Translations under genes and position numbers: made by a program | NCBI GenBank assembly: GCA_003024175.1 | Contig: MDYQ01000207.1 | Coordinates: 62,001 to 126,000 of the forward strand | Length of the DNA: 64,000 nt | Source: Planoprotostelium fungivorum | Taxonomy: Eukaryota; Evosea; Variosea; Cavosteliida; Cavosteliaceae | Direction of reading: 5' to 3' | Shown here: positions 1-64,000 of the stretch, piece after piece | How the letters are laid out: the number at the start of each line of letters is the position of its first letter | How positions within the stretch are numbered: the stretch's first letter is position 1 | Notes under the pieces: generated by a model | The model's database searches: none | The model's input: only the letters and a program-made list of their open reading frames with translations | What the model was told of the DNA's origin: nothing

Positions 1-1088
1 GGTGATATACCGTGTTGTCTCTCGCACATAAATCTGGCATCTACAATTGCATGGTGCGCTACCTATCTATCATCAATGACCAACGATTATATCATCATCT
101 ACAACGCACATCCACCGGTGACGTCGTCTTGGCGATTAAACCCTAAATCCAGTCAGAGACTCGAAATTTCCCTCGTTTCTCCACTCACCACGTGATTGTT
201 CACGTTGGCGCCTTCTTTCTGTATCTCCAAGTGTTGACCGATCAACATCCGAATGCCGATTCGGCTCATGAAAAAAGAGTCTAAGAACTGATGGATCTCG
301 ACCATGTCGGTGAGATCGATCTCGTCGGTGTTATCAAAATAATGTTTCGACATCTCTGCTTTTAGTTCTCTCACGCCTGGAGAGGTGATGAGTTGATCGA
401 TCGCATCATGTGAAATCAGATCGCGAGATGGAGGGAGATCATCACCTTTGGCCATCAGGATGAGTGTGGGAGCGTGTCTCTGGTAGATCTCTTCCAAGAC
501 CTTCGTGAACCTCTCTTCATCTTCTTCACTTCTAATCTTTGGGAAATCGTGAAGGAGTTCGAACGAGCTGACGTACCATTGTCTAACTTTTCTGACCTAG
601 AGTGATTTGTAAGAGAGAGCGAAAAGAGGAGGACACGATGATGATGAGGCGGAGAGATAAGAGGACGGAACATGGGCTCACAGATGGCATCAGACACATG
701 CCGTATGGAAGTTTGTCTAATTTGACAACCTGTGTGGGATAAGTTGGGAGGAGGATGACCGTGTCGGTTGAATGGTGAAATCATACAACGGTGATGGACG
801 TGAATCCAAACCTGAACTGCCAGACGTGTTGGAAGCTCCTGATGTAACCACGCTGCGTTCTGTTGCTTTCTCTGAGGTGAGATAGCTAATCGAGTCAGTC
901 TCTTATTCGATTTCAAGTGCATCACCTGCTAGGTCTTTCAACGTCACTCCTCTCTGTGGCCTCTTCGCCCACTTATAAATCGTCTCTAACATTGCCTTGC
1001 TGGTATATGTTCGTTTGGGCAGAGCCATCGGTCGACATGGTGTGAATGGTATCGTTGGATGGTGTCGAAAGAGTTGTCTGGATATCAT
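1..1088 (-). CDS. PDK: Mitochondrial pyruvate dehydrogenase kinase (partial, C-terminus beyond window)
   Basis: A PDK/BCKDK-family kinase, which inactivates the mitochondrial pyruvate (or branched-chain 2-oxoacid) dehydrogenase complex by phosphorylating E1alpha. The start at 1088 gives a basic, Arg-rich, acid-poor leader typical of a matrix-targeting peptide. Spliced exons then read HQELPTRLAVQ, a KLDKLPYGM segment, a WYVSSFELL segment, ERFTKVLEEIYQRHAPT and FLDSFFMSRIGIRMLIGQHL, all diagnostic of the PDK N-terminal four-helix domain. Introns of about 40-90 bases separate them (for example near 870-910, 745-830 and 600-680). Beyond about 150 the frame continues after short introns into DARFMCERQHGI, the start of the GHKL ATPase domain; the rest lies off the left edge. 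PDK versus BCKDK cannot be settled from this part. Divergent from the zinc-finger gene at 1391. Confidence 0.88.
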
Positions 1089-1390
1089 GCTGTTTCAAAT
1101 TTGTTGGATGTAGAAAAGTGGTGGGCTGCAAGTTCCCCCGAAATCGAAATTACGTATGATCTACAAATGATTGGCCCACATCTTTGTGGAATCGTCTACG
1201 CTTCATCCTCAAACATAGTGAGGCCTCACTCCTCTAAACAGGACACATTGAGATGTATCATCTCATTCGGATCCAAAGACAAGAAGAGGCGGTGATTGTG
1301 TCCCAGGATTACGTACGAAATTTCGTGTGAATATTGAAACGTCTACAATAAGCTAAATACGGCCTGCAAGGCATCCAACGGAAGCTGCAA
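1089..1390. promoter_or_regulatory. Divergent intergenic region between PDK and ZC2HC1-like genes
   Basis: A 302-base gap between two genes that start in opposite directions, so it should hold both promoters. A reading frame crosses it on the plus strand (1059-1295) but matches nothing I know and begins inside the PDK first exon. No clear TATA box or other recognised site was seen. Confidence 0.4.
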
Positions 1391-3486
1391 ATGTCTTTCA
1401 AGACACGCACTCTGGGTGGTACCTCGCAGTTGAAGACCTCTAAATCACCTTCTTCTACTCGTCTCGTGAGCTAATCTGAGACACCGCCTCATGTCTAACA
1501 CCTCCAGAGCTCCACATTACCTTCTAAAGTCACACTCGAATGTCAAGCTTGTGGTAGAAACTACAGTGAGTCGCACCGATGACGAGATTTACGAAGCGTC
1601 TCTGACATCATCTCAGCCGCCGACAACAATGCGGGTCTGCACGTGTGTCCGAAATGCACAGAGATCGGAACTACGTCGCGAGCAAAGAAGGCCGATCTCA
1701 TGTCTGCCAAACCGACTGCCGTCATCTGTTATTGCTGTGGAAGAGAATTCTTCGCACATTCGCTACAAATTCATCTTCCACAATGCATGAAGAAGGTGTG
1801 ACGTCGAAGTCCGATCGGATCACCATTTTGATCGCTTGCAGAGAGCCATAGAACAGAGTAAATTGCCTCCTGAGAAGAGAACACCACTGCCAAAGAGTTT
1901 GGCGGAATTTCAAGCCTCGAAAGGCCTGTCCATCGATCAGATGAACGAAGAAGCGTACAACATGTACAAACAGTGAGCACGATTCCATCCTCTCTAGCAA
2001 ATTTAACAAGGCATTAGAACGATGGCTGCTTGTCCCAACTGTGGGAGGACATTTTCTGGTGTGGACCGTTTAGACATTCACCTCCGAAGTTGTTCTTCGG
2101 ATCGTGCCGCCAGACCTGTAGCAAAGAGAGGCGTGGTGAGTGCATCTATGAAACGATCCACCCGTCCACTGATGCATCGAACAGTCTGCCTCACCTTCAG
2201 TTGAAACCGAGCAGGTGTGGTTCGTATTCTCGCTCACCTTTAATTCGTTGCAGCGATCCCCCCCGGCTCTCACCAGCCCAAATCTGAAGGGAAGTAGTCG
2301 GCCTATATCTGCCGCGAGGAGTCCCGTGCAGCAGAATTTCCAGGCGATCAGTTCGTCCGGAGTCGGTAGTGCTCTGAACGGTTGGGCCACGACGAACACT
2401 ACCCCTCCTAAACGTGAATATTCTAATGATGTAGCTGTTCGACTCATCTACAATCAGCTACGTCTGCTGTACCGGATAAGAAACCATCCGTTAAAAACTC
2501 CGTCAGTTTTTCACCAAAGATAGAAACTTCGAGGACGTTTCAAGAGTCTCAGCCTCCAGCTTACAGTTCGTTGTCCGGGAGCGAACAATACTCCTTACCA
2601 CCTCAGAATCAGTCGGCTGCCTCGCCGGGAACAGTTTCGTGCAGGTGAAATGATGAGACGAAAAAAGTTGATGAAAGTCAGTCTGTGTGGTCGAAATTTC
2701 AATGAAGATCGAATCGCCAAGCACGAAGCCGTCTGCCCTGGAGTGAAGCGAGCCGCTCCTGTAGCTGCCATTCCTCAACCTGTACGTATCGTATGCGTAT
2801 AGTACGCCTGACCATCACAGAAACCAGCCGCTCCCGCTAAAACGGCTCCGACCTCGAAATCTGTACCCAAATGGAAAGCTCAACACCAAGAGTTTCAAAA
2901 TGCCATTCAATACGCTAGAAAGATGAAAGAGATACAAGAAGCAGGCGGTAATGTCGTGGATCTATTGCCTCCTCCACCTCCCTCATCCAACCCGGACTAC
3001 ATCCAATGGTGACGTCTCATCATCAACACCTTTTTGGATGATATTGACTGCCTTACAGTCCTTATTGCGGTAGAAGGTTCAATGAAATCGCTGGCGAGAG
3101 ACACATGAGAACGTGCAAAGACGTCGTGAACAAGCCGAAACCTCCTCCGAAGACTCATCAGATCAGCGCCAGTCAGCAAGAGTACAGGACCAGGATGGCA
3201 CAATTGAGTCCTTCTTCCAGCCCCAATCCAAATCGATTCTCACTGTCTCCCGGGAAATCACCATCGAGTGAGTGCCACATCGCATGGCACGCCGATGATG
3301 GACATTGAGATGAGACTGACTCGTCTAGGATCTCCCGTTCCTTCGTCACCCAAGATGGCTGCGTCACCTAAGATGCAGACGAAACCGTCATCTCCCGGCG
3401 TGGGCACAGCTTTCTGTGGACACTGTGGATGCAGATTGGGCTCAAGCATGCAGTTCTGTGGAGGATGTGGAAGGAAGAGAAGTTGA
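1391..3486 (+). CDS. ZC2HC1-family multi-zinc-finger protein with C-terminal zinc ribbon
   Basis: A protein with repeated C2HC (C-x2-C-x12-H-x3-C type) zinc fingers as in ZC2HC1/ZNF474. The first exon begins MSFKTRTLGG at 1391 and joins across short GT-AG introns to LECQACGRNY. Later fingers read ICYCCGREFFAHSLQIH..C, CPNCGRTFSGVDRLDIH..C (about 2026-2090), CGRNFNEDRIAKHEAVC (about 2690) and CPYCGRRFNEIAGERHMRTC (about 3055-3115). The last is preceded by a GGNVVDLLPPPPP segment close to one in animal ZC2HC1 proteins. A Ser/Pro-rich linker leads to a final paired-CxxC ribbon, FCGHCGCRLG..FCGGCGRKR, just before the stop. The family is poorly characterised and linked to cilia and nucleic-acid binding in animals; the role here is unknown. 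The MYKQ/TMAACPNC intron uses a CA|GTGAGC donor. Confidence 0.82.
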
Positions 3487-3790
3487 ATGTAGAACTGTTG
3501 TGTAATGAGTTCTGTTGTTTAGCAATCCTTCTTGGCTTCTTCTTCGGTCCAAAAGTGATTAATCGAGTTGACCTGATGTGACCCGTGTAGCCCCAAGGAC
3601 GTCAAGATACATAAGGAGCAACGATATTTCTACAGCCCACAGGTGGGGTGGCACATACATTTCGATATGGAAAATTTAGCACGAAATACACCATCCACTC
3701 CACAACCAAACAAATGACCTGTGCTGGCTTCATCTGGTCATATTAAATACATCAAAGAGAGACAGCTGCGAAGGTGCGCCGTACCCTGAG
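3487..3790. other. Intergenic region, no feature seen
   Basis: About 300 bases between the zinc-finger gene and the LamG gene, both on the plus strand. It should hold the 3' end of one and the promoter of the other. No gene or recognised site was found. Confidence 0.4.
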
Positions 3791-6700
3791 ATGTCAACGA
3801 TGACAGGAAGAGATTTATATCGCGGAAGCGGAAGCCAAGCACGTGACTGTAACTCAGCCGAGCTACAACATCATTCGCCCTCTCGACCACCGCTGTATGG
3901 GCTGACCCATGCCAGACGGGCTACTCTTGGTGCTCCGGCGTCAACTCGTGCTACGATCCCTCTCAGTACAGCTGTAATACGGACCAGTATCACGGACAGA
4001 ATCGTCTCTGTGCCATCGGAACTACCTCTTGCAACGACGTCTGCATCGCTTCGTGCGCCTATCAGTGTGGAACCGACGGCACGGTGGGTTCATCTCGTGC
4101 AGATGATGAAGACCCGATCGACTGATGAAGGTTCAGTACACTGCCAAGATCGACCGCACTTGCTCTTCTCCTCCGTCTTGTGTGACCAACAACGTGATGG
4201 CTTGCGGTGACGCGTGTTACGACAGCAGCAAGTTCTGCTGCGTCTCTGGCCAGTCTCAAGACATCAGCACCTGCCCTCAGCCCACTTCGACTGTCTCTGA
4301 CACGACTTGCAAGAGTCCCTTCGGTCTCTACAACGTCCGCTCTTTACTGGGAGGTCAATTCCGCATCAACGTTGGAAATAACGCCGCCTCCCCGGTGAAT
4401 TTCACTGTCTGCTGGATCTCTCTTCGATCAGAAGGGTCAGCAGTGCTACATCTCCACCAGCGGTCAGCTTCTGGCCAGTCCGGCTCCTCTCACCACTGCT
4501 GCCAACGCTGTTGTCAAGACAATCTTCGGTATCTCTGGTGACTATCTCAGCCACGACGGTAGCCTCTTGTGGTACGCCTGCTCTGCGACGTCGGGTGGCT
4601 CGAACTTGTTCATCAACAAGGTCAACGGTCTTGCCTGCTCTGCCAACTACTTGTACGCCACTCTCACTGGCCCCACTGTGCTCACTCTTTCCACCAATAT
4701 CATCACTTCGGTTGTACCCTTAACCAACGTCATCAGCTCGGTACTGCCCTTGACCAAAGTCATCACTGCCATCTTACCATCGACTCCCAACCCCTCGGCA
4801 GCGACCACTTCCATCCCCGCTGCCAACTCTATCCTTCCTGTCACGGCCATCTCCATTCCTGGAGGCCCATCTGTTCCCATCCCCTTCTGCTACTACTCCT
4901 TCAACAACGGTACCGTGGGCGGTCTGTTGAAGGACGACAGTGGAAACGGTAGAGTTGCCTCCGTGCTTGGCTTGCCCACTGTCATCTTGGGAAAGACGAA
5001 GCAGGCTCTCGGCTTCGACTCTTCTTCTGGCTTCCAGGGCCTCAGACTCGATCAGACTGCCGGTCTCGACGGTGCCTTCACTNAATAATGCCGCCTCTCC
5101 CGTGAACTTCACTCTGTCTGCTGGATCTCTCTTCGATCAGAAGGGTCAGCAGTGCTACATCTCCACCAGTGGTCAGCTTCTGGCCAGCCCAGCCCCTCTC
5201 ACCACTGCTGCCAACGCTGTTGTCAAGACGATCTTCGGTATCTCTGGTGACTACCTCAGCCATGACGGTAGCCTCTTGTGGTACGCCTGCTCTGCACCAA
5301 CGGGTGGCTCGAACTTGTTCATCAACAAGGTCAACGGACTTGCCTGCTCTGCCAACTACTTGTACGCCACTCTCACTGGCCCCACTGTGCCCACTCTGTC
5401 CACCAACATCATCACCAACGTCATCAGTTCGGTGTTGCCCTTGACCAAAGTCATCACTGCCATCTTACCATCGACTCCCAACCCCTCGGCAGCGACTACT
5501 TACATCCCCGCCACCAACTCTATCCCTCCTGTCACTGCCATCTCCATTCCTGGAGGCTCATCTATCCCCATCCCCTTCTGCTACTACTCCTTTGACAACG
5601 GTACCGTGGGCGGTCTGTTGAAGGACGACAGTGGAAACGGTAGAGTTGCCTCCGTGCTTGGCTTGCCCTCTGTCATCTTGGGAAAGACGAAGCAGGCTCT
5701 CGGCTTCGACTCTTCTTCTGGTTTCCAGGGTCTGAGACTCGACCAGACTGCCGGTCTCGACGGTGCCTTCACTATCGCCACTTGGTTGAAGGTGAGACTC
5801 ACTATTTCTGTTGTCTTGTAGACGTCGCTGAGATTGTACAGGCCCAAGCCAGCAACAAAGTGATGAAGATCGTGACCACGAAGAAGGGTCTCTTCTCTCA
5901 GCTTACCGGCTGGGAACTCTCTCTCAACCCCGTCACAAAGATTTGCACCTTCGCCTCTGGCTTCTCTAGCGTCTCTTGGAACACCAGCATCCCCATTGAT
6001 ACATGGTTCCATTTGGCCTTCACTGCAGAGAAGAGTGGCAAGGTCATTCTGTACATCAACGGCGTCGCTGCAGCTACTCAGAACATCGCCTTGTCCAAGC
6101 CCACTGGATCTATCTACATCGCCGCCGACAAGACCGTCAGCAACTTCAAGGGTGCCCTCGATGACTTCCTCATGTTCACTCAGTCTCTCTCTGCCCAACA
6201 GATCCTCTCGATCATCAACAACAAGAGCACCGCTTCCACGTCTGCATCCGCCACAGATGCAGTGATGACCTCTCAACCTATCCCGTCTGACACTCCCATC
6301 ACATCTGACACTCCCGTCACATCTGACACTCCCATCACATCTGATACTGCCACCCCATCTTCCACTGTCGCACCCTCGTCTACCGCGGCTACCGGTAAGA
6401 AGTGTGGCTTACCCTGGCTCTACTGGTCTTTCGACAAGATCAACCAGGGAAGATGTACCGATGATTCTGGCCACGGCCGTCACGGCGCCTTCTCCACCGA
6501 CATCTCTCTCGTCGTCGGTAAGCTGAGACAAGCCTTGAACTGGAAGAGCGGTAATCGCCTCTACATCACTCTGCCAAAGTTCGATCTGAACAAGGCCTTC
6601 ACCATCGCCACCTGGTTACGCCTCGATGCGATCGGAGGAAAGAACGTCATCGCTACCACCAAGGCTCTTCTCAGCGGCTGGGAACTTACCTTCGATGGCA

Positions 6701-7134
6701 GCACCAAGCAGATCACCTTCCAAACATCTCAGGGCAGCTCTGTCAGCTGGGACGCTAAATCTCTCCGCGTCGGTGCGTGGTCCCACGTTGCCGTCGCCGT
6801 CAGTGCCGATCGTGCCGAACTCTACTTGGACGGCATCTCCTGTGGCGCCAAGCCCATCTCTGCCCTCGTCCAGAGCGTCGTCGGTCTCAACGTCGGAGGG
6901 AAGTTGTCGGCCGATCCTCTTCGTGGTACTCTCGACGAGTTCCTCGTCTTCGATCGCACTCTCGTCAAGGAGGAGATTGTCGATGCCAGGGACAAGTACC
7001 TCACTGGAGCGATCGTACCTGCCAACAACTGGAGCAAGCAGACAAACTCGTACGACTGGGGAACTGGCTGGGAGCTTGGAAAGGTTCTCTCTAGCGTCAA
7101 TTTGAACAGAGTGCAGAACTGGTGGATCTTCTGA
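3791..7134 (+). CDS. Secreted Cys-rich protein with two LamG/concanavalin-like domains (interrupted by assembly join)
   Basis: A probable extracellular or cell-surface protein. From about 3880 the frame gives a short hydrophobic run (SFALSTTAVWA) ending like a signal-peptide site, then a Cys-rich region (CQTGYSWCSG..CYDPSQYSC). The true start is unresolved; 3791 is the nearest upstream ATG and its frame does not join simply. A Thr/Ser/Pro-rich middle leads to a first LamG_3-type lectin/glucanase fold (YYSFNNGTVGG, DDSGNGR, FTIATWLK, WFHLAFTAEKSGKVILYING, about 5570-6230). After an 18-base repeat linker a second LamG domain follows (WLYWSFDKINQGRC, DDSGHGR, HVAVAVSADRAELYLDGI, about 6400-7010). 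The region before the first LamG is present twice around an N at 5083, and the first copy is out of frame with what precedes it, so the true gene is shorter or differently joined. Confidence 0.7.
4377..5773. repeat. Direct duplication of about 0.7 kb flanking an N (probable assembly artefact)
   Basis: Bases 4377-5082 and 5084-5773 are two closely similar copies of the same coding segment, joined by a single N at 5083. They differ by scattered substitutions, an 18-base in-frame stretch present only in the first copy (around 4710-4730), and two bases missing in the first copy near 4406. The pattern fits two diverged alleles or collapsed paralogues placed end to end by the assembler; a real tandem duplication is less likely. 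Confidence 0.75.
6283..6354 (+). repeat. Four 18-base tandem repeats encoding a Ser/Thr/Pro/Asp linker
   Basis: Four consecutive 18-base units (6283, 6301, 6319, 6337) with core ACATCTGACACTCCC encode a repeating SDTPIT/SDTPVT linker between the two LamG domains. Such Thr/Ser/Pro runs are usually heavily O-glycosylated stalks in secreted proteins. Confidence 0.85.
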
Positions 7135-7342
7135 ACGCCCTTCTCTGGATTGGACCTGCTGAATAGCATAATACATATGTCATATAAGAGTGTTCTTCCT
7201 TCATAGCTTGTACTTTGGAGGATGAGTGAACTTCTTCAATTGGAGTATTCATAAGAACATTCTGCTTCACGTATCGCACATTTCAAGGAACATTATTCTT
7301 GTCACCCGACACACCATTATTCCAAACCAAACATCGCACACC

Positions 7343-7990
7343 ATGAGCGATTACACCGTACCCACCATAGGATTCGCTGTGGCGGTCGTGAGGAATAAGG
7401 AAGGAAAGTATCTCGCCGTTTTAGAGACTGACGATAGAGGGTGAGACGTGAATCGTCACAACGTCTCATCGTCTTCAGTTGGTGGCTCCCCGCAGGAAAA
7501 GTAGATAGAGGAGAGGAGTGAGTGGAGATCGATCGTAATGACATCTGATCTAGCAGTTTCCCAAAAGCGGCCATCAGAGAGACGAAAGAAGAAGCAGGTA
7601 TAGATGTAGCCATCAAGGGTATCTTACGTATTGAGAGAACACCACACGGAAACTTTGCTCGCATGCGAGTCATTTACTACTGTGAACCCATAGACGACCA
7701 TCAACCTGTGAAAGTACACTCACTTTGCACTCTATCTCGTATTCTAAAATTTCATAGAGTGTTGCAGATGAAGAATCTGTGTTGGCCAGATGGGTGACCA
7801 TCGAAGAGTACAGACAACTCGGGTTGAGAGAAGGTACAGACGATCTCATCCATGCTGCGATCGGCTCACCCACACAGGTCTACGCAGTTCAGAACTGTTA
7901 GACTGGGGACAGTATTTAGACAATGGAGGGATCATCTACCCTACATCCATCTTCACATGGGAGAACGCACCTTTACCCAAGAAACAATAA
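7343..7990 (+). CDS. Nudix hydrolase
   Basis: A Nudix-fold enzyme that hydrolyses a nucleoside diphosphate linked to another moiety; the substrate is unknown. Spliced exons give a complete Nudix box G-x5-E-x7-REUxEExGU: GKVDRGEDFPKAAIRETKEEAG, with the acidic metal ligands present. The N-terminus is MSDYTVPTIGFAVAVVRNKEG, followed by introns at about 7441-7479 and 7520-7557. The next exon carries NFARMRVIYYCEP and, after an intron ending near 7757, SVLARWVTIEEYRQLGLREGTDDL. That frame stops at 7899-7901 (VYAVQNC), but a frame shifted by one base continues as LLDWGQYLDNGGIIYPTSIF to a stop at 7988-7990. The natural flow suggests a one-base loss or sequencing error near 7893. An AATAAA overlaps the distal stop, supporting the longer end. 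Confidence 0.85.
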
Positions 7991-7991
7991 A
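7986..7991 (+). terminator. AATAAA poly(A) signal overlapping the Nudix stop
   Basis: AATAAA overlaps the TAA at 7988-7990. A minus-strand AATAAA for the facing aldolase gene lies at 7997-8002, so the two convergent transcripts must overlap at their 3' ends. Confidence 0.55.
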
Positions 7992-7996
7992 ACTCT

Positions 7997-8002
7997 TTTA
8001 TT
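7997..8002 (-). terminator. AATAAA poly(A) signal of the deoC gene
   Basis: On the minus strand AATAAA lies 11 bases past the deoC stop codon (8013-8015), within the 22-base gap to the Nudix gene. Confidence 0.55.
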
Positions 8003-8012
8003 TCACTGTGAT

Positions 8013-9038
8013 TTACTCAGTTGCAGCAAGATCTGCTCCGTAGCCGATGTCCCTGTCTACATGAACATCTTCAACATCAGATGTGTAATCACCAATCCTC
8101 GTCGCTCCCGCTTCTCTCACGATCAACACCTGCTCCAAAGTCCTGACACCTCCGGACGCTTTCACTCCACATCGATCACCGACGATCTCTCTGTGTGATG
8201 TCATGGTCCATCGATCATCTTTTGTCTTTACCTCATCAAAGCCACATCATCACGAGTGGCACCCGTGGTGCTGAAATGTCCGTCTGATGTCTTGTTGTAA
8301 CCGAAACCAGTCGAAGTCTTGACGAATGCCACACCGATGCCTGGTGCGATCAGCATGAGAATCACAAAGAGGTGAATCGGCTCACTCGCGCAGATCTCGC
8401 ACAGTTTGACCTTATCTTCTCTCGCGGTGACGTAATCAGTCTCGAAGATGACCTTCAGACCAACTGAACCTGATGATGTCGGTCGCCGTTTGAGATGTGA
8501 GATTTGTCGTGGCTTCACCTTTCTTTCCTCCTGGGCCGGCGGTCGTATCACAGACCTTCTTGATCTCTCTGATCTCATCTTCGACGTACGCCCATTCGTG
8601 TTCTAATACTTTAGATACGTTGACAACCATGTCTATCTCTGTCGCGCCGTTGGTGATGGCTTCCTCTTCAGACAGTGAGATTGGAAAACGATCGGTGGAT
8701 CCCACCCGTCTCGAAGCACTTTGATTTGATGGTCTGGCCACCGCTGGGGAATCCGATCACAGTGCAAACTGGTTCATTGAGTGATTCTTCCTCGCGATGT
8801 ATCATCACACATGATTGTCACCTGGAATTCCTGATCCTGTTAAGCCTTGATATGCAGGGAAGACCATCCATGGTTTGATACACAGAGAGGCGACACGGTA
8901 GAGGAGAGCCACTCGAATGCCTTCATCTAACTCCTTCTTTCCAGCTGTGGGATGAAGGATCGAATGGTCTAACAGTGAAGCGATGTCTGAAGCGTTGCTC
9001 ATGTGTGCTGTGTGATCTGATAAAAAATCGAATTTCAA
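8013..9038 (-). CDS. deoC: Deoxyribose-phosphate aldolase
   Basis: DeoC cleaves 2-deoxyribose-5-phosphate to glyceraldehyde-3-phosphate and acetaldehyde, the last step of deoxynucleoside salvage as carbon source. The exons contain [16 protein letters not shown] near the N-terminus, a VASLCIKPW strand, [19 protein letters not shown], a KVIFETDY segment, the Schiff-base lysine strand FVKTSTGFG (about 8280-8310) and [12 protein letters not shown] followed by GATRIG, which binds phosphate. At least four short introns are needed. The start at 9038 gives 12 extra residues before [10 protein letters not shown] (ATG at 9002); the shorter form matches the family better. Convergent with the Nudix gene, which could act in the same nucleotide-salvage area, though that is only inferred. 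Confidence 0.9.
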
Positions 9039-9103
9039 TTATTTTATTCTTTCGCAACGATCATCTCATCACATCATTCAATCCAAACGAGGACAGAACC
9101 GTC

Positions 9104-9818
9104 ATGCCGACCGAAGACTTTTACATTCGATACTAGTGAGCTCATACCTGATCCTCTAACCTTCTCCTCACCTTCACATAGCGTCGGTCACAAGGGCCGT
9201 TTCGGTCACGAGTTCCTCGAGTTTGAGTTCCGTAGAGATGGAAAGCTGAGATACGCTAACAACTCTCACTACAAGCAAGAGACGATGATCCGCAAAGAGG
9301 GTAAGCCGTATATGTGTTAAATCATCTCGCCTGATGAAATCCAGTCACCGTGTCCGAGAGTGTTCTCTTGGAGTTGAAGAGAATCATCGAGGAGAGCGAG
9401 ATCATAAAGTGAGTCATATGATAATCGATACGATTTTCGAATCGTTAACTGACACGATTCAATAGAGAAGACGACCACAACTGGCCCGAGGCCGACAAAA
9501 TCGGAAAGCAGGAGCTGGAAATCGTCATCGGAGACGAGCACATTTCCTTCAACGTGAGTTTCATCCTCCATCGTTCTGCATGCCGACATCATCTTCCAGA
9601 CCGGCAAGATCGGATCACTGTTAGACGTTCAAGAGTCTAAGGACCCTGATGGACTTCGCATCTTCTACTACCTGGTGCAAGACCTCAAGTGTTTCGTCTT
9701 CTCTCTGATCACCCTGCACTTCAAGGTGAATTTCCTCTACATCCATAGCATATATATCCATACGTTGTATGTGTGACTCATCGTGTGACAGATCAACCCC
9801 ATTGGTAACGATCGTTAA
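9104..9818 (+). CDS. mago: Mago nashi, exon-junction complex core
   Basis: Mago pairs with Y14/RBM8A in the exon-junction complex deposited on spliced mRNAs; it inhibits eIF4A3 ATPase and supports mRNA localisation and nonsense-mediated decay. The protein is about 145 residues, the usual size. The first exon [10 protein letters not shown] joins across an intron (about 9136-9180) to [20 protein letters not shown], followed by [59 protein letters not shown] and [19 protein letters not shown]. This is near-identical to animal Mago along its whole length, with a small change at the extreme C-terminus (INPIGNDR versus the usual KPI). Five introns of 40-70 bases fit a gene whose product acts on spliced RNA. 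Confidence 0.97.
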
Positions 9819-10081
9819 GACATCGATTTCGTATAATAAACAAACTCTACCAGTCAATCTCTCCATTCGTTCCCATTCAGAACATTCATCCAATCTCACA
9901 CGTCACTATACCATAGATGTCATGTGTGAGATTGATTCACATATCGTCTAAGAACATACATAGTTATAGTGACGATGAGCACAACATTCAATAGAGGTGA
10001 ATAGGAGTAATACGAAGGACAGGCAGACGAGTTGATGCGATAAGGGTAGATAAATAATCTATTAAATAGGCTATTTACATC

Positions 10082-11365
10082 TTACAATCCGTACTTGGTA
10101 GCAGGTGCAGTCTGTCCGAGAGCCATTCCAGTGGTGGGCTGAACGAATCCCTCCTTTGCCAACAGCTGGTTGGTTAGACCTCCCTGGCTGGCCAGACCTC
10201 CCTGGGACACGGGGTAAGAAGTTCCCGCCAAACCGGTCTGGTAAGAGGTTCCCGCCAAATTTGAGTGGGACACGGGGTAAGAGGTTCCCGCCAAGCCGGT
10301 CTGGTAAGAGTTTCCCGCCAAACCAGTCTGGGACAGGGTCGTGGGCTGTACGTACATGGGAGCGGAAGTGTACGTAGTGGTAGTTGGCTGAACGTAAGCG
10401 CGGTTCAAGCTGGTGCCGCTGTAGCCTGCGGTGTGTCCACTGGTTCCGTACACGGCGGGCTGAGCGTAAGCGGTGGAAGACACGCTTGGCTGGTTGTAGA
10501 CGGAGGCGTGTTGGTGGTGAGGGAAGGCACCGGCCACTGGCACAGAGGAGTAGGTCGTTGTAGATACAGGGGTGCTGTAGGTGGTGCCGCTGGTGACGCC
10601 GCGGTTGTAGAGGGGAGTCGTGGTGGTCATCGCGGGCTGAGCGTAAGAGGTGGTAGACAGTCCTCGGTTGTAGACACCGGTGTGGAAGCCTCCCGCATGC
10701 ATGCCAGAGACGAAGCCGGGGGTGGTGTGTCTGCCGAGCCAGACGTTGTTGAAGAGGTTGAAGATGGACTCCATGTTCTTCTTGAAACCGAAGAACTGGT
10801 AGATGAGGTTGTCGCGAGTGAAGATCTGGAAACCTTCGGGGGCAGCACCCTGGGCAGTGATGGGAGCGAACTGGTATGTCTTTCCTGGACCTCTGATGCG
10901 AGATGTGGGGACGATGTTGACGACATTGGACCATGGAAGGAGGGTCTTCACGACACGGTTCTGCGAGTCGGTGTGGGAGATCCATCCGAAATGGTTCTGG
11001 GTGATGTAGATCCAGCCACCCAGACGGTTGGTCTGTCCGTATGATGTCTTTCCGCGGTATTCGGCCAAGAGAGGCTCGGCGAGGCCAAAGAGGGCGAAGC
11101 GGCTGTTGGCATTGCCAGAGAATCTCTCCTCGGCACGGTGGACGAGGTTGGAGATCTTGCCGCCGATTCCGGGCTTGACGGGCTGCTGGGTCTCGAGGAC
11201 CTAAAGAGGATGAGTCGGCGTTCGAACGGATGGAGATGGAGTTCACACCTGAGAGCCACCACGAGTCTGGGTGAGCTTGTTGTTGACGAATTGGTTGGCC
11301 ATTGCAGGGTCGACAGCAGTCCACTGTTGAGAAGCGGGAGTGTAAGAGTTCGTGTTGGCGTACAT
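10082..11365 (-). CDS. GRAM-domain protein with repetitive Gly/Tyr/Thr-rich tail
   Basis: The first exon starts MYANTNSYTPASQQW at 11365, with one intron at about 11202-11249. The second exon reads VLETQQPVKPGIGGKISNLV, then AEERFSGNANSRFALFGL and a GRAM-type PH fold: GGWIYITQNHFGWISH, LLPWSNVVNIVPTSRI, FQIFTRDNLIYQFFGFKKN. GRAM domains usually bind membrane lipid (phosphoinositides). The remaining 200 residues are low complexity, rich in Thr, Tyr, Ser and Gly, with paired repeats of GLAGTSY near the C-terminus and recurring AYAQPA/STTTYS motifs. The tail resembles membrane-deforming or prion-like sequences in composition only. No known family matches the whole protein. Confidence 0.75.
10205..10333 (-). 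repeat. Tandem coding repeats (GLAGTSY units) in the GRAM-protein tail
   Basis: Imperfect tandem units encode alternating GLAGTSYPVS and GLAGTSYQT blocks, visible as the recurring plus-strand word TTCCCGCCAA. Copy-number change between strains would be expected. Confidence 0.75.
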
Positions 11366-12465
11366 GTTGCCGTAGAGTGTGGGTTGTCTTTGCTTTGTGT
11401 GTTGAGTTATGCCTTTTTACCCTCTATCTTGGCATGAAGGCAAACAGAATTCCACACGAAGTTCTGAAGACATCTATATGCATTGAGAGATCTGGTATTT
11501 TAGATGCATATAATGTTAGAAGCTGCTCATCATTTTGTGCACCTCTCTGTGAATTCTCGCGTGAGATTGTGCGAGCATGGCAGAAACACACAAAGGAGTG
11601 TCCGAGTATGAATGTCTCACTGTCAATCTGGACAGATGTGACTTTATTTCAGCTGAGAGAAGGTGTGACGAAGATGATGAGCTCTTATGTTTTATCATAC
11701 AGAAGCAAGGTCATCTCTGTAGATTCTCGTGATGATTGAGATGCCATTCAAATTTGTGGTGAACATCATATACCACAAATCGCGAGAAGACAGCACAAAG
11801 ATCAAGAGACTAATGCAGACGAGATGAATGAAACGTGCAGAAGCGAAAAATCTATCCTCCTCTCTTTCCCTCTCCCCAAACGGATCTCGGTTGCAATGAA
11901 GCATTGCCAAACGACGAATTGCTAAATGTCCTGTGATGATGTCGATGCTGAGCATGTTCATTCCATAAGCACGCAATATCATGTCGTGCATCGAGGTGAT
12001 CGAAGTTGAGATCTGCACCACGTCAATTCGGTCCGTTGTGGCATCACCCACCATCGTCTGGGGAGTACGGGCCAAGAGAAACCACCCATCTTCTGTATTT
12101 CTTAACTGAACTCCGGACTCTTCTGGTCTCCTGACCCACTGAAACGGTGCACTTCACGTAGCATTTTCCAATGCGTCGGACATAGCAAGACGATTGGATG
12201 AATTTCGGTGAGAGAGTGCTCTGCTGCAGCCAGCGCAGGAAAGCAGAAGAGTTCAGCATCCATTGGCAGGAAAAACTGTTCCTCCATACTTCGCGGCCTT
12301 TTGTGGCCCAATTCAGTTGAGAAAGTCAGAAGGAAGGGTGTCCCAGAAAACCGCACACACCATGTCCTGCCAGAATTAAAGGATGTCGTTTCGCGATGCA
12401 CAGACAGCTCACCATGGTGTGTGCGGGGCTACAGCATTGTAGACTTATTCCTGACACTCTACAGC
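11366..12465. other. Intergenic stretch of 1.1 kb, no supported gene
   Basis: It includes the GRAM-gene promoter (right of 11365) and the 3' flank of the minus-strand gene ending at 12466. Several open frames of 60-145 codons cross it on both strands (for example minus 12102-12401), but none shows a family motif, a clear splice pattern or a coherent product. A small unrecognised gene on the minus strand between 11700 and 12400 cannot be excluded. Confidence 0.35.
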
Positions 12466-13322
12466 TCAGAGCAGCTGCAGCTTAGCGAGCAGTAAATGCA
12501 AGCCCCTATCGTTTAACTCCTCCCTGACGTTCTTCCAGGAGACGATGACATTATACGTCGTCTCTCCTATCTTGTACAGCCTCAGATTGAGTTGTTTCTT
12601 TGTGTGTTGAGTTGACGAAGAAGATATTCATCTCACCTTGTCGTTCGTGAACTTCCTGCTGGTGTAGTAGCGAAGTCGTTTATCTGATGTGTGGTTCGTA
12701 CCGCAGTTTTTCCATCCGGCACTCTCTGCACCCTTCAACCTGTACTTTTCTTCTGCAGGATGGCTGACTCGGGCCAAGAGAATTTCATCTTCCTCTGAAG
12801 TCGGATCAGACGACGCGACGCGATCGCATTAGATCATCGTACCCATAGGAAGATATTCGCCGAGGTCCTTGGTGAGTGAAGACAAGTGAGTGACTCCCCC
12901 CTGGTGCATGGTCATGATGGTTTCTATCTCCTCCAAATCGACTTCTGGTTGACTACCACCAGCCGTATCCAGAAACAGCCGAGAGAGAAGTTGATTGATG
13001 TGAGGTAGCTGTTCGCTTGGCCTGACCACTTTGATTTTGGTGACCGGTTCCATCATGAATGCGGAAGGTGTGACAGATTCACGTTGGGCGTCAACATCAT
13101 CACAATGGGACGTCGCATCCTCTTCAGATGATGGTGCAGTGAAGCATAGGTCAATGGCATCCAGACTTGGCGAGGGAATGGGAAGTTCCCAACTTTCAGA
13201 ATCAAGTTGTGGATGCATCCATCCATCGATGGAATGACCTGGTTCATCGTCAATCCTTCCTCGAAGACAAGACCAAGAGGGCACTCACTGTAGAGAACGT
13301 TACCGTCCGTCTCTTCAGCCAT
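12466..13322 (-). CDS. Unrecognised acidic protein, about 240 residues
   Basis: I do not recognise the family. The protein begins MAEETDGNVLY at 13322. A short intron (GTGAGTGCC..TTCGAG) leads to an acidic region with DDEPGHSIDGWMHPQLDSES, SSEEDATSHCDDVDAQRES and KIKVVRPSEQLPHINQLLSR. Near 12850 the frame reaches LPMGTMI and a stop, but an intron with GTACGATG donor and TTCAG acceptor removes that stop and joins LPM to EEDEILLARVSHPAEEKYR. A basic region follows (WKNCGTNHTSDKRLRYYTSR) and, after another intron (about 12600-12640), LNLRLYKIGETTYNVIVSW, ending at 12466. The acidic N-terminal half and basic C-terminal half suggest a nuclear protein, by inference only. Confidence 0.55.
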
Positions 13323-13585
13323 GAATTCGTATCAACCGCTCCTGTCGATTGTGCTGCCGTGTCTTCCTATCGTTTTTTATACGTAATTCCAAATCTCTAT
13401 GTTCACGTCGTTGGCTCATCATATTGACCACGTCGGCAAAATATTCCAAATTCTAAAGGGCCTTTATCTCTACCTCGTCCCTCACACAAATTCACCTTTG
13501 GCATCTCACAACAACACAGACACATGCATCCGAATGACCATCCATGATGGATGATCCATCAGATTCATTATCGTAAGAGGACCTT

Positions 13586-14946
13586 CTAATACACGATGGG
13601 GGAGACACGTCCGTTGACTCTCCACTTCTGGCAGTCCGAACCGTTGTCTTTCTGAAACACGAGTCGGTCGTTGCAGCCGTCTAAAGCCAAGCCGTTCGCG
13701 CGGTTGATGATCTTGAAGTAACCTGTTCTTCCATCACCTCCCATCACCTTCCATCATGCATCGTCCCACCTTGTCCGTCGGCAACGAACGTCCACTGCTG
13801 GTTCTTCGATGCATTTCTCTCCTGGCGAATCATCAGAATAAAATCTGATGTTTACATGATGAGATCACCCCAAAGAGGATGGGTCTGTCGTTGGGGTTTG
13901 TCTGACCGTAAGCGTCTACACCGTTGTGAGTGGTGGAGTCTACGATTAAGACGTGGTTGTAGCTGTTGGACACGAGCTGGAAACGTCTGGGAGAGGTACC
14001 CACGATGAGCGTGGTGTTGTCTGAGGCCACACCGATCGACTTTCCGGTCTTCTTTAGAGAGATGATGTTCTGATGGAGGTGAGATGAGGTGATCTCGTGA
14101 GATGAGATACCTTAGAGGTGGGGTCGAACTGTTTCTGTTGGGTGTAAGGAAGGATCTGGGAGGCAAACTTTCTAGAGTTCGACCAGCATGAGAACGTGCT
14201 GTTGTTGAGGGTGGCATTATCGGCGCCTGATCGATACATGTACGTCCATAAGACAGCAGTCTGCGCCCAATCCTCGACCTGATTGATGGTGTGAATGGAG
14301 CCTGATGCATCAGACATCTCACCTTGTTCGTCCTGGCGTACGGATCAGGAACGCAGGTATCGGCGGTTACGGCTTTGATCCATTCGGTCATATCCGATAG
14401 ACCATTGGCAAAGTCGAACGAATGGCCACTCTCGTGGATAAATACTTCGGGACCGTAGCGACCGAGGTAAACACCAGAATTACCCAGAGTGTATGCACCA
14501 TTTCCAGTCGGCTTGCTGGTGATCTTGTTGACGGAAGAACGAATGGCTAAAGGTACCTACAGAAGAGAGGATCAGTTACATCGTTCAAACGGACTCACAT
14601 AAGCCAAGGTGTCTCCCAGCTCCTTCGCATCCATCACGTATCCCTTGCAGAGACAGACAGGCAGCCACACACCATCCTCGTAGCCGAGTTCATAGACGGA
14701 ATCCACTTGGAGACCTCCGTTTGCATTGTTGGAGTCGCAGGCGTCGTATCCGGTGCATTTTGCATTCCATCCGTCACGTTTCTTTAATGAAAACTTGGGC
14801 GTTGATTTGGTCACGCTCTTGATGGAAAGGTGAGGTGATAAACCATCACCCCAAATCACTGCCTTCTGTGAGAGATCTGGATCATTAGGATCAGCCGATA
14901 AGACGAACGCGACCAGAGCGAGGAGAAAGGTGACCCTGCGATCCAT
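13586..14946 (-). CDS. Secreted HExxH zinc metalloprotease with ricin-type lectin tail
   Basis: A predicted extracellular metallopeptidase. MDRRVTFLLALVAFVLSADP is a clear signal peptide. The catalytic region contains EVFIHESGHSFDFANG (about 14400-14450), an HExxH zinc site (HESGH) preceded by a hydrophobic strand. A Cys-containing segment (WNAKCTGYDACDSNNANGG) lies upstream. Downstream, INQVEDWAQTAVLWTYMYRS and a C/N-rich segment complete the enzyme. After an intron near 14055-14110 a beta-trefoil-like region follows (GKSIGVASDNTTLIVGT, LVSNSYNHVLIVDS), ending with NRANGLALDGCNDRLVFQ and CQKWRVNGRVSPIVY, the QxW-type pattern of ricin-like lectins. Four or so short introns interrupt it. The likely job is digestion of prey or host-surface protein guided by carbohydrate binding; this role is inferred. 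Confidence 0.72.
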
Positions 14947-15226
14947 GGCTCGTGAGAATGACTACCCCATCGGAGGAGCACTCCGGACAGGCTGCCAGAT
15001 TCCTCCTCCTACCATTTCTTTTTTGTTATTTGTTTTTGTTTGGCGTGTAAGCTGTCAACATGCAAGGGTAACCGCCCAACGCTGAGACAGAGGGTATCTC
15101 AATGTCTATAAACTTCAAGTGTTCGAACAGACGACAGATCATCATCACATCGCGTATTACATCTCTATTGGTCGATCGCATGCAATGCGATCCACATCAT
15201 CTTTTCTCATGCCATGATCGTCTCCT

Positions 15227-16911
15227 CTATCTCCTCCCCCTGCTCTGTCTGCCCGAGATAAAGTCCGCCAGAGCGTAAGTCGCAAACGGCCACACGACGG
15301 CAAAGAGTACGGCCTCCCATCCAAAGAGGTTAGGTTCTGATCGGTGACTCCTCATCTTCTTATTCTCTTCCACGGCTTGCTGCAGCAGCAAGGTCAACCT
15401 CTCTCTCTCTTTCCTCTCCGTGTCTAAACTGCTCGAGATGTCTCTGATCGTCTCCGTGCTCTCTTGCAGTTGAGTCTGTAGGGCAGACAGAGAACGCACC
15501 AGCTTTTCTACCTGTCGACAAGGTTCATCAGGAGGACAATTTTGGCGGGAAAATGGCACCTGGCCTTCGGTCATGTGGGCGGGCTGCTGGGCCCTCTGGG
15601 ACACGATCTGTCTGCGTTGTAGTTTGTCCATTAATTCTTGTTCTCTCTGCTGTCGGCTCTCTCTGTGCTGCAGCTGCTGACGGTGGAATTCTTCAGACGT
15701 CGTCCTGGGCAACGGAAAAACGGAAGATTGTACGCCGTTACCATGGTGATGCTGCAAGCTCGGCTCGATAGTCATCGTGTCCGAGTGATGATGTCGAATT
15801 GGCGGGAGATTTTCTACCTCGACCGGCGGCTGTACATCTGCCCCGGTGAGAAATTTCACGTCATCTTCGAAGAAAAGTCACCGGAAATTTCTGAGGTCCT
15901 CTTGCTGTGGGCCACGACAGATCGAGTGGGCTGAGACTCCGGTCTACAACGATTCTCCCCCCTCACCACCGCCCTCAGTTCCAATAATATCTTTCCCGCC
16001 GATTTTTTTCCCGCCGAAACGACCCAGAGAGGTATGGAACCCTTTGGATCGACTCTGACGAATCGAGAGCAGCGACACGTTAGAGGTGAGTCGTCGATGG
16101 CCTCGATGAGAAAACCTGTAGAACGTCAGCGTGCATTCGGATGAGATGATCACCTGAGACGACGATGCCTCTGACAGATCGTGATGAGACTGGGTTCTCG
16201 GGGAAGTTGATGCTGGTGCCGTAGATGACGGTGAGTCTCTCCGATGTGCTGGTGGAAATGAGTGAGATGGGTGAGGATGAGACACACTATTGGCCGTTCA
16301 AGATGACGAAATCTCTCGGGGCGACGACGGAGAGGGCAGCTCGATAGTTTCTATATTCTACACGGAGGGAGCTGTGAACCTCTGTTCATGTCAGAATGAG
16401 TGGATGGAGGAGGCGGCATCACCTTTCAGAACGCTCATGTCGAGGAGATCGGTGTCCCACTTCTGTCTCTCTTTCGTGTCGGTCGTCGATAGAATGGATG
16501 CCAATCTCTAAAGTGAAACGTAAGCACACTTTGAATGTCAAATGTACTTCGATCTACCTGGACAGAGCACGGCATAATGGCGACAGATTTGACACAAGTG
16601 ATTCCACCCTCTTCTGCTCGATCGAAGGTCAAGACGTCCCAATCCTCTGAGACTTCGTTGATGTCACCCACTGAATTGATTTGCACCCAAGGGTGATCTG
16701 CATCTTCATTGGACGCCTCCCGTCCGTGTGACGTAATATGTGAAGGTCTCTTGAATTTTGGATCCGATTGTTCGGCGTAGAGAATGAGCTGAGCCAGTGT
16801 ATTGGATGATATCTCCTCGCATTCTCTGATGCTAGTGGGTGTAGGTAATTCAGGAAAGAGAGCGGGAATCGCTGGCGCAGCTTCTGAAGAGAACCAAGTT
16901 CCCCAACTCAT
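15227..16911 (-). CDS. START lipid-transfer domain protein with coiled coil and C-terminal tail anchor
   Basis: START domains bind a single lipid or sterol in a deep pocket. The start at 16911 gives MSWGTWFSSEAAPAIP; an upstream in-frame ATG at 16980 is possible. Spliced exons then read GGITCVKSVAIMPCSVQ, ILSTTDTKERQKWDTDLLDM, RVEYRNYRAALSVVAPRDFV, a VRGIVVSGFLIEAID strand and FVRVDPKGSIPLWVVS, which is the conserved end of START domains. The last exon (15227-15800) encodes a His/Pro-rich linker, a long Glu/Arg coiled coil (about 15360-15520) and one hydrophobic helix, VLFAVVWPFATYALADF, followed by a short basic tail. That is the layout of a tail-anchored protein facing the cytosol, suggesting lipid transfer at a membrane contact site. 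The terminal helix resembles that of peroxisomal ACBD5, by eye only. Confidence 0.7.
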
Positions 16912-16996
16912 GATGTTGTGCCTGTCGATTACCTCGAGGCGGGAAAATTTTCGTTTTTGTAGACACAAACAGGATGACATGTTCTCGTGTGATCTT

Positions 16997-17829
16997 CTAT
17001 TCTTCGCTTGACTTCTTCATGCCTGAGTTCATCGTCTTCAGACGTCTCATCAATAATCTCCCTTTCAGAGTCGAAGACTCATCATCGCTGCTGTCTCTCT
17101 TTCCCATGATGGGCCTCAGAACGAATCGTGTCACGCGTTGGACTGTCTTAACGAACCTCTTGACCGTCTTGATCTGACGGTTGATGTAGAACTTGGTGGC
17201 TGATTTCAACAGATCTTTTCCTTGGCCTCTCACCACCGCCACCAGCGTACCGGCTGCACCTGGAGGAATCCATCAGATGATCTCGATCATCGTCGATAAC
17301 ATCTCACCTCCAGCGAGGAGGAGGACATTGATGAAGGCAGATGCTGCACGTGCGACCTTCTTCTCGTCTTCGTGACCCTGATAGAGGGCACTGGCCGCGT
17401 ACAGTCTCAATACGGAATAGGTGAGACCGAGGGCACCACCGATCTGTCGATGAAGGTCAGGGAGTGAGGTGATATGAAGATGCATTACCCTGGGACTGAT
17501 GGTGAGTGAGAAGGAGAGAACACCAGGTACGAAGAAGAAGAGAGAATAGACTGGTTAAAATTCAGAGGATAAAGCGATGGAAGGTGATACTTACGGCTCT
17601 TACGATGTCTTCTGTGCCATTTGCTGTTGAACTTTTCTAATTCTTCTGGAGACTGAGACGTATTGTCCAATTTCTCCTTGAGATAGTTGAGATTCTTCTT
17701 CTGAAAGGTCATATCAGCTCACGCGTAACACGTTAATCGACAGACCTCCCAGAAATAGATGAGCAGAGCGGATCCCACTGACAGCGTGGGGAGTGCAAAG
17801 AGGATGTTATTGTTGGATATCTGAGACAT
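16997..17829 (-). CDS. Unrecognised multi-pass membrane protein
   Basis: The start at 17829 gives MSQISNNNILFALPTLSVGS with a first hydrophobic segment (ILFALPTLSVGSALLIYFW). A charged coiled region (KKNLNYLKEKLDN) and a basic loop (KWHRRHRK) follow, then hydrophobic stretches near FFVPGVLSFSLTI, GALGLTYSVLRLYAASALY and ASAFINVLLLAGGEMLSTM. The C-terminal 70 residues are basic with an acidic patch (MGKRDSSDDESS). Introns lie near 17705-17745, 17500-17590 and 17260-17310. No family was recognised. It could be an organelle membrane protein; the next gene on the same strand is the tail-anchored START protein, but no link between them is shown. Confidence 0.6.
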
Positions 17830-18383
17830 CTGTGGCATGCGTGCGTGGATGAAGTGTAAATTGGATGATGTGGTGACACCTCATCTAAGGGATTTGCCGC
17901 TCAAATTTCGCGTTCAAAACGGCGGAGACGATCATGCAAGATGTAGCGGGTGAGTGAGCGTCTATCTCTTCAGGAGAATTGAGATGAATAGCTCAACCAA
18001 TGGAAGAAGCAGAGAAGAAGAAGAGCAATCGAAGTGAGTGATATGTGAATCCGATGGCTCAAACGAGCAGAGACTGTGGCAACAAAACGTGGAAATAATC
18101 GTAAGAGGACACTAGATGACGACGACGAGAAGATCGTTGTGAAGAGGTACATATAGATGTGAAGATCATCATTATAGATGGTCTAATCATTGCAGGGCGT
18201 GTTATACATATCTTTCTCTCAAACCAACACCGAGGTGGGCTCAACCAATTGGCTCCTCCGAGTATGTCACGGAGGCCAAGACATCACCTCTCCTCTTGGC
18301 AGAAGGTTGCGCTCCCCTTCGACGTCTCAACAACAAATGAATCGACACCACCCTCCATCTTCTTAAATACCTCATCAAAACTT
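17830..18383. other. Intergenic region, no feature seen
   Basis: About 550 bases between two minus-strand genes. Open frames on both strands are short and lack motifs. It should carry the promoter of the membrane-protein gene and the 3' flank of the MUN gene. Confidence 0.35.
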
Positions 18384-21300
18384 TTATCTCGTAGTAGACT
18401 TCCTCGGTTGACTCTTCCTCCTCTTCTCCTTCAACTTTTCCACGCTCGTGTTCTTTCGAACCGCCAACACCAGCGCGATCTGATCTTGCAATCCATAAGG
18501 TTGCATCTCCATGCCGTTCTCTTCCAGCATATCCCACAGCTCGTTAAGTGCCTCCGTTTTGACGACATACAGTCCCAATAGCCCGCTGAGAAACTTTCCA
18601 TCTCAATCATCTCATTTCCATTTCGAGGTGGTGTCACCTGCGACGAGCCCGTGTTGAGTTTTTCCATCTTCAACCCCACGCCGTTGGCATGAAAGAGGAA
18701 TTTGAGAGGATCGATGAAACGTGATTGAACGGGCATGGCTTGTTTCTCATTCAAGACATCACTCTGTTCGTCTTGGGGAACGATGAGAGAGATCATCTCC
18801 TGCGATTCTATCATTTGACGTCTACACGATGATGTGACAAGAAGGAATTTACAAGATGAGATGAGATGACAAAGAGGTGGACGCACGCTGACGAGAGACT
18901 CCCATAACGTCGTGAGGAAGCTCCGAAAGATCTCAGGCGACATGTGATCATCACATCGCGACAGCTGCTCATCCACATAGTCTAAGAGGGCTCGAATGTC
19001 TTTGGAATGCCCAGGAACATTCTCGTCCTTCTTCACGATCCTCTTTACGGTATCTCTACAGTGTCGTGCCACCTGTCACGCTCAGGATTGGGACTCTGAC
19101 ATTGGGACAGAATTTGGCGGGAAACCGTACCTTGAAGCTGGTGGCACAGAGGAGACGCTTGAGGCTCTTTCGAAGGAGACGGAAGGAAGGGTCGAGGCTG
19201 TCGACAAATTTTCCATTGTGTTCTTCTTCGATCTCTTGCAACAGACATCTGATCAGTTGTAGATTGTTCACGTAGATACAGTCCTGTCGGTGTGTCACGT
19301 TAACATCATGGAGATGATGAGACAGATGCAGACGGTGATGACCGACACGATGGATGGATCGTCACGGTGATGATGGAGATGATGTGATGTGATGGTGATC
19401 ACCCTCTCCGTGACCTGATCTGTCATGGTGATGGAAGGTGATCTGAGACCTTGACTGATGACCCGCAGTGCCTGCCGAATGGGTCTCCTCTCTGTCGATC
19501 CCAATCGATTCCTCCTTCCCTCTCCATCGTAAAAATCTTCCGTCATTTGCTGTGGCGAGTTGTAGACGTGTAGTTTCAATTCATTTCAATTCACCTCCAC
19601 CTCACGGTGTTGCTGTGGTGTGGCGCCTTGCATGCATCGATTGTGAATGGCATCGGTGTAGATACTGAAGATGATGTCCAATCTCTGAATTTTACTCAGA
19701 ATTTCGACGAAATTTACATCGCACCTTGGCGTATAAGATCAAGAACCTCTCGTCTTTTTGTAGGTAAGCCACCTGAAGAAGGTGATATGTATGTGAAATT
19801 TCGATGGAAAGTCACCTCAGAGATGATGGACAATGGAGCTCTGAGGATGCAGATGAGATCGAAAGCTGAAGAAGAATGTTGCATTCCCTCTACAGGTCTC
19901 CACTGCATCCCATCAGTCGATCCATTTTGAATCTACTATTGATGACGTGTGATGACGTGTGATGACATATGACACGTACCTTATCGGCATCTACAGCATC
20001 TTTCGTCCACTTCAAGAGAGAATCGAAGGTCTTGTCGATCCATCGTGTGATCCACGGTTCGAACACATCGGACATATTGATGATATCGTATCTACAACGT
20101 TGTAGACGAGTCCATCTTCCAAATATTCTCACCCCTTGACTTGTTTCGACACACGGTAAGAGAAGATGCGAGTGCTGCTGATCATGGAGAAGAATGTACG
20201 AGATAGATTTTCGTCGACTTTTCTCCGCTTCAAGAGCTGTTGTAGATCGACCCTGTAGAATTCATAATAACCCTCCAACATGACACGATGGATGTCGATG
20301 TTAAACTGTTGAAATGCCTTCGCATAAGGTGCAACGTTATCGTTCAGGTCCTCTGCAACACAAAACGTCATTACCTTCACATTGAGATGTGACTCACCGA
20401 ATATGAGATCGACGATGAGAGTTAATTTGGACTCGTCATCCGAGTACAATGCAAAGTCCCTCTCTGATTCTTCTAATAGTTCGGACGTGTACTGATACAT
20501 GACTTGATAGCGGATCTGTTCTATCTTTAGATGATATGGGGTTGATATGCTCCGTTCACCTCGGTCGATCGCAACAGGTGAGACACCATGGCCACTTCGA
20601 AGCTGTACATGGTCACGCCGTGCGGAGAAATCTCGTGGAAATCTCGTGACTTACGGTTCGGATACGTTTGTGAAGTCACTCTTGACGTCTTGTAACAATT
20701 TGACGAAACGCAAAAACGATTGTAGATCCTCGCTCGATCTCTTTGAATCCACCGGAAACGAATTCCGCAGGCCAGAGATGCAGGAAGACACGTGACCTGA
20801 CGTCTTTAGAGGTGTAGAAGGTGAGAGTCTCACCTTGTAATAGCTCGATGGTTCTCTTGAAGGTGACATACACATCATTCGTCAGATTCTCTTCGTTGTA
20901 TCTGTGGTAGAATCATTCATTTGTTTTCAGATGATCGCGATGCGGACGAAGGGAAGACGAAAAAAATAAAATGAAATAAATGATGTACCGAATGGCTCGC
21001 AGGGTATTGGAAACTGCGTCCACGTGACCAGAAGTCGATACGAATGATTCTGCCAGAGCACACAGCAATCTACAACGATCAAATCTCATTGAAATGAAAC
21101 TTCCTCACGATACTAGTCCGGCGTAGATGTCGACGTCATAGATTTCCACGAATTTTCTCAGAATGATCTCGATCTGAGGTGAAAGAGGTTGTTCAGCGGA
21201 ACGCGATTGATACCGTATCAGCGTAGAAGCCAAGTATTGGTATCTCACACGAAAATCACCCTGCGTCTCATCATCTACAACTCTCACTCTCCTCTCACCT

Positions 21301-22522
21301 CTCTCACGAATGCATTCAACTTCTCTTCTTCCACGACCTTCTCGTGTCTGTCTCTGTCCACGTTGAACGCTCTTCTCAACAAGTCCACGAGGTCCGGAAT
21401 ATTGTCGGAAGAATTCATTTGGAGTGTGGGTGAAGGGGAGATGGGAGGTGACAGCATCTTCTTGTTCTTCTTCTCTTCTTTCGATTTCAATTTTTCCAAT
21501 TTCTTCGCCTCTTTTTCGATTTGTTTCTGTTGCTTCTTGTCCAAAACTGGTGACGCTACCTCCTTCTTCGCGTTCGCAGATTTCAGTATGGCAGACAGGG
21601 CGCAACGGTACACCGTCACGACATCCATCTCGCTGAGGCTGATCTACAACGTTCTGAGTGAATGAAATCTCGTGGAAATCTCGTGGAAATCTCACGTTCA
21701 ACCACTCTTCAAATTGCTGGATGGGTTTATCGGGAGGAAGAAAGGAGGCTTCTGTCAGAGGTGTCCTCTTCTTTCTCATCTCATCAAGGGGAGTAGGCAA
21801 CTGACTGATGCTCTTGTAGAGCTCATCGAAATGGTCTAATACCTTGTCCGATAGCGTTCCCTTTCTGAAGATGTGAGTCACGATGTGATTCGATGACGAT
21901 CGAGGCGATCGTGATGTGATGGGAGATGATGGACGTCCACGATCATGTCAATCACATGGTTCGATTCAGAGCGGCAGTGCTGAGTTGGCGTGCCAGGTGA
22001 CGTTTCCCCACACGACTGACCCGACTGTATTTCTTCGCCCAACCGTCAATCTTGAGGGTCGCATCGTCCTAACATGTCATTAAAGAGGTGGATACGAAGT
22101 GACCAGTACTTGGGATGGTCGAAGTGATTGGATGTCTCGCATCTTGTCGTAAACAGCGGTTTTGATGTCTTTCAGACGCTGTAAAACAGATTCTGGGACC
22201 TTCTTTCCCTTTCCAATGGCTGTCGATGATGTGAGATGAAGAAACGTAAGATCTTCCAATGTGACTGATCGAATCACCTTCTAGAAAGAATCCCAGCTGT
22301 TCTTGTGCTTTTCTGTAGGCTTCTTCTGCACCACCCAGACCAACAGATTTCTCGAGTTGGGAGGCTAGAATGATACGTCTACACATATTCATCAGTCTCT
22401 TCACCTATTTCAAGACAAGGTCTATACCTTCTCAACTCGGATGATGCATCGTCCTCCCCAATAAAACTATCGTCTTCGGCAAGTTGATCTAGAATAGAAC
22501 CACGAGGTTCAACGGTGCCCAT
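18384..22522 (-). CDS. Munc13/BAIAP3-type MUN-domain protein (MHD1 and MHD2)
   Basis: MUN proteins tether vesicles and prime SNAREs for exocytosis. The start at 22522 gives MGTVEPRGSILDQLAEDDSF, with many short introns downstream. The middle has a Lys/Glu-rich coiled region (KQIEKEAKKLEKLKSKEEKK, about 21480-21540). MHD1 is visible as IINMSDVFEPWITRWIDKTF and SLLKWTKDAVDADK (about 19985-20080), matching the FxPxVxxWLxxTxxKxxEWVxxAxExD pattern of Munc13. MHD2 reads IRALLDYVDEQLSRCDDHMS and IFRSFLTTLWESLVSV (about 18890-18990), followed by FIDPLKFLFHANGVGLKMEK and GLYVVKTEALNELWDML, which fit the final MHD2 helices. I saw no C2 domain. The length is near 1,150 residues. It is divergent from the ABHD11-like gene, with 116 bases between starts. 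Confidence 0.72.
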
Positions 22523-22638
22523 CCCTTTAGAGTATGCAGCTACATTCATCGATCGAACACAGAATGGTCGCCTTCCGTTTCTGGATCAAATATTTGAACC
22601 ATGAAAAAACAAACGACAACGATTCCAGAAGATCGAAC

Positions 22639-23813
22639 ATGATGTTTCGCAGGAGTGTCCAAGATCCGGTGAGATGGCGTAGTTTCAGCTCGGTCAAGTC
22701 AGTTCCTTGCATTCAATTCATCCATGTTCAGTGACAAATCAGATCTTCAGAACCTCTATTACACAGCCAGATCGTGAAACCGCCTGATCTAGATGCGAAG
22801 AAACATCCCATCTTTGTTCTGCACGGTCTCTTTGGAAGTCATCAGAATTGGAGGGCAGTAGGGAAAAGGATTGCCTTCAACACGTGTGGTGAGACATCTT
22901 CTCCATAGGTGGCCATATCGTCACGACACCACCCACCTGTTCAATCGTTCATCTGTTGATCCTTCCACAAGCTCCCGTTCACCTCATCGATCTTCGCAAT
23001 CACGGTGCATCTCCCCACACCTCCTCCCACACCTACGATCTCATGTCGCAAGACATCATCCGCTACATGGAGTCCACTCAGACACCCGTCGCCACTCTCA
23101 TCGGACACAGCATGGTATCCATCTCGATCCCATCATGACGTCTAAACGAAATCGAGGGAGGTAAAGTGGCCATGCATGTGGCTCTCGATCAACCCGAACG
23201 ATTCGATCGACTGATCGTCGTGGACTCATCACCGGTGGATTACGGAGAGATAGGAGAATTCTCTCGTTACGTGCAGCTGATGAGACGGCTGGATGTAGAA
23301 TCGTTGAAGAGTAGGAAGGAGGCGAACGATCGATTGGCACCTCATATTCCGGTACCTTCTTCTCTTCCTTTCCATCATGATGACTGATCATCGTGATCAT
23401 CACATCACCATCACACGTGTCACATTCATGACATCATACAGGAAAATGGAATGAGACAGTTCATCCTGTTGAACCTGCGCGATGTTTCAAACACATCCAA
23501 TCCTCAATTTCGATGGAGGGTCAATCTCGATGTCTTAGAACAAGTGAGTCCCTCTCTTCTCCTCTTCTCACCTCTTCAGTCACTCTATCACGTGAGAGAT
23601 TTTCCAGATCAGGGAGAGAGAAGATTCGAGAGACCCACTCTCTTCATCGGCGGTGGAAAGTCTAGACACATCACGTCGGATCATCATGATGTGATCGCGA
23701 GACTCTTTCCGTCTCATAGAATCGAATTCGTTCCAGATGCTGGGCACTGGGTGCAAGCGGAGAAACCAGACGAACTTGTAGATCTCGCAACTCGTTTCCT
23801 CAATGAGAAATGA
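22639..23813 (+). CDS. ABHD11: ABHD11-like alpha/beta hydrolase, probably mitochondrial
   Basis: An alpha/beta hydrolase of the YbfF/ABHD11 group (esterase/lipase class; ABHD11 in animals is mitochondrial). The first exon, MMFRRSVQDPVRWRSFSS, is basic and Ser-rich like a matrix-targeting leader. After an intron the frame reads PIFVLHGLFGSHQNWRAVGK (oxyanion loop HGLFGS), VHLIDLRNHGASPHTSSHTY, then the nucleophile elbow GHSMG (about 23103-23115, Ser in G-H-S-M-G), GKVAMHVALDQPERFDRLIV and VDSSPVDYG. The last exon has RPTLFIGGGKS and the catalytic His in VPDAGHWVQAEKP, ending FLNEK at 23813. Four introns of 45-110 bases are used. An AATAAA at 23855 marks the 3' end. The catalytic acid is probably the Asp in the intervening exon, not assigned here. 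Confidence 0.88.
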
Positions 23814-23854
23814 AAGAGTGTGCATTGCATCGCACCTATGATTCGTACATATGA

Positions 23855-23860
23855 AATAAA
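23855..23860 (+). terminator. AATAAA poly(A) signal of the ABHD11-like gene
   Basis: AATAAA lies 42 bases past the stop at 23813. A minus-strand AATAAA for the facing receptor gene is at 23905-23910, so the convergent 3' ends lie within 60 bases. Confidence 0.55.
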
Positions 23861-23904
23861 TATTCACCAAAGAGAGGAATCTTACGCCCGTGATGATTGT
23901 GACT

Positions 23905-23910
23905 TTTATT
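23905..23910 (-). terminator. AATAAA poly(A) signal overlapping the first receptor's stop
   Basis: On the minus strand the stop and signal run together as TGAATAAA, giving a very short 3' UTR. Confidence 0.55.
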
Positions 23911-26900
23911 CAAAAGTGGGCCATTCCATAGGCATCGGGACCAGCATTCAGGATGGGGGGTGGTGATCGAGACCTCTCCTGCGGCCTCTCGTGCTGCAGC
24001 CTCGTTCCAGCGACTCTCATCAATATTCTGTTCTCTGCCACCGACTCTGTGCTGAACGGTTCGTCAGAGATGATCGCACGAACGGCTCACCATGATGTGA
24101 TCATGTCTTTCCACGAATTGGGTATGGTGTTCTTGATGCCATCTTCGATCTGAAGGGAATGAGAACAAGTACAGAGGGAGAGACAAACCTGCCGACGTTG
24201 CGTCATCTCGTCAAAGATGATGCCGAAAGAGTATCTGTCTGTCGTCAGCTAATATGATTCTCCATAGTGGTGGATAACTCACACGTCTCCTTCTGGACTC
24301 AGTCGGTTGTTCTTCATCACTTCTGCTGCCTTTACAAATCAGAGGAATTATTCGTACGGAAACTCACCGTGTACTTGTTCATGTACTCTGGCGTGTCATA
24401 CACTGTCTCTGCTCCGTAAGCTGACAGCTTGACCAGATGTGTGGAAGAGATGTAGACCTTGCGAGGGCAGAGTCTGCCGTGTATGAAGCTGTTCTCGTGC
24501 AGATAGGTCACAGCTGAGGCGATCTGCTTCATTCTGATTATCGGTCAGAATACGGATGAGAGATGAGGGTTCACATGGTCAATATCTCTTCGTTGGTCCA
24601 TTTGATTGCTCGAATGATCAGCTGTAGGTATGTCAGCCAATCTTCGCATGTGATGCAGACATTGACGGTGTCTTCCGTCATGATGGTGGTCTTCGCACTC
24701 ACATCATGAAGAGAACCATGCTTCATGTAATCCACCACCAGACATATCATCTGTTCCTCTGTATACAGTCCAAGATGCATCAAGATGTTTGGATGATGTA
24801 TGTCCTGCTCTCTCGTCACTCTCCTCTCTTTCTCTCCTCTCTTCTCTCTTCTCACCTTCAGTCTGTTACCTTCTGTCATCAGCTGCTTTGCCTTCTCTCT
24901 GTCTTTTGTCTTCTTGACAGCCACGTCAGTCGTGTGTGACTTGCTTGCAAGGTAGATGATGCTCTTTGCGCCTCTGCCGATCTCTTCTTTCGTCTCTACA
25001 TCCTGTTCTCTGTCATTTCTACGATATAATACGTAAATCATCTTCTCACATCTAATGGTTCCAGACTGAGAACTGAGAACTTATTATCCCTCTTCTTTCT
25101 CCTCGCGATTAAAATGGCGATGAGCACGACCACTGTACAAAGCGTCATTTTCTGTCATCATCTGTCGTGACACTCACACAAGATGATGGGAACGATGCCA
25201 GCGATAGCGATCAGATACATCTTGTTGTACCCTCCTGCAGAGCCACTCGCAGGCGACAGCTCAGAGATAGTCTGAGAAGAGCTGACAGGCACAGGTCTAC
25301 CGAGAGTGAAGTTTGTGAGATGACTGCACAGACACGTCACACTCTTCTCTGCCACTCTTGTGCTGCATCCTTCTCTACTCCACGATGACGTCATCTGCTT
25401 CCAGAACAGACATTCATGCTCTACTTCTCATTCAGTCGTCTGTCTCTCCTTTCATCTCACCTCTTGTGATGTTGTCATCTTCTGTGATGGTTATCTCTAT
25501 CTCTATCAGAGATGCTGCATTCGTCACGTTAGCGTGGGTGTCGTCGACGTACAGACTGAGACCGACGAAACGATCGATGCTGTTCTGTGTCAGCTGAGAG
25601 ATGACGTCATATGATATCATCACGTGGTCCATTGTACGTCGACAGGGAAAGGAATGACAGGTATCTGACACAGAATGACAGAGACGGGTGTGCTGCCGTT
25701 ACCCTGTGATACGCTGCGAATGACTGAAGCAGGAAGAGAGAAACTCGTCCTGTTATTCTCTATGCTCCCCGTCACGTCGCCGGCGTTCTACAACGATCAG
25801 CGTCTCACTCTCTTTCCCTCCTCACCGGTGATATCTTAGACGCGTAGATGCTGACTCCCACGGAGCTGTTGTATATGAACTTTGTGTCTGACGTCAGCGC
25901 GGAGAAGGAGATGTCTTCTATCGTCTCAAATAGTTTAGGAATGGACTTGAGATCGATTGAGTCCAGTGGATTTTTGTATGTCAGGGGAAGACTGGATAAC
26001 TTTGGATAGCCCACAGATTGCAGTGAGACGGTGATGAAAGAGGTGGGAAGATCGTATGGAACGGTCAAGTTGAGCCGGAAGGTGGCACCGGAAATCGATT
26101 GACACTTTGCAGCAAAGGAGAGGCACAGATTCGCATTGGCGCCCGCATTTTGACCTGACGATGATCATCGTCGGTCACTCGATGTGATGATGCTTTAAGA
26201 TGCGAGAGGAGACTCACCACTCACGGTGATGATCTGTCCTCTGATCTCCGCCGATAGAGTGGGGGGAGGATAAGAGAATAGAAATCGAAGGGCGGAGCGG
26301 CTGGTGTTGTCTGAGAGGGTGAAAGTGGAATTGGGACCTGAGCCGGCGGGCAATCTGGCCACCACCGTGTCGATCGTCTGGGAGATGATGGTGATGTTTC
26401 GGTTGTTGCTCGTGACACCCGAAGAGAGAGGGTTGTAGAAGAAGCCTATAAGCGTCACGTTTCCACCGTCCGTGGTGAGGTATGATGTGTCGATGGAAGA
26501 TATCATGGAGCTCTTCCAGAGGATCTGCGACGTATTACTGTTATACTGGATGAGTTGTCCGTTGTTAGATAGTGTGACATTGTAGATCGTGTAGAATGAG
26601 CCGGGGATGCCTCTGCCTCCATTCGATCCACTTGACCAGGTGGCAGGGGGGTTAGGAGTGGTACTGTTGTAAATCACTAAGTTTCCATCTATTATAATAG
26701 TCAAGATCGATCTTCTTCTCATTCATCACCATCTTGTAAAATGATGCGCCGATACGGATCAGAGCCGCCATTAGCGAAGCCGACCGTTCCCCATCTTGAG
26801 ACGGATGAATCCTGATAATGCACGACGTGAGCCTCCAGATCCGTTGAGAACTGAAACGATCATTCGATCATCCCATTATTGTAATCACTCACGGTCAGTT

Positions 26901-27096
26901 TCCATTGCCCGTTCGGTGAGACGAGAGGGAGAGAGGTACCTGTTGTATCCACCCTGTCTTGATAATTTCCAGCGAACTCAGCGTACAGGGCTGTGAAGCC
27001 CGAAAAGAGAGGGCCGGTGTTGGTGACACTCGGATTATCGTATGCATGAGCCGAGAGAATCACGTAGAACAGACAGAGGACGATGAGACGGCTCAT
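23910..27096 (-). CDS. Lectin-TIG-GPS receptor with cytoplasmic pseudokinase (copy 1)
   Basis: A single-pass receptor of unusual design. MSRLIVLCLFYVILSAHAYD is a signal peptide. A B-type (bulb) lectin domain follows (DGNLVIYNSTTP, LSNNGQLIQYNS, about 26530-26700), then an IPT/TIG-like segment (TTDGGNVTLIGFFYNPLSSG) and a GAIN-like region (VGVSIYASKI, IDRFVGLSLYVDD, SLIEIEITI). A full GPS motif is present at about 25300-25410: ECLFWKQM, WSREGCSTR, CLCSHLTNF, with the HL/T cleavage triad. One helix (MYLIAIAGIVPIIL plus VVVLIAILIA) leads to a basic stop-transfer and a kinase fold: GRGAKSIIYLA loop, VAVKK lysine, HPNILMHLG. Catalytic motifs are lost: HRD is HGR in FIHGRLCPRK and DFG is AYG in VKLSAYG. 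The C-lobe keeps DVYSFGIIFDEM, and a 40-residue tail ends YGMAHF. About a dozen short introns. It probably signals by scaffolding, not phosphotransfer. Confidence 0.8.
24366..25405 (-). repeat. Blocks nearly identical to the second receptor gene (28471-29480)
   Basis: Stretches 24366-24535, 24745-25010 and 25149-25405 match 28471-28641, 28815-29100 and 29238-29480 almost base for base, including intron pieces, whereas the ectodomain exons of the two genes are strongly diverged and the intervening pieces are less alike. The conserved part encodes the GPS, membrane helix and pseudokinase. Confidence 0.8.
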
Positions 27097-27499
27097 CTTG
27101 TGGTTTGATTCTGTCTAACTGGAATCTTTCTCTATTCACCCGCTGTATGGCACATCCTGCCATTCACTGTCACATCATTCTGGAGTCTAGAACATCAAGT
27201 GTTTTTTCGTTTCGATTCAACACGAGGCCGGTGGTGGGCTGTTCATTGTACGAGCGGACACGTCTCTGTCCAGTTGGCATGCAGAGACTTGAGTATGATC
27301 GCCTCTCACGTCGATCCGCAGTGATCCTCTTTGTGTAATGACAACAACGGACGTGCCTGTAACATCCACCAGTGCACGACCGTCAATCTATTCCGATCAA
27401 CCTCTCTTCACATCATCTGTTCGCTCACGGATCGTGTCACAGCGAAGAAAATTAAAATACACATGTTCGTCTCTCGTCTTTATGCAAATAGAAAACAGT

Positions 27500-27715
27500 T
27501 TAGTGGGTAGCCTTCTGCTTGTAAGCCTCGGCCTTGGCGTCGTGGCTCGACTCGTCCATCTTGTCCTTGGCAGCGTCGATGCCGGCGTTGAGACGAGTGC
27601 CGATGCTCTGGTCGGAGTCCTTGGCGACCTCCTTGTTGGCCTCCTTCGAGCCGGTGGCAAAGGTAGACTGGACAGACTCTGAGACGTAGTTGGCAGCGTT
27701 CTTGATGGTTTCCAT
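27500..27715 (-). CDS. grg1: Grg1-like small stress/glucose-repressible protein (71 residues)
   Basis: An intronless 71-residue hydrophilic protein starting METIKNAANYVSESVQ and continuing KEANKEVAKDSDQSIGTR and SSHDAKAEAYKQKATH. This is the pattern of the fungal Grg1/CCG-1 family (glucose-repressible, clock-controlled genes of Neurospora), whose members begin METxKNAANYVSE and repeat SKEANKxVAKDS. The molecular function is unknown; transcripts in fungi rise on starvation and stress. The composition is almost all helix-forming, LEA-like. The gene lies between the two receptor paralogues on the same strand, is not spliced, and uses the most common codons. It may be a lateral acquisition from fungi or an old shared family; see the findings. 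Confidence 0.82.
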   Translation of the reverse strand: METIKNAANYVSESVQSTFATGSKEANKEVAKDSDQSIGTRLNAGIDAAKDKMDESSHDAKAEAYKQKATH

Positions 27716-28057
27716 TGTTGTTTGTGTGTTGTTCTGTTGTTTGTGTTCATGTGGCCAGTCAACGGATGAATGCGTAAGATGAAATCTACCGGTGTTCTCG
27801 CTTGATTCTGATGGATGAGATGCCACGCGGCGTGGAACACGGCGAATACCTGTATATTTAGAATTACGTATGGAGTGTCAATCAGGAGATTTCAGCCTAA
27901 TCCACGCGCACTACGATGTTAGCCATACCTCTGTCGCTTCAGCGGATGAACAGGCAGAGTGGTATTTTGGATGTCTATCATCAACGACTCGAAAGGCTCA
28001 AAGATGATGTGAACATCTTCCGGTGTCATGTTACAACATCGTTCTATTTCAGCTTCC

Positions 28058-31000
28058 TCAGACATGAATGGTACCATAAGCGTCAGTGACTTGGACAGGT
28101 GCATCATCGAATTGTCCACTCCCCTTCGATTGTTGGTTTAGACGTTTTCCCAACATTCTCATCGATATCCTCTGTTCCGACTCTTGTGTGCTGTGAGAGG
28201 TCAATGTTAAATGTAATTATCTCGTCTCTGACTTACCATGCCCTGACGATGTCTCTCCATGCATCAGGAGCGGCACCCTTGATATCGTCCTTCACTCTTC
28301 TGCGACTCATCATCTCATCAAAGATGACACCGAAAGAGTATCTGTCTCATCGTCAACCTCTAAAAGTTCACGATGATGCACACATGTCTCCAGCTTCCGT
28401 CAGCTGTTTGTCTCTCAAATCTTCCGCAGACTGCCACGCCGTTAGAAGAGACGAAGAGATGAACGAAAGACTCACCGTGTACTTGTTCATGTATTCTGGC
28501 GTGTCATACACTGTCTCTGCTCCGTAAGCTGACAGCTTGACCAGATGTGTGGAAGAGATGTAGACCTTGCGAGGGCAGAGTCTGCCGTGTATGAAGTTGT
28601 TCTCGTGCAGATAGGTCACAGCTGAGGCGATCTGCTTCATTCTGTGTTCCAACGTTAATTGATGAGATGGGTGATGGACACTTACATGGATTGTATCTCT
28701 ATCAAGTCAAAGAAAGTTCCCTTCGCCAAGACCTGCTGATGTCAGATTTCTTGTCGCGTAGATGATGCGATGATCATCGTGCCGACTCACATCATGAAGG
28801 GTGCCCTGATGCATGTAATCCACCATCAGACATGTCATCTGTTCCTCTGTATACAGTCCAAGATGCATCAAGATGTTTGGATGATGTATGTCCTGCTCTC
28901 TCGTCATTTTCCTCTCTTTCTCTCCTCTCTTCTCTCTTCTCACCTTCAGTCTGTTTCCCTCTGTAATCATTTGCTTCGCTTTCTCTCTGTCTTTTGTCTT
29001 CTTGACAGCCACGTCAGTCGTGTGTGACTTGCTTGCAAGGTAGATGATGCTCTTTGTGCCTCTGCCAATCTCTTCTTTCGTCTCTACATCCTGTTCTCTG
29101 TCACTCTATGCATGCGTGTATGTTTCTCACGTCCTGAGGTTCCAGACTGAGAACTGAGAATGAACTGCTCTTCTTCTTCCTCGTGATCAAAACAGCGATC
29201 ACAACGACCACTGTAGAAACTCATCTTCCGTTATCATCTGTCGTGACACTCACACAAGATGATGGGAACGATGCCAGCGATAGCGATCAGATACATCTTG
29301 TTGTACCCTTCTTCCTCGCCATTCGCAGGCGACAGCTCAGAGATAGTCTGAGAAGAGCTGACAGGCACAGGTCTACCGAGAGTGAAGTTTGTGAGATGAC
29401 TGCACAGACACGTCACACTCTTCTCTGCCACTCTTGTGCTGCATCCTTCTCTACTCCACGATGACGTCATCTGCTCCCAGAACAAACACTGCAAGTCTGA
29501 AAGTCTCAGTATGCAAGTGTCAGATGTGTCGTACCATTTGTGGTGGAGTTGTTTGGAAGAGAGATGGTAATCTGTATGGGAGGAGAGACGTTCCGTACGC
29601 TCACGTACGTATCGTTTACGTACAGGCTCAACCCGATCAAACTTCCCACTCTATGATATCATCAGCCAGTGACGATTGGTGACGTCATCTTACGTCATCC
29701 ACGTGTCTCCCTGTGGAAAAGGATTGATGGAAAATTGACTCAACACCACAGACAGTCTCGTACCGCTCACGTTCGTCGACACATCAGCCGTCGACAGACT
29801 TCGAATGATCGACGAGGGGATGATAAACTGGGTCTCGTTGACCCCGATTGCTCCCTCGAAGTCACTGTCGTTCTACAACAGTCAACTCCTCCCTACTCCT
29901 CCCTCTCACCTTTCTGATGACAGAAGCGTAGATGGACACCCCCGTAGAGTTATCGATGGAAAATGTGTCAGAAACCGTCAGCGCTCTTTCCACGAGATTC
30001 TCCACGGCGGACGACAGACTTCCCGGCGATGCTCCACCAGCCGTCAGGTCTTCGAGAGATTGAGACGGGCTCGTGTACTCAAAATCTCGTCGGAAAGTGG
30101 CAGAAGCATTGAACCAGGTGAGAGATACGGTCAGCTGACCCGATGCGACCGATGATGGCACGATGAAGAGAGCAGAGAAGACGGATCCACTGACGCTCTG
30201 ACAAGATGTACGGATGAGGGATATACAGAGAATAGACGGTGAGTCAGAAGGACCAGCGTTGGTACCTGGTTGGATGAGATGACATCATCGACGGTGAGCC
30301 GTCTTTTCACCGGATACATTGATGAGGAGGGGTTCAGATTGGATGAAGAAGGAAGGAGAAGGATAAGAGAATGGTATGGCCAGTGTCGATTGGCAAGCTC
30401 CCAGAGTGAGCGTCAGATTCAGGCCAACTCCTCCTGGTATAGATACGTTTGCCGTCGTTGTGGAAAAGCTCGTGAGTGGGATATTATAGATTGTGCTTCC
30501 CATCTGCATTGTGCCGGAGGATAAGCGGTTAAAAACTCCATGCAGAATGAGCAACCCTCCATCTGTAGTCACCTCGCTCACATCGATGGAGTGGATGATC
30601 GAGCTGGACCACCACAGAGTGGATTCGGTCTGGTTGTACTGTTCTATTCGTCCGTCGTCGGTCACGGTCAGATTATAGATGACCGGTCGAGGTTCAGAGA
30701 TGGCTCGACCGCAGGCCCCCAGCGAGCTGGCCCAAAGAGCTTGAGAAGTTTCGCCCGCCTTTGTGGACACATTATACCAGACCACATTTGCATCTGCATT
30801 CCAATCACCTTGTCATTCTTCGAACGCCTGCTCACCACTTTGAACTCCCAAAAAGAAAGAGGTACCAAAGACGTCCGCGAATGGTGTCGGACGCCACCTC
30901 CAAAACGAGGGATCCTCATAGTGGACCACTTGAAGCCACCCATCGCTCGAAAACTGACCGTATCGTCAGATCTTCTGCACATCATTCGAATGAGTATCAC

Positions 31001-31204
31001 CGTCAACTGCCACTCTCCACTGGAGGAGATGACGGGATAACTATCGTTAGAGTTGGACAATTGATGGGATGGATTGTTACTATACACAGCGAGCCACCCA
31101 GAAAAGAGAGGGCTCGTGTGATTCACGAGCGGTAGGGGATCGTTGATATCCTGACCGAATGCAGAATAGACACATACCACGAAGACGAGGCATGTTTGCA
31201 TCAT
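28058..31204 (-). CDS. Lectin-TIG-GPS receptor with cytoplasmic pseudokinase (copy 2)
   Basis: A tandem paralogue of the gene at 23910-27096. MMQTCLVFVVCVYSAFGQD is the signal peptide. The lectin-like ectodomain reads NHTSPLFSGWLAVYSN, VISSSGEWQLTV, then VIYNLTVTDDGRIEQYNQ. A TIG-like segment follows (TTDGGLLILHGVFNRLSSG), then GAIN-like strands (GVSIYASVIRK, LIGLSLYVNDTYVSV). The GPS is intact: QCLFWEQM, WSREGCSTR, CLCSHLTNFTLG (about 29370-29470). The membrane segment is MYLIAIAGIVPIIL plus the next exon. The kinase fold keeps VAVKK but has HGR for HRD and AYG for DFG, as in copy 1. The C-lobe reads YSFGVIFDEMMSRRRVKDDI and the tail ends VTDAYGTIHV at 28058. Ectodomain exons differ far more from copy 1 than the GPS-kinase part, suggesting different ligands feeding one output. 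Confidence 0.8.
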
Positions 31205-31794
31205 CTTGGTCGCTTCGTTTCGCTAAACCGACTCGCGTCCCGACACAGGCTGTAAACAGACAAATTTGACGCACACGTGCCAACGGCCCTTTCTGAGGAG
31301 TTGAACTCTTCTGAACAAGCACCCCTCAGTCGAGCTCGATCACAGTTTAGCCGACTTAAGTGTGAATGGCTCTTTAAGAGGATGGAACTTTGGTCCGAAT
31401 TCCTTCCCCTTCCATCGACCGAGGCGTTTGCGTCACCGGTGTCTGTGCAATTGGCTCAATGGAATAGGCAGTCCCAGCACTTCAGATCAGTCAACGCAAC
31501 CAGACTTCGGAGCAAACGGAAATCTGAGAAGAAATGCCAGCGGAGATTAGGTGTGACCGTAACCGTGGTGACTCTCGGCTAACCTTCGTATTGAATTGAC
31601 ATTTGATCGTCCCGGTGTCCCAGCCTAAAATCTCCGGTCTATGCAGAGTGCGTATTTTCAACACCGGAGGGGCTATCGGAGCGTTGACGGATAATAGTGG
31701 TTACTTGAGCGCAGACGGCACCCGCCTCACCACATCACCATCGCATTCCAAACTGGCGATCGAAAGAGAACACGTGCACCATCATCACACGATC
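31205..31794. other. Intergenic region with no supported gene
   Basis: About 590 bases between the start of receptor copy 2 (minus) and the next plus-strand gene, so it should hold two divergent promoters. Open frames at 31277-31582 and 31603-31794 show no recognisable motif; the second runs in frame into the next gene and could be a longer N-terminus. Confidence 0.35.
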
Positions 31795-32874
31795 ATGGAT
31801 TCCACTTACGCTCAGCAATTTGGATCGGCAGCTCTGTTGATGATAGACTCGATATCAGAAGAGCAGATATTTCAGAGGACTTTGCAGAACTCACCAAAGG
31901 TGAGTCAATGGCAGTGGTGGCACATAGATAATCTGATCATCATCAGGATGCACAACTGGGAGCGAAGGTCAAGAAAGCTTACCCACTCGTCTATATACCC
32001 GAGAACATTTACGCTCTCACCCAATCAGATGCTCTTCTCAAATGCTATCTGATGGCTCACACGGCGGCGGTCAACGAGGGTTTGACCGATCCCAGATATC
32101 TAACGGTGAGTTAAACTACGCGAATGAGACGTGATTGATGTTGATACAGGTGATCGACTCGGAGGACTTCATCCGAAAGAAGATGCCATACGTTTTTCCA
32201 TCCATCTGTGTAAATACCAATCCAGTCCCGCTCACTTTCAAACTTCCCGCTCTGGCATCCATCAGCTTCAGGCCGAGCGACAGGATCTACTGTCTCGTTC
32301 TGAGTTTAGAAGTCAACAACCAATGCATCGCCAGAGGCATCTCACCACCATTTCGCATCTCTATGAGGGTGACACCCACATCATCAGACCATCGACTCAC
32401 ACTCGTCAGATCAGTCAATTCATCAACCCAGAAGCAGCACAAGAGAGGCTGAGGAGACACACGAAGAGGAAGGCAGACGAGGTCAGCCCACCTCAGCACC
32501 TGTCAGACTACAACCTGACAAAAGTCTTCCACCACATCGAAGAGAAAGTCAAGTCCGTCCCAGGCGTACACCTCCACGATCTAGAGAGCTTCCTCCTCAG
32601 TCAATTATCCTACGTGCGGGTAATTCATCGTCTTCTTTGAATGAAACCGATGATCATCAGGTGAAGATCGAGATCGGCCGTGAACCCAATGCGGTAGAAG
32701 AGAAGAAAGCTTTTCGATTCGAAGACATTCTGAACCCTGATCACGAGGATGATCGACGGAGTCACACATCACCGAGATGTCTGTCAGGATCGGGCAGTGA
32801 GTTCATCGTGGATGTCGTCCGTGATGACTGAAATTGTATCAGGTGAAGATGGAGGTCACAGCGAAGCCTTCTAA
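31795..32874 (+). CDS. Unrecognised, probably nuclear protein (possible beta-sandwich DNA-binding fold)
   Basis: The chosen start is MDSTYAQQFGSAALLMIDSI at 31795; an in-frame ATG at 31603 would add 64 low-complexity residues. Spliced exons read KKAYPLVYIPENIYALTQSD, LLKCYLMAHTAAVNEGLTDP, VIDSEDFIRKKMPYVFPSIC, then strand-rich FKLPALASISFRPSDRIYCL and SLEVNNQCIARGISPPFRIS. An intron (about 32369-32412) joins to ISQFINPEAAQERLRRHTKR, with a basic RRHTKRK nuclear-type signal. The C-terminus is acidic (FEDILNPDHEDD) and ends at 32872-32874. The SPPFRI strand and order of features recall Rel/p53/STAT-like or Dictyostelium CudA-like factors, but the resemblance is weak and the family is not established. 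AATAAA lies at 33042-33047. Confidence 0.55.
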
Positions 32875-33041
32875 TAGGAAGAGCGACTCAGGTCGGCATG
32901 ATCACTTCTCCATCTGTCTAATGATGATACAGATTCTTTTTCAGACGATGAGTCTGCTCCCCTAGTCATTTTTTTGCTTGCCTATTGTTGAGAGTCACGC
33001 AACACTTAGCCACAACGATTCACGATTTACATATATAATTA

Positions 33042-33047
33042 AATAAA
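33042..33047 (+). terminator. AATAAA poly(A) signal
   Basis: AATAAA in an A/T-rich run 168 bases past the stop of the unknown nuclear-type gene and 70 bases before the DNAJC21-like start. Confidence 0.5.
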
Positions 33048-33116
33048 AAAGGATTGTAGAAAACGAGATGAAACTTGGTGTGGCATTCTGTGCAGGGGCA
33101 TCATCGATCACACATC

Positions 33117-35631
33117 ATGGTGTCTGGCACGTTCAGCAACGTCAAGAGATGTTTTTATGAAGTCCTTGAGATCGAGAGGACAGCAGGTGATGCAGATATC
33201 AAGAAAGCTTACAGAAAACTGGCCCTCCAATGGCATCCTGGTGTGTTGTCTTATCACTCTCGTGTATCGATGTTCTAAAGAGAAAATCATACGATCGCAA
33301 GATTCAAACCACACGATGTGACAACCGTTGATCTCATCTCTGACTTGTTCAAAGACAAAAACATGCACCAAAAAGATGAAGCGGACGAACGATTCAAAGA
33401 GATCCAACATGCATATACTATACTCAGCGACCCTCAAGAGAAAGCATGGTACGACGGTCACCGTGATTCCATTCTCAGGGGCAGTGAGTGTCACCAAATC
33501 ATCACATCATCACACAATCTCACAACAAATCAGGCGATGGTACAGCCGACAAAGAGCAAGAGGGAGTCAATTTATGGCCATACTTCAGCTCCAGCTGCTA
33601 CGACGGCTTCGACGATGAAGAGGGGGTGATCCATCCACGCTCTCCATCGATCTGACGCATCATGCAAGGGATTCTATCAGGTCTACTCTGAATTGTACAA
33701 GAACATCGACGAGGAAGAGAGAAAAGAAGCAGGAGAAGATGAAGAAGAGGCGCCAGAGTTTGGAAACTCGCAGACAGAGTACATCAAGGTGATACGACAT
33801 CTCATCGAAATTTCCACAAGATCTAACGTGAAAGCAGGTGTCAAAGTTTTACAACTACTGGACTGACTTCATCTCTCGGAGGAGTTTCGCTTGGTGTGAC
33901 CAGTACAACCCAAATGACGTGTGTTTACGTCACATGACGTCATCACTGAATGGTGCAGGCACCCAATCGGATGATAAAGAGGGCCATGGAGAAGGAGAAC
34001 AAGAGGGAGAGAGAGAAGGGTAGAAGAGCGAGGAACGAGAAGATCAGGGTGAGAATGTCTCGTTGTAGAACGACAATAACGATGACGTGGCAGCACTTGT
34101 CGGAATTTGTGAAGAAGAGAGATCCTAGAGTGAAAGAACAATTGAAGAAGGCACAATTTGAGGCAGAGAAGAAGAGGATGGAACAAGAAGAACAGAAGAA
34201 GAAGAAGGCAGAGGCTGCCGCTCTAAGAAGGCAACGAGCTGAAGAAGAGAGGTAGGTGTCTTTGAGATGTCGATCACCTGAAGCGTTGTAGATTGAAAGA
34301 ATTGGAAGAGATGAGAGCGAGGGGAGAGATGGAGGAAGAAGAAGAAGAGGAAGTAGAGATAGAAGAAGTCCTCGAATTCTTCTGCATCGCCTGCAACAAG
34401 AATTTTAAATCCGAAAAACAGTGAGCGTTGTAGATCGTCGGAGTCGTATTGAAATGAGAAGGTGGGCCAGCCACGAGAGGTCTAGATCGCACAGAGAGCA
34501 GGTGAAGAAGTTGAGAAAGGAAGTTTTGTTGGAGGGAGAAGAAGAACCAGAGGAAGAAGAGGACCGTGTCGATGACATCGATGATGAGCTCATGGAAGAT
34601 GACACCATGGACGACGATGAGGGAGAGGAAGTGGGAGAGTCTGCCGATGTAGAGGAAGAAGAAGAGACAGAAGAGGCAGAGGAAGAGACAGAAGAGGCAG
34701 AGGAAAAGGAAGACAACGAAGAAGAGAGGGAAGAGGAAGAAGAGACGATTGTGGAAGAGAAGGACGAAAAGGAAGAAGTAGAAGAGGTGAAAGTAGAAGA
34801 GAAGCAAGAGGAAGAGGAGGAAGAAGAGGAACCAAAGAAGAAGATTGGAAAGAAGAATAAGAAGGGAAAGAAAAAAGCCATACAGATCCTCTCAGACAGT
34901 GAAGACGAGGTGACAATCATAATCGTGTGACGTAACGTGACATCACCACAGGAACCATTACAACAGGCACCGAAGAGGAAGTCAAAGAGAGGGAAGAAGG
35001 TGAAGCCTCATCATCATGACACATTCACCGACACAGACAGGCCGGTAAGACGAGACAAGATTCAGAATCAGAAGAAGAGACGGAAGAGGTGGAGGTTGAG
35101 ACAGCCCACATTGGTGATGCAGACGATGACTTTGCCTTCGCACAATCCATGATGAAGAAGAAAGGAAAGAAGAACAAGAAGCCTCAAAAGAAGCAACCCG
35201 AGAGAGGTGCACATCGCCATCACATCGCATGTGATTGATGATCCTTCAGTCGTAGAAGAAGTGACGGAAGCCATGACAAAAGCCACGTTGAAAGACAAGG
35301 TGGGAAAGTCAAAGAACAAGGTGACACCCGTCGAGGCAGTGGAGGAAGAAGAGGAGACGAAAGAAGAGGTAGAGACGAAAGAAGAGGTGACAAAAGAAGA
35401 GGCGTCAGACGAAGAAGAGAAGAAACCGAAAGGAAAAGCGAAGGCGAGGAGAGCAAAGAAAAAGAAGGTGGGCCATTGTGATGCATCATCATTCGGAATC
35501 AGATGATGATGTGGATGCAGGAAGAAGAGAAGGAACCGACGTTCGCTTGTAACGTCTGCAAAGAAGTCTTCGAGACACGAAATCAGATGTTCAAACACGT
35601 CAAAGAAACAGGACACGCCAGAGCAGTTTAA
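33117..35631 (+). CDS. DNAJC21: DNAJC21/Jjj1-type J-domain co-chaperone with C2H2 fingers
   Basis: Jjj1/DNAJC21 stimulates Hsp70 to release shuttling factors from late cytoplasmic 60S ribosomal precursors. The N-terminal J domain reads [20 protein letters not shown], then [10 protein letters not shown] joined across an intron to [18 protein letters not shown], giving the catalytic HPDKN motif (HPD spans the splice). The middle has [36 protein letters not shown] and a long Lys/Glu-rich coil. The family's C2H2 finger reads [15 protein letters not shown] and, after an intron near 34422-34452, [17 protein letters not shown]. An extended acidic/basic low-complexity region (34500-35460) separates it from a final finger [20 protein letters not shown], ending at 35631. 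This order matches human DNAJC21. The poly-Glu tract is unusually long. Confidence 0.9.
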
Positions 35632-35691
35632 ACCATTTTGAATACATGTTTTCTATTCGACATCTTCCTCAGATCTCGAATGCATCTTCGT

Positions 35692-36903
35692 TCAGATCCT
35701 ATCTCTTACACTCGAATATTCTACGTGAGAATCAGTCCTTGTTCGTGGACGATGATGATGATGCATCGTGATGGAGGTGAAGGTCTTCACCTTGATGGGT
35801 GACTTGTGTAGCATCATTCTCTTTTGGAGGGCGATGTAAGGTGATGCCGGTGCCTCTCTCGGTGAGATACTGAGAGTCAGTTCTCTCTGAGGTGTACCTC
35901 CGGGTGACTTGTTGACACGTCTTAAAAGACGTGCCTGCATGACGATCTTGGTGGGTGATGTGACAAACTGTCCCGTCTTCTGTGGGCTCGACTTTTTAGA
36001 GAGGGAGCCAATCTTTCTGGGTTGGAGACCCTCGCCGTTCTCTTTTCCAACGTTGTTGGTGAGATCTGATAGAGGACGACTGCGCAGCTTGATGTTCTGG
36101 ATGTCGTTCACAGAGATGGAAAAGGACTTCTGCTTCCCGGTGGGTGTCACAGGTGCCTCCGTCTGTAGATCGAATCAGATCACGTCATTCGATCGAGAAC
36201 ATGGATGCATACCTTCTTTCGGATGATGAGGGTAGGAGCAGCACGAACTGGTGGTGGTAATGGAGGTGGCATGGGTGGCGGTGGTGCGGGAGCGAAGACC
36301 TCCTCCTGGGCGGGCTGTACTGGTGGTAGGGGGACAGATGAAGAGTGTTTAACGGATGTTGATGTTGTTGAAGGGAAGACAGCTTGTGTCTTCATCTCTT
36401 GTAACTCAACCTCAAGACGGGCAATGCGGTAGTGCAGCGCCTTGATCAGTTCGGCATTCTCGTTGGATAATTGAGATGCCCCAACGAACCAACGGAAGCC
36501 AGCTCTCAACTATCCAAAATAAGGATATGGTTGGGTGATGATATCAATTCGGCTGCTAAAGTGATATTCCATAGAGTAATGTCTCACCAGTTCAAATGGA
36601 TAAATGACAGTCTGACAAAACATCTCTCCAATTGCATAGAATGGAAAGAAAATCATGGCAAAGAATGTAGATGCAGTCATTTTGGGTGACCCGCCATTCT
36701 CAACAACCACAAGTTCGTCACCGAACAATTCCTCCGGCTTTAAAATGACCCCCGAGTTGATCAGGCGAAGGACCTGGATGCAATCAACTCATTTTCCCCA
36801 ATCACCAATGTCCTCTCACCTGTTTATCGAGACGACGCTTTTCAGCTCTTCTCTTTGCCTTCTCGAGCGCCTTCTCAGAAGCCTTTCTGGGAGATGAGCT
36901 CAT
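35692..36903 (-). CDS. Proline-rich, coiled-coil protein of MTFR1/PRR11-like layout
   Basis: The start at 36903 gives MSSSPRKASEKALEKAKRRA, a basic helix. The next exons encode a hydrophobic segment (TASTFFAMIFFPFYAIGEMF) able to bury in membrane, then a coiled stretch (SNENAELIKALHYRIARLEV), a polyproline run (PPPPMPPPLPPP, about 36240-36290), and TLIIRKK joined to TEAPVTPTGKQKSFSISVND. The order coiled coil, polyproline, IRKK and a short VNDIQNIKLR motif resembles animal MTFR1 (mitochondrial fission regulator) and PRR11 (cell-cycle protein). The C-terminus is basic, with several S/T-P sites (KKSSPQK, VTSPTK, NKSPGGTPQR, HKSPIK), typical of CDK substrates. It is divergent from histone H3, which may reflect shared cell-cycle control. 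The assignment rests on layout more than identity. Confidence 0.55.
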
Positions 36904-37242
36904 CACTTGAAATTGGATCTAGAATTCCTTCGACAATCGTCCCTTGGCGGGCCATCCACTCGAAATTTTCAAATTCAAATTTGAGCGGCAACTCTGCTTG
37001 ACCCTCTGACTTGCGCAAATTGTATACAAACCCCGTCGATCTTCTGCTGTAGAGAGGTTCTTCTACGTTTCCCTCCGATTTGTTCCCGCCAAAAGTTGCC
37101 GCAATTGTCCTCGTTATTTAACTTTGTGTGGCAAGTCTGGGCCAAAACGGCCGGGACGGATGAATTGAAGGTTTAGAACGTCGACAACAATTCGAATTGA
37201 AGGGAAGGACGATCATAATATTGTAAGCAGCAATAAGACAAG
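36904..37242. promoter_or_regulatory. Divergent promoter region of the PRR11-like and histone H3 genes, with E2F-like sites
   Basis: A 339-base gap between two divergently transcribed genes. TTCCCGCCAAA at 37083-37093 is the reverse complement of the E2F consensus TTTGGCGGGAA. A second partial site, TTGGCGGG, lies at 36944-36951. E2F sites are expected for S-phase genes such as histones; however the same word recurs elsewhere in this window (for example 15541-15554), so it is suggestive only. Confidence 0.4.
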
Positions 37243-37700
37243 ATGGCCAGAACCAAGCAGACAGCTCGTAAATCCACGGGAGGAAAGGCTCCTCGTAAGC
37301 ACGTGGCGTGAGTCCTCTCCCGATCTCTTTTCACATGATCTGATCTCCTCTCAGCAACAAGGCCGCGCGTAAGTCCGCCGTCTCATCCGGAGGAGTCAAG
37401 AAGCCCCACCGCTTCAAGCCCGGAACCGTCGCCCTCCGTGAGATCAGAAAGTACCAGAAGTCGACCGAGCTTCTGATCAGAAAGTTGCCCTTCCAGCGTC
37501 TCGTTCGTGAGATCGCCCAGGACTACAAGACTGATCTCCGTTTCCAATCCTCCGCCATCGCTGCCCTCCAGGAGGCCTCTGAGGCTTACCTCGTCGGTCT
37601 CTTTGAAGACTCCAACCTTTGTGCCATCCACGCCAAGAGAGTGACCATCATGAACAAGGACATTCAACTGGCCAGAAGAATCAGAGGAGAGAGATCCTAA
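37243..37700 (+). CDS. H3: Histone H3 (H3.3-like, one intron)
   Basis: Core nucleosome histone. The first exon ends after [21 protein letters not shown]; an intron (about 37308-37354) precedes [20 protein letters not shown], then [40 protein letters not shown] and [14 protein letters not shown]4, K9, K14, K27 and K36 positions are all kept. Compared with animal H3 the segment KQLATK is KHVANK and APSTGG/APATGG is AVSSGG, so Ser31, the H3.3 mark, is present. The protein is 136 residues with Met, the standard length. Ser/Ala/Ala at the 87-90 region (SSAIAAL) also resembles H3.3. A histone-type stem-loop follows the stop (separate entry). Confidence 0.97.
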
Positions 37701-37754
37701 GAGGGATACAGTGCTGGACATCAGAACATACTGCTGCCAACAAAACAAAACAAC

Positions 37755-37770
37755 GGTGTTATTTAACACC
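37755..37770 (+). terminator. Histone-type 3' stem-loop after H3
   Basis: GGTGTTATTTAACACC forms a 6-base stem with a 4-base loop, 54 bases past the H3 stop, preceded by an A/C-rich run as in animal histone mRNAs. It fits GGYYYUHHUHARRRCC at 14 of 16 positions, the two misfits being a compensating G-C pair. A second perfect hairpin, GACCTC-AC-GAGGTC, lies at 37783-37796. No purine-rich downstream element is evident. Confidence 0.65.
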
Positions 37771-38172
37771 CCCCACCCAATCGACCTCACGAGGTCAAAT
37801 ACATTCTAACCGATGTCCACGGACATTCGGTGCACCCTTTCGAAACATACAGTCTTGTTTGTGTTTGAAGATGTGTAATGTTCAAGGAATACCCTTGATG
37901 TGATGATTGAGAATGAATGCCTTCTGAATAAGCAATCGAATGGAATGGAAGGAGGTCATAGATGTTGAAGAGGTCATCCAAGGGGGCGTACGGACACAGA
38001 GCGTTCTTCATCATCTCCTCCTCGCCCAATCCTCCACCCTGTGGTCGTTGTAGAATGTCAAATGACTTCGCGAAGAGGCAACATCAGTGAAAGTGCTTTC
38101 AGTGGAACCAGTGAAATCTCGTAAGGTTCACGTATTGAAGGCAAAGAATCACAAGAGTTGTGTGTGTCCTAG
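37771..38172. other. Intergenic region downstream of histone H3
   Basis: Apart from the second hairpin (37783-37796), I see no supported feature. A minus-strand open frame at 37787-38029 lacks any family motif. An untranslated first exon of the next gene may lie near 38046-38110. Confidence 0.3.
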
Positions 38173-40267
38173 ATGCTTGGTAAGCAGAAGCAGCCAAAGA
38201 GTAACGCGAAGACCAAGGTAACAGGACCAACAGTCGTCGACAGATTCTCAGAGAGAACATCCAAGTTTCTGACCGACTATTCGAAGGGTGTGTGAAACGT
38301 GTTCGAGATATGATAAACCATGTTGACGTCAATCATCTGACGGAGGAAATTCAGGCATCACTCTGGAATTAGATCGACCGGTTGACTCTGAATCGAGGAA
38401 ATACAACTTCCATTCTCTGCCGAATCGACAATCGCCCAAAATCACACGGGTGAGTCCTCTTTGTCGCAATCATTGACAATCGTCGACTCCCCTTCTCCAA
38501 TCGTCACATCGATCAACATTCCACCTGACGTCATCACACCAGAGCCCCAGTCTCCCTCGTATGTTCTCATCTTCGAACGACGACAACAACGACTCATCGA
38601 ACGCGGAGAAGAACAAACAATTTTGCATGCGACCCATTAAGAACGACAGCGTCATCAGACGAAGAGAGAGTGCACCGGAGAAGCCTCTCGACTACAACTC
38701 CTCTTCCGGCCTCACGAAACCTCCGGCCAGACCAGAGAGGCCACCCAACTTGGTGTGTACCACCATGCAAAGAAGCTTCACCTCTCACACTCCACAGGGC
38801 ATCGCCAGCCTCAGTCGAACGTCCACCGCCACGAAGATTAACGAAAAGTACAATGCAGAGACCACACCCAGCTCATCTCAAGTGAAAAATCATTCTGCCC
38901 TCTTTACCATTCTCATCGATCCATCGCAGTACGCGTCACCCGATCGTCCACCGAGACCGTCTGTCGACAAATTGAAGCAACTGCGATACAATTCCATTCG
39001 GCCGCTACCAGTGAAGAGTGGATCTAGCGAAGGAATGGCGACAATAGAAGAGTACAAGCAGAGGGAAGTTGCCATGAAGGAGAAGATCAAGAGGGTATTA
39101 GCGAGCGTGAACGAAGAGAGACTGCAGCTGCACAAGGTGAGTGGGGGGGGGAGAGGGAGGAATGACGCGTTGTAGATGGTGAAGCATTACAAGAAGAAGA
39201 GTGAAGAAGAAGAGGCGAGGAATCGAACTCTGACGAAGAAGGTGGAGGAGGTGTCGTCCCAAAACGCAGATCTGCAGTCGCAGATTTCAGAGATCCAAGC
39301 CACACGGGCGAGGAGAACTTCAGAACCCACTCCCCTCTCTGCCACGAAAGAGGTAACGATACGTACGTTACGTACGTACTCACCCCACACAGCAGGACGT
39401 AAACAACGAACTGAAGCTGAAATTGAACCGATCAGAACAATCGTTCGTGATGGAGAAACGAAAGAACACACAATTAGAAGAGAAGGTGAAACAATTGGAG
39501 AAGATGATGGAAGAGAGCAGAAGAGACTACGAAGACATGATTGACCAGAGAATGAACAAGATGCAATCAGACATGCAGCAGCAACTGAGGGTGAAGAGTT
39601 GTATCGAAGATATTCACTGAATCTGACAGATGTCCGCCTCGAAGATCGAAATGTCCCAGAAGAAACCCGCCTCGTGAGTGTCGATCTACAACCCGCCGCT
39701 CCTGACCCTCCCCCAGCCCCCCCAGAGAAGAGAAGCCGGCCCCGGCGGTACCTCAGTCCAACGGTAACTACCTCAACGAAGACAACAGTCTCAAGCCTGT
39801 GCCGGTGGCTGGCGCGGGCGGCGTGAAGAAGGGTAAACCAACTCTCTTAGCCCTCTACGACTACACCGCCGTCGGCTCGGAGGACCTCGAATTCCAAGAA
39901 GGTGACGTCTACAACGTTGTAGATGGACTGATCCATACAGGTGACCTACTCGTCCTCCACAAGAGATACAACGATGGATGGTGGCTGGCGGGGCTGGACG
40001 GCAACATGGGCAGAGTGCCTTCGAATTACGTGCAGGACCTATCGAGCGTAGCCAGAGTCAAGATGGTTGCCAAGGGAACGTTCCAGCCAGAGTGCCAGGG
40101 TGACTTACCCTTCTCGAAGGGACAGACGGTGTGGGTGGGTGGAAGATGAAGGAGATGATGGAGGATGACACGGACAGATACTGAATCAAGAGGACGACTG
40201 GTGGATCGGTGAATTAGAGGATGGATCGATCGGGTACTTGCCCAGGAACTACGTGGGGCCAGAATAA
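38173..40267 (+). CDS. Coiled-coil protein with two C-terminal SH3 domains
   Basis: A probable adaptor. The start is MLGKQKQPKSNAKTK at 38173; an upstream exon cannot be ruled out. The N-terminal half is Pro/Ser/Arg-rich (KPPARPERPPNL, SPDRPPRPSVDKL), offering SH3 ligands. A coiled coil follows (EEYKQREVAMKEKIKRVLAS; EKVKQLEKMMEESRRDYEDM, about 39030-39590). After a Pro-rich linker the first SH3 domain reads PTLLALYDYTAVGSEDLEFQ, with an intron at about 39901-39940, then GWWLAGLDGNMGRVPSNYV. The second is GTFQPECQGDLPFSKGQ plus DDWWIGELEDGSIGYLPRNY, ending GPE at 40267. ALYDY, WW and PSNYV/PRNYV are the SH3 hallmarks. Such double-SH3 proteins usually connect actin regulators or endocytic factors. 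The family is not identified. Confidence 0.75.
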
Positions 40268-40665
40268 AGAACTCGAAGAGAAAGAGATGATGTCACCATC
40301 GTGTCGATGAATCAGTATTGGAGGTGCGGGCGGTTGACTGTGGAACTGTCCATGCAATATCTCCGGCGTCGTCTCATGTGTTGTCTTCCCTTCACTCACT
40401 TGAGGGAAGACAAGTGTGAAGGGACCAATGGATCTCCAATGGAAGCAGAGAGAGACAAAGGGCTCCTCTTCATTCACAAGAAGGCTGAGAGGCTTTCCTG
40501 TATTGATTGGAAAACCTTTTGCTCAATCGCATTTTCCCAAAGTATTCATATGCAGTGCGGGAAAACAGAAGGAAAACTTCTCCTGAGAGAGACCACGAAG
40601 TCGCATACGCACATCGACAACAACCAAACAACACGTACTCTAGACAACGTACTACTAATTAACGA
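40268..40665. other. Intergenic region, no feature seen
   Basis: About 400 bases between the SH3 gene and the Ras gene. A plus-strand open frame (40301-40720) crosses it but has no motif. It presumably holds the Ras promoter. Confidence 0.35.
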
Positions 40666-41412
40666 ATGGCACTATCACCAGACAGACATCGACAAGATAC
40701 GGCCAACACGAGGAGATTGATTGTCCTCGGTTCAGCGGGTGTGGGGAAATCGGCTGTGACGATTCGATGGGTCCAAGGCAACTTCATCAGCGCGGTGAGA
40801 AGATGGACAATGCAATCGACTCTTATCGGTGCCAGTATGATCCGACCATCGAAGATTGTTATAGTAAAACGATCGAAGTGGATAAGAATGCCGTGCGAAT
40901 CGAAATTTTAGACACCGCTGGAAGTGTGAGTTATGCATTTTGGAGTGGACCGATCTCGACAGATCGACTGATAGAGGGACAGGAGACGTTCTCCGCTATG
41001 AGGGAATTATACATGAACAGCGGTCAAGGATTCATCCTCGTCTACAGTATCACCCAACCGGGGAGTCTCGAATCACTGAGGGACCTCCGCAATCAGATCT
41101 TGGACATCAAACAAACCACAGTGAGTCTCTCGTATCCGTCTATCACCCTCCCATCTCGCCATAATCATGATCCTGAATCGTCTTCAGCCGCCGATGATTC
41201 TGATTGGAAACAAATCGGACCTTGCAGATGAGAGGAAGATATCAGTGGCCGACGGCCAAGCTCTCGCGAAGGAATTTGGCTGTCCCTTCTATGAGACATC
41301 TGCATTAGAATTCAGAAACATAGAGGAGGCCTTCTCAGACGTGATGAAGTATGTCATGAGGCAATTTCCAGTGGCCGTGAAGAAGAAGTCTGGTTTCTGT
41401 ACACTGATATGA
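40666..41412 (+). CDS. Ras-family small GTPase with CAAX box
   Basis: A membrane-anchored molecular switch. It begins [20 protein letters not shown], a 15-residue extension before the first strand. G1 is GSAGVGKSA; the effector loop, after an intron at about 40797-40837, is [11 protein letters not shown], near-identical to Ras. G3 is ILDTAG, followed by an intron; G4 is NKSD and G5 is ETSA. The C-terminus is polybasic (VKKKSG) ending in the CAAX box CTLI, a Ras/Rap-type prenylation signal. FSAMRELYM and GFILVYSIT also match the Ras/Rap branch. Three introns. Which residue occupies the Gln61 position depends on the acceptor used near 40980 (see findings). The subfamily cannot be fixed by eye. 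Confidence 0.92.
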
Positions 41413-41776
41413 AGAGAAGAGGGCTGAGAGAATGAGAGAAGATGAACATGTCTGATAGATAGTGTCTGCAATGGGCAGCGTGAAGAATACACTGAACAAA
41501 AGGACACACTTCTCAAACTTTTTCTTTATGCAAACGTTGTCAATTGTTCATCTTCTCAAAGATTCATATTCATTTTGGTTCTCAATTCTTCAGTTGGTGA
41601 CAACGAAATGAATCATCTCATCAAGTGACATCGTCCATCTCCACGATGTCGAACATCATCGTCCCTCATCGGTTCTGCAAGCATCACTTTCACGCATGCG
41701 AGACACGAGACACACAAGACAATCCTTCTCTCAACCGCATATGAATTCTTCGTTGAGAGTTGATTCTTTATCGAGT
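41413..41776. other. Intergenic region between convergent Ras and alpha-actinin genes
   Basis: Both genes end here. A/T-rich in its left half. No additional gene or clear signal was identified. Confidence 0.35.
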
Positions 41777-43918
41777 TCAAGCAAACTTGTCGTCCGTGTA
41801 CGTGGCAAAGTCGAACTGGTCTGCCTCTCCGGGCATTCTCTCAGCCAAAAAGTTGACATCGGTCTCTTCCATGGGAGTGACAAAGAGGTCAGACTTTCTG
41901 ATGAGAGGCTGCTCGTTGGACAAGATACGGAAGGACTGCTTGATCTGAGCGGCATCATCCGTGTCCTCCATCACGCTGGCCATGTGTGCCAAAAAGTGAT
42001 CGAAACCAATCTTGTCACCACCACCGGCAACCTGACCTCATGAGTCTCTCTCTCTTCCTTCTTATGCTCACCGTTCCATACAAGTGGTTGAAAGCGTCAT
42101 CGGGGTAAGTCTGACCCAGTGTCTGCAGGCAAGATCTGAACTCGAGTTTGTCCAAGTGGTTGTCACCCGACTTGTCAAAGTGCTTGAAGGCCTCCTTCAG
42201 CTCGTTGATCTGCTCGGGCGTGAGACCCTGCTTGTTGTTCGCGGCCGCAATCTGCGACTCTAAGAACTGCTTCTTCTTGTCGACGGCAGTCTGCAGCTGA
42301 TCTCTCTCGGTGGCCAGCTCATCGTAAGAGGTCTCGGTGTACGGGTTATCGTCTTCGAGGCCGGACAGCTCGAGCTGCTTGTACACGACTTCGGTCTCCT
42401 TCAGTGGCTCGGCCGTTTCCAGCTCGGCCGACTTCTCGGTGAGGTTAGCCAGCTGTTCCTGTGGCTCTCCACTCTGATCGTTGACGGAGATCTTGATGCC
42501 CTGCAGCCACTGTGCGGTGTTCTGTGCCCTCTCTGCGTAGGACTTGTGGAGGGCGTCCTTCTGCTGAGACAAGTGATCGCGGAGGGCCTTGCCGCGGTGT
42601 CTCTCGGCTTCGGCGAGGGCCTGGAAGGCGGCGTCGACTGTTGGTGTGAGGGTCCATTTTTACTTGTGAAGGCTCACCTGTTTCGGGGGCGGTCTCTTGC
42701 TCGGGCGTCCAAGGCTTTCTCTTGTTCGTGCGGAGCTTCGATTGGATGCCAGAGTAGGCTGTGACGCGTCAGATTGAGACAGAAGGAGACATCTCACCGG
42801 TCTCGTTCTCGAGCTTCCTCTCGTTGAGCTGAGGCTTCACGTTGCGACGGTAAGCCTTGTGCTTGGCCAGGAGAGCCTTCGTCTCGTCGTAGCTCTCGGG
42901 GAAGTTGTTGTCGTTCAGCTCGTTCGTGTGCTGGTGAACGTCTCCCAACAACTGAGAGAGGATCAACGGTGAACGGAGAGGGAGAGACTCACGGCGGTCG
43001 TGTTGCTGTTGTACTGAGCTTCGAGGGCCTCGATGTTCTCGTGGAAACGAGCAAACTTCTGAACACGACGGGCGGCGTTCTCCTTGTGGTCCTGGCTGGT
43101 GAACTTGTGGTAGAACTCTGTGCATCGTGTCAGACGATCGTCATGTGATCGGATGTAGACGATCTCACCGGAGATGTAAGTCATCACGGAGCGCTCGTCG
43201 GGTCGATCCACATCGAGATCTTCGACATCGAGGAGGGGTGAGATGCCGAGGTGCTGCTCGGCCACGTCGAATGCGAGCTGCAGGTTCTTCTTGTGGTCGC
43301 TCTTGTCGAGGGAGTTGAAGTCTAGGAGGTCAGGTCTGTGCTTGTGGATGAGGGCACAGAGGGCGAGACCGTCTCTCCACGAGTTGGAGAAGTTGTCGAC
43401 CTTGACATTCTCGTAGCCCTTGGTCTTACGCTGACACCACAGGAGGAGAGCCTCCTTGGCGGACAGCTCCTCGACGGAGATACCCTTGATCTGGTAATCC
43501 AGAATGATGGCCCAAATCATACCCAGAATCATCTTGAGATCGTGGTCGGTGAGATCTGAGGAGGATGAGAGGGTGGAGATGGAAATGAAAACATACGGAA
43601 GGGCTTCAAAAAATTGGTCTTGATCTGAGCCTTGTCGACCATGTCGAAGGCGAGGGAGATGTTGTCCAGCTTCTGTGGCTTCATCTTGGGTGCGGGGTTG
43701 TGCTTGGGAATGTCCAAACCATAGAGGGATTTGATGAGCTGCATGAGCTTGACTCCAGTCTCGAATTCGGTCTGGCAATCGTCAATGTGAGCTCCAACCT
43801 TCTTCAGATGGCTGTTCATCCATTTTGTGAAGGTCTGTTTAAGCGAATCAGTTTACGTTGCAGAGGGAGGATCTCTCACCTTCTTCTGCACAGAAACCCA
43901 GGCTGCTTCCTCAGACAT
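41777..43918 (-). CDS. Alpha-actinin, short-rod type
   Basis: An actin-filament cross-linker. It starts MSEEAAWVSVQKK joined to TFTKWMNSHLKKVGAHIDD, the CH1 actin-binding domain (GVKLMQLIKSLYG, LDNISLAFDMV). CH2 reads DLTDHDLKMILGMIWAIILD, KEALLLWCQRKTKGY, SWRDGLALCALIHKHRPDLL and SVMTYISGE. A rod of about 240 residues follows, enough for roughly two spectrin-like repeats against four in animals. The C-terminal EF-hands read LKEAFKHFDKSGDNHLDKLE, a canonical calcium loop (D-K-S-G-D-N-H-L-D), then a more degenerate hand, and end with PGEADQFDFATYTDD. About 630 residues in all, close to the short alpha-actinins known from Entamoeba. Non-muscle calcium-regulated type is likely from the intact first loop. 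Five or six short introns. Confidence 0.93.
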
Positions 43919-45417
43919 TTCTTTTCGATGATTCTTTTTTACAGACAATACCTACGAGGTCTCGTTAGAAATACGTTCGTTAGTCTCGTCAGTCATCAGA
44001 AGAGACGAGAAGATGGAGATGGAGTGCGGCTCACCCGTGGGCTTCGCTACGTTTATGTTCCCTGACAGCGGAAGCAGCTGAGAGAAAAATCTTCGGTGCA
44101 ATATTTTTCGTATTTCGTGTGCGCAACCGTTCCATGAGATGGATGATCTGCTCAACCGCTGCGTTCAAGCGGCCTTGGGTCATCGCACACACCAGTTACC
44201 ATTAGGTGATGACTGAGGTGAAGCTCCGTGAGAGGGTGTTCGGCGGAGATCAAGATATTAACTCGGTAGAGGGGGAAATGCTTGTCGAAAGCATTTTTGA
44301 GGGGAACAGCGGCTGATGTCATGCTTCTGCGCAGCCAATCAGTATCTGATGCGAAGAACAGAAAGGAGCGAGACCTTCTTCTCTTCTGCATCTTCATTCA
44401 TCTTTCAACATGATCTTCACATAAATCAATCAAATCATTACGAGTGAGAATCTTTTATTCGTTCGGATTGTGATGAACGTGGACCATCGGTCGATTCTGG
44501 CTGTCTCGGGTACTTGTCCATCTGTTCTCTACCTCCTCAAACTGTAGAACTTCTCATCGCCCAAGCCAGGCTCTTACACCCGGCCTATAGGGTCAAGTGA
44601 GACTCTTCCAGCCGATTCAGAAGCTTCGCCTGGGGATACGCTTCCACCTCAGCTGTACTGCAAGGATCCACAGACATCTTTCATTCTGCTTCTCCTTGTC
44701 TTTTCATCTTCTGTCGTTGCTGAGCTCGTCCTCGACGAGTGCATTGACGTCCGACGCGGTTATGACTGAAGGCTCATTGTTCTTGTTTTCGTATGGGCTC
44801 TGATCATCTAAATGTAAATCAGTCAGTAAACCCTGGAGTCTCCTTCTTCTTACCAAAGAAATATGATCGGCTGGAGGCTCTTTAGGCTCAGGAAGTTGTG
44901 ATCTCTTTCCATCCATTCTTATGCAATCGAGAGGAGGGGTATGGCGTCTTAGCATTGCGAGGAGGTTTCAGATGAGAAGTTGTTTCGGAGACATCTCGAT
45001 CTCATCCGTAACGCTGTGCTCAATAGATACCAAACCGTCGTGAATTTGGTGGATAGCTCCAAGCATAAGAGAGATATTCAAGGTATGATTTCTTCAAAGA
45101 TGATGGTCCTTTCAATGTCTGATGATGTGTCCGCCATGTGCGATCGGATGCCGACCTGCTCGAAAAACTTTTTCCTCCACTGAGGATCGATCTCTTTCAA
45201 TGCCAATCCGATCCTCCCCAACAGACTGCGACGCAAGTTCAGTGGATGAGGTCCGAGACATTGTCACCTGGTGGCCTGGTAGAGGAGGACTTGTAGTTCC
45301 TCGTACTTTTCTCTGGGCCACCTGCCTTCTAGAGGTGGCTCGCAGGTGGCAAGTCCTCTGACGAAGGTGAGGTCATGTGATGATGTTCAGCAAATGGAAC
45401 AGAAGAGAACATCCAGT
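43919..45417. other. 1.5 kb without a supported gene; possible coding remnants
   Basis: Includes the alpha-actinin promoter at its left end. On the minus strand 45082-45240 reads as a coding-like segment (RRSLLGRIGLALKEIDPQW, EQVGIRSHMADTSSDIER) without stops, and 44704-44955 is open (LQGLLTDLHLDDQSPYENKN). On the plus strand 44980-45183 is also open. I could not join any of these into a convincing gene or match them to a family. They may be an unrecognised small gene, decaying exons, or chance. Confidence 0.3.
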
Positions 45418-48400
45418 TTATGAATCCAAGGATTTCTCATCCACATTGACAGCCATCATATCGCTCGTCGAGGTGTATCTGGTGTCCAAGTGATCCACGT
45501 TCACGGCATCATATCTGCAGCCATCATCGCTCACAGTGAGTTTCTCTGCACGAATGTCATCTGCTTTGCTCAGGTCTCCGTCAGACAGCCAGTTGCAGAT
45601 CTGAACAAAGTCCGGTCTGTCTTCTGGATTGTGCATCCACACTCCTGCCACGAGTTCAAACAAGACCTCTTCATCTCCTCTCACCCTTCATGATGGCTTG
45701 CAGCATGGGCGTTGCATCTTCTGGCATATCTAATCTGTAACGAATGAGATCGAATCGAAGAGAAAGAGATGAAATAAAACTCACCTCTGGTCGCTGATGA
45801 TCTTGATGGCCACATCGACCATGGCTATATCTTCCCACGGTTCTCTTCCAGTCAAGATCTCCCAGATAACAACACCAAAAGAGAACGCTGCTCTCTCGTC
45901 AGCTCTCACCTCATCTCAACATCTCACCGTCCGACTTAACGCTGTACTGTCTCTGCTGGATGGCCTCGGGTGACATCCATTTGACGGGTCCGATGGTACT
46001 GGCTGTGGTGGATGCACTGTCTTTGTGTTGCACTTGTCTGGACATTCCAAAGTCACTGACCTTCGCTTCCAGATGTTTCCTGATGATGATGAGTCACGCG
46101 AATGGACGAGATAGACGAACGAGAGGAGGATATTCCTGGCGGCGAGATCTCTGTGAATGATCTGTAGGAATCAGATCCATCCGTTGGTGCACGTGTTACC
46201 TTCTCTTGATGCAGATGGAGAACTCCTCTGGCGATACCAAGGATGATGTCTTCCTTCTTCTCTTGTGTCACTTGATGATTCTGTAGGTAATCGAGGAGAC
46301 AGCCACCTTCGCAGAATTCCCTTCAGAATAATTCAGTGGAGTTCATCTACAACTTGACATCTCACGTGACGATAGACAGAGGATCGGGAGGGAAAGTATA
46401 TCCCATGAATAAGACTACGTTCTGTCATCTCATCAGTTTCATCATCTACACTCATCATCTCACCGGATGAGGTCTCATGCTCTGCACCAGGGAGGCTTCG
46501 TCCTATACCATCTCAGAGAACGAAGGAGATGATGAACTCACCAAGAAACTCTGCATCTGATCTGTGTTGATGTGTTCACTGCGTACCTGCACGATGTCAC
46601 GACATCTATCGTAACATCATCTCTCACCTGCTTGACAGCCACGGTGTTACTTCTCCACTGTGCTCTGTACACCACACCGAAAGCTCCTGATCCAATCAAG
46701 ACTTGATCTTGCAATTCACTGAATGGTATCTGCATGTCTCAATTCATCGCTATAACATGTCATCCTCGATCTCCTCACCACACTCTTCAGCGTGGCATTG
46801 TTGTTGATCATTGTGAAATCGACTAATTCGAAGCTTGTCTTGTACACTTGCTTCTTCCTCGTGATCAACAGGACGATGATCACGATGAACACCAAAAGGA
46901 CTACACTGGCGATGACGATACCAGCGATAGCACCTCATCTCATCAGCGAACAAGAAGAAGATGGAAGTCACCTCCAGAGAGGCCGTTCGAGCTGGTGGGA
47001 GCGTCGGGGGTGATGGAAGAAGAGACACTGAGCAGCGTGATGTTCATGGCACTGTAGGCTGAGCTTCCTATTTGGTTGAGATACTGCACGACCCTCTCTG
47101 ACGATCCTTCTGTCGATCCCGCTGAGAGATGTCAGTCGTGATCCACGAAGAGGGTTCACCAGGTGGGGCGGAGATATCGAGGTCTGCGATCACACTGCCC
47201 GATCTCGTTCTTGTGATCTTGATTCTGTCACTGTTGATGCTGGCGATGGTTGCGATGCCACGGATGAAAGAGGAGGAGTCGAAGGTGGAGACGTCACCTG
47301 CTCAATTCAGGAGATGAGAAGGTTATCCAACTCACCCGCGATTCGGATGGACATGTTGGCTGACTGATGGTTGTTGACCTGACACTTCGCCCCACAGAGA
47401 GTAGATGCTTGCTTCGTCAGAGGACAGACGAACGTCTGCTGGGAGAGGTCGCAGCGAGTCAGAGAAGGGACGTCTGTCATGAACATGGCATCATCAAATC
47501 TGTTGAATGATAGATCGAGAGTGGACAGCGATGTGCAGCCGGTAAGATCTGGTATCGATCCGTTGATCAGATTGTGACTGAAACGTATGAGAGGATGAGA
47601 TAGATGAACGAGTCACCTGGCATCAAAGTATTTTAGATTAAATAGTCCTAAATCTTTTTAAACATCGATTCGATTATGCTGCAAATCACCGGAGAGAGAG
47701 GGAAGAGATGTGATGAGATTCGAGCGAAGATCAACCGTGGACAGTCCTTTCATTCCGTTCAATGTCTTGATCTGTCCGCTGAACGAATTATCTGAGTTCG
47801 TCAGTGCATTCGATGAAAAAGATGCGAGTCATCACCGCTGAGATTGAGATAAGTCAAAGAAGACAGCGTGTCCAAGAAGTTGAGGGGCATGCTCAGCGCA
47901 TTGCTGAAGATATCTCAGCCATCAGGAGATGAGAAGATGCTTGTTGTTTACCTGGATAGATCGATCGACTGTGGATCTGATTTCAATGGATAGGGTACAC
48001 CTCCCGTCAGTCGATTGTGAGACAGAGACAAAACTCTCAAATTGATCTGCTTGGCTGATATCTTCTCAGCTCCTCCTTTCATTCATCTTCAACTCACTCA
48101 AACCAACAGGGATCTCTCCTTGGAGCAGATTGTGGGACTATCTCGTGTCAGTCAATCATCGATGCATCATTACTCACCAGATCGAGGACCTGCAGTCCAG
48201 TCGAATTGCTTGTGTCTGGAATGTTTCCGTTCAGCAGATTGCCCGACACGTTCAATGATATCAGATGAGACAGCGTGAAGACATCTTGCAATCCTCCAGT
48301 CAGCAGATTGTTGCCCAGCGATAGACTCGTCAACGATCTGCATCAGATCAGCTTTGACTGGTTGTAGATGGACATACACAGCTCTCGTGACAGACTTGGG

Positions 48401-51113
48401 GATGTCGCCGGTGAGTCTGTTGTTATCCTGATCCCATCAATCGTTGTGAAATTTCAATGAAATCTCACGAGATTGAGAAGAACCATCTCAGGTAGACCCA
48501 AGGATTCTACCGGATGTTAAATGAAATTTCACTTGAATTTCCTCGTCTCACCTAATGGAATGATTCCGTTGAACAAGTTGTGGGACAGATCTGAATGACG
48601 TCATACACATGATATCATGGAGATTCGTACCAACGTATTGCAATGTGACCATCTGCGCAATTCTGGGCTCGATGTTTCCAGACAGCTGATTTCGGCTCAG
48701 GTTCAGATAAGATAGAGATCCGAGCCTATCCTACATCAGATGACGTCATCATGAGTCACACTTCACTTTCCGATGGTGAATTCCATACTTCCAATGAGTT
48801 GATTTGAGCTGAGATCGAGATGATACAGTGGCATGTTGGCAGCGTAATTCTACCGTACGTGAGAATGAATCCAATGGAGAGACTCACCGGAGGCATTCGG
48901 CCAGTCAGTTGATTGTTCGACCAATCGCAGTAGGTCAGATAATTCCTGTGGATAATTCAGCACTCACACCGATCCTTCACTCACAGTCCGTAGATCGAGC
49001 TACATGGTCCAGAAAACTGATTGTAAGAGATGTCCAGCAGCTGTATCGAAGGCATACCAGACATCCAGAAGACAGTTCCGTTCAGTTGATTGTTCTGGAT
49101 CTGTAGCTGGAGCACACTGGAAGGTAGATTCGGCATTGGACCGGATAGCTAGATGTCCGTCAGATTCAGGTAATGACCCGAACGATCACCTCATTGTCGT
49201 TGGCTTGTATGTACAGAAGATTCTTGAGAGTGGCGAGAGACTGAGGAAATCTACCGGAGAATTTGTTATAGGAGACGTCGATCTGGGTCAAGTATGGCGT
49301 GGAGCGGAAGACGTCAGGGATCTCACCCTCGAATCTGATCGATCGTTCAGCACCTACGGATGATGACGACTCACTGATTGAGTCCCAATAGAATTGATCC
49401 GAGGTTTTTCAATTTAGAGATATTGGGTGATATGCTCCCGGTGAATTCATTTCCTTGTAGGATCAGCCGCTGCATCTGAGTGCAGTTGTACAGTTCATCC
49501 GGTATCGTTCCGTTCATATCATTGAATCCGAAGGAGAGAATCTGGAGGCTGAGCATGTTCTGGATGGCAGGGGGAATAGAGCCGGTGATTTTGTTGATGG
49601 TCACGTCGAGTACCTGCAAATTTGTGCAACGGTAGATGGAAGGAGGTATGACGCCGGTGAAACTGTCTCTGTTCAGTCTTATTTTCTCCTCGTCCTCACT
49701 TGTTTGCAAACAAGATGATAGTGTTCAGATTTGGTATCTGATCCCACACATCCTGCGATACGATGAGACAGCGAAGACGTTTTCCTCTCACCGGTAGTTG
49801 TCCGTAGAGTTTGTTTCCGAAGGCAACCAACGTATTGAGATTCTTCAGCTGGCCGATGCTCGATGGTATCTCTCCCGTTAGCTGATTCGAACCGACGGCA
49901 ATGTAGTACATGCCAGGTAGAGTCGTGATCCAATCTGGAAATTGGCCTTCGAAAGAGTTGTAGGACACTACGTAATACTGTAGATCTGCAGAAGGTCAAA
50001 GAAGAGAGATGGGAGGACAGACGTACTCGGGCAGCCGCTGAGGTCAGGCAGAGGACCGTAGAAACTGTTACTGCTGACGATGAAGAGGATCAACTGTGAT
50101 GAGGTGAGTGGTCTGAAGATAAACCCTGATCCGCTCACGTTGGGAAGTTTCAAGGGGCCTACCATCTCGTAGAAATTTCCTTGAAAGTTGTTGGAGTCGA
50201 TCTGGAAATACGCCAGCTTGACCAGATTGTCTATTCCACACATCAGTCGATGTCATCCATCGTGATGTTCTCACTCAGTCGCGTCAAGTTGATGTAATCG
50301 AAGCTGTTTCCCCAGAGACCTAGCTGCTGTAGATTCGTCAATCCCATCAGAGACTCCTGACGGATGACTGTCAGCACATCTCATGCACCTCATCTTCCTC
50401 ACAGGTACCGAACCATACAAAGCACCACCGTAATCAGTGACCCCTATGTTGAATACAGTCAGATTGGCCAAGTTTCCAATGTCGTCGGGCAGCATGCCGG
50501 TGAACTTGTGGTCCCCCAAGTTTATATACCCGAGACGTGTTTTGGTGATCCAACTTGGAAACGGACCCGAAATGCGGTTGATATAACCCCGAGATGCTTT
50601 ACCGTTAAGATCCAGATAAGTCAGCTCTGAGGTAATAAGAAGATGTGTCACAGAGTGTGAGGAGTGAAGCGAAGATGGACGGATGACGGAAGATGATGTC
50701 GCTCACGAGAGAGACCGGAGAGATCGGGCATCGGTCCCGTGAGGTTGTTGACTATCCTCTTTAGATGGTGGAAAGTATGGTTCATCTCACCTCGAAGTTG
50801 AATGCTGATCACATGCTGCCCAGCCATATCACATTCAATTCCATAGTATCTGGCCCGAAATCAGCGTACGCCACGGTTAGAGTGTGTAATGAGAAGCTCA
50901 ACCACCTGCAGTAGCTGATGGTTGTGTTCTTCCAGTTTGTATTGTTCCTCCAATAATCGCCTGTCTCGTTGACCTTCGTCCCATCATGCGATTCTCACCT
51001 CCCAAAGCAGAGTACATGCTCTTCAAGATGACACTCTCCGCTTCTATCTGAGCGGTAGACAATGTACATAACGCTAGTAGAAGGAGGTATAGAGCAGTTG
51101 CTGTCGGCTTCAT
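45418..51113 (-). CDS. Leucine-rich-repeat receptor kinase with intact tyrosine-kinase-like domain
   Basis: A large single-pass receptor of about 1,400 residues. MKPTATALYLLLLALCTLST is the signal peptide, followed by an LRR N-cap and roughly twenty plant-type LRRs (for example LQVLDVTINKITGSIPPAIQ, LDLNGKASRGYINRISGPFP, LSLSHNRL-like units) across 47300-50950, most on separate small exons. The membrane segment is near 46870-46960, followed by basic RKKQVYKTSFEL. The kinase has GSGAFGVVYRAQW (glycine loop), TVAVKQV (lysine), HRDLAARN (46120-46160, catalytic loop), VSDFGMSRQVQ and WMSPEAIQ, then DVWSFGVVIWEILTGREPW and CWMHNPEDRPDF. All catalytic residues are present. HRDLAARN and the PVKWMSPEA loop are tyrosine-kinase-like. 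The ectodomain is of plant LRR-RLK type. The tail has several Tyr (DAVNVDHLDTRY), candidate SH2 ligands. Confidence 0.85.
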
Positions 51114-51555
51114 CGTTTCGGTAGAAATGCTCGAACCAACCGTTCAACGGAACATTTTACACTCGCGGTCTTGACAAGGAAGTGCTTGAGTTTTCCCTTA
51201 CGAAGTCATCCACGTCAAAACTGAGCAACCGTCACCCGTCAATTTATTATATATACACAGCTTAGCTTTGTTTCAGGGTTGTTGCAAAGATTCTTTTCGT
51301 GGGATGATAGCTGCGAGCTACCGTTCCCAGCTAGCTCAAGCCCCGAGCTCAATTGTACTGATAAAAAGTAACCAAGAAAGAGACGGATTGATTTCCGCTG
51401 TCAATACTCCGATGCCTCGTTCGTGTCACAGCTTTTCACAACCGCAGTATTCGATATACGATATATCGAGCGGGCCACCTTTGGACATGAGCACTAACCG
51501 ACTAAGAGGACATTCGTTCACGATCAATCAAGGTTCAAGTTCTATTCTCGTCCTT
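51114..51555. other. Intergenic region, no feature seen
   Basis: About 440 bases holding the LRR-receptor promoter on the left and the 3' flank of the WKF-domain gene on the right. A plus-strand open frame (51268-51579) has no motif. Confidence 0.35.
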
Positions 51556-52607
51556 CTATTCAGACAGTACTTCGTGTAATCGCTCCGCCCTCTTTGCCCT
51601 CCACTCAGTGTTACTGGCCTCCAAAGCTTTCGCCGTCTCTCGTAGTTCCTGTGATGATTTAATTCATTTTATTGTTCTTTTCGAGGACACTCACCGTTCT
51701 AGCAGCACCTTTGAGACCGCTGACATACTCCAGAAAAATATCGAAAATGTCTTCGGTCATCTGTGATGATCATTAGATCATCATGATGTGAACATGTTCA
51801 GTGACTCACCGTCGTCTCTCGCCATTCTTTCATGAGCTGAGTCTGAGATACCTTGTTGAACTTCCAGTTGTCTCGATCGCCCTTCCACTTCTGTAGATAT
51901 TCGTGTGACTTCTCCAATCTCTTTTCTTTCTTCTCTTTCTGCTCTTCAGTGACTTCTTCTCTTTTCGCTTCGTCATTGATCTGAAATCGAATCAATCATG
52001 ATGTAGATGATCATCTTTCAGACGAACCTCCAATCTCTTTCTGTTCTTTGAAATTCTTTCTTTTGTGACTTTCTTCCTCTTGTCTAGCCATTCTTTCTTC
52101 CTCCTTTGTCTCCCTGTGATTGTGTCTTCTTCCTTATCCTCCTTTGCTATTTCCTCCACCACAGGTTTGTTCTTTAGCTGTGATTGATTAGTGATTGACG
52201 CATACATCATCATCTTCCACCTTGGCAGCTAGAAGCTTTGCGATATTACTATTGTCAGATTGTTGGATCTCTTCTGTCTTCTGCTTTTTCGTCGTTGCAA
52301 CAGCTGGCGTATCGTCTAGAGAGATCTCTTCTTCATTATCCACGCGAGCAGAATCGTGTCTGACATCATCCGTATCCATCGTATCGATGTCTATCTCCTC
52401 TTCGTTCGGACCACGGGCGGTTGATGGTGGCTTGGCATTCATTTTATCCAGAAAGCTCTGGCCATCTGAACGAGCGCGCTTCTTGCGCAGGACCTTTCCC
52501 TTTCCCTCTGCTACCTTGAGATTCTCATCGAGAAGAGGTTTCATCTCTGCGGGTGATGTGATGATGTTCGAAAAACTTGAGAATAAACCGCTTCTTTTCG
52601 TTTTCAT
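51556..52607 (-). CDS. WKF-domain protein (C7orf50-like, probably nucleolar)
   Basis: The WKF domain is visible as HEYLQKWKGDRDNWKFNKVS and QTQLMKEW (about 51800-51900), matching the YLxxWKxDRxxWKFxKxRQ core of human C7orf50, a nucleolar protein of uncertain role. The C-terminus continues after an intron as DIFLEYVSGLKGAARTELRE and ends HEVLSE at 51556. The N-terminal half is highly charged with KKRARSDGQSFLDKMNAKP (NLS-like), acidic repeats (NEEEIDIDTMDTDD) and basic coil (RRKKEWLDKRKKVTK). The chosen start, ATG at 52605-52607, overlaps the stop of the SMYD gene upstream by four bases. It is either a second cistron, a gene with its own promoter inside SMYD, or the far end of one fused gene if an intron was missed. 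Confidence 0.72.
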
Positions 52608-54068
52608 CCTTTCTTTGTCTTTATCTTTTCTTTCTTCTTCGCACTCTTCTCATAAGTGATCTTTGTCTTCTTCCCTCCCTTGTTGCTCTGCATCTTCTCC
52701 TCTTCACATCGGATGCAACCACATCGGAACCTGTAATGAGACCACAGTTCTTCTTGTCGAGCAGATCTAGGCATATTGACGTCTATATAGCGTATCGTCA
52801 ATTCTTCATCCTCTTTCACCTGTTCAAGTATCTCAGGTGATCGGATCGATGACGTCCATCACCTCGTTCAGTGTGTAGATGTTGATGGTGTGTCCCAATA
52901 TGACCGTGTGGCAGTTCGGTCTGCACGAGTGGTTGAAATAGCTTGCCAATGGGAACACCGCTGTCGAATTTCACATCGTATTGACCTCTCGTCCGTACCT
53001 TTTCCGTAGCACACTCCATCAGAAGTCCACATGCCGAAATTGTTCGATTCGATTCTCGATATCATGTCCGTCAGCCACTCTCGGCTACTATCACCGTACC
53101 TCTATTCGGTGTCAAAGAAAACATTCACGTCATTTTTAAAGCCTAAGCTCTCACCTCCCGTACAAATGGAAAGAGGGTAGAGAATTTATCCGTAGTCTTT
53201 CTGTCGATGGTGAGTCGAGGGCGTAAGGTAGGTACATCTACAACGCTCACTTGATGTCGTCGGCTTCATCTTCTGACCAAGTGCTTCTCATGGAAACGAG
53301 AGACATGAAGTCTTCTGTCCCCGGCACAATCATTCCATCCACCTCACCTCTCCCTCCCCCACCTGTGATGACGTCATCGATCGAGATTCAGATGAATTTC
53401 CGATGTGATTTCACCTCGCTGCATGGCGATGAGAACTTGGATGAGAAGCTTGAGAACGGAAGCCAAGTCCTTGCCCATTTTGTTTGACAGAAGCTTCTTG
53501 TAATATGGACACAATTTCTCGTGCGATATCGACTGAAACTTTGATGGATTGCCCATCGGACCCTGCTCGAGGTCAGCGATCGCGTCGCTGTGAGAGATCT
53601 CACGTGATCAGGGGGTGTACCGATGATGTCAGTCGACGGGCCTGCGCATTCGGAGGAACAATACCAAGCTTGAGAACAACCGGAACAGTGAAGAGGTAGT
53701 GTTGGAGGGATCTTCTCTTTCTTTTCTTTCCCTTGATCGTCTTCCTGATGATGATCGATCAGTGGCTGTTAGGTCTATCGAGACTGACGTTGGCGAATAG
53801 ATTGCCGTCAACGCGGATACATCAGAGATCTCACTTTGTCACAGGTCGACTTTTCATCTCTCTCGACGGGTGCTGGTCTATGATAATACAAACACGTGGC
53901 ACAGACTCTCTTCTTGTGTGTGTCCAAAATGACGAATGTGACGGGCAAGCCTCTGAAGATGGGTGTCTCCGGCATCATGTCACACGCCGATCGAATGAAT
54001 CGGCCTTGATGCTCACTCTGACACAGGCGTAGAGGAAACCCATCTAATCGTGGATTGCTCTCGCTCAT
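52604..54068 (-). CDS. SMYD-type SET/MYND lysine methyltransferase
   Basis: SMYD enzymes methylate histone and other lysines using SAM. The start at 54068 gives MSESNPRLDGFPLRL, then the first SET strand region and the split MYND finger: CATC in RVCATCLYYHR and, after introns, HCSGCSQAWYCSSECAG (about 53640-53690), giving the C-x2-C..C-x2-C..YCxxxC pattern. The SET core is FPLASYFNHSCRPNCHTVIL (about 52910-52970), with NHSCxPN intact, then GHTINIYTLNE and, after an intron, DEELTIRYIDVNMPRSARQE, which holds the YID/ELTIxY catalytic strand. Post-SET cysteines follow in HYRFRCGCIRCEEE. The protein ends in a basic tail, KKKEKIKTKKG. Substrate is unknown. It shares its end with the WKF-gene start. 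Confidence 0.85.
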
Positions 54069-54487
54069 CACCGATGCGCATCGAAATTCAGAAAAAAATG
54101 TGATCAATTGTAGATCATCTACATTTGCACGCAAAAACAGTAGTGACAGATGAAGAGTCTCCCTGAGGAACTGCATCCTTCCGCTTCACTTTGTCTCTTT
54201 GTCTCGGTTTTATGAGTGATTTTCTATACCACTGGATGCACAGTTTCCTACAGAGCTGCAACTACTTCCTGAAATGAGTCTGACGCTGCGATACAGATCG
54301 ATTGAAGCACTTCAATGGCGTCTTCTGAAGAGATTATTCGTGAGAGTGTATGACCTTCACACCTAGATCCCTCTGTATGACGTAGATAACCTGACAGACG
54401 TCTATTATCGCGGAAGCGTTGTAGAGGTTCGATACTCATTCACTTTCTGAATATCATCAACCGTTGCCGACGGTAGGCTCAAAAGCC
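54069..54487. promoter_or_regulatory. Divergent intergenic region between SMYD and the SH2-VPS9 gene
   Basis: About 420 bases separating two genes that start in opposite directions. A minus-strand open frame at 54248-54439 (63 codons, starting MSIEPLQRFRDNRR) has no family match and may be a small gene or chance. No TATA box was identified. Confidence 0.35.
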
Positions 54488-57400
54488 ATGTCGATTCGAG
54501 GCGGGGGTGTCAACCTCTTTGTCGATCCAGAGATGCAGATCACAAAACTGAAGAAGAAGACGACCATTAATCTGGAGATGCTCAAGACTTTGAGTAAAAC
54601 GAGGGACGATGTGGGAGATCTCATCTTCACAATGGAGTCACTGGAACCGATACTGGATCGTATCCTCAAACGCTTTCAAATGATCAAGAAGGGAGAGCTG
54701 GTCTCTATCATAAACAAAATCACCGACATCCTAGGTGAGACGGAAGATCTCACGGCTAAGATGGAAAAGACTGGCGCTCTGAGGGTGACTTGATCCGATC
54801 TTATACATCCCTGACATTGTATGCCAGAGAATCATCAACTCGAGCAACATCAAAAAACGCATCGAAAAAATCAACGCTACACTTCTCAAGGACATAGAGA
54901 TGTTCACCGAGATCGTGGTCCAGGCGGAAGTGAAAGAAGCCGAAAAAGAAACAGAGAGAGCCAATGTTCAGAAGCCTACGACACCCAGTTCGGTCTCTCG
55001 AAACCGAGCCGCGTCAGCCATCAGCCCTTCTCTCCCGGCTCAAGATGGTTCGTACATTATCATCTGACATTCGGCCGTTCGCATCATCTTCTAAACGTCT
55101 CCAGTCAACCCGAACACCGTTTCTTCACCCAACTACGGTGCTTACATCCCTCCACCGCAGTCCAGCACCCCTCATCCTCAATCGGGTTACGTGGTCACCG
55201 ATCAGATCTTGATTGCAGCCACCAACTTGATAAACCAAGGAATGACCTCTCAGGGTCCTATCATCCCTGCCCCCGCAAAGATTCCCACACCAACCATGGC
55301 GAGAAAGGTGATGGAGATTTCTCTCCTTCATCTGGAATGACACGCGGCAGGCCACCGATTCTACACCACCTCAACCCCAACCCAGCGTTCTACAACATGC
55401 CATTCCAAATCATTCATCACCTCCACCTCAGTCGGCTGTCATACACCCTGTCAGACCTCTCATCGACAACGATAATATTCCACGAAGTGTAGAAGAAATT
55501 GTTGCAGATATTTCCAAGATGCAGCAGAAGTTTCCCCCCGTCGAGGAAGAGAGGTGAGGGGGGTGGAGGAGCCAGAGTGGCTGATTGTAGAACAGATACG
55601 CTTCCTTTGCAAATCTGCAGCTGGTCTCCCCTACCGTCAGTGAATGGGATCGATATCTCGGGATGCCGGTGAGTTTTCGCTCTGCCAATCAGGCATCAAC
55701 GTGACCGATGTAGATGGCTGACTGGACGAATTTTCTCGATTTTCTCACGCGCCAGGGTGTACAATTCTTGTTCCCTGACGACGTCGACGTTCTCAAATAT
55801 ATCCTAGGTGAAGGATATTCCGTGAAAATTCCACTCAACTCGTTGTAGATGAAGCCTGCCTGGGGTCTGTATCGAAACAGAGGTACAACGATTTCTCGAA
55901 CGCTTACGGTCCCATTCAGCAGTGCCTCCAGAAGGTATTTCGACCATCTACAACGCTGTAGACTCATCTTCATAGATCAAAGAAGTCTTCCAGTGGGCCT
56001 TCTTCTACGGCTACCTCTCGGCGAAAGAGGCGGAGCTGCTGCTCCATCATCAGACCACCGGTACTTATCTGTTACGTCTGACAAAGACTGCGGTGAATCA
56101 GTTCAATTACAGCATCAGCCAGGGCCCAGGACGGCCGGTGTCTCACATGCTGATCATCGCCAATCAGAGCGGTTTCACCCACACGGTGAGCATCTACAAC
56201 GACCCGAATATTCGTGCCGATCGACTCTAGGACGAACGCAGCGGGGAAGTCAGGGTGTTCAGAAGTCTCAAGGAAATTTCTTCTCAGCTAAGTCAGACAC
56301 TGCGAAGACCCTTCGTCTCCACCATACCCTCTTACCCGTGAGCCGAAACTTCATCCATGATTCTCCTGACTCGTTGTAGATGGTTCATCGGAGAAAAATC
56401 TTCCGCCGACGTAGATCGGATGTTTGCGGCCACGAATGCCGATCCCGGTACGTTTGCGATACGTTTCTCATCTCACCCCGGTTGCTTTGCGGCCACTTAC
56501 TTTGACGGCACCCGTAGCGCCAGGAACGCTCTCATCGAAGTCGTGCCCAACGCCGTGCCGGTGAGCGAAATTTCGTCGGGATTTCGGATGACACGGGTAG
56601 GACATGCCAGAGGGCTACAAGATCAAGGGAGAGCAGGATGTCTATGCAAACATCGATGATCTGTTGGATCACTACAGCTCCGTATTGGTCAGATCTCTAC
56701 AGATCGAGCCTCAATCGACCTTCCACTTTGGTCGCATCAAGGTAGTTCTTCCGTTCTTCCGACGTACCGTACTCACCCCACCCAGCGCATCGCCATGCAG
56801 AACTGGATCGACATGGGATCGGACGTGGAGCAAGCCTCCACGCATTCCGATCCATCTTCCCACCAAGTCTCCACTTCCTCTTACCCGAACGTCCAAGAGA
56901 ACCACGACAGAGAAGAAGCCGTTACGCCCCTGGGATACCTTCCGATGGAGGTACGGAGATACTGATAAAGGGACAGAAAAATCTGAGAATCTTCTTTGAT
57001 GGCTGTGACAGGTCGCACCGATGTCACCTGTCATCTCGTCGCTCCGCGAGCTCGATCTACAATCATCCATGGACTCGGAGGGTGGATCGAGAGAGGGATC
57101 GATGATCATGTCCCCCCCTCACTACAACGAGCCAGAAGCCACCGACTACATCGCACGTCTCGCCATCAACGACAAGAAGTACCCCACCCGCTGGTGGGTC
57201 GCGAGATCTCATCGAAATTTCGCTCACTTCCACAGGATGTACTTGTACACGGAACACTTGACCATCTCAGCCCATCGATTCGAATTGACAACTACATGGA
57301 TCGAGAGAATGTCTCAAGATTTTCAGAACGGCTGCGCCCTCCGCATCGTGTCCCCGGAAAAACGAATCATCGTCATCGCTTCAGATAAGAACGAGATGGA

Positions 57401-59937
57401 GAGCTTTTTGCCGGTGAGGAGCGTTGTAGATGGAGTGTCCCTGATGGTCCCAGGTGGTACAGATCCAGATCATCTTCAGTCTCTCGTGCAGGGGATGGAT
57501 CGCCGAGCCCGGTGACGGAACGATCGGACACGAAACTTCGAAGAAGAGGTGAGAGAAATTTCTGATGACGTGTGATGACGTCATACAGATTCGCCGAGTA
57601 CAAGTATTCTTCAGGAAATCATTTTACGGGAGAATGGGAATCCGGTGAAATTTCCGCGAGATTTCGGAGAAACTGACGGATGAATAGGAGTATTCGAGGG
57701 CATGGGTGTCTTGACGTCGACTGACGGCTCTCGTTACGAGGGTAACTTCTCTCGAGGTCTCAAGGTGCGGAGATTTCGCGTGGATTTCATTCTGATGATT
57801 CAACTAGTCTGGCTGGGGTACCAGCACGAAATCGAATGGAGAGAGATACGAGGGAGAATTCCTTGATAATCTCAGACACGGTAAAGGTGACGAAGGGCGT
57901 CACTTTGTCTCTCTGTGACATCTGACAGGTATCATCTTCTACAACCCAGACACGACACACACTACCGCACAGATTCCACTGAGATTCGAAGGAAATTTCG
58001 CAAAGGATGACAGGTCCGGGCAAGGAGGTATGGGTATCACGTGATCACTTCTTTCCTGATCGTTGTAGATCTGTACTACACCGATGGATCTATTTTAAGA
58101 TGCAAGTGGGAGAACGATCGGCCTTCATCGGCACCCGATCAACAAGTCTGTCTCATGTACAGTAACGGAGAGCGCTACGTGGGAGAGGTGACATTTTCCC
58201 GCCAAAATTCAAATTCAAATTTCTTAGACCATCAACGCCTCCGCCTCCTTCACCTTCGGTCTGTTACGCAACGGTTACGGCACCCACCACTATTCCAACA
58301 GCGACCGGTAAATCTCATCGAAATTTCCCGCTCACCCCGTCAGGTATCAGGGGTCGTGGAGCAACGGTGTCAGGCAGGGCCCAGGCTACGTAACCAATCC
58401 AACGACAGAATACGCCGGAGAATGGGAGAATGACCGACTGAAGGGAAATCCGATAAGAGAGCCCGTTGTAGAGCAGGAGAAGAAGGAACAGAAGACAGGG
58501 TTCATGATCATATGGAGGAGGCCGAAACCGACACCGAGCAAGGAGGAGGTCAGTGTGGATGTTTAGAAGGTGTTGGTGTGGCTGACGAGAGAAGGAGAAG
58601 GATGAAATGAAGAGGGAAGACGAGAGGAGATACAGACTGTTGAGGGGTGACCAGTGGAAGACACTCATCACATCACAGAAATACACAAACTGGAGGAGAA
58701 ACGAGGTGAAATCTCGCGGAGATATCGTGAATTCTCACTGACGCGTTGTAGATCGTCAAAGCGCTTGATGACGCGTTGTCACCACAGAACGTCAGTAAGA
58801 TCGACGTCAACTCACAACTCGACCGCATTTTCAAGTGAAATTTCATCCAATTTTCTCCACTAACGTCTCCAGCACTGATTTCCATCCCGTGGGAAACATG
58901 ATCCTGTTCTTCACCACCACCTTCCACCTCAGCTACAGGAAATTATCTACAGCAGTCATCACAGCACACCAACGCTTGGAAGTCCAATTGGCCTACGACG
59001 ACATCCACTCGTTCATCGGTACGTCGATGAAATTTCGCAGAGATCTCACGGAAATTTCAGGTGCCCTGTCGACTCACGTTGCCATCACGTATCGATCTCT
59101 CTGCTCGGAGGATGGGTTGAACAAGGTGACACACTGTCTGTTCAACAGCATCGTTCCTTCCATCTACGACACTCTGATGGAGAACATTGACAGCGAGGTG
59201 GAGTGTAACGTGTGGTTCTACAACTCACCGTGACAGCTGCACGAGACGAACAGCAAGTATGCATCTCGCAGGTTGTCGTTCAGGCGTCAGACTCTGAAGC
59301 AGCAGATGAACATCGTTTCCATGGAGCCCGACAAGATCAACGTTCTATTGGAATCACCCGATGCACCCTTCCACAAGGCCGTGCAGATCTTACAAAACAT
59401 CGACTTCTGCAAGACGGTGAACGAGAAGATTGGCTGCCTCATTCAAACCGTCGACGAGATCAACACGGTCCTCAAGGGTCTATTCAACTCGAGCTTGTGA
59501 GTGGACTGCTTCACGTTTCATTGTCGTTCGACTGAAACGATCTCAGTGGTGCAGATCAATTATTGCCTTCGATCTGTTTCGCTGCCTACGCAGCAGAAGT
59601 ACCCAACTTGATGTCACACCTCACTTTGGTCAACGAAATGTTATCCGGTCACCTCAGAGCAGAAGCCCTGGGAATGCACGCCTACGTGTTCATGCAATTC
59701 GAAATTGCCGTGAGATTCCTCAACGAAATCGAATTGGACGAGCTGGAATCCAAGCAGAAGGTGAGATGGGCTCGTTGTATTTGACCAAGTCTGACGTTCC
59801 AACAGAAGAAGCCGAGGACTAGGCCAGGAACCGGCCGGTACAGTGTCATCTTTAATCCATATGAGGAAGAGACCATGTGGCTGCAGGAGAGCTCAGCAGA
59901 AGCACTCGGTCGTGTCATGCAAGGAATGGAAGGGTGA
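54488..59937 (+). CDS. SH2-SH2-PH-MORN-VPS9 protein, predicted Rab5-type exchange factor
   Basis: One long intron-rich gene of about 1,500 residues. The N-terminus (MSIRGGGVNLFVDPEMQ) is helical (LEMLKTLSKTRDDVGDLIF), followed by a Pro/Ser linker. SH2-1 (about 55985-56190) reads FYGYLSAKEAELLLHHQTTG, TYLLRLT with the phosphotyrosine Arg. SH2-2 (about 56380-56740) reads WFIGEKSSADVDRMFAATN, GTFAIRFSS, again with Arg. A PH-like domain spans about 57160-57420 (YLYTEHLTISAHRFELTTTW). MORN repeats follow (GVLTSTDGSRYEGNFSRG, SNGERYEGEFLDNLRHGKG, YHSN/SDRYQGSWSNGVRQGPG). The C-terminal VPS9 domain (about 59540-59780) reads ADQLLPSICFAAYAAEVPNL and FMQFEIAVRFLNEI, the Rab5-GEF signature. SH2 plus VPS9 recalls RIN proteins; PH-MORN-VPS9 recalls alsin. 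It is probably a phosphotyrosine-recruited endosomal GEF. Two adjoining genes remain possible, but no clear stop or start divides them. Confidence 0.78.
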
Positions 59938-60863
59938 ATCATCGCATTGTCTTCTCATCACATGACACATCAACAAACACATGATGGTGGCTGAAAGGTG
60001 AACAGGAGACAAGGCATGATGGACGGTTCTTTTGAGTGGTCTTCTCCACCGAAATAAAACCTTTTGTACTCTTAGGCCTAAAATGATGGTGGTGCCGTTG
60101 GTCCCTCACTTGACACCTGGAGGATATTTCGCCCCTCCACATGTCAAACATCCCTTACGCTCAGTAGTTTTCTCACAGAGAAACGCATAGAAACGCAATG
60201 TAGCTGTCATCATAGGGTGGGATGGTGAGGGAGCAAAGTGGTGCATTTTCACCGGACAGGACAAACGAAAAGCAGAGGAGAGGACCTCTATGGATATCAC
60301 ACAAGATAGTGCACCGGTTGGAGTCGTACGAAACAGAGTACTCAAGCCCGCATTCAAGAGTGGAGGGCTCGTTTTGGAGGTGCATCGAGTGTCGCATTGG
60401 AGGTTCTGACACCCAACAGATGGCCCTGTTAGACGTCTTTCCAAAGCAAACGGTACCGACGGAGGAGGAAGAGGAGGAGAAATACACTGTGGTTGTGAAT
60501 CGAATGGGCAGGAGAGCATCAAGGACGCTGCGGATCAACCAGTAGAAGGATCATGTGATTAGATTGTATAAAGGTATCAACAAATGAGCTCAGGCGAAGA
60601 CGTTCTTTCGATGTATTTGATGAAACGTTTCGTCAGATGATTCCTTCCTTTGCAGCATCCTAACTCACATCTGCTCTTACGACTGAATTCCTGAAACACG
60701 GTGTGAACGATCAGTCAAACCACTACCGGAAAATCTATCTGATAACAATGGATCAACGTGGATTTCAAGAGAGTCCTTCATTCACCAGATCGTCGTTCTA
60801 AGATGTGCCGAATGAGATAGATGATGCGATAATCGAACGAAAATGAATTTATTCATCTCCCTC
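59938..60863. other. About 0.9 kb with a doubtful small gene on either strand
   Basis: Open frames of about 105-140 codons lie opposite each other: plus 60222-60545 (ending YTVVVNRMGRRASRTLRINQ) and minus 60106-60538 (with CLTCGGAKYPPG near its end). Both look partly natural and neither matches a family, so strand and product cannot be decided. The remainder (60546-60863) shows nothing. Confidence 0.3.
60053..60058 (+). terminator. AATAAA poly(A) signal of the SH2-VPS9 gene
   Basis: AATAAA lies 115 bases past the stop at 59935-59937. Confidence 0.5.
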
Positions 60864-63800
60864 TCATCTCGCAGCGATGTGACGAGGGATCTTGACCATG
60901 AAGATGAGCTCACACTGACGAACATCCAGATCTTCTTCTCTCTCCAAGATCAGAACCACTCTGCCCTTCTTCTCTCCTCCTCTCTCGTTCGTGCTGGAGA
61001 AGACGACGTCCTCCGTGATCTCCTCCCTCGACAGTGCAAGATCCAATCTCCTGCCCCTCAATTCCGCCCGAATCTTCCACCTTCCATCGTCACACAGAGA
61101 GATCGATACACGATGACAATGTCTCACTGGTATGAGCCTTCGAAGGACTTGAACTCCAGGACGTCAAAGTCTTGTTCAGGGAAGACGGTGAAGTGAGAGG
61201 TCTCTCCTTGTGTGTAGAGGGTGTACTCTTTCCTTTTCTCCTGGTCGTACCTCTCATAGTACTGGTATGCTTCAGAACAGAAGGTGAATCCTTGGTTCAC
61301 CTGTTCCAGGCCTTCGTCTCCATCAGACGAGATGGAAGAGCTGGATAGTCCGTGGGAATCGAATGAACTGTCCCCACTACCGATGGAGGAATTGTTACCG
61401 CTCTGTTCGGGTGTACCGAATGATGCCCTCGTCACATAGAAGGGCGTGCGATCCACCGAATGATCGAGGGGTGATATGGCAAGGGCAGATGGAGGTGGTT
61501 GAATGGGAGAGGGCTGTAGAGGAGGAAAGACGGTGGAAGACATGATAAGAGGTGTCGTGTGAATGGGTGAGGGGGTAGAGATCGTGGACAGGGGAGGAGA
61601 CGGCTGGATGGTCAATCCGGAGCGTGTGGGTGAGAGGACGTTCGATAGAGGATGGGGGAGGGTGATGGAGAGGGAGGGACGTGGTAGGGTGGAGGGGTGT
61701 GGGGGAGATAGACAGGCGGGGAGGGAGAAGGGAACGAAGTGGTGGGGAGCTCCCTTGGCTGCACCCCGGATGATGGCTCTGTTGTCCTTCGAGAGGTTGT
61801 CGCTCATGGATTGCAGGTCTTCCAACTGTTGAATTCAATACCGAGTCATGATGCATCTCTCACGTTGGGTCCCCAGTAGGTACCTTGGGTCTTACAGTTG
61901 TAGATGACCGACTTCCAGAATGGATCCCTCAGTAAGGAGAGTCCATTTCCGATGATTCCTACGATTCCACCGAGACCTCTGGCCAGGGCGGCGGAGGAGA
62001 AACGATTGTCGAATAAGAATCCGTAATGGTCTTGGTACTTGATCTCGTGGGCGTCCATGCGAACGTGACTTCTGAAGGGAGTGAGGAGGAGAGTGTTGTA
62101 GATAGATCACCTGACGGTCGATACGAAGAGGGCCTTCGGTAGAGGTCCGTGGAGCTCGCCGGATAAGCCGACCTGATAAAGATGAGAAATGATTATCTAC
62201 AACGCGGTAATTCACCTTGACCTCTAGGCCCCTTTCTACCAGCAATCGTTGCATCTTCTCCTTCTGCTTGGTGGAAGGTACCATGACCTGAGAAGGTTGA
62301 GGATGAAGATATGTTTTACTTTGTTACCTCGATATCTTCGACATCGACTTGTTTGTCGTCGATGAGCGAGAGGATCATCATGCACACGCAGGATATCTCC
62401 TGTCCATCAGATGAGAGAAAGGAAGATGACAGATGATGCCGATGCATGATGCATGATCATGATGGACGATGATGCGTGGATGACTACTCACCTCGATGTT
62501 GAAGAGGGATGGGTCATTATCTTCCACCATATCGACTCCAGATACATTGAGAAACATCGTTGACGTTTTCTCCTTCAACCATGACCATCCCACGTACCAC
62601 GGTCTCTGTTCCTCCGTTTCCGTGAATTGAATCCTGTCGTGATAGACTTTGTGTGATAGGATCTTTCCGAGGAAGGAATGAGGAAGGAAGCAGCGGTTCA
62701 GTCTGAGGATGCGCAGAGAATTGTTTCCGTTGTAGACCGGAGTCGAAGCCACGTGACTCATCACCGAAGTGAAGCGTACATGACTGAATCAAAGGTCATC
62801 TGATGATGTGATAATGAATTCATCTCGTTACCTCTTGGATCTGACATTCAATTTGGGAGCCATCTCGTCTCCAGCGAGGACGAGCGTTGTAGATCGGTTG
62901 GCCACCAGGAGTCCAAGGCATGCCTCTCCCACCGTAATTCGATCAGCTTCATCCATGAACACGTGAGAGAAGTGTCCGGGAGCCAGCCTCTGTAAAGGAT
63001 TCACGATTCTGCTCATGTAATCTCCCACCTGGCTCAGCTCAAAGGCGGCAGGATATGTGGTCACGATGATGTCGAGGTCTTTGAGTTCGGAGGAGGTGGG
63101 CATGATAAATTGTCCATTGATATCGATGTATTCTGATTGAGTGGTGAGTTCGGTGACCTAAGGGGGGTGAGATGGCGTCGAAATGGATTCATTCCTCACC
63201 TTCTGACCTGAAAGTCTGAAGCGTAAGACGTTGAGGTTGTAGTCCTTCGTGATGTCTGTGATGATGCGGTCTGCGCTGTCCTCAAATTTGGCCACGATCA
63301 AAATCTTATTCCGGTCTCTACTGTCCAAGAATTTCGCCTGCTGGGCGGCCTCCGATAGAACGGCGGTCTTACCCGAGTGCATGCATCCATACAGAAGAAG
63401 AGGTACGCGTCCGGTGGTACTTTGACCGATCAGTTTCCAATCGGTAATGGTATTCTTACCGGTTGAGAATCGAGATCACGGCAGCCTTTTGTTCGTCGGT
63501 GAATTTGGTTCTCACCCAATCGATCGTCTCGGGGTCGATCGGTTCTGTGTTCTTGTCACCCTTGGATGGCATGCACAGTCGGTCCACGTCTGCTCTGTCG
63601 ATGGCCATGTGCATGGAGCGGAAATGATCACGGCCAGCGGTGTATCTCAATTTGAGATCACTTCCGGGGAAGAATCGCAGGCCGAATTCGGGGTGAAGGG
63701 CCAAAGTCAAGACATCGAGAGTCGCAGCGCAGATCACTCCTTCGTATTGAATTTTTGGAGTGTCTGCGTGGTACAGATATCTGATGAGATGTGAAATTTC

Positions 63801-64000
63801 CAACATCTTAGGCACTCACACTACATCAGTCGGTCCGACTCCCTTGTGCTGAAGACCGTGGACGAGGAATGAGAACAGGTATCGTTGATCAACGTGTTGA
63901 CATAGCCCAGTGGCATCACCCTCAACCAAATATTGGACAGGTTGAGCCATGGAGGCAAGACGGGTGTTCCATTCGAGCTCTTCCATCCAGAGCTGCTTGT
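60864..64000 (-). CDS. MOV10/SDE3-like SF1 RNA helicase with altered motifs (partial, N-terminus beyond window)
   Basis: A UPF1-like superfamily-1 helicase closest to MOV10/SDE3/Armitage, which act in RNA silencing and decay. From the right edge it reads WMEELEWNTRLASM, the MOV10-type LxxEExxxxxDI region, then a beta-barrel part. FTDEQKAAVISILNR and LYGCMHSGKTAVL form motifs Q and I (Walker A with SGKT kept). FMDEADRIT is motif II (DEAD where MOV10 has DEAG), TTLVLAGDEMAPKLNV motif III, ILRLNRCFLPH motif IV. GLSGELHGPLPKALFVSTVR is motif V; the motif VI strand is NRFSSAALARGLGGIVGIIG where NVAVTRAK is usual, followed by GLSLLRDPFWKSV. The tail is Pro/Ser-rich with a final folded segment ending at 60864. 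It is probably still a helicase fold; ATPase activity is uncertain. Confidence 0.75.

Follow-up and report, generated by a model that had tools for sequence, protein, structure and literature searches.

A GPS/GAIN-type cleavage motif, one predicted membrane helix and a probable pseudokinase in two tandem receptor genes

The question raised by this locus is what a GPS motif, with its predicted site of self-cleavage, might be doing in a gene whose product seems to cross the membrane once and then to continue into a kinase-like domain. Positions 23910-31204 of the window (by which is meant the whole 64-kb stretch of DNA that was analysed) hold two receptor genes in tandem on the minus strand, referred to here as A (31204-28058, starting with the ATG at 31204) and B (27096-23910, its stop ending at 23910). 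Splice models for both were made by hand from the raw sequence, using DNA only, and are listed here together with a small gene that lies between them.

31204-31001, 30953-30836, 30793-30311, 30265-29910, 29872-29694, 29650-29535, 29496-29254, 29210-29131, 29105-28944, 28892-28791, 28732-28686, 28641-28476, 28430-28384, 28341-28237, 28190-28058, minus strand: gene A, probable receptor pseudokinase, 846 aa, 15 exons (hand-spliced GT-AG model, one open frame)
27096-26893, 26850-26730, 26688-26218, 26154-25826, 25787-25624, 25579-25461, 25420-25178, 25132-25081, 25018-24856, 24804-24703, 24621-24575, 24533-24368, 24329-24283, 24234-24189, 24149-24091, 24051-23910, minus strand: gene B, tandem paralogue, 824 aa, 16 exons (hand-spliced, intron 8 with an unusual donor)
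27500-27715: Grg1, a small, single-exon, unrelated gene between A and B (Pfam Grg1, E=8.2e-32)

The models give A 14 introns and B 15; all 29 are of the GT-AG type and between 25 and 81 nt long, and 13 intron positions, together with their phase, are common to the two genes. That these positions coincide, despite the fact that only 121 of 322 aligned residues are identical in the lectin/TIG part of the two proteins, provides the best support for the models. In both genes the GPS lies in the same exon as most of the membrane helix, and a near-identical block shared by A and B (discussed further below) runs continuously from the GPS through the helix and into the N-lobe of the kinase-like domain; GPS, helix and N-lobe would thus have been copied as one piece, which argues for one gene. 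As far as can be judged from the DNA, GPS, helix and kinase most likely belong to a single transcript. The alternative, namely that the genes are mis-modelled or decaying, such that the GPS and kinase exons are in separate transcripts or a frameshift has made B a pseudogene, draws on an ambiguity at the junction of exons 8 and 9, which in both genes lies between helix and kinase. In A this junction can be made using either a 25-nt intron (donor GTGAGA) or a 49-nt intron (donor GTTCTC at 29154), the choice amounting to eight juxtamembrane residues more or fewer, and in B, among the donors tried, the frame is kept only with the unusual donor GTTCTC at 25080; using GTGAGA or a second GTTCTC donor for exon 8 leads to early stops, so that the donor at 25080 was taken. 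If GTGAGA were truly the donor used, B would be frameshifted before its kinase. However, the shared exon, the common intron positions and the continuity of the block all speak against this alternative, which seems improbable. A separate choice concerned intron 2 of gene A, where an acceptor before 30808 (giving a 27-nt intron and an 851-aa protein) was replaced by that of a 42-nt intron, preferred because it aligns with B and yields the lectin motif; the whole-protein Pfam and hydropathy runs for A used the 851-aa model, which has five extra residues in its lectin part.

The GPS motifs, and the domain that presumably contains them, are located as follows.

29384..29488, minus strand: GPS motif of A, CLFW..WSREGC..CLCSHL/TNF (Pfam GPS and pattern scan)
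25308..25412, minus strand: GPS motif of B, CLFW..WSREGC..CLCSHL/TNF (Pfam GPS and pattern scan)
29384..29984, minus strand: presumed GAIN subdomain B of A, with the GPS at its end, exons 4-7 (PDB matches; upstream limit by eye)
25308..25900, minus strand: presumed GAIN subdomain B of B, including the GPS, exons 4-7 (profile of A and B against the PDB; upstream limit by eye)

A six-frame scan of the window finds the full GPS pattern at two places, and 200 sequences simulated from the window with a first-order Markov model contain none (a short form of the pattern turned up once among the 200); no third GPS was found by pattern scan in the 64 kb. The Pfam GPS family (PF01825) matches A with 41.6 bits (E=1.8e-10) and B with 38.1 bits (E=2.3e-9), against a cut-off of 22.5, and the HL/T site, four Cys and two Trp are intact in both, so that the claim made in an earlier, sequence-only reading of this DNA, that two genes here carry the complete motif, can be upheld. 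When the piece of A around its GPS was compared with the PDB, 15 of the 16 matches at E<=10 were adhesion GPCRs, the strongest being ADGRG3 (7qu8; 1.2e-8), ADGRG1 (1.1e-5), ADGRG6 (1e-4) and ADGRL3 (5.3e-4), with others weaker; the sole exception was an unrelated protein at E=0.71. A profile of A and B together gave a picture like that obtained using A alone (ADGRG3, E=4e-8). The best match, to ADGRG3, extends over about 76 residues, beginning some 40 residues ahead of the first GPS Cys, from which it appears that A, B and the adhesion GPCRs have the final strands of this GAIN subdomain in common. Further upstream, the rest of a GAIN fold is plausible by eye; the domain spans four exons, and structure predictions made on single exons (mean pLDDT 34.3 and 41.3) were too poor to use.

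Downstream of the GPS, the only strong hydrophobic segment of each protein is the following.

29179..29296, minus strand: single transmembrane helix of A, about residues 553-577, split by intron 7 (mean hydropathy 3.31)
25101..25220, minus strand: single transmembrane helix of B, split by intron 7 (mean hydropathy 3.30)

This segment is followed by the kinase, and neither hydropathy nor Pfam indicates a 7TM domain after the GPS in A or B; the remaining hydropathy peaks above 1.3 lie at the N-termini (1.35; 1.66 and 1.38) and, weakly, in the ectodomain (1.31-1.51). The prediction of one helix, with none further between GPS and kinase, is therefore borne out. The sequence-only reading also placed the stub left by cleavage just outside the helix and likened it to a tethered agonist, and on these points the evidence does not bear it out. 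The stub after the predicted HL/T cut begins TNFTLGRPVPV and 32 residues lie between its Thr and the helix, so that it is not just outside the latter. The tethered-agonist consensus of adhesion receptors is TxFAVLM (PMC12716839), from which TNFTLGR departs, having Gly and Arg at its last two positions. A receptor in which the freed stub rebinds, whether to the receptor itself or to a partner, and thereby switches the pseudokinase, would at least find intact, in both A and B, the cleavage site HL/T and the TNF with which the stub opens, but given this departure from the consensus, the 32-residue spacing, and the presence of one helix and hence no 7TM bundle for the stub to enter, such a mechanism seems improbable. 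The off-consensus stub and lack of a 7TM pocket are the reasons for preferring to see the cut as a releasable joint; the original observation holds, and the coordinates given for it are exact; its tethered-agonist interpretation is not favoured.

On the other side of the helix lie the kinase-like domains.

28058..29105, minus strand: probable pseudokinase of A, with a short tail (Pfam PK_Tyr_Ser-Thr; profile of A and B against the PDB)
23910..25018, minus strand: probable pseudokinase of B, with a short tail, its lost motifs being as in A (Pfam PK_Tyr_Ser-Thr; profile of A and B against the PDB)

Matches to Pfam PK_Tyr_Ser-Thr reach 108 bits (E=6.3e-31) in A and 115.5 bits (E=3.4e-33) in B, the cut-off being 23.1. 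In both proteins FIHRDLAARN is replaced by FIHGRLCPRK, so that HRD becomes HGR and its Asn becomes Lys, and DFG is replaced by AYG; the ATP-site Lys (VAVK) and the helix-C Glu are retained in both. With HRD, its Asn and DFG all replaced, catalysis is unlikely, and the inner domain is probably a catalytically inactive pseudokinase, which agrees with the cytoplasmic pseudokinase originally proposed. A kinase profile of A and B matched 2056 PDB sequences at E<=0.001, and the best 60 of these 2056 all bear the names of tyrosine kinases (ABL1/2, CSK, an ABL/SRC ancestor, MET and ROR1); amoeboid TKL kinases are scarce in the PDB, so that such matches do not separate the TK group from TKL.

At the opposite end of the proteins, the hydropathy peaks and reading by eye suggest a signal peptide at the N-terminus of each, ahead of an ectodomain divided as follows.

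30630..31204 (approximate), minus strand: A, N-terminal hydrophobic segment and B-lectin-like region with QSDANVVWY (motif; no Pfam B_lectin match)
26540..27096 (approximate), minus strand: B, N-terminal hydrophobic segment and B-lectin-like region with QDDGNLVIY (Pfam B_lectin below cut-off; PDB mannose lectins)
29985..30630 (approximate, by eye), minus strand: A, two TIG-like beta repeats (alignment with B; no Pfam match)
25901..26540 (approximate), minus strand: B, two TIG-like beta repeats (first repeat matching Pfam TIG below cut-off)

The B-lectin and TIG identities that were assigned to these regions from the outset may be regarded as likely, short of proof. In their favour, a PDB search with the ectodomain of B (the only one of the two searched) found solved mannose lectins (best E=3.8e-5), and both proteins contain QxDxNxVxY (QSDANVVWY in A, QDDGNLVIY in B), which we take to be the mannose motif of B-lectins. 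Against this, Pfam B_lectin (PF01453) scores 19.6 bits in B as a fragment and 14.7 in the whole protein, short of its cut-off of 32.4, and gives no match in A, while the first repeat of B scores 16.2 bits with Pfam TIG (PF01833; cut-off 20.9) and 18.6 with TgrO1 Ig-like (cut-off 27.9), the other three of the four repeats in A and B giving no match to Pfam TIG. The Pfam search proposed in the sequence-only reading thus had a divided outcome, GPS and kinase being above cut-off in both proteins and B_lectin and TIG being below it or absent. TIG has also been listed as one of the N-terminal domains of adhesion receptors (PMC3251606).

The divergence between A and B is uneven. Nucleotide identity, introns included, reaches 98% in a 182-nt stretch around exon 12, against 91% in 718 nt from the GPS exon onwards and 89% in another 46 nt. 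Correspondingly low values are seen for GPS, stalk and helix (dS 0.09, dN 0.05), for the kinase N-lobe (dS 0.22, dN 0.08) and for residues 706-758, which include HGR and AYG (dS 0.14, dN 0.05). The GAIN part just upstream of the block has dN 0.54 and a dS of 2.8, which is near saturation, the last part of the kinase C-lobe, which the homogenised block does not reach, has dS 1.47 and dN 0.38, and the lectin/TIG part has dN 0.70 with dS too high to estimate; in a short kinase stretch, residues 685-705, dN (0.47) is about equal to dS (0.48). This mosaic is read as recent gene conversion laid over an old duplication, in which case conversion would have kept the trigger, helix and kinase cassette alike while the lectin/TIG arms diverged. 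It follows that the lost catalytic motifs of A and B count as one observation, and that identity between the two genes over GPS, helix and HGR/AYG provides no independent support. For most parts outside the block dN is much lower than dS, and selection thus seems to have kept both proteins. These figures also bear on the proposal that cleavage has no switching role, GAIN/GPS serving only for folding or processing or for shedding of the arm, in what would mainly be an adhesion or phagocytic receptor or a decoy. Several GPS proteins cleave without a clear signalling role, and an inner domain lacking its catalytic residues would suit such a receptor. However, the values for the C-lobe end suggest that the inner domain has been kept, and the proposal, while it deserves consideration, is on the whole unlikely.

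The reading preferred here is that each protein comprises a lectin/TIG arm, a self-cutting GAIN/GPS domain, a stalk, one helix and a scaffold pseudokinase, the cut acting as a joint for shedding or for sensing force, and we would give this a probability of about one half. The B-lectin and TIG-like repeats that follow the presumed signal peptide would form a ligand-binding arm; the GAIN-type domain would undergo self-cleavage at HL/T while the protein is being secreted, leaving two parts held together non-covalently. If the arm then bound a glycan surface and were pulled, it might come free or the GAIN domain might loosen, changing the clustering of the membrane fragment or its exposure, while the pseudokinase would act as scaffold or allosteric partner of an active kinase. 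As an illustration only of the class to which such a partner might belong, the same strand carries, at about 45.4-49.8 kb and some 14 kb away, unassembled fragments of an LRR receptor kinase that include IIHRDLAARN and SDFG; weak tblastn matches near 46.6-47.1 kb, which came up in looking for a further GPS, proved to point to this kinase. A broader proposal is that GAIN/GPS, which in 7TM receptors and polycystin-1 serves as a trigger, has here been joined to a single-pass receptor pseudokinase, with self-cleavage and release of the arm, in place of a tethered agonist, gating a scaffold kinase and with diverging arms on a conversion-homogenised cassette forming a recognition repertoire; this is put forward tentatively, the chances lying somewhat against it.

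Were the preferred reading true, A and B would represent a natural receptor with a cleavable GPS and no canonical agonist, in which a single helix leads to a pseudokinase, and it would become testable whether GAIN/GPS needs a tethered agonist and 7TM domain or can work as a general switch for force or shedding. The sequence-only reading considered the layout to be without precedent. Neither the GPS device nor the receptor pseudokinase is new; a protein uniting the two did not turn up in the open-access literature searched, as far as its partial coverage extends; this applies likewise to any GPS/GAIN receptor kinase, and no paper there brought up GAIN domain and pseudokinase together. The term "gps" is absent from five main texts, those of PMC1420674, PMC4758236, PMC4053784 (on Acanthamoeba), PMC8662651 and PMC10445921, and in two others GPS is mentioned only in a reference (PMC2728734) and in a table (PMC2394772). 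Nor did relatives emerge elsewhere: pattern matches numbered 37 and 96 in viral contigs (using two alignments) and 93 in prokaryote genomes (using the first alignment only), and tblastn at E<=1e-3 showed no relative encoded in any of them.

Among known systems, the adhesion GPCRs (ADGRG3, ADGRG1, ADGRL3) resemble A and B in their GPS, which has the four Cys, the two Trp and HL/T, and in a similarity that begins some 40 residues upstream of it, but they have a 7TM domain after the GPS where A and B have one helix and a kinase and leave the agonist consensus unmatched. From the kinase side, ROR1, which is among the best 60 of the 2056 PDB profile matches, is a single-pass receptor named as an inactive tyrosine kinase; to our knowledge, receptor pseudokinases of this type are without GAIN or GPS. 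The TIG receptor kinase rk3 of Dictyostelium (PMC1420674) and three Physarum tyrosine kinases with one helix (PMC4758236) come from amoebae and are single-pass receptors with a kinase, a layout that A and B would share, and the choanoflagellate GPCR-TKL/K and GPCR-TK proteins likewise have a kinase domain of TK or TKL type at their end, but are 7TM proteins (PMC12716839), in contrast to the single helix preceded by a GPS in A and B. Self-cleavage of GPS type extends beyond classical GPCRs to polycystin-1 and REJ proteins (PMC4810088, PMC9672506), polycystin-1 having 11 membrane helices (PMC9672506) as against one in A and B. ZU5 domains are described as autoproteolytic and homologous to GPS (PMC3482391), but Pfam returned GPS for A and B. 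The 1TM isoform of Drosophila Cirl is a single-pass variant of a GAIN-bearing receptor and is reported to associate with the 7TM form, but comes from a 7TM gene and has no kinase domain named in the passage that describes it (PMC13197933), unlike A and B. GAIN outside 7TM receptors is itself not new, which qualifies the claim to novelty: GAIN is reported to be encoded also in non-aGPCR genes of diverse non-holozoans, and its linkage to 7TM is dated to stem holozoans (PMC12716839). To these partners of GAIN, A and B would add another, and they would thereby bear on how GAIN became linked to 7TM.

Comparison of the tandem paralogues A and B, the two predicted single-pass receptor pseudokinase genes, finds them near-identical in two tracts, one extending from the GPS (the self-cleavage motif upstream of the membrane helix) to exon 10 and the other formed by exon 12, and diverged in exon 11, which both tracts flank; on this sequence pattern, the region (window 28476-29496 in A, 24368-25420 in B) is judged to be a mosaic produced by gene conversion.

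The interval separating these genes holds one of the other features of the window, a Grg1 gene, belonging to a family known as fungal.

Other features of the window
5644-7131, plus strand: laminin-G/concanavalin-like domain in a long ORF (Laminin_G_3 match)
27500-27715, minus strand: Grg1 (glucose-repressible protein) gene, single exon (Pfam E=8.2e-32)
40659-41228, plus strand: part of a Ras-family GTPase (match to Pfam Ras, E=6.4e-18)
42018-43781, minus strand: pieces of an alpha-actinin-like gene (a calponin-homology and an EF-hand part)
~45400-49800, minus strand: LRR receptor kinase gene, unassembled pieces (Pfam LRR_1 and kinase motifs)

A pattern scan of the LRR receptor kinase pieces found no GPS pattern; they contain LRR repeats (LRR_1, 1.5e-12), a hydrophobic segment (judged by eye) and, in the kinase pieces, IIHRDLAARNILL and SDFG. 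The alpha-actinin-like pieces match 7aw8 in their calponin-homology part (E=1.2e-50) and EF-hand_6 in their EF-hand part (E=7.6e-8). The Laminin_G_3 match of the long ORF (E=3e-14) lies at 6622-7131; judged by eye, similar text recurs at 4399-5818.
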